DNA of 40,942 bases from Spirochaetales bacterium (GCA_028532905.1 JAQQAM010000276.1:1-40942), one strand, 5' to 3'; counted from the first letter of the stretch, positions 1 through 40,942 are shown. Notes: generated by a model not told the origin, from the sequence alone. A program made the numbers and translations.

Positions 1-1334
1 GCTTTATCACTGTCTTTCCCCAGTAGAAGATCATCCGTCTCAATAACGGCTCCCTTGGAGACAATAACCGCCCGTTCAATTACATTTTCAAGCTCACGGA
101 CATTTCCCGGCCAGCTGTAACTCAGAAGTTTATCCTGAGCCTCATCAGTAAGCCCCTTTACATCCGTTCTGTTTCTGGCTGAGTACTTGCTTAAAAAATA
201 CTCACAGAGAACAGGAATATCATCAACCCGGTCCCTGAGGGCCGGAATTCTGACAGGCAGAACATTCAGTCTGTAATACAGATCTTCCCTGAAACTGCCT
301 TTTTCTACCATAGCCTCCAGATTCCGGTTGGTAGCGGCAATTATCCGCACATCAACCGTAACAGTATCCGAAGACCCGAGAGGCTCGAACTGATTGTTCT
401 GAAGCACTCTTAAAAGCTTTGCCTGAACGGCCAGGCTGATCTCCCCTATTTCATCCAGGAAGATAGTTCCCCCATCGGCCATGGAAAAACGTCCGATCCG
501 TTCATTTGAAGCGTCTGTGAAGGCGCCCTTCACATGCCCGAACAATTCGCTTTCCAGCAGTTCTTCAGGAATGGCGGCACAGTTGAGCCGCACAAATGTC
601 TCTCCATTACGCGGGCTTCTCAAATGGACCTGTTCGGCAAAAAGCTCCTTTCCCACACCGCTTTCACCGGTAATGAGTACGGGTGAGTCAGATTGGGAAA
701 TCTTATCCGTTATCTTAAGCAGCGTGTCAATTTCGCCGCTTTGAAACACCATTTTGTGAAAACCTGAACTGGACTCCACTCTGTCCTGCAGTCTGAACAG
801 TTCATCCTTTACCTTTTTAAAGGACTGGGCATTCTGATAAGCCAATGAAGCCTGATTTGTAAAAATCTCAAGCCATTCCAGATCTTCTTCAGTAAACTTG
901 CTGCCGTTCTTCTTGTTTATAACCTCAATAACACCGACACACTGGTCTTTCATTCTCAGGGGTACAGCGAGAATTGAAGTCGTTTTATACCCCACATCCT
1001 TGTCGATTTCCGAAAAAAAACGGGAATCATTCTCAACATCATTTACAATAAGGGAGGTATTATTCTGGGCAACCCAACCGGCAATCCCCTCCCCCATTTT
1101 GACAGTAAATTTCTTGACATCCTCACTCTTGGTTCCCAGAGCAATTTCAAAATACAGTAAATCAGTCTCCGAATCCAGGAGGAGAAGAGAAGAAGACTCG
1201 CCTCCGGTGAGGCGAGTCGACGATTCAAGAATATGGGTCATGAGAGACCGGATATCCGTATAATTGGAATTAATCAGATTGTTAATTTCAATCAGAGTAT
1301 CCAGTCTCGTTCTGTCAACTTTATCAGCAAACAT
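1..1334 (-). CDS. GAF-domain sigma-54-dependent transcriptional activator (C-terminus beyond window)
   Basis: An enhancer-binding protein that would use ATP hydrolysis to open sigma-54 promoters. I translated 444 residues from the ATG at 1334; the frame is open to base 1, so the C-terminal DNA-binding HTH is outside the window. Residues ~10-170 look like a GAF sensor domain. Residues ~195-425 are the AAA+ core, with Walker A GESGVGKE at 223-230, Walker B GGTIFLDEIGE at 288-298 and the FREDLYYRLNVLPVRIP block at 348-364. The sigma-54 contact loop reads GAFTDA (270-275), not the consensus GAFTGA. There is no receiver domain, so a small ligand or redox signal is more likely than phosphorylation. 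It starts 12 nt after the rpsA stop without a clear Shine-Dalgarno, so it is probably co-transcribed and coupled to rpsA. The family is certain; the ligand and target genes are unknown. Confidence 0.9.
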   Translation of the reverse strand, partial: MFADKVDRTRLDTLIEINNLINSNYTDIRSLMTHILESSTRLTGGESSSLLLLDSETDLLYFEIALGTKSEDVKKFTVKMGEGIAGWVAQNNTSLIVNDVENDSRFFSEIDKDVGYKTTSILAVPLRMKDQCVGVIEVINKKNGSKFTEEDLEWLEIFTNQASLAYQNAQSFKKVKDELFRLQDRVESSSGFHKMVFQSGEIDTLLKITDKISQSDSPVLITGESGVGKELFAEQVHLRSPRNGETFVRLNCAAIPEELLESELFGHVKGAFTDASNERIGRFSMADGGTIFLDEIGEISLAVQAKLLRVLQNNQFEPLGSSDTVTVDVRIIAATNRNLEAMVEKGSFREDLYYRLNVLPVRIPALRDRVDDIPVLCEYFLSKYSARNRTDVKGLTDEAQDKLLSYSWPGNVRELENVIERAVIVSKGAVIETDDLLLGKDSDK

Positions 1335-1346
1335 AGGGCTGAGTGA

Positions 1347-3047
1347 TCAGTTTTCTTTATCCTTCAGCATATCAGCGAGGGTAAAAGTGGAATCACCACC
1401 ATCATCTTCGTGAATATACTTGGATATCTCTTTTTTCTGCTCACGGATTTTCATCTCTTTAACAGAAAGAGAGAGCTTCTGCTTACCGGGCTGCAGCTCG
1501 ATAACAGACGCAGAGATTTTTTCACCCACCTTGTATTTCCCAAGAAGATCATCAGGATCAACATCTCTGTCATCGCTGAGATTATTCTTGTGAATAAGTC
1601 CTTCGATATCTCCCTGAACCTTAACAAACAGTCCGAAATCGGTGATATTGGAGATTTCGCCCTCAATAACACTGCCTTTGGGATAGATCTTCATCAGTTC
1701 TGCCCAGGGATCATCAGAAAGCTGCTTTACACCCAGTCTGATTCTGTGGGCTTCTGTATCAACATTGGTGATGGAAATCTCAATTTCTTCACCTTCCTTC
1801 AGCATGGAAGAAGGATTCTTGATTTTCTTGGTCCAGGACAGATCATCCACGTGGAGGAAACCGTCAATACCCTCTTCCAGTTCAATGAAAGCACCGGCAT
1901 TGGTTACTTTCTTGATCACTCTGGTGAGTTTCATTCCGATGGGGTACTTGGTCTCCATTTCATCCCAGGGATTGGGGAGAGTCTGTTTAACACCCAGAGA
2001 AATTCTGCCTTCGTGGATATCGTAACCGAGAATCATAGCTTCCACTTCATCACCGATATTCAGGATTTCTTTGGGATGCTTGATCCGTTTCACCCAGGAC
2101 AGTTCGGAAATATGAGCCAGTCCTTCAATCCCTTCTTCAATTTCGATAAAAGCGCCGAAATCTGTGAGTTTGGTAACCTTACCCTTAACGATGTCCTCCA
2201 CCTGGTAGCGGTCTTCAAAGGTGGACCAGGGGTCCTGTGTAAAGTGCTTGAGGGACAGGTTGATTTTTTCATCTTCAGCTTCCAGACGGATAACTTTGAG
2301 TTTAATCTCCTGACCTTTCTTGACATAATCCTTGGGTCTGTTTACATGTCCCCAGCTCATGTCATTGATATGCAGCAGTCCGTCAAAACCACCCAGATCG
2401 ATAAATGCTCCGAAGGAAGTAAAGCTTTTGACAGTACCGGTAACTTCATCACCAATGCTTGTTTTCTCAAAAAACTCTTTCTTTGCGGCGCTCAGAGTCT
2501 CTTCCAGAAGTTCTCTTCTTGAAAGGACGATATTTACTTTTTTGTCGTTGTACAGTCTTTCGATGTAGAAATCAGACTCCAGTCCTACGTAATCTTCGGG
2601 TTCCTCGATTCTGTGAAGATCCATTTTTGAAATAGGAATAAAAGCTCTTACTTCAATACCGAGGTCCACTTCAAATCCGCCTTTGATGGATTTGACAACT
2701 TTACCCTTGACTGTTTTATGATCCTGAAAAGCATCGCGGAGTTCTTTCCACATTACTTTTGCATCAGCTTTTTTCTTGGAAACAACAATTTCCCCGTTTT
2801 TGCCTTCTCGTTTTACGAGTACGACAGAAACGATGTCTCCTATTCCAGGAGCTTCTTTGAACTCGGCAATTGGTATTTTTCCTTCAGATTTATAGCCAAT
2901 ATCTATAAACACATATTCGCTGTCTACCTGTATTACATGACCATCGACCAGCTGTCCTTCCTCAAGCTGATCCATAGCTTTCAGGTATTCTTCCTGAAGT
3001 TGTGTCTGGCTGTTGTTCTCTGCTGCAGCAGCATCCGTCTTTCCCAT
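1347..3047 (-). CDS. rpsA: 30S ribosomal protein S1
   Basis: RNA-binding ribosomal protein that helps 30S subunits engage mRNA leaders. The product has 566 residues, close to the 557 of E. coli S1, and carries six S1/OB repeats at about 30-100, 112-180, 197-265, 281-352, 368-438 and 455-525. The repeats show the usual pattern FGAFIDL...GLLHINDMSW. Domains 3-6 are the most regular and the first two are more divergent, as expected for the ribosome-binding part. The C-terminus is short and acidic/basic, with no extra domain. It lies 20 nt downstream of cmk, the classical cmk-rpsA pair. An AGGAG sequence lies about 13 nt before the ATG, which is unusually far, but no better start is visible in this frame. 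Confidence 0.97.
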   Translation of the reverse strand: MGKTDAAAAENNSQTQLQEEYLKAMDQLEEGQLVDGHVIQVDSEYVFIDIGYKSEGKIPIAEFKEAPGIGDIVSVVLVKREGKNGEIVVSKKKADAKVMWKELRDAFQDHKTVKGKVVKSIKGGFEVDLGIEVRAFIPISKMDLHRIEEPEDYVGLESDFYIERLYNDKKVNIVLSRRELLEETLSAAKKEFFEKTSIGDEVTGTVKSFTSFGAFIDLGGFDGLLHINDMSWGHVNRPKDYVKKGQEIKLKVIRLEAEDEKINLSLKHFTQDPWSTFEDRYQVEDIVKGKVTKLTDFGAFIEIEEGIEGLAHISELSWVKRIKHPKEILNIGDEVEAMILGYDIHEGRISLGVKQTLPNPWDEMETKYPIGMKLTRVIKKVTNAGAFIELEEGIDGFLHVDDLSWTKKIKNPSSMLKEGEEIEISITNVDTEAHRIRLGVKQLSDDPWAELMKIYPKGSVIEGEISNITDFGLFVKVQGDIEGLIHKNNLSDDRDVDPDDLLGKYKVGEKISASVIELQPGKQKLSLSVKEMKIREQKKEISKYIHEDDGGDSTFTLADMLKDKEN

Positions 3048-3067
3048 AACCGTTCCGTTCTCCTGAA

Positions 3068-3706
3068 TTATTTTAATTCTTTAATTTTATCTGTTACTTT
3101 CTCACATACTTGCTCTAACGTCAAGCTAGATGTATCAATATATAAAGCGTCCTCCGAGATGATCAGACTTCCCTCTTTTTTATTTCTGTCAATAACATCC
3201 CGTTTGCGTATTCCTTCCAGTATTTCCTCGTAGGAAAGTGAGCTTACACCCTGTTTAAACCGCCTTTCAGCCCTGATTTCCGGTGCGGCGTCCTGGAAGA
3301 CATTTACCTCTGCTTGGGTAAAAACGACGGTGGTCATATCACGGCCCTCGGCCACAAGATCAAGAGAGCGGCTGATTACACGCAGATGCTCATTGACGAT
3401 GTGCCTGACAGGAACAATAGCAGAAACCTGAGCAACAATAGCGTCAACTTCATCACTGTGAAGCAGGTCTTCCACATCTTCTCCGTTCATATGAAGTTTT
3501 CCGTCAATAATGGCAAGGTTCAAATCAGATGCCGCCGAGCAGACAGCCTCCTCATTATCAAAGCCCAGTCCCTTTCTGATCAGACACAGAGACACAGCCC
3601 TGTAAAAATTCCCTGAGTTTAAATTAAAATAGCCCATGGAACAGGCTATTGTTGATGCTATGCTGCTTTTTCCGACTCCCGCCGGACCGTCTATGGCTAC
3701 GATCAT
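3068..3706 (-). CDS. cmk: Cytidylate kinase
   Basis: Phosphorylates CMP and dCMP to the diphosphates with ATP, in the cytoplasm. The 212-residue product is near the family's usual 220. The P-loop GPAGVGKSS is at residues 7-15, followed by the NSGNFYRAV segment that corresponds to the family's (D/N)TGAMYR nucleotide-binding stretch. The EGRDMTTVVF motif (normally EGRDIGTVVFP) is present in the middle. The C-terminal part with RKRDVIDRNKKEGSL is the lid region. The ATG overlaps the rluB stop by 4 nt (ATGA), so the two are translationally coupled. It is followed by rpsA. Confidence 0.95.
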   Translation of the reverse strand: MIVAIDGPAGVGKSSIASTIACSMGYFNLNSGNFYRAVSLCLIRKGLGFDNEEAVCSAASDLNLAIIDGKLHMNGEDVEDLLHSDEVDAIVAQVSAIVPVRHIVNEHLRVISRSLDLVAEGRDMTTVVFTQAEVNVFQDAAPEIRAERRFKQGVSSLSYEEILEGIRKRDVIDRNKKEGSLIISEDALYIDTSSLTLEQVCEKVTDKIKELK

Positions 3707-4464
3707 CGTCTGTTCCTGTTTTTTGCTGAATTCTTTTTGTTTTCCAGAGCCTGTGCCTTGAGCTGCTCCACTTCCTTTCTGGTGAGTTTCCGGAAATGGC
3801 CGGATGCCAGACCGGTAAGTTTTACATTCCCGATTCTGATTCTGTGAATACTTTTAATGGTGATATTCCGGGACAGAAACACTTTTCTGAGCTCTTTGTT
3901 TTTTCCTTCTTCCAGAGTAATGGAAACAGACCGGCTTCCTTTGAAGGCATATCGCTTGAGGCGGAAATATTCACCCTGTACAGAGATTCCTTTTTTAAAT
4001 TGTTCCATAAGCTCTTTGGGAATCTCTTTCTTGGTGGTGACCATATACTCCTTCTCTACATGAGAAGAAGGATGGGTCATCAGTTTTGAGAATTCACCGT
4101 CATTGGTGAAAAACAGCAGGCCCGAAGTCATATAGTCCAGCCGTCCCACATTATAAAGCCTTTTGTGAGTGGCATCGGCCAGCAGATCCTTAGCCAGAGG
4201 CCTCCCGTCCCGATCCTGATTGGAACAGATAAACCCTGATGGTTTATGGAGTGCGATATACTCAAACTCTTTCTCCGGCCGGATAGCTCTGCCGTCAAAA
4301 GTTACCTTGTCCCGGGGTCCGACCTTACTGCCGGGCACCAGGACCGATTTACCGTTGACAGCGACCCTGCCCTCGGAGATATATTCTTCACATTTTCTTC
4401 TGCTGCCGATTCCGCAGCGAGCCAGAAAGACCTGCAGCCTTAATGACTCAAAATCATTACCCAT
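3703..4464 (-). CDS. rluB: RluB/RsuA-family rRNA pseudouridine synthase
   Basis: Isomerises a specific uridine in rRNA to pseudouridine. The 253-residue protein has an N-terminal S4 RNA-binding domain (about residues 8-65, LRLQVFLARCGIGSRRKCEE), then the catalytic domain. That domain contains the family signature GRLDYMTSGLLFFTNDG, whose Asp in GRLD is the catalytic residue. The C-terminus is a lysine/arginine-rich tail, common in RluB. The ATG overlaps the end of scpB by 8 nt. The scpA-scpB-rluB order is also known from Firmicutes and favours RluB over RsuA, RluE or RluF, but the exact target base cannot be read from sequence. Confidence 0.9.
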   Translation of the reverse strand: MGNDFESLRLQVFLARCGIGSRRKCEEYISEGRVAVNGKSVLVPGSKVGPRDKVTFDGRAIRPEKEFEYIALHKPSGFICSNQDRDGRPLAKDLLADATHKRLYNVGRLDYMTSGLLFFTNDGEFSKLMTHPSSHVEKEYMVTTKKEIPKELMEQFKKGISVQGEYFRLKRYAFKGSRSVSITLEEGKNKELRKVFLSRNITIKSIHRIRIGNVKLTGLASGHFRKLTRKEVEQLKAQALENKKNSAKNRNRR

Positions 4465-4996
4465 TCAATTCAAACCTTTTCTGTTCAACTTCATCCAGCT
4501 TGGGAAGATCTGAAATACTTTTCAGTCTGAAAAGCTTCAGAAATTCTTTGGATGTACCATACTGCAGAGGCTTACCGGGAACATCTTTCTTTCCGACTTC
4601 ACGAATCAGCCCTCTTTTCACCAGAAGACGGATCATGCCGTCGGAACTGACGCCCCGTATATTTTCTATCTCTGCTTTGGTCAGTGGTTGAGAATAAGCG
4701 ATTATGGATAATGTTTCCATAGCGGCACGGGACAATTTGTCCTCATTTTTTTTGCCGTAATGTTCTTTCAGGTTCTCCCAGAGCCCTTCCTTGGCGGCAA
4801 GGATATATCCGCCATGCACTTCGGTCAGTTCAATACCATGCTCTTCGCCGGCGTAGTGTTTCCCCAGTTCATCAAGGACTTCCTTCAGGACATCTCTGGA
4901 CAGTCCTGTTACTTTTGAAAGATGCTGAATTGTTACAGGGTCGCTCTCGAGAAACAGAGCTGCTTCAACGATCGACCGTTCCTGAATCAGGTTCAT
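4457..4996 (-). CDS. scpB: Segregation and condensation protein B
   Basis: Winged-helix kleisin-interacting subunit that binds ScpA and SMC to form the bacterial condensin. The product is about 179 residues from the ATG at 4996. A GTG three codons further upstream (5005) is a possible alternative start. It shows the ScpB pattern: IVEAALFLESDPVTIQHLSKVTGL at the N-terminus, then AAMETLSIIAYSQPLTKAEIENIRGV, where the second winged helix begins. Its start lies inside the 3' end of scpA (overlap of about 32 nt), so the subunits are coupled. No smc gene lies in the window. Confidence 0.93.
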   Translation of the reverse strand: MNLIQERSIVEAALFLESDPVTIQHLSKVTGLSRDVLKEVLDELGKHYAGEEHGIELTEVHGGYILAAKEGLWENLKEHYGKKNEDKLSRAAMETLSIIAYSQPLTKAEIENIRGVSSDGMIRLLVKRGLIREVGKKDVPGKPLQYGTSKEFLKLFRLKSISDLPKLDEVEQKRFELNG

Positions 4997-5729
4997 GTGT
5001 ATCACTCTCTTGTTCCGAATGTCTTGATTTTATCATAATATCCCCAAACAGCCTGTTCTGATAGACCATAATCAGCCTTGTTTTAACAGATTCCAGAACC
5101 GCAAGGAATGCACAGACAATTTCCATAATGGATTCGGGGTTGATCAATATATCCGTAAAGTTAAATTCACCCTTCTCTTCAAGAAGTTCCTGAATAAGGG
5201 TTATCTTTTCATTTACCGTAACCTCTTCATAGAGATTGACAATGGCTTCCTGTGTGAGGGAACCCATTACATCAGAAAAACTCTGCAGCAGCTCCCAGAC
5301 ATCCACCTCTTCCCAGAGTTCCTCTTCATTATCAAAGGGAAGCATCCTCTGCTTCTTCTTTCTTTCAATAACCCATTCGGTGGATTTCTCCTGCTCCGTC
5401 ATAAGCTCTGAAAGTTTCTTGTATTTCTGATAATCGATGAGCTTGGCAACCAGTTCTTCTCTGGGATCTTCTATTTCATCTGAAAAATCCACTTCAACCG
5501 GCAGCAGCATCCTGGATTTGATATACAGAAGGGTTGCAGCCAGAAGATAAAACTCTGTTATGTTTTCCAGATTGACAGCCGTGGCATATTTCAAATAAGA
5601 GAGATACTGCTCTGTTATGGAGGCAATGGGAATATCGTATATGTTAACTTCATTTTTTTTGATCAGAAACAGCAGGAGATCAAGAGGTCCCTCAAACTGC
5701 TCCAGCTGAAATGTTACATGCTCACTCAA
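4965..5729 (-). CDS. scpA: Segregation and condensation protein A (kleisin)
   Basis: The kleisin subunit of SMC-ScpAB condensin. The N-terminal motif FQLEQFEGPLDLLLFLI is diagnostic, followed by the VNIYDIPIASITEQYL segment and YLLAATLLYIKSRMLLP. The C-terminal winged-helix region ends near residue 235. I place the start at TTG 5729, giving 254 residues, because GGAGG lies 9 nt upstream of it and the next codons lead directly into the conserved N-terminus. The ATG at 5759 (10 codons longer) has no Shine-Dalgarno and would overlap folK by 38 nt. With the TTG start the overlap with folK is 8 nt. Confidence 0.92.
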   Translation of the reverse strand: MSEHVTFQLEQFEGPLDLLLFLIKKNEVNIYDIPIASITEQYLSYLKYATAVNLENITEFYLLAATLLYIKSRMLLPVEVDFSDEIEDPREELVAKLIDYQKYKKLSELMTEQEKSTEWVIERKKKQRMLPFDNEEELWEEVDVWELLQSFSDVMGSLTQEAIVNLYEEVTVNEKITLIQELLEEKGEFNFTDILINPESIMEIVCAFLAVLESVKTRLIMVYQNRLFGDIMIKSRHSEQESDTHEPDSGTVDR

Positions 5730-6270
5730 TACCCTTTTCCTCCGCACCCTTAAAGACATTTTTTACATGACTGCGCTCTATGTAACACTCTACACCCTGA
5801 TCCGCATTCTTTTCCAGCGCCTTTGAGTATTCTTTCCGGGGGGGGAACCCGGGAGGCAGAAGTTCCAGCAGGGGTTCCAGCACAAAAGCCCGTTCCCTGA
5901 TACCGGGGTGAGGAACAGTGAGATGTTCATCCTGAAGATTCAGATCTCCAAACAGCAGGATATCCAGGTCCATGGTCCGGGGCCCCTTCGGGACCTCCTG
6001 GCTGCGGTCCCGGCCCAGCTGCTCCTCAACGGCATGCAGACGGACTAGAAGCTCATCCGCTGTACCTGAATAGGAGCCGGACACAACCATATTGAGAAAA
6101 AGAGGCTGATCCTCCACGATCATGGGCCGTGTTTCCCATACAGAAGAGAGTGAAACTCCGGCCAATATCCCCTCCAGAGAGTCGCAGGCCTTTCTCAAAT
6201 TGGCGAGCCGGTCTCCCCTGTTTGTACCGACTCCGATATAAACTGTGCTTTCCGGATGTTCTGTTTTCAG
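5722..6270 (-). CDS. folK: 2-amino-4-hydroxy-6-hydroxymethyldihydropteridine pyrophosphokinase
   Basis: Transfers pyrophosphate from ATP to 6-hydroxymethyl-7,8-dihydropterin in folate synthesis. The family motifs are present: [16 protein letters not shown] at the N-terminus, VSSVWET-type strand, and [12 protein letters not shown], which supplies the metal-binding aspartates, followed by [16 protein letters not shown]. The frame has no ATG, GTG or TTG ahead of the N-terminal strand. The only such codon (TTG 6198) would delete it. A CTG at 6270 overlaps the recA stop (CTGA) and has AAGGAGG 7 nt upstream, inside the recA 3' end, so I propose CTG as the start (182 residues). No other folate gene is nearby. 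Confidence 0.88.
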
Positions 6271-7346
6271 AACAGCTCCTCCTTGGCTCCTGCCTTAGAT
6301 GATTTCGTACTTTTCTTTTCTTCTTTTTTTTCTTCCGGCTCAGCCGAAGGAAACATGATCTGACGAAGCTGCAGAAGCAGTGAATCGGCCACCATGGGGT
6401 TTTCTTCAAGATATTTCTTGACATTGTCACGTCCCTGGCCGACCCGCTCTTCACCCATGGAATACCAGCTTCCGCTTTTCTGAATCAGATTGTACTTCAG
6501 GGCGGCATCCATGAGAGAGGCACTGGATGAAATACCCTTTCCGAATATGATTTCCAGTTCCACCTTCCTGAAGGGAGGGGCCACTTTGTTCTTCACAACT
6601 TTTACACGCACCCTGTTGCCCACGGCATCTTCCTGCCCTTTGGCTATTGTTTCAATTTTCCGTACTTCAAGGCGAACGGAAGAATAGAATTTAAGGGCAT
6701 TACCCCCTGTTGTGGTTTCAGGGTTACCGAACATAACACCGATTTTCATTCTGATCTGGTTGATAAAAATAAGACAGGCATTGGACTTGGAGATAATACC
6801 GGTCAGTTTTCTCAGAGCCTGACTCATCAGCCGGGCCTGGAGACCCACATGGGAATCTCCCATATCTCCTTCTATTTCCGCACGGGGTGTCAGGGCTGCC
6901 ACAGAGTCAACAACAATAATATCGACTGCTCCTGATCGAACCAGGGACTCTGTGATTTCGAGGGACTGTTCCCCCGTATCCGGCTGGGACACCCAGAGTT
7001 CATCCACATTGACTCCAAGCCCCCGGGCATATACGGGATCAAGGGCATGTTCGGCATCGATAAAGGCCGCTATGCCTCCCTTTTTCTGTGCTTCAGCTAT
7101 GGCATGAAGCGCCAGGGTTGTTTTACCTGATGACTCAGGGCCGTATATCTCTATAATTCTCCCTTTGGGAAAACCTCCCACTCCCAGAGCTTCATCCAGC
7201 AGTATGGAACCCGAAGGAATGGCTTCAACCTCCAGATGGGGCTGATCTCCCATTTTCATAATGGAACCCTTGCCGAATTGCTTTTCAATCTGCAGGCGGG
7301 CGGCCTCTATTGCTTTTTTCTTGTCGTCTGAACTTTTATCTGCCAT
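6267..7346 (-). CDS. recA: Recombinase RecA
   Basis: Forms ATP-dependent filaments on single-stranded DNA for homologous recombination and LexA/UmuD-type self-cleavage. The 359-residue protein has Walker [10 protein letters not shown], Walker [13 protein letters not shown], the L1/L2 loop regions ([35 protein letters not shown]), and a lysine/glutamate-rich C-terminal tail. I chose the ATG at 7346 because GGAGG sits 6 nt upstream and [17 protein letters not shown] is the usual beginning. An in-frame GTG at 7379 would add 11 residues with no Shine-Dalgarno. It is probably co-transcribed with folK. No clear LexA box was recognised upstream by eye. Confidence 0.97.
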
Positions 7347-7466
7347 TTTTTCCTCCGCTGATTCAGCTGAACTGATCACACTGTATTCTTGATAAACATA
7401 TTACAGTAAAAAATGATCTGCCGCTTCATACATAATTAGCATAAAACAGAGATTCAGCAAAACACT

Positions 7467-7478
7467 ATACATATGTAT
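7467..7478. repeat. 12-bp perfect palindrome upstream of recA
   Basis: ATACATATGTAT is its own reverse complement. It lies in the AT-rich 154 bp between the TPR gene and recA, about 120 bp ahead of the recA ATG. It is a candidate operator but matches no SOS box that I know. A chance palindrome in AT-rich DNA cannot be excluded. Confidence 0.4.
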
Positions 7479-7500
7479 TGTTAATATAACAGTTCAGAGA

Positions 7501-8595
7501 TCAGGAATCAACCAGGTTTCGTATGGATACAACCCTTATCCGGATACTGTCCCGGTCAAGAGTCTCTATCTGTCCCAGAATTTCTATGGGAAGGCTGTTG
7601 TCCAGGCGCACCTGAAAGTCCGTAAAGGCCGGCTCAATCCCTTCCAGAACCTCAGCAGTATCGTAACCCACAAGAAAATCAAAACTCATCCCCGGATCAT
7701 TCATACTCAAATTGGAGAACCGGCCCCGCCATTTAATAAAACAGCTGTTATAAAGATAAGGATTATCTATCACATCCCTGTAGTTGTAGATATTTTCAAA
7801 TGCCGTAAAATCAGGCTCTTTCAGGTACCCCTCAATAATGCGGGCTCTCTGTTTTGCCGACTCGGAAGCATTGGAATACAATATTCTGTTTATCTCTTTC
7901 CTGGCTCTGTTATCATCATAGGCATCAAAGTATGTTTGAGCGCTCTTTAATGATGTGAGAATCTGGTCTTCTGTGAGGTTGAATATAAATCCCTGAAGAT
8001 TATCATCGGTAAGCTTCTCTTTTTTCAGATTGCTGAACATGTAGGAAAGATTTTCTCTGGAGGGAACATCAGATCTGCTGAAGAACTCTTTTATCTGATC
8101 CTGTTTGGAATAACCGGCAAAAAACAGAACAGCTACTGCCGGAATCAACAGAAACAAAGGAGACACCCTCCTTCTTATTACGGGAAGAAGACTTCTGAAA
8201 CTGTTTCTGTTCAAATACTGGTCAAGGGCTTCGGAGTCTGAGATTTTCCGTATTTTATCCAGTCCCCGCTTTGCTTCCCTGCAGCTGGAATCGATATCGA
8301 GGATTCCCAGCCACAGGCGGACCGCTTCTGTTGTATCTTTCCGCCTGAGGGCCAGTGCGGCAAGAAAAAGCCTGGGTTCCACGGCATTCCGGTTTACCTG
8401 AACAGCTCTCTTCAGATAGGTATCTGCACCGCCGTTGTCCCCATTCCTGAGACAGGCGATTCCGAGTATGTAATAAAACTGATAATTCTCAAGAAAAAGA
8501 GGAACCTTCGGTTCCAGCAGGGCTATGACTTTTCCATACTGCCGGGACCTGAGTAATCTATATGCTTTTTTAAGAGTTTTATTGTAGATTTTCAT
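7501..8595 (-). CDS. Membrane-anchored TPR protein, function unknown
   Basis: I do not recognise a named family. The 364-residue protein begins with TPR-like helical repeats (about residues 1-115; YYILGIACLRNGDNGGADTYLKRAV is typical). A basic stretch (about 130-143) is followed by a single transmembrane helix at about 145-162 (LFLLIPAVAVLFFAGY). The remaining 200 residues should lie outside the cytoplasm. The arrangement is that of an inner-membrane protein with a cytoplasmic TPR and a periplasmic domain. It overlaps the preceding gene by 17 nt and is the last of three envelope genes in a row, so the three products probably work together. No Shine-Dalgarno is seen, which is consistent with translational coupling. 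Confidence 0.8.
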   Translation of the reverse strand: MKIYNKTLKKAYRLLRSRQYGKVIALLEPKVPLFLENYQFYYILGIACLRNGDNGGADTYLKRAVQVNRNAVEPRLFLAALALRRKDTTEAVRLWLGILDIDSSCREAKRGLDKIRKISDSEALDQYLNRNSFRSLLPVIRRRVSPLFLLIPAVAVLFFAGYSKQDQIKEFFSRSDVPSRENLSYMFSNLKKEKLTDDNLQGFIFNLTEDQILTSLKSAQTYFDAYDDNRARKEINRILYSNASESAKQRARIIEGYLKEPDFTAFENIYNYRDVIDNPYLYNSCFIKWRGRFSNLSMNDPGMSFDFLVGYDTAEVLEGIEPAFTDFQVRLDNSLPIEILGQIETLDRDSIRIRVVSIRNLVDS

Positions 8596-9607
8596 AATGA
8601 GACAATTTCTGCTTCAACTTCCCCAGTTCTGTTTCAAAGTACTCAATCTGTGGATTATATACCGGATCATCAGTGATTAGAAGCATATTGATCTCTTTAA
8701 TCAGTTTATCTATCAGATCAAGATCATAACTGAGAGCATAGTTTAAGATAATTTGTCTGCCGTCCACCGTCTCCCTTGCAACGGGAGCCGCTGTACTGAC
8801 AGAGGAAGGAGCTTTCCGGGCTGAGAGAACTGGTCCCCCGGCGGTCAGGGCATACTGAACGGAGAGCTCTGTTCCCGGAGGAATGGAGACAGCATTGAAG
8901 AAAATGCCCGCTGCCGAGTCGTTTATGGAGTAAGGAAGTAGGGAGAAGTCACGACCTTCTCTGAGATTAAAATCCCAGTCACTGTCATTCAGTCGTTTCC
9001 AGTTGGCAAAAATAAGCCTGTCCGGCTTTCTGTCTCCCAGAGTTGTATATGTCAGCTGGCTGCCCGATTCCGTACCCGGATAGGTACCCCAGTAATCGGG
9101 GACTTCCGCTCCGCTCCACTCCCTTTCTGAGTTAACCGGTAAATTGCCTTCCACCAGAAAGTCAGGACCGTCTGCATTATTATGGGTATCAATAAGATTC
9201 TTCAGTCCGACGGAAATATAGTTTTTACTCAGATTTCTGACGGTCAGGGTAATCCGGAACCCCTTTATACTGTGGTCCACCTGCACAGTCTGAGTAACAT
9301 GAAGAATATTATTACTCCAGTGGGCTGATGCATAACCGTTGTTGGATTCAGTATGCTGATTGAAAAACGAGTTTTTCTGAAGTCTGTATGTTCTGTTATC
9401 GATCACAATATTTATGTAGGAAGTCCGGCTGTCTCTGTCCTCATAAAGGGGAAGAACTTTTCCGTTAACATTATAGAAAAGACTCCAGACTGCATTTTTC
9501 TCATCAAATAGTATGCGGGATGTATTATCCTTAAGCTCCAGTGCCCCAAGTCCGCAGAAACCGTAGACAATCATCAGGACTAATGCTGTAATTTTAAGTT
9601 TATTCAC
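8579..9607 (-). CDS. Exported protein of unknown function
   Basis: A 342-residue protein with a hydrophobic N-terminal segment (LKITALVLMIVYGFCGLGAL) that looks like a signal peptide cleaved after about residue 22. The mature part is rich in beta-type sequence (alternating hydrophobics, many Asn, Asp and Thr) up to about residue 270. It ends in a helical, Leu/Lys-rich segment. I recognise no catalytic motif. The start is placed at GTG 9607 because GGAGG lies 8 nt upstream, inside the end of the preceding gene. GTG 9616 is too close to that site. It overlaps both neighbours and belongs to the three-gene envelope run between rpe and recA. Confidence 0.75.
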   Translation of the reverse strand: MNKLKITALVLMIVYGFCGLGALELKDNTSRILFDEKNAVWSLFYNVNGKVLPLYEDRDSRTSYINIVIDNRTYRLQKNSFFNQHTESNNGYASAHWSNNILHVTQTVQVDHSIKGFRITLTVRNLSKNYISVGLKNLIDTHNNADGPDFLVEGNLPVNSEREWSGAEVPDYWGTYPGTESGSQLTYTTLGDRKPDRLIFANWKRLNDSDWDFNLREGRDFSLLPYSINDSAAGIFFNAVSIPPGTELSVQYALTAGGPVLSARKAPSSVSTAAPVARETVDGRQIILNYALSYDLDLIDKLIKEINMLLITDDPVYNPQIEYFETELGKLKQKLSHYENLQ

Positions 9608-10421
9608 CTGATTCACCTCCGGAAGAACCTTTCAGCAGTTTTTCTTTCATATGAAGCGCATCCTCTTTCAGGCTCAACAGCTTCAGTCTGTTCTCATAGA
9701 TCTCACGGGTTCTGGTCAACTCCACCAGTTTCTGCTGATACACAGCCAATGCCTGGTTGAATTCCTTTTCCTTCTGCCCGTATTCCTCTGAACTTTTCAG
9801 AAATTCTTCATGACTCCACTGTAGCAGTTTGAGAAGTTCTTCCTCTCTGTTGCGGTACTCTATCAGGGAAAGGCGGTATCGTGACGCCTCAGTTTTTACA
9901 CTGCCCGGATAATTTTCCAGAAGACTGCTGTATATCTCTCCAGCCTCCTCGAAACGGCCCAGCTGATAAAGGGATTCTCCAATCCAGAACAGACTGTTTG
10001 CATAATAGGGACTGTCTTCATATAAGGTAAGAAAAGAGGAATAAAAGTGAATGGTCTTATCATATTCCCCCTGAAGAAACATGATTCTGCCCTTGTAATA
10101 CTGACCGGGAACATTCAAGGCATGGGATGAATAACTGACAAGAAAATTTTCAAGATACCGGGAGGATTCTTCCAGATTCCCCTGCTCCAGATAACTTCGG
10201 GAGAGCCAGTACAGGGCATCACCATGAAGATCATCTGACGCCGGATCATCCATAACGGTCATAAACATCCGTCCGGCCTGTTCATAACGGGCTTCCTTAA
10301 AAAGATCCAGACCAAACAGGAATTCGTCATTCAGAGCATCCCCGGCATACAGAATCTGCCCCGACAGAATACAGGCAGCCAGAACAGCCAGAGTTTTATG
10401 TTGCAGAATTTTCCACTTCAT
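9600..10421 (-). CDS. Exported TPR-repeat protein (YbgF/BamD-like repeats)
   Basis: A 273-residue protein with a signal peptide (KTLAVLAACILSGQILYAGD). Five or so tetratricopeptide repeats follow (about residues 33-190), with motifs such as ALYWLSRSYLEQGNLEESSRYLENF and SLFWIGESLYQLGRFEEAGEIY. The last 80 residues form a probable coiled coil. Repeats of this style occur in YbgF and BamD, which scaffold envelope complexes, but no lipobox or other diagnostic feature supports either name. The start is ATG 10421 with GAGG about 8-9 nt upstream. An upstream GTG at 10436 lacks a good site. It is the first gene after rpe and overlaps the next gene. Confidence 0.82.
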   Translation of the reverse strand: MKWKILQHKTLAVLAACILSGQILYAGDALNDEFLFGLDLFKEARYEQAGRMFMTVMDDPASDDLHGDALYWLSRSYLEQGNLEESSRYLENFLVSYSSHALNVPGQYYKGRIMFLQGEYDKTIHFYSSFLTLYEDSPYYANSLFWIGESLYQLGRFEEAGEIYSSLLENYPGSVKTEASRYRLSLIEYRNREEELLKLLQWSHEEFLKSSEEYGQKEKEFNQALAVYQQKLVELTRTREIYENRLKLLSLKEDALHMKEKLLKGSSGGESGE

Positions 10422-10487
10422 CAGACAGTACCTCACATTTCAAACATCGGCGGACCGTCCTTTAAAATAAAACAGCTTTCAGTCCGA

Positions 10488-11144
10488 TTAGCAATTTTTC
10501 AGATATTCAGCCTCTGCAGAGGGATCTTCAGCACCGAAAAATGCCGAACCTGCTACAAACACATCAATTCCGGCCTCCTTGCAGGCTTTTATGGTTGATC
10601 TGTTTACACCGCCATCAATTGAGATTTCAAAGGCCAGCCCCTTCTCTTTTTTCAAAGTATTGAGGGTTCGTACCTTGTCCAGACATTCGGGAATCAGTTT
10701 CTGCCCTCCGTATCCGGGATTGACTGTCATAATCAATACCAGATCAACAAACGGGAGAAGTTCTGTAAGAGCTGAAACAGGTGTGGAAGGCACAATGGAA
10801 ACACCGGCTTTCGCTCCCCCGTCCTTTATCATCTGTATGACTCTGTTGGCATGAACAACCGCTTCAGCATGGATTGTAATAAAATCGGACCCGGCGGCCA
10901 GAAAAGCGTCTATGTGGTTTTCCGGCTTTTCTATCATAAGGTGGACATCCAGGGGGAGATCCGTCCGGGACCGTATTGCCTTTACCATCTGGGAACCGAA
11001 TGTGATTTCCGGAACAAAGGAACCGTCCATCACATCAAGGTGAACCCATTCGGCTCCTGCATCCTCAATAATACTGATACCTTCACTTACATTTGCAAAA
11101 TCCGCCGCCAGAACAGACGGAGCTAACTTGATCATTTTCTTCAT
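10488..11144 (-). CDS. rpe: Ribulose-phosphate 3-epimerase
   Basis: Interconverts ribulose 5-phosphate and xylulose 5-phosphate in the pentose phosphate pathway. The 218-residue TIM barrel shows all the expected motifs: LAPSVLAADFANV at the N-terminus, HLDVMDGSFVPEITFG with metal and catalytic residues, DVHLMIEKPE, MTVNPGYGGQK, and ISIDGGVNRSTIK. Two ATGs are possible (11144 and 11135). Neither has a Shine-Dalgarno, and the promoter -10 box ends 6 nt before the first, so a leaderless start at 11144 is likely. Supply of pentose phosphates fits the deoB and deoC functions elsewhere in the window. Confidence 0.96.
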   Translation of the reverse strand: MKKMIKLAPSVLAADFANVSEGISIIEDAGAEWVHLDVMDGSFVPEITFGSQMVKAIRSRTDLPLDVHLMIEKPENHIDAFLAAGSDFITIHAEAVVHANRVIQMIKDGGAKAGVSIVPSTPVSALTELLPFVDLVLIMTVNPGYGGQKLIPECLDKVRTLNTLKKEKGLAFEISIDGGVNRSTIKACKEAGIDVFVAGSAFFGAEDPSAEAEYLKNC

Positions 11145-11150
11145 TTTTTA

Positions 11151-11178
11151 ATTATACTTAAAACCTTTTTTTTGTAAA
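11151..11178 (-). promoter_or_regulatory. Promoter of rpe, with -10 box 6 nt from the ATG
   Basis: On the minus strand TTTACA (11178-11173), a 16-bp A/T-rich spacer and a perfect TATAAT (11156-11151) precede the rpe ATG by only 6 nt. Initiation about 7 nt after the -10 box would fall at the ATG itself, giving a leaderless mRNA. No Shine-Dalgarno is present. Confidence 0.7.
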
Positions 11179-11243
11179 ACTGCACAGAGAATATAAAAAA
11201 CAGCATTTCATGAATTTTCATCACATCTCAAAGTTTCAATTTG

Positions 11244-11271
11244 TTGACTAAAGTAGCCGTACAGGTATAAT
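11244..11271 (+). promoter_or_regulatory. Sigma-70-type promoter for the TPR/greA operon
   Basis: TTGACT (11244-11249), 16-bp spacer, TATAAT (11266-11271). It points rightward and would give a leader of about 43 nt before the ATG at 11321. Together with the rpe promoter it forms a divergent pair less than 100 bp apart. Confidence 0.75.
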
Positions 11272-11320
11272 TAGAAAGATGCAGTAGTGCATTTACCTGA
11301 ATAATCAGGTTATACCGGGA

Positions 11321-12262
11321 ATGAGTGATACAGAGATAAAAAAAGACATAGATGAATATCTCGAAGATGTCTATCGCTCTACTGCGAGGAGAGAGCTTGA
11401 TGAGGCTCTTTCTGTCCTGGATAAGGCATATTCTGTAGATTTTGACCGCAAGGAACTGGCGGGACTTCTCAGGATGCTGAAGTTCTGGAAGGAACGCTGG
11501 AACAGAATGACCGACTTTACCGGTCCATATGAGAAAGGAGACTACCTTCTGAAACAGTGGGATCAGTTTACAGACTGGTCTGACCGGAACAGAAGTATTG
11601 CTCCTGAACGGGGTATTCAGTCCCTGAAGTATATGGTTCATTCGGAAGCCCTCGGCTGTTACGAACAGCTGCATCTGAATGACAATAATGATTTGGAACT
11701 GCACCTGGGCATAGGACGATGCAATAAGGTGCTGGGGAATTATGAGAAAGCAGTCACAATCCTTGAAAAAGGAGCCAAAATAAACAGAGAAAACTCTGAG
11801 ATTCTGGCAGAACTGGCTGATACTTATGCCCTCGTAGATGAAATGCAGGGGGCGAAAATATTTTTTCGTGAGGCTTTTTATCTGAGTCCGGAACAGGTTG
11901 ATCTTTCAAGACTTGAATCCGGACTGATAAAAAAGCTGATTGAGAAAGTCAAAGAGACCGGAATTACTGATGATGAGATCTGCGAATGGATTCCTGTATA
12001 TGGAGTCATTTACGGAGTGTTCAACATCAAGAGAGAGATGCGCCCCATTGAGTATGGTAAACTTAAGCAGTCGATCTTCTCTCTTCAGAATGAGATCCGG
12101 CAAAACAGTGAGAACGGGAAGCTGGTGCCCCGTTTAATAAACAGGTACTTCTGGCTTATTGATCATTATATAAGCACTAAAGAAGACAGAAAAACGATTG
12201 ACGAGGTTCTTATGAATATCAAATTGCTCAACCCGTCAATTTACCGGCAGTACATAAACTAA
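11321..12262 (+). CDS. Cytoplasmic TPR-like protein upstream of giant GreA
   Basis: A 313-residue, mostly helical and acidic protein with no signal peptide or membrane segment. Residues ~90-190 contain recognisable TPR units (LELHLGIGRCNKVLGNYEKAVTILEKGAKINRENSEILAELADTYALV). The C-terminal third is helical without clear repeats and ends in a NPSIYRQYIN tail. I do not recognise a named family. It starts the operon driven by the promoter at 11244-11271. The giant greA gene follows 22 nt later, and both proteins carry helical repeats of a similar kind. I infer that the two products may act together, for example as a scaffold on the transcription machinery, but nothing in the sequence proves it. 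Confidence 0.82.
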   Translation: MSDTEIKKDIDEYLEDVYRSTARRELDEALSVLDKAYSVDFDRKELAGLLRMLKFWKERWNRMTDFTGPYEKGDYLLKQWDQFTDWSDRNRSIAPERGIQSLKYMVHSEALGCYEQLHLNDNNDLELHLGIGRCNKVLGNYEKAVTILEKGAKINRENSEILAELADTYALVDEMQGAKIFFREAFYLSPEQVDLSRLESGLIKKLIEKVKETGITDDEICEWIPVYGVIYGVFNIKREMRPIEYGKLKQSIFSLQNEIRQNSENGKLVPRLINRYFWLIDHYISTKEDRKTIDEVLMNIKLLNPSIYRQYIN

Positions 12263-12284
12263 AGCAGGAGTTAAGACAAGAGTT

Positions 12285-14978
12285 ATGTCAGATGAAATGA
12301 TCAACAAAATCAACGATCTATTAAATGAAGAAAAATGGACCCGAGCGGCGCTGAGTAATTATACTATTAAAAATTTCGAGGAACTGGATGAAACTGTAGA
12401 AGAAATTCTGAGCTCCCAGATCCAGAATGAAATTAAGGATATGTGTGATGAACATCTGGAGCATTCCAAGAACAGCATCATCGGTCTTTATATTTCAGGA
12501 ATCATTTCTCTGGATAAACAGCAGATTGACGACTCCCACCTTGTTGAACTCATTAATATTTTTTCCGGAAACCATAAGTGGAATATTGTTGAATTCCTCT
12601 GTGAACGGATCCTCCGTTTCGGAGAAAACAAGATGGCTCTCCGTGTTCTGTCTGAATGCTACAGCAACGAAGAACGGTACGATGAGCTGTACTCCATCTG
12701 GGAAAGACTCATAAAAATTGACTACAACGAAGCAGACATTGTAAAGAAGCTTGCCGAGAAATATGAAGATGAGGGTAAAACTGAAGAAGCCGTCAGCTAC
12801 TATAAAAAGGCTATCCACAGATACATCAACAAGAATCTTTTTACGAATGTAAAGGATATCTGGGCCAAGCTGATTGAGCTCAGCCTTGACGATCTTGAGT
12901 TCTTCCTCCTGGTTGAGAAAAAGATTGCCAAGATCATGTCTATAGAAAAATCCACAATCCTTCTGGAAGACCTCTACCCTGCAATAGAGGAGAAAGGCGA
13001 ATGGAATACGGCTATTGATATTCTGAAACAGATTCTTCAGTACGATCCCAAGAGCCCCTGGGCCAGAAAAGAGATTGTTAACTGCTACAGAAAACAGCAT
13101 GAAGGACACAGCCAGCTGGAAGAGTACATTAAACTGTCCAACCTGAATCAGAGCTGGAGAAATATCACCGAAGCGATCTCAGACTTTGAAAAGCATATAT
13201 CCTTTGATGCCGGAAACTTTGTTTACCACAAAACCTGGGGTGTCGGTGTTATCCGGGAGATCAAAGGGGATGAAATTACCATAGATTTTGCCGCCAAAAG
13301 AGGACACAGCATGTCTCTTAAAATGGCCGTAAACGCACTAATGAGTCTTACCAAGAACCACATCTGGGTTCTGAAAAGCATACTCCCCAAAGAAAAACTT
13401 CATGCCAAGGTTAAAAAGGATATCCCCTGGACCCTGAAGACTGTCATCAGAAGTTTTGATAATGCCGCCGATATGAAGCGGATGAAAGCCGAACTTGTAC
13501 CTGCCATACTGACACAGGGCGAGTGGTCCAGCTGGAGCACAGAAGCCAGAAGAATTCTGAAAACCGACGCCGATTTCGGCAACATGCCTGAAAAACTGGA
13601 TCTTTTCATGGTTAGGGACAAACCCATCACCTTTGAAGAAAAGACCTTTAACAGATTCAAGGCTGAAACCAACTTTTTTGACAGATACCAGACAATTCTG
13701 GAGTTCTTGAGAGAATCCGATCCCGATTCAGACTATTTCTCTGAAATGTTCAATTATTTCACAGCCTTCCTGAAGGCGGCCAATGTAAATGAGCAGGTTG
13801 TGTGTTCCTATCTCTTTGTAACAAAGATTATCAAGGACTTTCCTTTCCTCAATCCCGGAATCAACTACGGATTTAAGGAAGTTTTCGACGATATTGAAGA
13901 TCTTGAACTCACCTTCAATGCCATTCAGTATGCGGATCTTAAACGGGATTTTCTGCAGGAAGTCAAAAACAATATCGAAGACTGGCAGGTTTACTATATC
14001 CAGCTCTTCCCCTACTACCTCCACAAATCCGTTGTTGAAGATCTGATCAGCAAGGGTTTTGACAATCTGGTAAAAGACAAGCTGCAGGATATCATGACTC
14101 ACTTCAGAGAATTCCGCGAAGCCTTTCTCTGGATTGCCAAATCTGCCGTTGAGGAGCCCTGGTTCACCTCTCTGGGAATATCCTACGAAAAGATTCTGAT
14201 CAATATGATCCACCTTCTGGATATTACATTCAGAGATATCAGCAACAAGAGAAATGTAACAGAGAATAAAAAACTCAACAGAGCCATCCAGACCTACCTT
14301 TTCAAAGAGAACAGACTGGAAGACTTTATCCTCAGCGGTGATGAAGACACAGTATCCCGCCTGTTCACTCTTCTGCAGGATGTTAAAGAGATGGATGTTA
14401 CTGTTGTTCTGGCTATCCGTCAGAAAATCAAGGATAAATATCCCAAGATCCGTTTTCTCGGCGAAAAAGAGGAAACACCCGTTGTTACGGCAACCCGTTC
14501 TCTCATTGTTCTGGAAGAAAGCCTCCGGGACAAACAGAAGGAACTCAAACACATCCTCGAAGTGGAAGTTCCCCAGAACTCCAAAGAAATTGGTATTGCC
14601 ATTGAAATGGGTGACCTTAAAGAGAATGCCGAATACAAAGCCGGTAAGGAAAAACAGGAAGCCCTCAACATACAGGTTGGCAAGCTGAAAGAAGGAATAG
14701 AAAAGGCCAAGGTTTTTGATCCCTCCACTCTGGATCTGAAGAAAGTATCCTTCGGAACCAAAGTCACTCTGACCAACGACCTGACCAGCGAAGAAGAGAT
14801 CTACACCATCCTGGGTCCCTGGGAATCAGATCCTTCCAACAATATTATCTCCTATGTGTCTCCCTTCGGTTCTGCCATTATGGGTGTGAAACTGAACAAG
14901 TCCACCAAGTTCACCATCAATGAAAAGGATTATGCCTACACGGTAAGTGCTATTGAGAAGGCAGATCTGGTTAAATAA
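12285..14978 (+). CDS. greA: Giant GreA: helical-repeat / Tudor-like / GreA fusion
   Basis: GreA rescues backtracked RNA polymerase by stimulating transcript cleavage. Here the GreA module is only the last ~164 of 897 residues (from about 734). Its coiled-coil tip motif GDLKENAEYKAGKEKQ is intact, with the acidic tip residues D777 and E780 matching E. coli GreA D41 and E44. The C-terminal globular domain follows (~815-897). Residues 1-305 are TPR-like helical repeats (RYDELYSIWERL, EDEGKTEEAVSYYKKAI). Residues ~308-355 (GNFVYHKTWGVGVIREIKGD) resemble the small SH3/Tudor-like fold of CarD, Mfd and the UvrD C-terminus, which contacts RNA polymerase; this is my inference from pattern. The middle (~360-730) is helical and unassigned. 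Borrelia and Treponema carry similarly long GreA proteins, so the length is a lineage trait, not a misassembly. Confidence 0.93.
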   Translation: MSDEMINKINDLLNEEKWTRAALSNYTIKNFEELDETVEEILSSQIQNEIKDMCDEHLEHSKNSIIGLYISGIISLDKQQIDDSHLVELINIFSGNHKWNIVEFLCERILRFGENKMALRVLSECYSNEERYDELYSIWERLIKIDYNEADIVKKLAEKYEDEGKTEEAVSYYKKAIHRYINKNLFTNVKDIWAKLIELSLDDLEFFLLVEKKIAKIMSIEKSTILLEDLYPAIEEKGEWNTAIDILKQILQYDPKSPWARKEIVNCYRKQHEGHSQLEEYIKLSNLNQSWRNITEAISDFEKHISFDAGNFVYHKTWGVGVIREIKGDEITIDFAAKRGHSMSLKMAVNALMSLTKNHIWVLKSILPKEKLHAKVKKDIPWTLKTVIRSFDNAADMKRMKAELVPAILTQGEWSSWSTEARRILKTDADFGNMPEKLDLFMVRDKPITFEEKTFNRFKAETNFFDRYQTILEFLRESDPDSDYFSEMFNYFTAFLKAANVNEQVVCSYLFVTKIIKDFPFLNPGINYGFKEVFDDIEDLELTFNAIQYADLKRDFLQEVKNNIEDWQVYYIQLFPYYLHKSVVEDLISKGFDNLVKDKLQDIMTHFREFREAFLWIAKSAVEEPWFTSLGISYEKILINMIHLLDITFRDISNKRNVTENKKLNRAIQTYLFKENRLEDFILSGDEDTVSRLFTLLQDVKEMDVTVVLAIRQKIKDKYPKIRFLGEKEETPVVTATRSLIVLEESLRDKQKELKHILEVEVPQNSKEIGIAIEMGDLKENAEYKAGKEKQEALNIQVGKLKEGIEKAKVFDPSTLDLKKVSFGTKVTLTNDLTSEEEIYTILGPWESDPSNNIISYVSPFGSAIMGVKLNKSTKFTINEKDYAYTVSAIEKADLVK

Positions 14979-15062
14979 AAAATGATTCTCTTCCCTCCGG
15001 GGAGGAGGACCTTCAGAACGTTGGCAGTTTAATTCGAACCAAACTGTGAAGGGGAAAATAAA

Positions 15063-15118
15063 AAAGGCTGCGTTCCGCCGGAGTGTATCACTCCTTACAG
15101 GAACAGCAGCCTTTCTTT
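15063..15118 (+). terminator. Nested-hairpin terminator after greA
   Basis: An outer stem AAAGGCTGC-GTTCC (15063-15076) pairs with GGAACAGCAGCCTTT (15100-15114), with one bulged base. Inside it sits a perfect inner hairpin GGAGTG-TAT-CACTCC (15080-15094). The outer stem is followed by TCTTTATT. It lies 85 nt after the greA stop and points rightward. Confidence 0.8.
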
Positions 15119-15167
15119 ATTAATATGGATCTGTATTAATGATGTATCAGTGACAGATCAGTCTGCA

Positions 15168-15941
15168 TCAGTCTTTCCAGGGGAAAATTGTACCTTTCAG
15201 TGTTCTTTTCCCTACTTTTTCCCGTTCATCTCTGATCAGAGCATTCCAGGGTATTTTCTTTCTGTCCGCATCCGGATTTTCTTCAAGATAATCATATTTC
15301 ATCAGCAGCAGCTTCATTCCCGATTCCTGCAGAACAAGGATTCCGCCGATTCCCGGAAGTATGAAAGCGAGGGCCAATGAAATGACCGCATTGACCAGAA
15401 TCCCCAGAGACATGGCAATGGCAGCTCCTGTATTGTCAAAAAAGAGAATAAAGCTTTTTTTCACAATCTTTTTCAGATCCTTGTCCAGATTATTCATAAC
15501 CGGAAAAAAGAATACCAGTGTGATTGATACAATAACACAGATCCAGAACAGAAAGGCCATACCGATCAGTCCTACAGCATTTCCCATAGCCGAATAAAAC
15601 TGAAACCCCGTGGCACAGACAAAATAAAAGAAGATAACAGCCACTCCCAGGACAAGGCTTTTCTTCCAGCTACCCTTCAGATGCCCGATAATATCCTTCA
15701 GATCAGGAGAATTATAATGGATGATGTCCCGTACATAAGCAGAAACAGCGCCCGTATACACAAAAATCAGTAAAACACTTACAACCAGAAGAGATATACT
15801 CAACACTGGTATGGAGGCCAGAGCTCTGGGAACAAATACCGGGATGGCCGCCAGCAGCAACCAGACAAAATTCAGCAGCAGCAGCCGTCCCATATTATCC
15901 CAGGCATCCCAGAAGGCTTTTTTAAACATAAAAAGAATCAT
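15168..15941 (-). CDS. Multi-spanning membrane protein, YesL/DUF624-like organisation
   Basis: A 257-residue hydrophobic protein with about five or six transmembrane segments (roughly residues 20-45, 47-75, 95-120, 125-150, 175-205). A charged cytoplasmic tail follows, rich in Lys, Arg and Asp (YDYLEENPDADRKKIPWNALI). The N-terminal pattern FKKAFWDAWDNMGRLLLLNFVWLLLAAIP resembles the beginning of YesL-type (DUF624) proteins, whose function is unknown and which often accompany sugar transport genes. No transporter gene adjoins it here. The start is ATG 15941, because AGGAG lies about 5 nt upstream. A GTG just before it is too close. The final 5' leader contains a strong hairpin directly abutting this site. 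Confidence 0.75.
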   Translation of the reverse strand: MILFMFKKAFWDAWDNMGRLLLLNFVWLLLAAIPVFVPRALASIPVLSISLLVVSVLLIFVYTGAVSAYVRDIIHYNSPDLKDIIGHLKGSWKKSLVLGVAVIFFYFVCATGFQFYSAMGNAVGLIGMAFLFWICVIVSITLVFFFPVMNNLDKDLKKIVKKSFILFFDNTGAAIAMSLGILVNAVISLALAFILPGIGGILVLQESGMKLLLMKYDYLEENPDADRKKIPWNALIRDEREKVGKRTLKGTIFPWKD

Positions 15942-15951
15942 CACATCTCCT

Positions 15952-15970
15952 ACCGGCAGGGGATGCCGGT
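15952..15970. promoter_or_regulatory. Perfect hairpin abutting the Shine-Dalgarno of the membrane protein gene
   Basis: ACCGGCA (15952-15958), loop GGGGA, TGCCGGT (15964-15970). In the minus-strand mRNA its 3' arm ends directly against AGGAG of the downstream gene. On the plus strand it is followed by TATTTTATTTT and could act as a terminator for antisense transcription toward tex. Which role applies is not clear. Confidence 0.5.
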
Positions 15971-16052
15971 TATTTTATTTTAGAATTGACAGTATAAAGA
16001 TACATAAGCAGAAGCCGCAAGGCAATCCATGGTGAGTTTTTCATCCGGAACA

Positions 16053-18185
16053 TCAGTTCTGATCAATACCGCGCATGGAACAGGAAATTCGTTTTCTGGG
16101 GATATCCACATCCAGAATCTTCACTTTAACCTTCTGTGCCACTTTCACAATATCCGAGGGGGAAGACACATAGCGGTCGGCCAGCTGGCTGATATGAACA
16201 AGCCCATCCTGATGAACACCAATATCCACAAAGGCTCCGAATGCGGTGACATTGGTTACAATACCGGGGAGAATCATCTCTTCCTGAAGATCCTCTATGG
16301 AGTTGACATCCTTCTCAAACTCAAAAAAGCTGAACTCCTCCCGGGGGTCCCGGCCGGGCTGCTTCAGTTCATCAATAATATCCCGGAGGGTTTCCATTCC
16401 CCGGTTTTCCTCGACAAACTGTTCAAGGGGAAGGCTTTCCACCGCTTCCGGAGTCTTGAGAAGATTATCAATCGAAATACCGAGTCTGGTACTCAGCTCT
16501 TTAATAAAGGGATACTGTTCAGGATGGATCCCCGTATTATCCAGAGGGTTCTTTCCGTTTCTGATCCGCAGAAAACCCGAGGCCTGTTCAAAGCACTTGG
16601 CTCCTACACCCTTAACTTTTTTCAGATCATTTCGGGATTTGAAAGCCCCGTTTTCATCCCTGTAGGCCACAATGGCAGCAGCTGTCCTGGCATTCAGACC
16701 GGAAACATAGGATAGAAGCTGTTCACTGGCCGTATTGAGCTCAACACCCACAGAGTTGACACAAAGCATGACCACCTCATCCAGAGCCTCCTTAAGAAGT
16801 TTCTGGTTCACATCATGCTGATACTGTCCCACACCAATGGACGAAGGATCCAGCTTCACAAGTTCCGCCAGAGGATCCATCAGCCTGCGGCCGATGGACA
16901 CGGCTCCCCGGACAGTCAGATCATAATCGGGAAACTCCTTTCGGGCGGTTTCGGAAGCAGAGTATATTGAAGCGCCACTCTCATTCACCAGAACCACGGG
17001 GATTTCTTTCAGACAATCCAGAGACAAACAGAACTGCTGCGTCTCCCGTCCTCCCGTACCATTGCCGACCGCCACAGACTCAATGCCGAACTCGTTAACA
17101 TACTTTCTGATTTTGCCCATTGCATCATCTGTTTTGCCATGGGGCTGAAGAGGATAGATCACATCATGAGCCAGAAGCTTCCCTTCGGGACTGAGACAGA
17201 CAAGCTTACAGCCCGTTCGCAAGCCCGGGTCAATAGCCAGAGTGGCTTTCTGCCCCAGAGGAGGTTCCATCAGCAGGACCCTCAGATTCTCAGCGAACAC
17301 ACGAATAGCCTCACGGTCCGCTTCTTCTTTCAGATTCTTTTTCTGTTCAGTTTCCAGACTGGGTGCCAGAAGACGCTTATAGCAGTCCTTCTCGAGATCT
17401 TCAACGAAACCATCCCATCTTCTGCTGTGTACAGGGCTGGACCGGTGAAGAGTGCTCATAGCCCGATCCTCTTCAGGTCTGATTTTCAGTTTGAGATATC
17501 CCTCTTCCGCCCCTCTGTACATGGCCAGAATTCTGTGCGACGGCGTTCTGGCTGAGATCTCTTCCCGGTTGAAATAGTCCCTGTATTTCTGTCCTTCCTC
17601 TTCTTTGCCTTTGACAGGCTTACTGAATAAAAGAGATTTCTCTTTGAACAGCTGACGCATATTCTGACGGACAGAGCTGTCTTCATTCATAAGGTCCGCC
17701 AGAATATCAGAAGCACCCTGCAGGGCTTCATCCCAGCTCTCGGCCTGTCCCTCAGACCCGTAAAATTTAGTTTTTTCAATACGGGCCGGATCAGTATTAT
17801 TCAGAATCAGATCAGCCAGGGGTTGAAGCCCCTTTTCCACTGCCGCCATTCCTCTGGTTTTCCGCTTTTGTTTATAAGGTAGATACAGGTCTTCCAGTAC
17901 AGCAGGATCCCTGCACTCTTGAATCTGTTGTTTTAGCTGTTCAGTGAGCTTTCCCTGGGATTCAATGGATTTTAGAATGGTGCCGCGCCGTTTATCCAGT
18001 TCCTGGAGCTGTTCATATGTTTTGATAATGGATGAGATGACCACCTCATCCAGATTGCCGGTTTTTTCTTTTCTGTAGCGGGCCATAAAAGGGACTGTCG
18101 CCCCTTCTGCCGCCATTTCCAGTACGGTAGAGACGGTCTGTTCCCTGAGAGAAAGCAGACCTGCTGTTTCTTTAATATTTGTCAT
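16053..18185 (-). CDS. tex: Tex family RNA-binding transcriptional accessory protein
   Basis: A 710-residue protein with the complete Tex (Spt6-like) layout. It has an N-terminal helical Tex_N region (1-185), a YqgF/RNase H-like domain from about 313 (KATLAIDPGLRTGCKLVC), tandem helix-hairpin-helix motifs at about 490-550 (LNARTAAAIVAYRDENGAF; DLKKVKGVGAKCFEQASGFL) and a C-terminal S1 domain at 637-706 (GIVTNVTAFGAFVDIGVHQDGLVHISQ). In other bacteria Tex binds nucleic acid and affects transcription and stress tolerance. The gene is monocistronic by appearance. The ATG at 18185 lies 6 nt after a -10 box and has no Shine-Dalgarno, so its mRNA is probably leaderless. Confidence 0.96.
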   Translation of the reverse strand: MTNIKETAGLLSLREQTVSTVLEMAAEGATVPFMARYRKEKTGNLDEVVISSIIKTYEQLQELDKRRGTILKSIESQGKLTEQLKQQIQECRDPAVLEDLYLPYKQKRKTRGMAAVEKGLQPLADLILNNTDPARIEKTKFYGSEGQAESWDEALQGASDILADLMNEDSSVRQNMRQLFKEKSLLFSKPVKGKEEEGQKYRDYFNREEISARTPSHRILAMYRGAEEGYLKLKIRPEEDRAMSTLHRSSPVHSRRWDGFVEDLEKDCYKRLLAPSLETEQKKNLKEEADREAIRVFAENLRVLLMEPPLGQKATLAIDPGLRTGCKLVCLSPEGKLLAHDVIYPLQPHGKTDDAMGKIRKYVNEFGIESVAVGNGTGGRETQQFCLSLDCLKEIPVVLVNESGASIYSASETARKEFPDYDLTVRGAVSIGRRLMDPLAELVKLDPSSIGVGQYQHDVNQKLLKEALDEVVMLCVNSVGVELNTASEQLLSYVSGLNARTAAAIVAYRDENGAFKSRNDLKKVKGVGAKCFEQASGFLRIRNGKNPLDNTGIHPEQYPFIKELSTRLGISIDNLLKTPEAVESLPLEQFVEENRGMETLRDIIDELKQPGRDPREEFSFFEFEKDVNSIEDLQEEMILPGIVTNVTAFGAFVDIGVHQDGLVHISQLADRYVSSPSDIVKVAQKVKVKILDVDIPRKRISCSMRGIDQN

Positions 18186-18191
18186 GAAACC

Positions 18192-18219
18192 AGTATAGAG
18201 GGTTACGGGAAAATATCAA
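18192..18219 (-). promoter_or_regulatory. Promoter of tex, with -10 box 6 nt from the ATG
   Basis: On the minus strand TTGATA (18219-18214), 16-bp spacer, TATACT (18197-18192), then 6 nt to the tex ATG. This is the same geometry as the rpe promoter (16-bp spacer, 6 nt gap, no Shine-Dalgarno). Confidence 0.7.
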
Positions 18220-18226
18220 TATAGTT

Positions 18227-18269
18227 CAGAACGCTTTTAACCGGGCCTTAATCCAGAATTTTTAACCGG
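18227..18269. repeat. Imperfect direct repeat upstream of the tex -35 box
   Basis: CAGAAcgcTTTTAACCGG at 18227-18244 and CAGAATTTTTAACCGG at 18254-18269 share the CAGAA and TTTTAACCGG blocks. They lie just upstream of the tex promoter, where an activator or repressor could bind. The intergenic stretch also holds CCGG-rich inverted segments. It could be a decayed duplication with no role. Confidence 0.45.
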
Positions 18270-18321
18270 CATTTACCCCGGCCCTGCGGGAACCTGGGTG
18301 CTTTACTGTTGAATGAGAATG

Positions 18322-18753
18322 CTATTTTCTGATCCGTTTGATCTGCAGTTCATCATCTTTTAAAGACAGTTCCAGAATTTCACTCCATCTGCTGCTTTCC
18401 GAATCAAAGTGGGAGCGGATCCGGATATATACGGTATCCGTTTTCAATTCTTCAATTTTCAGAAACCCTTCTTTAGTTGTCCAGCTCTGTCTTGATTCAG
18501 TGAAATTTCTGTCAGAAGCCATCTGCACTTCATAGGAGCGGATCATTCTGTTTCCTTCCCATTTCAGTGTATAGGGAAGCCTGGAAATAGGAGTCTCCAC
18601 AATAATTTTCGGACGGTTCAAATAGAATTCTTCTTCTGATGCCTCAGGGTCTGAGGGCTCAGTGGATTTACAAGAAGAAAAGGGATAAATCAGTAAAAGT
18701 AATAATAGGATCAGTGTTAATTTTTTATATACATTATCTGAAAATTTGTTCAT
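18322..18753 (-). CDS. Small predicted lipoprotein, fibronectin III-like
   Basis: A 143-residue protein with a poly-leucine signal peptide (LTLILLLLLLIYPFSSC). The likely lipidated cysteine is at residue 28 (box PFSSC; loose, as is common in spirochaetes). The mature part begins with an acidic Glu/Ser-rich linker. It then has beta-strand patterns (LPYTLKWEGNRMIRSYEVQMASDRNF ... VYIRIRSHFDSESSRWSEILEL) that resemble a fibronectin type III module. No function can be assigned. It is divergent from the BMP-family lipoprotein gene, with about 200 bp between them, and probably has its own promoter. Confidence 0.75.
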   Translation of the reverse strand: MNKFSDNVYKKLTLILLLLLLIYPFSSCKSTEPSDPEASEEEFYLNRPKIIVETPISRLPYTLKWEGNRMIRSYEVQMASDRNFTESRQSWTTKEGFLKIEELKTDTVYIRIRSHFDSESSRWSEILELSLKDDELQIKRIRK

Positions 18754-18884
18754 TTAAAATATTCCATTTTTAAAGTCTTGAAACAATATATAGAAAGCAT
18801 AAGGGTATGTAAAGATAAAGTGCTACAATCTGGTGCTCAATACTGTCTTCAGCTGATAAAAGGTCTTACTTTTCCTATTTCAAC

Positions 18885-18913
18885 TTGACACTCTACCATT
18901 TGAATCTTAACCT
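18885..18913 (+). promoter_or_regulatory. Promoter of the BMP/nucleoside transporter operon
   Basis: TTGACA (18885-18890), 17-bp spacer, TAACCT (18908-18913). A good Shine-Dalgarno AAGGAG (18942-18947) stands 5 nt ahead of the ATG at 18953. The perfect -35 box suggests strong expression. No purine riboswitch fold was recognised in the short leader. Confidence 0.65.
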
Positions 18914-18952
18914 AGAATTTAGAATTCTATGAATCATCTTTAAGGAGAATGT

Positions 18953-20002
18953 ATGAAAAAACTGTCTATTCTATTAGCAGTGGTTTTTGCTCTGACACTG
19001 GTTGGATGCAACAAACAGAAAGCCGAAGTTGCTGCACCTGCCGAAGAAAAACCCATGGAAGTTGTAAAAACTTCTGTAGTAATGGTTACTGACGTCGGCG
19101 GAGTGAACGATCAGTCCTTCAACCAGTCAGCCTGGGAAGGCCTGCAGAAAGCACAGAAAGACCTTGACATCAATGTATCCTACAAGGAATCAAAACAGAA
19201 TGCAGACTATATGCCCAACATGGAAAGTGTTCTGGATGATGGCAACGATCTGATCTGGGGAATCGGATTTATGATGGCTGACGCTATTCTCGAAGCCGCT
19301 CAGAACAATCCTGATCAGTACTACGCTATCATTGACAATGCTTATGAAGATACTCCCTCCAACCTGGTTGGTGTTGTTTTCGAAGCAGAACAGGCATCCT
19401 ATCTGGTTGGTTATATTGCCGGTAGAATGACTCAGACAGGTAAAGTCGGATTTATCGGTGGTATCAAGTTCTTCCTTATCGAAGAGTTTGAATATGGTTT
19501 CAAAGCCGGTGTTAAACAGGCTGGAGCCGACATCGAAGTATTTACTCAGTATGCCGAGTCTTTTACAGACGCTGCCAAGGGTAAATCTATTGCCAACTCC
19601 ATGTACCAGCAGGGTGCAGACATTATCTTCCACGCCGCCGGCGGTGTTGGAAACGGTCTGATTGAAGCTGCCAAAGAGCAGGGCAAATGGGCTATCGGTG
19701 TTGACAGAGACCAGAATGATCTGGCTCCCGATAACGTGCTGACCTCTGCCATGAAGAGAGTTGACAACGGTATCTACAATCTGTCCAAGGAACTGGCCGA
19801 AGGAAACTTCCCCGGCGGTACCACTGTAGCTTACGGTCTGGCTGAAGGCGGTGTTGGAATTGCTCCCACTAGCTCAAAGCACGTCCCCGCCGACATTCTT
19901 GCTGAAGTTGAAATGCTTGAGAAGAAAATCATTGCCGGTGAATTTGTAGTTCCCAATACAGCCGATACACTGGCTGCTTATAAAGTTGTTGATTTAAAAT
20001 AA
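18953..20002 (+). CDS. BMP-family (PnrA/TmpC-like) nucleoside-binding lipoprotein
   Basis: Substrate-binding lipoprotein of an ABC importer. The signal peptide ends in the lipobox LVGC with Cys19. Residues ~37-345 match the BMP family: VVMVTDVGGVNDQSFNQSAWEGLQ near the start, YYAIIDNAYEDTPSNLVGVVFEAEQASYLVGYIAG, and GADIIFHAAGGVGNGLIEAAKEQGKWAIGVDRDQ. In Treponema pallidum the homologue PnrA (TmpC) binds purine nucleosides, and BMP proteins of Bacillus bind guanosine or related nucleosides. Ligand choice cannot be read here with certainty, but the downstream ATPase and permeases are of the nucleoside type and deoB/deoC lie nearby. It has a strong Shine-Dalgarno and promoter and is separated from the ATPase gene by a hairpin. 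Confidence 0.93.
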   Translation: MKKLSILLAVVFALTLVGCNKQKAEVAAPAEEKPMEVVKTSVVMVTDVGGVNDQSFNQSAWEGLQKAQKDLDINVSYKESKQNADYMPNMESVLDDGNDLIWGIGFMMADAILEAAQNNPDQYYAIIDNAYEDTPSNLVGVVFEAEQASYLVGYIAGRMTQTGKVGFIGGIKFFLIEEFEYGFKAGVKQAGADIEVFTQYAESFTDAAKGKSIANSMYQQGADIIFHAAGGVGNGLIEAAKEQGKWAIGVDRDQNDLAPDNVLTSAMKRVDNGIYNLSKELAEGNFPGGTTVAYGLAEGGVGIAPTSSKHVPADILAEVEMLEKKIIAGEFVVPNTADTLAAYKVVDLK

Positions 20003-20028
20003 TCAGCTTACAATTAAGTTAATTTAAA

Positions 20029-20060
20029 TGACCCTGCCTCCGGCGGGGTCAATTCTTTTC
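20029..20060 (+). terminator. Attenuator-like hairpin between lipoprotein and ATPase genes
   Basis: TGACCCTGCC (20029-20038), loop TCC, GGCGGGGTCA (20042-20051). This is a 10-bp stem with one T-G wobble, followed by the U-rich ATTCTTTTC. It lies 27 nt after the lipoprotein stop and 23 nt before the ATPase start, so partial termination would make the binding protein more abundant than the transporter core. Confidence 0.75.
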
Positions 20061-20073
20061 TGGAGGGAAGTCT

Positions 20074-21603
20074 TTGAATAATTATGATTTCGACCAGATC
20101 GCAGTTGAGATGAAAGGGATCACCCAGAAATTCGGTTCCCTTGTAGCCAATGACAATATTGACCTGACCGTTCATAAAGGAGAAGTTCATGCCCTTCTCG
20201 GTGAAAACGGTGCCGGTAAAACGACTCTGGTAAACTCTCTGTACGGTCTGTACCACCCCACATCAGGGGATATTTTCATCAATGGTGAAAAGGTCGTTAT
20301 GGATACGCCGAATGTTGCCATCGGACATGGTATCGGTATGGTGCATCAGCATTTTATGCTTATCAAACCTTTCACAGTTGTTGAAAATATTATTCTGGGT
20401 AAAGAAACCCACAAACACGGTGTTCTGGATATGGAACGGGCAACGAAAGAAGTCATGGAATTATCCGAACGCTACGGACTGACCATCGATCCAACAGCCT
20501 GTATACAGGATATTACTGTCGGAATGCAGCAGAGAGTCGAGATTCTTAAAACCCTCTACAGAGGAGCGGATATTCTCATTCTGGACGAGCCTACTGCCGT
20601 ACTGACTCCCCAGGAGATCCTCGACCTGATCAAGATCATCAATAATCTGACTGATCAGGGCAAAACCATAATCATTATTACTCATAAACTGAAAGAGATT
20701 AAGGATGTTGCCGACTTCTGTACCATTATCAGAAGAGGAAAGAAGATCGACACCGTCAAGGTTGCAGATGTAAGTGAATCCGACCTGGCATCCATGATGG
20801 TCGGACGGGAAGTCTCCTTCAAGGTCGACAAGGAAGAATCAGAACCCGGTGACATCGTACTGGAAGTGAATGATCTCCATGTTAAAGACAACAGGGATAT
20901 TCCTGCTGTGGAAGGTCTCAGTCTGAAAGTCAGACGGGGAGAAATTCTGGGGATTGCCGGTGTAGACGGCAACGGCCAGAATGAGCTGGTTGATGCACTG
21001 ACCGGGATACGGAAGGCGGAATCCGGCGAAGTTCTTGTCAACGGGAACAACATTCTGGGCCTGAATCCGAGAGGTATTCTTGATCATAAGGTGTCCACCA
21101 TCCCCCAGGACAGGCAGAAACGGGGTCTGGTACTGGAATATTCCATCGCCGAAAATATAATCATCGAAAATTATAAGAAAGCCCCTTTCTCCAGAAAGGG
21201 ATGGCTTAATTTTCCTGCCATCAGGGAATATGCACGCAAACTGGTTAAGGAGTTTGATGTCAGACCGGATGATGAGAACTACATTTCCGGTTCTCTGTCC
21301 GGCGGTAATCAGCAGAAGGTTATCATTGCCAGGGAGATCTCAAACAATCCCGACCTGCTGATTGCAGTACAGCCCACGCGCGGTCTGGATGTGGGTGCTA
21401 TTGAATATGTTCATAAGGCACTGGTGGCTCAGAGAGACAAGGGAAAGGCGGTTCTGCTCATTTCACTGGAACTGGATGAGGTCATCAATGTGTCCGACAG
21501 GATCGGAGTAATTTATGAAGGAAAGATTGTGGGAGAAGTTAAGGCCGAAGGGGCCGATGAAAACGAAATCGGACTGATGATGGCAGGAGGAAGCAACTCA
21601 TGA
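20074..21603 (+). CDS. Nucleoside ABC transporter ATP-binding protein (double NBD)
   Basis: A 509-residue protein with two fused nucleotide-binding domains, energising import with the two following permeases. NBD1 has Walker A GENGAGKTT, a signature ITVGMQQRVEI and Walker B ILILDEPTAVLTP. NBD2 has the degenerate P-loop GVDGNGQNEL typical of the RbsA/YufO class, a canonical LSGGNQQKV signature and LLIAVQPTRGLDVGA. The start is TTG at 20074, with GGAGG 7 nt upstream; no ATG is in a suitable place. It overlaps the next gene by 4 nt (ATGA). This class occurs with BMP-type binding proteins in nucleoside importers. Confidence 0.94.
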   Translation: MNNYDFDQIAVEMKGITQKFGSLVANDNIDLTVHKGEVHALLGENGAGKTTLVNSLYGLYHPTSGDIFINGEKVVMDTPNVAIGHGIGMVHQHFMLIKPFTVVENIILGKETHKHGVLDMERATKEVMELSERYGLTIDPTACIQDITVGMQQRVEILKTLYRGADILILDEPTAVLTPQEILDLIKIINNLTDQGKTIIIITHKLKEIKDVADFCTIIRRGKKIDTVKVADVSESDLASMMVGREVSFKVDKEESEPGDIVLEVNDLHVKDNRDIPAVEGLSLKVRRGEILGIAGVDGNGQNELVDALTGIRKAESGEVLVNGNNILGLNPRGILDHKVSTIPQDRQKRGLVLEYSIAENIIIENYKKAPFSRKGWLNFPAIREYARKLVKEFDVRPDDENYISGSLSGGNQQKVIIAREISNNPDLLIAVQPTRGLDVGAIEYVHKALVAQRDKGKAVLLISLELDEVINVSDRIGVIYEGKIVGEVKAEGADENEIGLMMAGGSNS

Positions 21604-22703
21604 AAAACCCATTGAAAAACTCAGCACTGGGAATAACGCTGATTTCAATCCTCCTCGGACTTTTTGTGGGAGCTCTGATCCTCCTGTTTATCGGATACAA
21701 CCCCATAGAAGCCTACAGCGTTATGCTGAACGGTATATTCGGTTCCGTCCGTTATCTGTCCTGGACAATCATCTACGCCACACCCATTATCCTGACCGGT
21801 CTGTCTGTGGCTTTTGCCTTCAAAACCGGTCTGTTCAATATTGGTGCCGAAGGGCAGTATATTGTAGGCGCTCTGACAGCGGCTCTTGTGGGATATTATG
21901 TCCCCATGCCCACTCTGCTCCATATTCCCTTTGTGCTGATCTGCAGTATTACAGCGGGGTCCCTCTGGGGAAGCATAGCCGGCTACCTGAAAGCCCGGTT
22001 CGGTGTGAATGAAGTTATCTCCACCATAATGCTCAACTGGATCGCCCTGTATCTGAATAATTTCTTTGTATTGAACGAGAAGATTAAGCGTCCCGGTTCT
22101 GAGGCCACAAACAAAATTCTGGATTCAGCCAAGATCATCTTCTTTGATGTGTGGAAAAAAAGTCCCGATGGCCAGGCCTTCCGGAAAGCCCACCCCTTTT
22201 TCAATGATATTTTCAGAACTCCCGCCAATGCCGGTTTTCTGATTGCCATCCTGGCGGCTGTTCTCGTTCTGCTGATTCTCAATAAAACAACCCTGGGATA
22301 CAGTCTGAAAGCAGTAGGATTCAACAAAGACGCAGCCGAGTTCGGCGGCATCAATATAAAATCCAGCATGATCAGCTCCATGGCCATTGCCGGAGGTCTC
22401 TCCGGACTGGCAGGTGCCGTACAGGTTACAGGTTTTACCCGGGAAGCATCGGCTCTGGCAGCCATGGAAGGCTACGGTTTTGAGGGGATCTCAGTTGCTC
22501 TGATCGGAGCCAACAATCCAATAGGATGTGTTCTGGCTGGACTTTTCTACGGTGCCCTGAAATACGGAGGGTCTAAAATACAGCCCAGAATCGGCGCCCC
22601 CTATGAAATCATCAGCATTATCATGGGAACAATAGTACTGTTTATCGCCATGCCCAAGCTGATAAGAATGATGAAAATCACCAAGAAAAAGGAGGCTGAA
22701 TAA
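21600..22703 (+). CDS. Nucleoside ABC transporter permease 1 (YufP-like)
   Basis: A 367-residue integral membrane protein of the branched-chain/ribose-type permease family, with about 9-10 transmembrane segments. The motif GLSVAFAFKTGLFNIGAEGQYIVG is typical of the larger permease of BMP-type systems, as is the SLKAVGFNKDAAEFGGINIKSS segment with GFNKDAAEFGGI, the likely coupling region. It follows the ATPase with a 4-nt overlap and shares one base with the second permease (TAATG), so the three genes are translationally coupled. It probably forms a heterodimer with the next product. Confidence 0.93.
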   Translation: MKNPLKNSALGITLISILLGLFVGALILLFIGYNPIEAYSVMLNGIFGSVRYLSWTIIYATPIILTGLSVAFAFKTGLFNIGAEGQYIVGALTAALVGYYVPMPTLLHIPFVLICSITAGSLWGSIAGYLKARFGVNEVISTIMLNWIALYLNNFFVLNEKIKRPGSEATNKILDSAKIIFFDVWKKSPDGQAFRKAHPFFNDIFRTPANAGFLIAILAAVLVLLILNKTTLGYSLKAVGFNKDAAEFGGINIKSSMISSMAIAGGLSGLAGAVQVTGFTREASALAAMEGYGFEGISVALIGANNPIGCVLAGLFYGALKYGGSKIQPRIGAPYEIISIIMGTIVLFIAMPKLIRMMKITKKKEAE

Positions 22704-23632
22704 TGCTGCTTGAAAGTATAGCCTTTTTACTGGGGACCACACTCATGTATGCCACTCCCCTGATCTATACCTCCCTGGGAGGAACCATCTCTGAAAACTC
22801 CGGTGTTGTAAATATCGGACTGGAAGGGATTATGTTTATGGGTGCCTTTATCGGGGCGGCCATCGGATATTATACCCACAGCGGCTGGATCGGATTTCTG
22901 GCTGCCGGTGTTGTGGGCGGCCTGTTCGGCCTGCTTCATGCGGTAGCCTGTATCAGTTTTACTGCCGATCAGGTTGTATCGGGGATCGCCATCAACTTCC
23001 TGGGTCCCGGTTTTGCCCTGCTCCTGAGCCGTCTTATGTTTGACGGTGCCGCCATGACACTTCCCCTTCCCCTGGATGAGAAGATTTCACGCCCTCTGAA
23101 CGGGCTGTTTCCCCAGAACTCTTTCTTTGATGTCATTTTAAACCGGTACTCCACCGTGTATCTGGCCTTTTTCCTGGTTCTGGTGGTCTGGTTTGTTCTG
23201 TATAAGACAAAACTGGGACTGAGAATCAGATCGGTCGGTGAGCATCCTGAAGCCGCAGCCACTCTGGGTATCGATGTTTATAAGATCAGATATATGTCTG
23301 TTATAGCCTCGGGAGTCTTTGCCGGTTTCGGAGGAGCTGCTGTGAGTGTCGCCATTGTATCCCAGTTCAGAATTACATTGATTTCCGGACAGGGGTTTAT
23401 TGCACTGGCGGCCATGATCTTCGGTAAATGGAAACCCCAGGGTGCCATGTGGGCCTGTCTGCTCTTCGGTTTTGCCCAGGCGATCGTTGTTTTTATGCCC
23501 CGGACAGGGATTGAAGTCTCCTCCCAGCTCCTGAGCATGCTGCCCTATATCCTTACCCTGATCCTGCTGGTTGTGTTTGTAGGTAAATCTGTTGCTCCTT
23601 CTGCGGATGGTAAAATCTACGAGAAGAACTGA
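22703..23632 (+). CDS. Nucleoside ABC transporter permease 2 (YufQ-like)
   Basis: A 309-residue permease of the same family as the preceding one but shorter, with about 8-9 transmembrane segments. It shows PLIYTSLGGTISENSGVVNIGLEGIMFMGAF near the N-terminus and LGLRIRSVGEHPEAAATLGIDVYKIRY, the coupling-helix region with EHPEAA, then the GFAGFGGAAVSV-type glycine-rich helix. It is the last gene of the importer operon and is followed 40 bp later by a strong intrinsic terminator. Confidence 0.93.
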   Translation: MLLESIAFLLGTTLMYATPLIYTSLGGTISENSGVVNIGLEGIMFMGAFIGAAIGYYTHSGWIGFLAAGVVGGLFGLLHAVACISFTADQVVSGIAINFLGPGFALLLSRLMFDGAAMTLPLPLDEKISRPLNGLFPQNSFFDVILNRYSTVYLAFFLVLVVWFVLYKTKLGLRIRSVGEHPEAAATLGIDVYKIRYMSVIASGVFAGFGGAAVSVAIVSQFRITLISGQGFIALAAMIFGKWKPQGAMWACLLFGFAQAIVVFMPRTGIEVSSQLLSMLPYILTLILLVVFVGKSVAPSADGKIYEKN

Positions 23633-23672
23633 TACAGATTGATAAATAATGCGGGACTCAGGTTCCCATATG

Positions 23673-23716
23673 AGCTGTCCGAAACAGGATGATGTCCTTC
23701 GGACAGCTTTTTTTTG
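23673..23716 (+). terminator. Intrinsic terminator of the nucleoside importer operon
   Basis: AGCTGTCCGAA (23673-23683) pairs perfectly with TTCGGACAGCT (23698-23708), followed by a run of eight T. Inside the 14-base loop GGA can pair with TCC. It points rightward. Confidence 0.92.
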
Positions 23717-23735
23717 TTTTCCAGACGCCGGTGCA

Positions 23736-23780
23736 GGCTTATTGAAGCCCGGCACAAGGCAGCTGAAAGCCTTTCAGCTG
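23736..23780. repeat. Two adjacent inverted repeats at the convergent operon junction
   Basis: GGCTT-ATTG-AAGCC (23736-23749), flanked by GTGC and GCAC, is followed by the perfect CAGCTGAAA-GCC-TTTCAGCTG (23760-23780). They lie just past the end of the minus-strand URO-D gene. Neither strand has a T-tract after them, so they may be a non-canonical terminator or an mRNA 3'-end stabiliser for the deo operon. Confidence 0.55.
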
Positions 23781-23795
23781 AAATATGAAGATCAG

Positions 23796-24944
23796 TTATA
23801 CGAGTCTGTCTGTAGAGTAAAAAGCGAGAATATTCTCCAGAGGGACATCCGCCTGAATATAATGAGCCGAAGTACAGATATATCCTCCTCCAGCCCCCAG
23901 GGTCCGGCACAGATAATCCACTTCACCCCGTACATCATCAACTGAACCGAAGGGAAGAGTCTTCTGCAAATCACCTCCTCCGTGGAAGGCGATAGAATCT
24001 CCCCATCTGTTCTTGATCATCCCCATATCCATCCCCCTGGCTGCAGGCTGCAGAGGATTCAGCACATCAATATGCATCTCGTCCCGAAAAGCGTCGATCA
24101 GAGGAATGACCGACCCGCAGGAGTGGTAGATCAGTTTTATGTCGTACTCTTTAATGACCCGGTTCAGTCTCTGATGGAAGGGAAGAATATACTTTCTCCA
24201 CATCTCAGGAGACATAAGAAGTCCATCCTGAACAGCCACATCATCATAGGTATAGACCATATCAATCACATCCCCGGCTGCAGACATGGCTGATTTGAAA
24301 TTGGCAATAAAAAGCTCCGTATAGCAGTCCATAATCGCCATGGGAATCTCAGGTTTTTCATAGAGTGCCATCAAAAAATTATCCAGGCCGTACAGTCCCC
24401 AGGCTGACTCGAAGATGCCTCCGATATCATAGCGGATATGCCGCTTGTCCTGCCTGTTGGCCCGTTCTGCCGCCTGATTCAGAGAATCCCAGTTCCACCA
24501 GGAGGACTGTGGCCATTTATTCCAAGTTTCCACCCCGGCAACGGAACCGGCATCAGCCAGAGGAAAGGCGGCATATTCTTCATACTCGGAGTATTCATTA
24601 CGCACAGCCTTGCGGATACTGCCTAAGACGCTGTAGAAACTACCGTCTTCCAGAGTTTCCGGCACAGGCCCGATGTATTCGGGCGAGATGATCCGGCAGT
24701 CTATGCCCAGTAGGTCCAGGAGCTCATCCTTGCATTTCAAATGGAAATAATCCAGGAGTCTGGTCCAGTTTTCCGATACGACCCAGAAATCAAAGGGCAC
24801 CCTGTCGGTCTGAATATGATCCAGAGCCCTTTTGACTCTCTCATGGGAACTTAAATCTCCAGCCGATTCCATCCAAAGCTTCTGAAACCCTTCTTTAACA
24901 AGATGAGGATCGGCACCGGATTGAATCAGCTGGATAAGGGTCAT
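23796..24944 (-). CDS. URO-D superfamily protein with a putative zinc methyltransferase site
   Basis: A 382-residue TIM-barrel protein of the uroporphyrinogen-decarboxylase superfamily, closer to the MtaA/CmuA-type methyltransferases than to HemE. It has the H-x-C...C pattern: His274 and Cys276 (LIYHSCGS) and Cys357 (GGGYICTSAH), which could bind zinc as in methylcobamide:thiol methyltransferases. The C-terminal GGGDLQKTLPFGSVDDVRGEV and HYIQADVPLENI blocks are typical of the family. The HemE N-terminal RPVWxMRQAGR motif is absent, so it should not decarboxylate uroporphyrinogen. The start is ATG 24944, overlapping the deoB stop by 4 nt. Frame upstream of it (to 24992) is read-through of deoB sequence. 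No corrinoid protein is adjacent, so substrate is unknown. Confidence 0.85.
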   Translation of the reverse strand: MTLIQLIQSGADPHLVKEGFQKLWMESAGDLSSHERVKRALDHIQTDRVPFDFWVVSENWTRLLDYFHLKCKDELLDLLGIDCRIISPEYIGPVPETLEDGSFYSVLGSIRKAVRNEYSEYEEYAAFPLADAGSVAGVETWNKWPQSSWWNWDSLNQAAERANRQDKRHIRYDIGGIFESAWGLYGLDNFLMALYEKPEIPMAIMDCYTELFIANFKSAMSAAGDVIDMVYTYDDVAVQDGLLMSPEMWRKYILPFHQRLNRVIKEYDIKLIYHSCGSVIPLIDAFRDEMHIDVLNPLQPAARGMDMGMIKNRWGDSIAFHGGGDLQKTLPFGSVDDVRGEVDYLCRTLGAGGGYICTSAHYIQADVPLENILAFYSTDRLV

Positions 24945-26122
24945 AGAAAGGATTTTCCGTTTTTCATGGGGGGAACAGAAAAATAGGCGCACAAAGAAGC
25001 GGCCATATCGGAAAAGCTTTCCCTGATGCCCGCTGAGCCTCCGTCAGAGCCTTTTGTGTACCACAGTAGAGGAACATGTTCTCTGGTATGATCCGTGCCC
25101 TTGAATGCGGGATCACAACCGTGATCTCCCGTAATTATCAGGACATCCCCCTCATCCATGGAATCAATGAGTCCCGGAAGAGCTGAATCGATTTCCGATA
25201 CGGCATCTCCGTACCCTTTCACATCCCGGCGGTGACCGAATATCATATCCGTGTCCACAAGGTTCACAAAGACGAATTCTTTCTCTGCCGGCTTATCTGA
25301 TAGAACTTTGACAGTTCTTTCCATACAGGCTGTATTTCCGGCATCATGGAAGCTTTCGGTAATCCCTGATTCATTGAATATGGAGCCGATCTTGCCGACA
25401 GCCACAGTCTTCACACCGTTTTTCTGAAGGTGATCCAGCAGTGAATCTCCCGGAAGAGCGATGGAATAGTCATGCCTCTCTTTTGTCCGGAAAAAAGCGT
25501 CAGCCGGTCCGTCAAAGGGTCTGGCGATAACCCGGCCTACCGCCAGAGGATCGCAGAGTTCTCTGGCGACTTCACACATTTTATAGAGCTCTTCAATAGA
25601 ATACTTAGACATATGGCAGGCAATCTGGAAAACTGAATCTGCAGAGGTATAGCAGATGGGATACCCGGTTGCCAGATGCTCGGCGCCCAGCTCTTCTATG
25701 ATAGCTGTTCCGCTGGCGGCCTTGTTCCCCAGAATACCTCCGCAGCCCGTCCGTTCCACAAAAGCCTGTACCAGATCTTCCGGGAATGAAGGATATTCCT
25801 TGGGGAACTGGGTGAAGGGCTTATCCAGAACCAGACCGGCCATTTCCCAATGCCCGGTGGTTGTATCCTTTCCGGGTGATTTTTCTTTCATCACACCGTA
25901 TACTGATGACGGGTTTTCCACTGCTTCACAGCCGGGAAGAGAATTTCCCAGAAGCTCCGAGGCATTCCCCAGACCCATGGCCTTCATATGGGGCCACAGA
26001 CTGGATTCACCCATTCCCTGTGCAATATGCAGGGCTGTATTAGCTCCTGTGTCTCCGTATTCAGAAGCATCGGGCAGTTCCCCGATTCCAAAACTGTCAA
26101 TAACCAGAACTGTTGCCCGCAT
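24941..26122 (-). CDS. deoB: Phosphopentomutase
   Basis: Interconverts (deoxy)ribose 1-phosphate and 5-phosphate, linking nucleoside phosphorolysis to the pentose pathway and to DeoC. The 393-residue protein is of the alkaline-phosphatase superfamily. It has the metal-binding motifs [23 protein letters not shown] (with the phosphorylated Thr region), [24 protein letters not shown] and [11 protein letters not shown]. The start is ATG 26122, with GAGGGG about 6-7 nt upstream; an ATG two codons earlier sits on the ribosome site. It overlaps deoC by 26 nt and the URO-D gene by 4 nt. Confidence 0.95.
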
Positions 26123-26771
26123 CAGCATCCCCCTCTACAATGGCGATTCCTGCACTGGCGCCCAGCCGGTCAGCGCCGGCTTCAATCATGGCCAGTGCGG
26201 TTTCTCTGTCCCGGATTCCGCCGGCAGCCTTCACCTGAAGGGCCGGAACGGTTTTTTTCATAAGAGCCACATCTTCAACAGTAGCCCCTCCCGTACCGAA
26301 TCCGGTGGATGTTTTTACAAAATCGGCTCCCGCTTCTTCTGACAGAAGACAGGCCTGACGGATCTCATCCTTACTGAGATAACAGTTTTCCAGAATAACT
26401 TTTACCACAGCCGATCCGGAGGCATCGACAACAGCCTTAATGTCTTTTCTTACATAATCCGTGTTGCCGGCCTTCATCTGTCCGACGTTGATAACCATAT
26501 CCACTTCACCGGCACCTTCTTTTACAGCCTGTGCTGTTTCGGCAGCCTTGATTTCACTGGGACAGGCTCCCAGGGGAAAACCGACAACCACACAGGGAAG
26601 AACAGTGCTCCCCTTGAGCTTCTCAGCAACCAGTGATGTATAACAGGCATTCACACAAACCGAGGCAAAATCGTATTCAAGAGCCTCCTCACAGACTTTT
26701 TCAATTTCAGAAGGAGTGGCGGCAGCTTTCAGCAGCGTATGATCAATGTATTTTGAGAGTTTCTTTTCCAT
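26097..26771 (-). CDS. deoC: Deoxyribose-phosphate aldolase
   Basis: Cleaves 2-deoxyribose 5-phosphate into acetaldehyde and glyceraldehyde 3-phosphate. The 224-residue protein has the class I aldolase residues: Lys153 in [16 protein letters not shown] (Schiff base), Asp91 in EVDMVINVG and Lys181 in [11 protein letters not shown], equivalent to E. coli K167, D102 and K201. AAAGGA stands 7 nt before the ATG. The last dozen residues are encoded within the deoB overlap. A 59-bp gap follows sdaA; it has an ATGGATT/AATCCAT inverted repeat at its start, and a promoter of its own is possible but not convincing. Confidence 0.96.
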
Positions 26772-26830
26772 AATTCATCCTTTCCTGATATATACAGGTA
26801 ATTTTAGTGTATTTATCCTCATGGATTCCA

Positions 26831-28042
26831 TTAATCCATGTTATTTTCATCGTAGAAACTGGCCAGACCGCCCAGAGAGGTTTCTCTGTATGTGCTCATC
26901 AGATCCCGCCCTGTCTGGGTCATTGTGGCAATGGCATCATCCAGCCCGACTTTATGGGAGCCGTCACTGAGGATGGCATATTCGGCACTGGCTATGGCCC
27001 GGCTGGCACCCATCACATTCCGTTCAATACAGGGAATCTGGACCAGCCCCATTACGGGATCACAGGTGAGACCCAGATGGTGTTCCAACCCCATTTCGGC
27101 TGCATATTCCACCTGTCTGGGAGTTCCGCCCATCATCTGGGCAGCGGCACCAGCCGCCATGGCGCAGGCGACACCCACTTCCCCCTGACAGCCGACTTCG
27201 GCACCGGAAATGGAACCGTTGGTCCGGACCACATTACCGATCAGCCCTGCGGTTGCCAGAGCCCTGAGAAGGTCAACCTCACTCAGATCGAAGGACTCCT
27301 TCATAGACCGCAGGACAGCCGGCAGGACACCGCTGGCTCCGCAGGTGGGCGCCGTAACCACAACTCCTCCGCCGGCATTGGTTTCAGACACAGCCAGGGC
27401 ATAGGAGAACAGCCTGGCGGATGTGGATAGAGGCTGAGCCAGCATGGAGGCTCTTTTCTTGTAGGATGCCGATTTACGGCTGAGGAAAAGCCCTCCCGGC
27501 AGCACACCCTCTTCCTGCAGTCCCTCGTCAATGGACCCCATCATGTCCTCAAGAACCGAGTGGAGAAAATCCCTGATTCCCTTTCCTTCATTCATGTATA
27601 CATATTCCCAGAGGGTCAGCCCCTGTTTACTGCAGTGCTTGAGGATTTTTTTCATACTGGAGTGAGGATAGATCTTGTGAGGACTGTCCTGGTCCTCATC
27701 TCCGGAGGTACGGATAATACCGCCGCCGATGCTGTACCCTTCCCAGTGTCCCAGGGAACGGCCCTCTCTGAGAGCCTCCATTTTCATCCCGTTGGGGTGT
27801 TCCGGCATTTCATCATCGGGATACCAGAGAATTTCCACATCCCGGGGAGCAAAGGTCTCTGTAATAATATGATCCGTCAGATGCCCTTTGCCGGTGAGAG
27901 CCAGACTGCCGTAAAGACTGACCCTGAAAAGATCCGCATCGGGATAGGATATAAAAAAAGAGGCTGCTGCTTTCTGAGGACCCATAGTATGACTGCTGGA
28001 GGGTCCGTTTCCTGTTTTATACAGGGTGCGTAAAGAGTCCAT
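26831..28042 (-). CDS. sdaA: Iron-sulfur L-serine dehydratase, single chain
   Basis: Deaminates L-serine to pyruvate using a [4Fe-4S] cluster instead of PLP. The 403-residue protein begins with the GNGPSSSHTMGP motif and carries APTCGASG (Cys234), EVGCQGEVG (Cys285), Cys327 and Cys338 in HLGLTCDPVMGLVQIPCIERN. The spacing 285-327-338 (42 and 11 residues) matches the three cluster cysteines of the Legionella enzyme as I recall it. The usual C-terminal cysteine after TSxGGLA is missing (it ends SFYDENNMD). The protein is about 50 residues shorter than E. coli SdaA. It starts 1 nt after the thymidine-kinase-like gene. Catabolism of serine to pyruvate would suit an amino-acid-fermenting spirochaete. 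Confidence 0.93.
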   Translation of the reverse strand: MDSLRTLYKTGNGPSSSHTMGPQKAAASFFISYPDADLFRVSLYGSLALTGKGHLTDHIITETFAPRDVEILWYPDDEMPEHPNGMKMEALREGRSLGHWEGYSIGGGIIRTSGDEDQDSPHKIYPHSSMKKILKHCSKQGLTLWEYVYMNEGKGIRDFLHSVLEDMMGSIDEGLQEEGVLPGGLFLSRKSASYKKRASMLAQPLSTSARLFSYALAVSETNAGGGVVVTAPTCGASGVLPAVLRSMKESFDLSEVDLLRALATAGLIGNVVRTNGSISGAEVGCQGEVGVACAMAAGAAAQMMGGTPRQVEYAAEMGLEHHLGLTCDPVMGLVQIPCIERNVMGASRAIASAEYAILSDGSHKVGLDDAIATMTQTGRDLMSTYRETSLGGLASFYDENNMD

Positions 28043-28043
28043 T

Positions 28044-29168
28044 CTACCACCTGATGGAGCGGCCGTTGTCTGCCAGTCGGCTGCTCAGATATTCTTTATC
28101 CAGCTTCAGTTCGTCTGCCAGCTGAATAAACAGATCTGTTGAAACCAGATTCTGCTCTACAAACAAGTATAAAAGAGCTTTCTCGGCAATACAGGGAACT
28201 TTCAGAGAATTCATAATAACCTGAGAATGGCTGAACCCCTCCTCCTGTTCATCCAGAATGCTGGCATAGAGCTGGGACTCCTTTACATTTTCTGCCAGAT
28301 GGATCAACTCTCTTCTCAGGGGTTCCGGATTCCCTGCAGCCGCAGCTTCTCCCAGGGGTTTAAGGGTGAAATAGGTATAGACTTTACCGGGGAGAAAATG
28401 GTGATGGTCACAGCGGGTGCAGTAGTTCGGCTCCCGGGGATCATCCTTTTTCATATCTCCCCCGATTATGATCAGAGGATCAAAATAGAGCGCAGGGCAT
28501 TCCTGCCCCTTCACGGAGTAATAGCGGTATGTATAAAAACTGTCCTGAATACAGTCCGAATGCTCACAGTAGGCTGTCAGAGGATAAACATCAGTAGCGG
28601 TTTCAATCAGCAGACGGGCTGTGGAATTGAAGATATCTCTTCTGAAGTTGAGTATAAGAGTGGGATACACAAAGACAAGATCCCTTTTTTCCGATGCATT
28701 CTTGATAACATAGGCCATCCTTTCATCAAAGAAGGAGGCTTCATCAATAATCCAGGTTCCCATCTGAGGAAAATCATCAATCAGTTTCTCAAGATCGAAG
28801 GAATTTCTGATTTTGGCAATGTTGTTTCCCAGCCGTTCATAACCGCCCCGGTAGGCAAGAGCGTCATCCGGATACTCTTCAAAACGTTTTTCATCCAGGG
28901 CGGACCGGACAAAGAAAACATTCCGTCTGTCGGCTTCTCCCGAACGGGTCAGATCGGCCACAATATCCGACTTTTCCAGAGTCACCCTGGCATCCCGCCA
29001 GATCCGGGCGGAATACTCTGTTTTACCAGAGCCCATGGGACCGATAACAAGGATTCTTCTTCCGGGCTTTGTAAAATCAAAATGGCCGTAGGACTGATGC
29101 ACTCTAATTTCCGGAAAACCGAGACTCTTGAGAAAATCACCCGATTCCGTATCCGTTTTATTACCCAT
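28044..29168 (-). CDS. Divergent thymidine kinase-like protein with C-terminal extension
   Basis: Residues ~36-262 match type II thymidine kinases: P-loop GPMGSGKTEY (43-50), Walker B/catalytic WIIDEASFFDE (142-147, DEASFF), and a Cys pair Cys201/Cys206 with a second pair Cys250/Cys253 (YCTRC) where the zinc finger of TK1 lies. It differs in having a 35-residue N-terminal extension and ~110 extra C-terminal residues that are helical and not in TK1. The family would phosphorylate thymidine with ATP. With a glycine in place of the usual Phe in the P-loop, a different substrate is conceivable. I chose ATG 29168 because AAGGA lies 9 nt upstream; ATG 29177 touches it. It heads the operon with sdaA, deoC and deoB. 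Confidence 0.8.
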   Translation of the reverse strand: MGNKTDTESGDFLKSLGFPEIRVHQSYGHFDFTKPGRRILVIGPMGSGKTEYSARIWRDARVTLEKSDIVADLTRSGEADRRNVFFVRSALDEKRFEEYPDDALAYRGGYERLGNNIAKIRNSFDLEKLIDDFPQMGTWIIDEASFFDERMAYVIKNASEKRDLVFVYPTLILNFRRDIFNSTARLLIETATDVYPLTAYCEHSDCIQDSFYTYRYYSVKGQECPALYFDPLIIIGGDMKKDDPREPNYCTRCDHHHFLPGKVYTYFTLKPLGEAAAAGNPEPLRRELIHLAENVKESQLYASILDEQEEGFSHSQVIMNSLKVPCIAEKALLYLFVEQNLVSTDLFIQLADELKLDKEYLSSRLADNGRSIRW

Positions 29169-29410
29169 AAGAAGCATTCCTTTTTCTGTATTTTATCGTG
29201 TTCCCGCAGCCCTTAAAATATATCCCCTTACAGGATCAAGCTGCAATCAGTGTACACAGGGAGATGAATAATAACATTGCCTGTAAGCCTGAAGCAATGA
29301 TTTCAGAAAGATTCTCCCGTAAAACTACAAAAAGAAGACAGCTTCCATTAAATTCAGTTTAACATTAACCGATTATACAATAAGGACAACTATGTATAAG
29401 AAGGAAAACA

Positions 29411-31921
29411 ATGAATAAGAGTATAAAGCTGTTTGGATTATCTCTGATACTTATCCTGTCACTGACATCGTGTATGACTGCACCGGAAGTTGTGGAAGAA
29501 CCGGAACCTCAGATTGAGGAAGAGAATAGTAATGACAGTCTTCATTCTCTGGTTCAGAACAGAAATACGGCCGGGCTGGAAGAGCTCTTTAAAATAAATG
29601 TTGATGTAAATGAGCGCAATGCAGACGGACAGACCGCTCTGCATGTTGCAGCTCAGGCCGGGAACAGCGAGATAGCCAGGCTCCTGCTTTTTCAGAAAGC
29701 TGATCCCGATGCCCTGGATAACAACGGAAAGACTCCTCTCCATCTGGCTATGGCAGGGGGACATGATGAAACCGTATCCGTTCTGGTGGAAGGCGGTGCG
29801 GATATCTATGTAAAAGATCAGAGCAGTCAGAGCCCTGTGGAAAGCGGTTTCGGTAACATCAGCCTGATTAAAGCCATGGTCAGAAAACAGAATGTCAACA
29901 GCGGGACCGTTGCAGAGGGCACCCTGCTCCATAAAGCCGCGGCTTCTGGCAATATTGATGCGGCTGAGTACATTCTGGCCATGGGAGGAAATCCCAACAT
30001 AACAAACAATGCCGGCAAACTGCCCCTGGATATGGCCCATGAAGACCGGATCAGCAGGGACAAAGCTAAGATTGCCTCTCTTCTGGTCAAAGCAGGATCT
30101 TTCAGAGCAGAAAATGAGAAATATGCCTATTTTCACACCCTCTACAGCCAGAACGACATCAATTACAGATTTGATTTCAGTCAGACAGCCCTCCATCTGG
30201 CAGCGGAACAGGGTCATGAAGGTGTGCTGAGCCTCCTTATGGAAGAAGGGGCGGATCTGGATGCCAGAGATAAACCGGGCAATACCGCTCTTCACAGTGC
30301 TGTACGGGGGGGATATAAAAACATTGTCACCATGCTTCTCAATGCCGGGGCTGATGTGAATGCAACAGACTACAACAGCAATGTGCCTCTTCATATGGCC
30401 ATGACCCATGACAATGACACAGAGATCCTCAGAATACTCCTTTCTGCAGGAGCCGATGTAAATGCCAAAAATAGCTTTGGCAATACGGCACTCCACCTCA
30501 GTGTCACACTGAACAAGGAGAGAACAGCAGCTGAATATATTCTGGATTACGGTGCCCAGCTGGAAAGCCGGAACAAAAACGGCAATACCCCTCTTATGGA
30601 AGCAGTGGACAGAGGAAACTCTGAAGTGGCCATCCTCCTTTTACAGAGAGGAGCTGATATCTTTGCCAGAAACAACCTGAGTGAAACACCTATCAGCATG
30701 AGTCTGACACGGGGTGTCCCTACACTGAGCTGGTTTATGGACAGCAGCAATATAAATGCCCAGGATAATGAAGGAAACACCTCTCTTCATATGGCCGTCC
30801 TGATGGGTGTGAATGCTGATGTGTACCGTTTTCTCCTGGAAAACGGTGCCGGAATCGACACAAGAAACTATTCCGGTGATACCCCCATGCATCTGGCTGT
30901 ACGAAAAGAGATCACGACTCTCACTTCCGAGTTTCTCAAGAAAGGCGGCGATTTTTATATTGAAAACAACCGGGGAGAAACACCCCTGTCTCTGGCCTTT
31001 GATAAGGGACCGGATTTTGTGGATGCCTTTCTGATCGATCAGGTACTGGAAAAGAAAGACAGCATGAACTACACCCCCCTCTTCCACGCGGTTCTCTGGG
31101 AAAAACCGGATATTGTCCGTGTTCTTATCGACAGAGGGGCCGATATAAACCGCATGAGTCTCACCGGGTCTACTGTACTGCACGAAGCGGTAAAAACAGG
31201 ATCGGTACAGATCACGGGAATACTTCTGAGAGCCGGAGCGGATGTTAACAAGACGGACAACAACGGAAATACGGCTTTGCATGAGATTGTTTACTGGAAT
31301 TCCCTGAACCTGGCAGAGCTTCTTATCGATTCCGGTGCCGATCTGAACCGCAAAAACCTGCTGGGACGATCTCCCTTCTACGAAGCCGTCATCAATGGAG
31401 ACTTTGAAATGTGCAGTTATCTGATCAAGCAGGGTGCTGATCTAGAAACAAGAGACAACAGCGGCAAGACTCCTTTATTTGAAACTATTATTTCCGGGAA
31501 TCCGGCACTTATGGAACTTCTGGTCAGCCAGGGCAGCTCCATTCAGAAAAGGGACAATCAGGGGAATACCCCTCTCCATGCAGCAGTTATTGTGGACAAT
31601 ACGGAAGCCGTGGAGTATCTGTTTAATCTGAATGCCGATATATTCGCTACCAATAAAAACAATGCCTCTCCCCTGACTCTGGTCATACGGAAAGGCTCAG
31701 AATATGTGGATGCCTTTATGACACTGGAAAATATCAATGCCAGGGACAATAACGGCAACACAGCCCTTCATATTGCCGCTGCCATGAAAGCGTCTGTGGG
31801 AACCCTGCAGGTTCTTATTGACAAAGGCGGGGACAAAGAAGCCAGAAACAATAAGGGACAGCGCCCCTATGACAGAGCAGTGGAAAGCAGATACGAAGCT
31901 GGTCTGGATATTCTGAAATAA
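29411..31921 (+). CDS. Large ankyrin-repeat lipoprotein
   Basis: An 836-residue protein with a lipoprotein signal peptide (LSLILILSLTSC; Cys21) followed by an acidic Pro/Glu linker (about 22-42). About 23-24 ankyrin repeats then fill the protein to its end (e.g. GNTALHSAVRGGYKNIVTMLLNAGADVNATD). Most are 33 residues. Four units starting near residues 140, 425, 523 and 752 are shorter (about 31) and share the pattern SPLTLVIRKGSEYVDAFM-like, breaking the array. Such long tracts make a solenoid that binds protein partners. The protein should sit on the membrane, facing the periplasm or outside. AAGGA precedes the ATG by 5 nt. Its terminator is shared with udk. Confidence 0.93.
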   Translation: MNKSIKLFGLSLILILSLTSCMTAPEVVEEPEPQIEEENSNDSLHSLVQNRNTAGLEELFKINVDVNERNADGQTALHVAAQAGNSEIARLLLFQKADPDALDNNGKTPLHLAMAGGHDETVSVLVEGGADIYVKDQSSQSPVESGFGNISLIKAMVRKQNVNSGTVAEGTLLHKAAASGNIDAAEYILAMGGNPNITNNAGKLPLDMAHEDRISRDKAKIASLLVKAGSFRAENEKYAYFHTLYSQNDINYRFDFSQTALHLAAEQGHEGVLSLLMEEGADLDARDKPGNTALHSAVRGGYKNIVTMLLNAGADVNATDYNSNVPLHMAMTHDNDTEILRILLSAGADVNAKNSFGNTALHLSVTLNKERTAAEYILDYGAQLESRNKNGNTPLMEAVDRGNSEVAILLLQRGADIFARNNLSETPISMSLTRGVPTLSWFMDSSNINAQDNEGNTSLHMAVLMGVNADVYRFLLENGAGIDTRNYSGDTPMHLAVRKEITTLTSEFLKKGGDFYIENNRGETPLSLAFDKGPDFVDAFLIDQVLEKKDSMNYTPLFHAVLWEKPDIVRVLIDRGADINRMSLTGSTVLHEAVKTGSVQITGILLRAGADVNKTDNNGNTALHEIVYWNSLNLAELLIDSGADLNRKNLLGRSPFYEAVINGDFEMCSYLIKQGADLETRDNSGKTPLFETIISGNPALMELLVSQGSSIQKRDNQGNTPLHAAVIVDNTEAVEYLFNLNADIFATNKNNASPLTLVIRKGSEYVDAFMTLENINARDNNGNTALHIAAAMKASVGTLQVLIDKGGDKEARNNKGQRPYDRAVESRYEAGLDILK

Positions 31922-31944
31922 AAGTTCCGGTTTTATGTGGAGAC

Positions 31945-31978
31945 AAAAAGAGCTGGCCCGGAGGTCAGCTCTTTTTTT
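31945..31978. terminator. Bidirectional terminator between ankyrin gene and udk
   Basis: AAAAAGAGCTGGCC (31945-31958), tetraloop CGGA, GGTCAGCTCTTTTT (31963-31976): a 14-bp stem with one G-T wobble. The T run serves the plus-strand ankyrin gene; on the minus strand the A run becomes TTTTT after the stem and serves udk. Confidence 0.9.
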
Positions 31979-31994
31979 GTGCCATGGAAAAGAA

Positions 31995-32612
31995 TTATTT
32001 CCGTTCCACAGTCTCTTTGATAAAGGCGGAGAGAACCTGAAGGGCATTCATATTCATACCGCCCTCAGGAATAATAATATCCGCATAGCTCTTGGTTGGT
32101 TCAATAAACTCGAAATGACCGGGACGCACCACATCCATATACTGTTTGATAACAGATTCCTGAGTTCTCCCCCGCTCATTCACATCCCTCTGAAGGCGCC
32201 GGATAAAACGGATATCATCGGGTGTGTCGACAAAGATTTTCAGATCCATCAGGTCACGGATATCTTTTTCATAAAATACCATGATCCCCTCAAAGATAAT
32301 GACTTTTTTGGGAGTGACCTCTACAGTTTCATCCATCCTTCTGTGCTTGACAAAATCATACTTCGGCATCTGTATGGCCTTGCCGTTCTTCAGATCTGTA
32401 AGATGCTGCATCATAAGATCCTTGTCAAAGGCATTGGGATGATCAAAGTTGAACTCCGTAATATTACTGTTGGTAATAAACTCGGCAGATTTATAGTAAT
32501 TATCCTGGGGAATAAAGACAAAGTCTTCAATGGATTCCGAAATTTTCCGGACAATGGTTGTCTTCCCCGACCCGGAGCCACCGGAAATACCTATTATCTT
32601 TGGTTTATCCAT
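31995..32612 (-). CDS. udk: Uridine kinase
   Basis: Phosphorylates uridine and cytidine to UMP and CMP. The 205-residue protein has the P-loop GGSGSGKTT (11-19), then the Udk segment [31 protein letters not shown] with the substrate-binding Tyr/Asp residues, [44 protein letters not shown] (lid arginines) and a final strand region. The start is ATG 32612, with AAAGGAG 6 nt upstream. The frame extends to 32639 without a better site. It follows the HExxH protein gene by 55 bp and may be co-transcribed with it. It adds pyrimidine nucleoside salvage to the importer and deo genes elsewhere in the window. Confidence 0.94.
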
Positions 32613-32667
32613 AATCATCTCCTTTTTCTGTTCCGTCATAGTTCTGCCGGCTCAAAGACAGCTGATA

Positions 32668-33477
32668 TTATTCGCCGTCTTCCTCGACCTTGGCCTCTTC
32701 AATCTGCATTTCCAGATCTGCCAGTTTCACCTGCATGGACTGAATACTCTTCTCAATCCTTTTCTTCTGAGACTCAAGACGCTTCAAAGTCATCACCGGT
32801 TCCGGTTTTTCCTGACGGATCGCCTGCTTCACCATATCCTGACTCTGTCCGTCCTTGAAAGCCTGCTCCATCTCTTTCCGTTTCTGGGGTTCCTTCACTC
32901 CGGAAACGATTTTCATATTTTCGTAACCGATTTCAGGGTCCACATCCATGGCATAAACTTTCATAATGGATTTGGCCGAGTTTCTGTTCATTCCCAGTGC
33001 CCGGTCGACATAGTCTTCAAAAATAGCATGGTTCTGCTGGCAAAGATCCAGCGCCTGTATCAAAAGCTTTCCGAAATCTTTCATAACCTTGCCGTTTACA
33101 GAGAGATACTTACTCTTGATTTCTGAAGTCAGTTCCTTGAAGCGGTTGTCTTCCTCAAATACATTGATATAGATTCCCAGCTCTTCCGCCTTGCTCAGGA
33201 GTCTGTGGAATATATCCCAGAACAGCACCGTATGGGAGCGCATGGTGACCTGCCCCTCATGCTGTGTAAACTGAATATGATGGGCAAACTCGTGAATTGC
33301 CGTATAGACAAGGGCATTGTCATCTGTAAAGTTTTTATTATGGATTATGATTTCCTGTTTCTCCGGATGATACAGACCATCGACCTTCTTACTGGTTTTA
33401 CCGGAAAAGACAAGATCGAAATCCACAACGGTGTTGTCAATCTGAAGTAATTTTTCCTTAACCTGTTCCTGATTCAT
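32668..33477 (-). CDS. Putative zinc metallopeptidase-like (HExxH) protein, function unknown
   Basis: A 269-residue protein with no signal peptide. Residues ~1-100 resemble a small zincin: TAIHEFAHHIQFTQHEG gives HEFAH (His62, Glu63, His66), with His73 six residues after the HExxH as another possible ligand. Strand-like segments precede it (LVFSGKTSKKVDGLYHPEKQEIIIH). The middle is helical and the last ~65 residues are a charged coiled coil (LKRLESQKKRIEKSIQSMQVKLADLEMQIEE). I do not recognise the family and find no close parallel to named peptidases. Its activity is inferred only from the motif. It lies between the ABC-F gene (divergent) and udk. AGGAA precedes the ATG by 7 nt. Confidence 0.75.
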   Translation of the reverse strand: MNQEQVKEKLLQIDNTVVDFDLVFSGKTSKKVDGLYHPEKQEIIIHNKNFTDDNALVYTAIHEFAHHIQFTQHEGQVTMRSHTVLFWDIFHRLLSKAEELGIYINVFEEDNRFKELTSEIKSKYLSVNGKVMKDFGKLLIQALDLCQQNHAIFEDYVDRALGMNRNSAKSIMKVYAMDVDPEIGYENMKIVSGVKEPQKRKEMEQAFKDGQSQDMVKQAIRQEKPEPVMTLKRLESQKKRIEKSIQSMQVKLADLEMQIEEAKVEEDGE

Positions 33478-33598
33478 TCAATATTTCCTGTGTGTTTAAG
33501 TTTGAGTCCTACTCTAATGCCTGGCAGAAGATTTGTCCATATCTAAAGGCCTTACTAGTCCTTTTGAGACCCTCCATGATAGAATCATTCTCAAAATT

Positions 33599-35476
33599 AT
33601 GAATCTGATATCAATCGACAATATAAGTATAAACAGAGGCGGCAATAATCTTGTTGCCGGCAGTTCTTTCGGCATAGATTCGGAAGACAAAATTGCCCTG
33701 ATCGGAAGTAACGGCTGCGGAAAATCATCCCTTATTTCCGTTTTAACCGGAGATTCCGAGGCCGATGAGGGACAGGTGTCCAGGAACAATGAGCTTTATA
33801 TCAGCCGTGTGGAACAGCAGCCCTCCTTTTCGGATGAAGAAAGGGTACTGGATTTTATTTTCAAGGACCCCAGCAGACAGATGGAGCTGGTCCGGGACTA
33901 CGAACTCTGCAGCAGAAAGATGGAAGAGAATGCCCAGGATGAGGCTGTCCTTGAAGAATTCCATACTCTGACGGAGCAGATGGAAAAATGGAACTGCTGG
34001 GAGCTGGAAAGCCGTATCAAATCACTTCTCTCAGAGTTGAAGATCACCGATTTCAATGCGCCTATGAAATCCCTTTCCGGGGGTATGGTAAAAAAAGCCG
34101 CACTGGTACGAGCTCTGTGTCAGGATTACAATCTTCTGATTCTGGATGAGCCCACCAACCACCTGGATATCCCCACCATTGAATGGCTTCAGGAATACCT
34201 GATGAAATCGGACAAAGCCTTTCTTCTGGTAACCCATGACCGCTACTTTATGGAAAACATATGCAACAGGATACTGGAGATCGACGAACAGCAGGTATTC
34301 CAGTACAAAGGGAACTACTCCCGCTACCTGGACCAGAAAGCCCTGCGCCAGAATATTGAAAACCGCCGGCAAGCCCGAATTGAGTCCATTCTCCGTCAGG
34401 AACTGAAATGGATCAGCCGGGGCCCCAGAGCCCGTGCGGGTAAGGATAAAAAGCGGACGGCCAATTTCTACAATCTGATGGATGAGAAAAGCCGGGATGC
34501 CGTGAGCAGCGCCGAGTTCAGCTCCAGCTTCAGACGCCTGGGAAAAAAGATTCTCCATCTGAAGAATATTGAGTTCTCCTATGGTGAGAAGAAAGTCATC
34601 AACCCTTTTACCTACCAGTTCCGCAGGGGTGAGCGGATTGGACTGATTGGCCCTAACGGTTCGGGAAAAACAACCCTGCTGAATCTGATCAGCGGGGCTC
34701 TTACACCGGAAGCCGGGAGCATAGACATGGGGATCAATACCCATATCGGTTACTTTGATCAGACCGGTTCAGTTCTGAAAAGCGATATGAAGGTCATGGA
34801 ATATCTCCATGAGCATGCAGAAAAGATTACCCTGGCAGACGGAAGTATTCTGACGCCCTCCCAGCTGCTGGAGCGTTTCTTGTTCCCCAAATCCCTGTAC
34901 TATACTCCTCTGGGAGATATTTCAGGCGGTGAACGGAGACGACTTTATCTGATCAGGATTCTTCTGAGCAATCCGAACTTTCTCCTTTTCGATGAGCCTA
35001 CCAACGATCTGGACCTGCAGACACTGACCATGCTGGAAGATTACCTGATGGACTTTCCCGGCTGCCTGATGCTTGTATCCCACGACCGGTATTTCCTGGA
35101 CAGGGTTACGGATTTTCAGTTTGTTTTCGATACCAGCGGGACGATTCACGGATTCTCGGGAACCTACAGCGAGTACAAAGCCCTGCTCAGTGAACAGAAA
35201 AGCACAGAGACTGCCGCCGCGCCTAAAAAGGAAAACCGGCAGGTCATACAGAGGGAAAGAAAACTCAGCTATAAAGAAAAAACCGAATATGAGGGGATGG
35301 AAGAGTATATTCTTGATCTGGAAGGCCGTATTGAGGAGAAGGAAGCTGCCTTTTCCGCCCCCGGATTCGATCCCGAATCAGCAGGGGCACTGACAGCTGA
35401 GTACGATGCTCTCAAGCAGGAACTGGAAGAAAAGTATGCCCGATGGGAGGAACTCTCCCGTCTTGCGGGAGATTAA
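33599..35476 (+). CDS. ABC-F ATPase, Uup-like
   Basis: A 625-residue soluble protein with two ABC domains and no membrane segments. NBD1 has Walker A GSNGCGKS (36-43), signature LSGGM (159-163) and Walker B LLILDEPTNHLD. NBD2 has GPNGSGKTT (351-359), ISGGERRRLYLIRILL and LLFDEPTNDLD. The linker contains ELKWISRGPRARAGKDKKR, typical of Uup. A C-terminal coiled coil, also a Uup feature (about 560-620), is present. ABC-F proteins act on ribosomes or, for Uup, affect DNA and ribosome quality. I set the start at ATG 33599, which begins the usual MNLISIDNISI sequence. A TTG at 33533 lacks any site. No Shine-Dalgarno is clear. The stop shares 4 bp with the dac gene (TTAA). Confidence 0.9.
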   Translation: MNLISIDNISINRGGNNLVAGSSFGIDSEDKIALIGSNGCGKSSLISVLTGDSEADEGQVSRNNELYISRVEQQPSFSDEERVLDFIFKDPSRQMELVRDYELCSRKMEENAQDEAVLEEFHTLTEQMEKWNCWELESRIKSLLSELKITDFNAPMKSLSGGMVKKAALVRALCQDYNLLILDEPTNHLDIPTIEWLQEYLMKSDKAFLLVTHDRYFMENICNRILEIDEQQVFQYKGNYSRYLDQKALRQNIENRRQARIESILRQELKWISRGPRARAGKDKKRTANFYNLMDEKSRDAVSSAEFSSSFRRLGKKILHLKNIEFSYGEKKVINPFTYQFRRGERIGLIGPNGSGKTTLLNLISGALTPEAGSIDMGINTHIGYFDQTGSVLKSDMKVMEYLHEHAEKITLADGSILTPSQLLERFLFPKSLYYTPLGDISGGERRRLYLIRILLSNPNFLLFDEPTNDLDLQTLTMLEDYLMDFPGCLMLVSHDRYFLDRVTDFQFVFDTSGTIHGFSGTYSEYKALLSEQKSTETAAAPKKENRQVIQRERKLSYKEKTEYEGMEEYILDLEGRIEEKEAAFSAPGFDPESAGALTAEYDALKQELEEKYARWEELSRLAGD

Positions 35477-36714
35477 TTCCGGTTCATACCTTCTTTCAGA
35501 GCTCTCCACTGCAGGGTGAAAAAGTCTCTCAGCCGACTATACCAGGCTCCCTGATTCAGATCTTCAGCCAGAACGATCTCTCCTGTGTCCAGCAGCACAC
35601 CGTCCAGGTAGTATTCCACTGATCCCAGCTTTGTACCGGCAGAGAGAGGAGCAAATACCTCATCCGCAAGGGCGATCCGGCTTTCTATCCGTTCCAGCTC
35701 TTCCCGGGAGAGAACCATCTCAGCCGGATATTCAGGAACTGGCAGCACAGCAGGTACATCCCCATACCAGGCTTTCACTTCATCCACCTGTATTTCAGGA
35801 AAGGGATGATAGGAAAAATTGGAAAATCCGTACTCCAGAAGCATTTCCGATTCTTTCGCTCTGAGCTGGAGTCCCTGATAATAGGTATCTGTTCTGATCC
35901 CCATAATAATGCTGATCAGTCTCTGACCGTCCCGTATGGCGGTTCCTGTAAAGTTGAATCCCGATTCATCGATATAGCCGGTTTTAAGACCGTCCACACC
36001 GTCCACTCGTCCCAGCAGTAGATTGGTATTCCTTTTTTTGCGGGGAACTTCAATCCGGAAGGTTTTTCCCTCGGGCATATTCTGAGGCAGAGGATAGACC
36101 ATAAACTCCTGGGAATGCAGCTCCTCCAGGGCTTCGGGGTACAGAGAAATATAGGCTCTGGCCAGCAGGGCAAAATCCTCAGCCGTAACCATATTGAATT
36201 TACTCCACCCGTCGGGATCCACAAAGACAGTTGAATCCATGCCCAGAGACCAGGCCCGCTCATTCATTTTATCAATAAAAGAGCGGAGATCCGGACCCAG
36301 AAGACCGGCGATGGCATAGGCCGCATCATTTCCCGATGAAATGGCCAGTCCCTTCATCAGATCCAGAACCGAGACTTCCTGCCCCTCTTCCAGAAGCATA
36401 AGAGAAGAAAAGGGAGGCCGTGAAAAGGATGATCCCTTTTCATCGATCGTGACAATCTGGTCTTTGGACAGCTCACCGGCGGCAATAGCATCGTAGCAGA
36501 GCAGAAGGGTCATCACTTTCGTCATGGAGGCAGGGGGGATTCTTTTATCCTGATTTTTTCCGTAAAGAATACGACCGGTATCATAGTCCACAAGGAGAGC
36601 CGAAAGAGCGCTGAGCCGGGGGGGCTCCACACCGGCTGAACTGTTTTGAGCAGACAGGCCTGTACTCAGAAATAATATAAATGCAACAATGAGAATATTC
36701 AGTTTTTTAATCAT
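35473..36714 (-). CDS. D-alanyl-D-alanine carboxypeptidase (PBP5/DacA family)
   Basis: Trims the terminal D-Ala from peptidoglycan pentapeptides in the periplasm. The 413-residue precursor has a signal peptide (NILIVAFILFLSTGLSAQ) and the three catalytic motifs of class C low-molecular-weight penicillin-binding proteins: SMTK (Ser63-Lys66), SGN (127-129) and KTG (244-246). The C-terminal beta-rich PBP5_C domain runs from about 290 to 385 and is followed by a short amphipathic helix that could anchor it. It ends in the minus operon that begins with the Bax-inhibitor-1 gene, 9 nt after the aminopeptidase, and overlaps the convergent Uup gene by 4 bp. Confidence 0.93.
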   Translation of the reverse strand: MIKKLNILIVAFILFLSTGLSAQNSSAGVEPPRLSALSALLVDYDTGRILYGKNQDKRIPPASMTKVMTLLLCYDAIAAGELSKDQIVTIDEKGSSFSRPPFSSLMLLEEGQEVSVLDLMKGLAISSGNDAAYAIAGLLGPDLRSFIDKMNERAWSLGMDSTVFVDPDGWSKFNMVTAEDFALLARAYISLYPEALEELHSQEFMVYPLPQNMPEGKTFRIEVPRKKRNTNLLLGRVDGVDGLKTGYIDESGFNFTGTAIRDGQRLISIIMGIRTDTYYQGLQLRAKESEMLLEYGFSNFSYHPFPEIQVDEVKAWYGDVPAVLPVPEYPAEMVLSREELERIESRIALADEVFAPLSAGTKLGSVEYYLDGVLLDTGEIVLAEDLNQGAWYSRLRDFFTLQWRALKEGMNRN

Positions 36715-36723
36715 GTGTCTCCG

Positions 36724-38028
36724 TCAGAACTCTTTATAATGGGCCATAAAGCTTTTAATCATGGAATCGTGATCTTCCAAAGATACCGTTTCTCTGATGC
36801 TGTGCATACTCCACAGAGGGTTACCCACATCAACCGCCGGAATCCCCAGACGGGCTGCCGCCAGGGGCCCCAGAGTCTTCCCTGTGGGCCTGTCAGAGCG
36901 ATTGATATACGTCTGGGAAGGAACTCCTGCTTTTTCACAGAGTAGCCTGTAACGGGCAGCAGTATCTCCGGTGGAGGCATAGTTCCAGCCCGCATTCTTC
37001 TTTACAGCCGGCCCTCGGTTCATAAGGGGAGTAAAGCCTTCGTCATAAAGATCCGCAAAATTGGGATGAATGGCATGAGCAGCATCTGCTGAAACAATAA
37101 AGGAAGACGCACAGCTCTGCATAAAGCTTTCTCTGTTTCCCCCTGCCGCCAGTACAATTCTCTCCAGAACCAGTTCCAGAAATGAAGAGTCCGCGCCATG
37201 GGGTGTAAGGCTGCCGGTTTCTTCGTTATCAAACAGAGCCGCTACGGTTACAGCAGACTGCCCCTTTACATCTGTTATTGCCTCCAGGGAAGCATGGCAC
37301 ATGGCCAGATTGTCAATCCGGCCGGAACAGAGGAACTCACCCTTCCATCCGCTCAGGGCAGCTTTCTGAGTATCGTAGAGAATCAGATCGGCATCGACTA
37401 TTCTCTGTGCATCAATATTAAGATCTGCGGCAATCAGCTCATACAGGCTTTCCGGCTCCTCAGGGTTGCCGGCAGTTCCGTCCTCCTCAGGTGAACCGCT
37501 TTGAAGAATGCAGCTCAAGTGAGTCTGGGGATTATACTCAAACCCCTTGTTGACAGATCTGTTCAGATGTATTGGAGGATTGGGAATCAGCACTTTACGC
37601 TTGTCATTGTGATACAGAAGAGTCTCTGTTCCCCCCTGACCGTCTTTCACAAGAACACGCCCGGCAATTCCCAGATCTCTATCCAGCCAGGTGGAGAAAA
37701 TAGGTCCCCCCAGGACTTCAACCCCCACGGTCAGCATGCCGTTTTTCTTGACAATAACCCCTTCTTTTAACCGGAAGGACGGACTGTCAGTATGGGCGGT
37801 AACAATTCGAAAAGCTGTTTCACCCTTCAGTTCAGATCCTGTCCGGAAGGCAATCAGAGAACTGCCGTTGCGGATAACATAATAACCCGTATCCGCCTCT
37901 AAAGACCATTTAAGGGTTTCATCCAGGGCCTTGAATCCGGCAGCTGCCAGGCTCTTTACAGCCTCTTCAACAGCATGAAATGCCGTGGGAGACTGATCCA
38001 GGTAATTAATAAGAGACTCTACAGCCAT
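36724..38028 (-). CDS. apeB: M18-family aspartyl-type aminopeptidase
   Basis: A 434-residue dinuclear-zinc aminopeptidase of the cytoplasm that removes acidic or other N-terminal residues. The M18 motifs are present: IVTAHTDSPSF (His79), GRIDNLAMCHA (metal Asp), ALFDNEETGSLTPHGADS (catalytic Glu), DAAHAIHPNF and a C-terminal SMHSIRETVSLED (last metal His). Length agrees with family members of 420-460 residues. It starts 2 nt after the Bax-inhibitor-1 gene and ends 9 nt before the carboxypeptidase, so it is in one operon with them. The operon has no obvious common theme beyond general physiology. Confidence 0.93.
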   Translation of the reverse strand: MAVESLINYLDQSPTAFHAVEEAVKSLAAAGFKALDETLKWSLEADTGYYVIRNGSSLIAFRTGSELKGETAFRIVTAHTDSPSFRLKEGVIVKKNGMLTVGVEVLGGPIFSTWLDRDLGIAGRVLVKDGQGGTETLLYHNDKRKVLIPNPPIHLNRSVNKGFEYNPQTHLSCILQSGSPEEDGTAGNPEEPESLYELIAADLNIDAQRIVDADLILYDTQKAALSGWKGEFLCSGRIDNLAMCHASLEAITDVKGQSAVTVAALFDNEETGSLTPHGADSSFLELVLERIVLAAGGNRESFMQSCASSFIVSADAAHAIHPNFADLYDEGFTPLMNRGPAVKKNAGWNYASTGDTAARYRLLCEKAGVPSQTYINRSDRPTGKTLGPLAAARLGIPAVDVGNPLWSMHSIRETVSLEDHDSMIKSFMAHYKEF

Positions 38029-38030
38029 TA

Positions 38031-38732
38031 TCAGTCCCTTCTGCCCAGAAGTCTGAGGAGGAACATGAACATATTGATGAAATCAAGGTACAGAGTCAGA
38101 GCCCCCAGGATGGAGAGTTTCATAAACCCTTCTTCATTCACAGAATGGCTCATACTGCGGCTCATCATGTTGATTTTCTGTGTGTCGTAGGCAGTCAGTC
38201 CTGTAAAGAGGATCACTCCCGCAAAGGAGATCAGATAATCCATACCGCTGCTTCTTAAGAACATGTTCACAAGAGAGGCGATGATCAGGCCGATCAGCCC
38301 CATCATCAGATAATGCCCCATACCGCTGAGATCTCTTTTTGTTGTAACAGCCCAGAGGCTCATAAATCCGAAAAGAGCCGCTGTGGAAAAAAAGGCATTC
38401 ACAATGGTGCCCAGCTGGTAGACATAAAAAATAGCAGACAGATTAATCCCGTTTAGAGCAGCATAGGCTCCAAAGGAAACGACCGCTGCGCCTACAGTCA
38501 TATTCCCGATATTCCGGGACAGTCTGAATACCAGTATCAGTTCAGCAATTATAACACCGAACATAAGAAGAGGATTTCTGATATAGGAGGCGAAAAAAGG
38601 ACTTCCCGCAAATCCCCAGGCCACAACAGCCGTTAGGAAAAGGCCGGCGGTCATCCAGAGATATACATTTTTCATTATGGTACGGTCCTGAACTGCCTGC
38701 TGGCTGCCGGTACCGGTAAAAGTCTGGTTCAT
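38031..38732 (-). CDS. Bax inhibitor-1 / YccA family membrane protein
   Basis: A 233-residue membrane protein with seven hydrophobic segments (from LWMTAGLFLTAVVAWGF through LYLDFINMFMFLLRLL). The C-terminal signature LTAYDTQKI is typical of BI-1/YbhL/YccA proteins. Members of this family leak calcium or regulate membrane proteases; here the role is not known. The gene starts the minus-strand operon with apeB and the dac gene. CAGGAG lies 6 nt before the ATG. A promoter is visible upstream. Confidence 0.92.
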   Translation of the reverse strand: MNQTFTGTGSQQAVQDRTIMKNVYLWMTAGLFLTAVVAWGFAGSPFFASYIRNPLLMFGVIIAELILVFRLSRNIGNMTVGAAVVSFGAYAALNGINLSAIFYVYQLGTIVNAFFSTAALFGFMSLWAVTTKRDLSGMGHYLMMGLIGLIIASLVNMFLRSSGMDYLISFAGVILFTGLTAYDTQKINMMSRSMSHSVNEEGFMKLSILGALTLYLDFINMFMFLLRLLGRRD

Positions 38733-38764
38733 ACAAAACTCCTGTTAGTTACATATAATGATTT

Positions 38765-38792
38765 AATATACTAATATTCTCTTAAAATGCAA
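38765..38792 (-). promoter_or_regulatory. Promoter of the Bax inhibitor-1 / apeB / dac operon
   Basis: On the minus strand TTGCAT (38792-38787), 16-bp spacer, TATATT (38770-38765). It faces away from the promoter at 38848-38876. Confidence 0.55.
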
Positions 38793-38847
38793 AATATATA
38801 AAGGTTACATGTAGGAAATCTGAATTTCATCATTTTTCCTGTTTCTA

Positions 38848-38876
38848 TTGACAGAAATAGTAAATATGGGAATAAT
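38848..38876 (+). promoter_or_regulatory. Promoter of the second ABC importer operon
   Basis: TTGACA (38848-38853), 17-bp spacer, AATAAT (38871-38876). This gives a leader of about 35 nt with AGGAG (38907-38911). Confidence 0.7.
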
Positions 38877-38917
38877 AGACCTAGTGTTTCTACGAATAAG
38901 AACACCAGGAGAAAATG

Positions 38918-39940
38918 ATGAAAAAATTAACAATGACCCTAATGAGTATTCTCATGCTCACAGCTCTTTTTACAGTATCCTGTAAAAAGTCAGTAGCGGC
39001 ACAGGCCGCTGTAACCGAAGAAAAAGCTGCCCCTCTTAAAATCGGAATTACCAAAATCGTGGCTCACCCTGCACTGGATGCCCTGGAACAGGGAGCCATG
39101 GAAGTCATTCTGGAAACCTATCCCGATGCCCAGTTCGACAATCAGAATGCCAATGGAGATATGAATACTGCCTCCTCAATCGCCCAGAAATTCAAAGCCG
39201 ACAAAGTGGATCTGGCCATCGGTATTGCCACTCCCACAGCCCAGGCCCTTGCCAACACCCTGAAGGACATTCCTGTTCTGTATTCAGCCGTCACAGACCC
39301 TGTTGATGCGGGCCTGGTAGACAGCTACGATCAGGGAGGCATGAACGTCACCGGTATATCCGATATGACCCCTGTAAAAGATCAGATTAAACTGCTCATG
39401 AGCCTCACCGAAGTCAAAACACTGGGACATATCTATACCTCCAGCGAAGCCAATGCCGTCACCCTGGCAAATATGGCCAAAGAAGCCAGTGCAGAACTGG
39501 GAATCGACTTTATTGAAACCACAGTAACCAATTCATCCGAAGTTAAGCAGGCGGCACAAGCCATCGTAGACAAAGTGGATGCCATCTATATCAGTACAGA
39601 CAACACAGTTGTTGCCGCCCTTTCCGGAGTTTCAGATGTGGCCACCAGAAAAGGGATTCCCATTATGTCTGCGGACCCCACATCCGCCTATGACAACGAA
39701 GTTCTGGTAGCCTGGGGATTCGACTATTACAAAATGGGTAAAGCCTGCGGCAGAATGGCTGTAGAAGTCCTTCAGGGAAAGAAAACCTCAGACATTCCTA
39801 CCGGTTTCATGACCAGCGTGGAAGATATTGACCTGCTGATCAATATGGATCTGGCTGAGAAACTCGGCATCTCCATCCCCGGCGATCTTGAAGCCAAAGC
39901 CGGAACCCTTATTAAAAACGGAGAAGTTGTAAAACAGTAG
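38918..39940 (+). CDS. ABC transporter substrate-binding lipoprotein (TrpX/PF04392-like)
   Basis: A ~340-residue periplasmic-type lipoprotein. The signal peptide ends in TVSC, giving the lipidated Cys. The mature protein has the PF04392 features: LKIGITKIVAHPALDALEQGAMEVI, then GIATPTAQALANTLKDIPVLYSAVTDPVDAGLV, and the middle AIYISTDNTVVAALSGV with IPIMSADPTSAYDNEVLVAWGFDY. In some bacteria these importers carry tryptophan or tyrosine (TrpX type); the ligand here is unproven. ATG 38918 has AGGAG 6 nt upstream and ATG 38915 has it 3 nt upstream, so I prefer the second. It is followed by a hairpin and then a permease. Confidence 0.88.
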   Translation: MKKLTMTLMSILMLTALFTVSCKKSVAAQAAVTEEKAAPLKIGITKIVAHPALDALEQGAMEVILETYPDAQFDNQNANGDMNTASSIAQKFKADKVDLAIGIATPTAQALANTLKDIPVLYSAVTDPVDAGLVDSYDQGGMNVTGISDMTPVKDQIKLLMSLTEVKTLGHIYTSSEANAVTLANMAKEASAELGIDFIETTVTNSSEVKQAAQAIVDKVDAIYISTDNTVVAALSGVSDVATRKGIPIMSADPTSAYDNEVLVAWGFDYYKMGKACGRMAVEVLQGKKTSDIPTGFMTSVEDIDLLINMDLAEKLGISIPGDLEAKAGTLIKNGEVVKQ

Positions 39941-39973
39941 CTTGCAAATTAATGATCTAAGCATCATTTTAGA

Positions 39974-40011
39974 GGGACCGGTTGAAAAACTCTTCCGGTC
40001 CCTGTTTTTTT
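39974..40011 (+). terminator. Attenuator-like hairpin between lipoprotein and permease genes
   Basis: GGGACCGG (39974-39981) pairs perfectly with CCGGTCCC (39995-40002) over a 13-base loop. It is followed by TG and seven T. It stands 34 nt after the lipoprotein stop and 35 nt before the permease ATG, as in the nucleoside importer operon. Confidence 0.8.
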
Positions 40012-40045
40012 CAATATTTTTATATATCAACATAAAGAGGTAATA

Positions 40046-40942
40046 ATGATTGAAGGGATTTTAGTGGAAGGTCTCATATTCGGGATATTGGCGATGGCCG
40101 TCTTTATCACCTTCAGAATACTGGACTTCCCCGATCTGACAGTAGACGGGAGTTTTCCTCTGGGAGCGGTGACAGCCGGAAGCTGCCTGATGACCGGTAT
40201 GCATCCCCTCCCTGCACTTCTCCTCGCCTTTCTGGCGGGAGCCGGAGCCGGCACAATAACGGCTCTTATTCACAATAAGCTTAAGGTGCCCAACCTTCTG
40301 GCCGGAATACTCACCATGACCATGCTCTACTCCATCAATATCAGGATACTGGGCAACAGAGCCAACCTGCCCCTTCTGAAGGTGAGAACTGTTATAGATA
40401 TGGTAACCGAACTGACCGGTTCTTTTCTCTCCTATACAGCCGCTCTTGTGGTCCTGTTTCTCCTTGTCTACTTTGTGATCAAGGTCCTGCTGGATCAGTT
40501 TTTCCTGACCGATATGGGACTCTCCCTGGGAGCCATGGGAAACAATGAGCAAATGGTCATCACCCTGGGAGTCAATCCGGAAACAATGAAGATTATCGGA
40601 CTCAGCCTCTCCAACGGACTGGTCGCCCTTTCGGGAGCGTTCTTTGCCCAGTATCAGGGATTCGCCGACGTCAATATGGGAACAGGTGTGGTCGTATCGG
40701 GCCTGGCCATGGTTATGCTGGGAGAATTTCTGATCCGATCCAGTAATATACAGATCCTGACCCTCAGAGCCCTGCTGGGAGCCATTCTGTACAAAGCCAT
40801 CATGTTCTACGGCCGTTACTACGGATACTATATCAACCTGACCCCCAACGACCTGAAGCTCCTTACAGGACTGCTGATCATCCTCTCTCTCATCATATCC
40901 AAGAGCAGAGACGGAAGCCTGATGAAATCAATTCGAGGTAAA
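40046..40942 (+). CDS. ABC transporter permease, second importer (3' end beyond window)
   Basis: 299 codons are visible from ATG 40046 with no stop, so the 3' end is outside the window. GAGGT lies 5 nt upstream of the ATG. The sequence is a membrane permease of the BPD_transp_2 type with about 8 transmembrane segments. It has FRILDFPDLTVDGSFPLGAV near the N-terminus, an ALIHNKLKVPNLLAGILTMTM region and LGAMGNNEQMVITLGVNPETMKIIGLSLSNG, a probable coupling region. This arrangement matches permeases that pair with PF04392 binding proteins. An ATPase gene would be expected next. Confidence 0.9.
   Translation, partial: MIEGILVEGLIFGILAMAVFITFRILDFPDLTVDGSFPLGAVTAGSCLMTGMHPLPALLLAFLAGAGAGTITALIHNKLKVPNLLAGILTMTMLYSINIRILGNRANLPLLKVRTVIDMVTELTGSFLSYTAALVVLFLLVYFVIKVLLDQFFLTDMGLSLGAMGNNEQMVITLGVNPETMKIIGLSLSNGLVALSGAFFAQYQGFADVNMGTGVVVSGLAMVMLGEFLIRSSNIQILTLRALLGAILYKAIMFYGRYYGYYINLTPNDLKLLTGLLIILSLIISKSRDGSLMKSIRGK

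What the first reader, a model, noticed from the sequence alone, without database searches (positions are those of the whole stretch)
11321..14978. Giant GreA carrying a Tudor-like RNA polymerase-binding module, paired with a TPR partner
The GreA module (from about residue 734, tip acids D777 and E780 intact) is fused to ~730 residues of other sequence. These include TPR-like repeats and, at about residues 308-355, a segment whose pattern (VYHKTWGVGVIREIKGDEITIDF) resembles the SH3/Tudor domains of CarD, Mfd and UvrD that bind RNA polymerase. The preceding gene encodes another TPR protein 22 nt upstream under a shared promoter. Long GreA proteins are known from Borrelia and Treponema; a Tudor-like module in them and a dedicated partner are, to my knowledge, not described. 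It could be a spirochaete transcription-rescue scaffold.
Basis: partly seen in the sequence, partly recalled or inferred. Interest (0 to 1): 0.75.

Follow-up and report, generated by a model that had tools for sequence, protein, structure and literature searches.

The report
RNA-polymerase-docking GreA scaffold and TPR partner
Nearly all spirochaetes carry a large helical protein with a small docking domain of the kind DNA helicases use to grip RNA polymerase, paired with a second helical protein and in most lineages fused to the RNA-rescue factor GreA, which suggests an uncharacterised polymerase-associated complex.

Summary
A 313-aa TPR protein and an 897-aa protein ending in GreA lie 22 nt apart behind a good sigma-70-like promoter. 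Residues 308-355 are a Tudor-type domain matching the RNA-polymerase-binding C-terminus of PcrA/UvrD helicases (profile-profile probability 96.5%, score 45.5; best of 150 shuffles 17.1), with weaker resemblance to CarD/Mfd. Residues aligned with those PcrA needs to bind RNA polymerase are among the most conserved in the protein. The partner is real: it sits just upstream in 92 of 142 surveyed spirochaetes, a full-length copy is detectable elsewhere in most others, and it is missing from two genomes that also lack the scaffold. The interpretation needs shifting. Seven families have scaffold and partner without fused GreA (30 of 30 genomes keep the adjacent partner), and one family has deleted GreA's catalytic tip. 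The conserved unit is the Tudor-TPR scaffold plus partner, with GreA a detachable tool. The long form is already a named NCBI family, and its Tudor and middle regions match the chlamydial GreA fusion, so it is not spirochaete-only. RNA polymerase docking and binding between the two proteins remain inferred.

The parts
11244..11271 (+). predicted sigma-70-like promoter TTGACT-16-TATAAT serving both genes
   Evidence: 11 of 12 consensus matches, about 50 nt before the first gene; a pattern match, not proof
11321..12262 (+). TPR partner protein, 313 aa
   Evidence: TPR_19, TPR_8, TPR_2 over cut-off; AlphaFold mean pLDDT 94.1, all helical; adjacent upstream in 92 of 142 genomes and 72 of 80 named loci
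12285..14978 (+). long GreA / scaffold protein, 897 aa (NCBIfam NF011309)
   Evidence: 1063 bits against cut-off 714; AlphaFold mean pLDDT 86.4
12288..13199 (+). N-terminal TPR-like helical solenoid, residues 2-305
13206..13349 (+). PcrA/UvrD-type Tudor domain, residues 308-355; H315, G321 and F335 invariant in 69 of 69 homologues
13362..14438 (+). second helical solenoid, residues 360-718, shared with the chlamydial GreA fusion
   Evidence: residues 376-731 alone match NF004969 at E 2.7e-9
14463..14495 (+). low-confidence linker, residues 727-737 (pLDDT under 50)
14502..14960 (+). GreA domain, residues 740-892
   Evidence: PF03449 and PF01272; Foldseek to GreA 9a7t_B TMt 0.84 and 1grj TMt 0.80
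14613..14624 (+). GreA tip D777-L-K-E780, catalytic acids intact
   Evidence: D and E in 30 of 30 fused domains

Best explanation
The operon encodes a two-protein assembly associated with RNA polymerase. The large protein is an elongated scaffold: a TPR solenoid, a PcrA/UvrD-type Tudor domain, a second helical solenoid, and a GreA domain on a flexible tether. The Tudor domain most likely clips the scaffold to the beta subunit of RNA polymerase, as it does for PcrA/UvrD, while the tethered GreA coiled coil enters the secondary channel and stimulates cleavage of backtracked RNA. The TPR partner most likely binds the scaffold and links it to something else, possibly the ribosome. Shown here: the domain anatomy, the Tudor identity, partner co-occurrence and linkage, and that GreA is an optional module. 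Inferred: Tudor-RNAP docking, scaffold-partner binding, and the purpose of the link.
For: Tudor identity: with a five-strand beta module in the AlphaFold model. PcrA residues needed for RNAP pulldown are H681, W684, K712 and L714 (PMC5397179). By the H-x-x-W motif and the UvrD alignment these correspond to H315 (69/69), W318 (W 50, F 14), H341 (H/R/Q/K) and M343 (68/69). The stretch around the Tudor domain is the most conserved of the whole protein across 69 homologues. Partner: adjacent upstream in 72 of 80 named loci, mostly within 60 nt, and in 92 of 142 genomes including 30 of 30 GreA-less ones; full-length copy elsewhere in most others; scaffold and partner both undetected in the f28 genomes. 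GreA optional; fused GreA domains form one clade (100/99) apart from free-standing GreAs. GreA is present in RNAP purified from B. burgdorferi (PMC7237435); the putative Borrelia family f5 has the long form. Linker of low confidence before GreA.
Against: The published helicase-interaction motif of RpoB ([VIL]Dxx-TGE-[VIL][VILT], PMC8318588) is absent from the window organism's RpoB and from all 30 spirochaete RpoB loci read, by strict match, so the docking site is unidentified. The PcrA lysine K712 is replaced mostly by histidine. Tudor domains also bind other proteins; UvrD's also binds UvrB. The partner is unlinked in about 24 genomes and undetected in a few that have the scaffold (G010, G013). 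No complex was modelled and no interaction data were found.
Confidence: 0.55

Rival explanations
1. The anchor and the tool are swapped: GreA (where fused) tethers the scaffold to RNA polymerase, while the Tudor domain binds something else such as a UvrB-like repair protein, a ribosomal protein or nucleic acid. The complex then serves repair or translation coupling rather than transcript cleavage.
For: UvrD's Tudor domain also binds UvrB (PMC8318588). No canonical RpoB motif in spirochaetes. Where separated, the partner gene sits directly behind a hibernation-promoting-factor gene in all five f12 genomes examined, behind DUF520/YajQ in three f36 genomes, or behind a ~700-aa conserved gene with weak Rad50/AAA-like matches in f25/f14/f37/f41.
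Against: GreA-less scaffolds keep the Tudor domain, so GreA is not a needed anchor there; those lineages would need another route to RNAP or none at all.
Confidence: 0.25
2. An ordinary long GreA: the extension only tunes GreA activity or stability, and the neighbour is a housekeeping TPR protein.
For: Already named as GreA by NCBIfam NF011309; the tip is conserved in most lineages.
Against: Seven families keep scaffold plus partner with no fused GreA (30 genomes); family f34 keeps the scaffold with the tip deleted and no GreA_N match in any of five genomes; the Tudor stretch is more conserved than the GreA domain as a whole.
Confidence: 0.1
3. Gene adjacency reflects a shared promoter only; partner and scaffold do not touch each other.
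For: In 24 of 116 surveyed genomes with a clear partner, plus the weak cases, the two genes are apart.
Against: Adjacency in 30 of 30 GreA-less genomes and across very divergent families (partner identity down to about 20%), plus joint absence in f28.
Confidence: 0.1

Closest known systems
NCBIfam NF011309 / PRK14720, 'transcription elongation factor GreA' (906-position model)
   Same: Full-length match, 1063 bits, positions 2-905: the same protein family, already named
   Different: The model names only GreA; its title records no Tudor domain, no partner, and not that the first ~730 residues occur without GreA
NCBIfam NF004969 / PRK06330, 'transcript cleavage factor/unknown domain fusion protein' (chlamydial, from own knowledge of PRK06330)
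   Same: Tudor segment (E 3.4e-4) and middle helical segment (E 2.7e-9) match it without the GreA part
   Different: Lacks a counterpart for most of the N-terminal TPR region (match begins near residue 243); no chlamydial sequence could be fetched, so a partner there is untested
PcrA/UvrD C-terminal Tudor domain (PF21196; 5DMA, 7EGT)
   Same: Homologous Tudor domain with corresponding RNAP-contact positions
   Different: Internal in a TPR scaffold rather than at the end of a helicase; K712 position usually histidine; canonical RpoB target motif not found
CarD / Mfd RNAP-interaction domain (PF02559)
   Same: Most individual homologues match it weakly (43 of 56)
   Different: Profile comparison weaker (73%, 22 columns, two-sequence profile) than with PcrA/UvrD
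Canonical GreA/GreB
   Same: GreA fold and catalytic tip D/E intact
   Different: Fused GreAs are a separate clade from free-standing spirochaete GreAs (100/99)
Ctr9 of the eukaryotic Paf1 complex
   Same: TPR elongation scaffold among the Foldseek hits (9hvq_Q, 7dkh); analogy only
   Different: Whole-model TM-scores are about 0.1, as expected for any TPR solenoid; no homology claimed

Membership tests
GreA transcript cleavage factor | GreA N-terminal coiled coil and C-terminal domain, both over Pfam cut-off | tested here: met
   57.4 bits (cut-off 24.5) and 70.6 bits (cut-off 26.9); fold match TMt 0.84
GreA transcript cleavage factor | two acidic residues at the coiled-coil tip | tested here: met
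   D777 and E780 present; 30 of 30 fused homologues; deleted in family f34
GreA transcript cleavage factor | stimulates RNA cleavage by backtracked RNAP | not testable with these tools
   needs biochemistry
PcrA/UvrD-type Tudor domain | profile similarity beyond controls | tested here: met
   hhalign probability 96.5, score 45.5 against 17.1 best of 150 shuffles; PDB top hits UvrD and PcrA
PcrA/UvrD-type Tudor domain | single window protein reaches the Pfam gathering score of PF21196 | tested here: not met
   19.7 bits against 23.9; one homologue (G040) passes with 24.8. The assignment rests on profiles, so it is called Tudor-type, not a curated Pfam member
PcrA/UvrD-type Tudor domain | residues matching PcrA H681, W684, K712, L714 | tested here: inconclusive
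   H315 invariant, W318 mostly W or F, M343 nearly invariant, but the K712 position is mainly His
PcrA/UvrD-type Tudor domain | five-strand antiparallel Tudor barrel | tested here: inconclusive
   AlphaFold strands 312-315, 319-327, 330-335, 341-344, 353-355; the domain could not be folded or fold-searched alone
PcrA/UvrD-type Tudor domain | target motif [VIL]Dxx-TGE-[VIL][VILT] in RpoB | tested here: not met
   absent in own RpoB and 29 others by strict match; reported to be absent from some other bacterial RpoBs as well (PMC8318588)
CarD/Mfd RNAP-interaction domain | profile similarity | tested here: inconclusive
   43 of 56 members at E up to 0.1; 73% over 22 columns with a two-sequence profile
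NF011309 long GreA | score over curated cut-off, full length | tested here: met
   1063 against 714 bits, positions 2-905 of 906
NF004969 transcript cleavage factor/unknown domain fusion | score over curated cut-off (697 bits) | tested here: not met
   151 bits: related, not a member
TPR proteins (partner) | TPR models over cut-off and helical solenoid fold | tested here: met
   TPR_19 34.1 bits against 25; AlphaFold pLDDT 94.1; TPR chains dominate the VIA list

The most novel reading that the evidence does not exclude
A phylum-wide, Tudor-docked RNA polymerase scaffold complex of two TPR proteins, shared in part with Chlamydiae, whose core job is not transcript cleavage: GreA is an interchangeable attachment, and the partner links elongating RNA polymerase to ribosomes or hibernation factors, a bacterial counterpart in kind to TPR-based elongation complexes such as Paf1C.
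Probability: 0.25. Interest if true: 0.85.

Novelty: new variant of a known kind. Interest (0 to 1): 0.64.

Why it matters
If right, nearly all spirochaetes carry an undescribed RNA-polymerase-associated complex, and in many of them it holds the only GreA the cell has. The natural series (fused, GreA-less, tip-less) separates the scaffold's own role from transcript cleavage and makes it directly testable. It would also show the helicase-type Tudor dock being used as a general RNAP-binding part outside helicases, and give a reason for the long 'GreA' of spirochaetes and chlamydiae, which databases label simply GreA.

Tried and rejected
Chance similarity for the Tudor segment: rejected by shuffled, reversed and other-window controls and by genome-wide ranking. 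Fission of the fused gene as the source of free-standing GreAs: not supported, fused and free GreAs are separate clades; the scaffold tree needs only one gain or loss of GreA, direction unrooted. Helicase-interaction motif in RpoB: not found by strict match; a conserved TGE near residue 110 and a near-motif in f14/f25 were seen but not over-read. Neighbour genes around the adjacent pair gave MurJ, HEAT-repeat-like and VWA-like proteins, no functional clue. Literature searches in the open library found no description of the Tudor module or partner; most subscription papers are not held.

Full report
OBSERVATION. The window holds two co-directional genes: a 313-aa protein (11321-12262) and an 897-aa protein (12285-14978), 22 nt apart. 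One strong promoter-like site, TTGACT-16-TATAAT, lies at 11244-11271. The long protein ends in a complete GreA with tip acids D777 and E780, and it is the only GreA-domain protein found in this genome. It matches NCBIfam NF011309 over its full length (1063 bits), so the long form is already a named family.

TUDOR DOMAIN. The single sequence gives only hints: PF21196 PcrA_UvrD_tudor E 0.029 on the whole protein, E 7.8e-4 for the segment alone, below the curated cut-off. Profiles settle it. Of 56 homologues across the phylum, 43 match CarD_TRCF_RID, 38 PcrA_UvrD_tudor and 21 DUF3553 at E up to 0.1. A profile search of PDB sequences returns eight hits, the two best being the C-terminal domains of UvrD (7egt, E 0.007) and PcrA (5dma, E 0.019). 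Against an alignment of spirochaete UvrD/PcrA C-termini, hhalign gives probability 96.5 and score 45.5 over 49 columns; 150 column shuffles reach at most 17.1, the reversed profile 9.6, and no scaffold window outside the Tudor region exceeds 12.8. In 41 genomes scanned whole with PF21196, the scaffold locus is the best or second-best place in 28, and first in the window's own genome (counted by hand against the scaffold coordinates). AlphaFold (mean pLDDT 86.4) puts strands at 312-315, 319-327, 330-335, 341-344 and 353-355 between two helical solenoids. The Tudor stretch is therefore of PcrA/UvrD type, with weaker CarD/Mfd resemblance.

CONTACT RESIDUES. In PcrA, H681, W684, K712 and L714 were mutated to test RNA polymerase pulldown, and the mutants bound poorly (PMC5397179). 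The H-x-x-W motif and the UvrD alignment place H315, W318, H341 and M343 at these positions. Across 69 homologues H315, G321 and F335 are invariant and M343 is 68 of 69; W318 is W in 50 and F in 14; position 341 is His, Arg, Gln or Lys. The region around the Tudor domain is the most conserved of the whole protein over all 69 homologues. This fits a retained binding surface, but the lysine is not kept.

PARTNER. In 80 named spirochaete loci the partner is directly upstream in 72, mostly within 60 nt; most of the other eight are near contig ends. Over 149 genomes, 142 have the scaffold and 116 a partner at E up to 2e-9; 92 pairs are adjacent, same strand, partner upstream (82 within 500 nt), 24 are apart. 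A partner profile finds full-length copies elsewhere in families f12, f23, f36, f40 and f42. Family f28 lacks scaffold and partner alike (completeness 91 and 78%). The partner is a confident TPR solenoid (pLDDT 94.1).

GREA IS A REMOVABLE MODULE. In seven families (30 genomes) the homologue is 725-757 aa and lacks GreA; all 30 keep the adjacent partner. Most of these genomes have a free-standing GreA elsewhere. Families f25, f14, f33, f37, f41 and f43 have both forms. Family f34 keeps a ~905-aa protein with the tip motif deleted, and none of its five genomes shows a GreA_N match. Fused GreA domains form one clade (100/99) apart from free-standing ones; on the scaffold tree GreA presence needs one change, direction unrooted. 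So the conserved unit is scaffold plus partner, and the giant-GreA view is lineage-specific.

BEYOND SPIROCHAETES. With GreA left out, residues 286-375 and 376-731 each match NF004969, a model of a 'transcript cleavage factor/unknown domain fusion protein' (E 3.4e-4 and 2.7e-9). That this model is chlamydial is own knowledge of PRK06330, not a tool result. On that basis Tudor, second solenoid and GreA are shared with chlamydiae; whether by ancestry or transfer could not be tested.

MECHANISM. Most likely the scaffold docks on RNA polymerase through its Tudor domain and carries GreA on a flexible tether (727-737) to the secondary channel, while the partner binds the scaffold and links it onward. 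Supporting data from outside: RNA polymerase purified from B. burgdorferi contained GreA by LC-MS (PMC7237435). Against: the published RpoB target motif of PcrA is absent from spirochaete RpoB by strict match, and Tudor domains have other partners such as UvrB. A hint for the onward link: in five of five f12 genomes examined the partner lies directly behind a hibernation-promoting-factor gene, and in three f36 genomes behind DUF520/YajQ. This is neighbourhood evidence only.

VERDICT. The protein is a member of a named long-GreA family; the Tudor module and partner were not found described in the held literature. Novelty: new variant of a known kind. Genome families f1-f44 are unnamed codes; calling f16 Brachyspira-like or f5 Borrelia-like is inference from genome size and kinship.

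Noticed in passing
L046 and L047 (family f34: G084, G059; also G052, G109): Long GreA homologue of about 905 aa with the catalytic tip motif GDLxENAEY deleted, and no other GreA_N match in the genome: a natural cleavage-dead form.
   Followed up: partly
L031-L044 (families f16, f10, f18, f19, f27, f32, f44): Scaffold of 725-757 aa without GreA but with the Tudor domain and adjacent partner; separate short GreA elsewhere in most.
   Followed up: yes
G025, G036 (family f28): Scaffold and partner both undetected, while a free-standing GreA is present.
   Followed up: partly
L236, L240, L246, L263, L264 (family f12): Partner gene directly downstream of an S30AE hibernation-promoting-factor gene in all five f12 genomes examined.
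   Followed up: partly
L233, L234, L237 (family f36): Partner gene behind DUF520/YajQ and an alanyl-tRNA-editing-like (tRNA_SAD, DHHA1) gene.
   Followed up: partly
L255-L262 (families f25, f14, f33, f41, f43, f37): Partner gene directly behind a conserved 690-720 aa gene; some members have weak RecF/Rad50-like AAA matches.
   Followed up: partly
L190 and other RpoB loci L183-L212: Spirochaete RpoB lacks the strict SI1 helicase-interaction motif; many carry a TGE near residue 110.
   Followed up: no
L009, L003, L011 and 35 other loci, downstream of the long GreA gene: Co-directional gene shortly downstream of the long GreA in 38 loci, one member with a weak von Willebrand A match.
   Followed up: no
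window 29411-31921 (+): 836-aa protein made almost wholly of ankyrin repeats.
   Followed up: no
window 16053-18185 (-): Tex, an RNA-binding transcription accessory protein (Spt6-like), lies close to the GreA operon in this genome.
   Followed up: no
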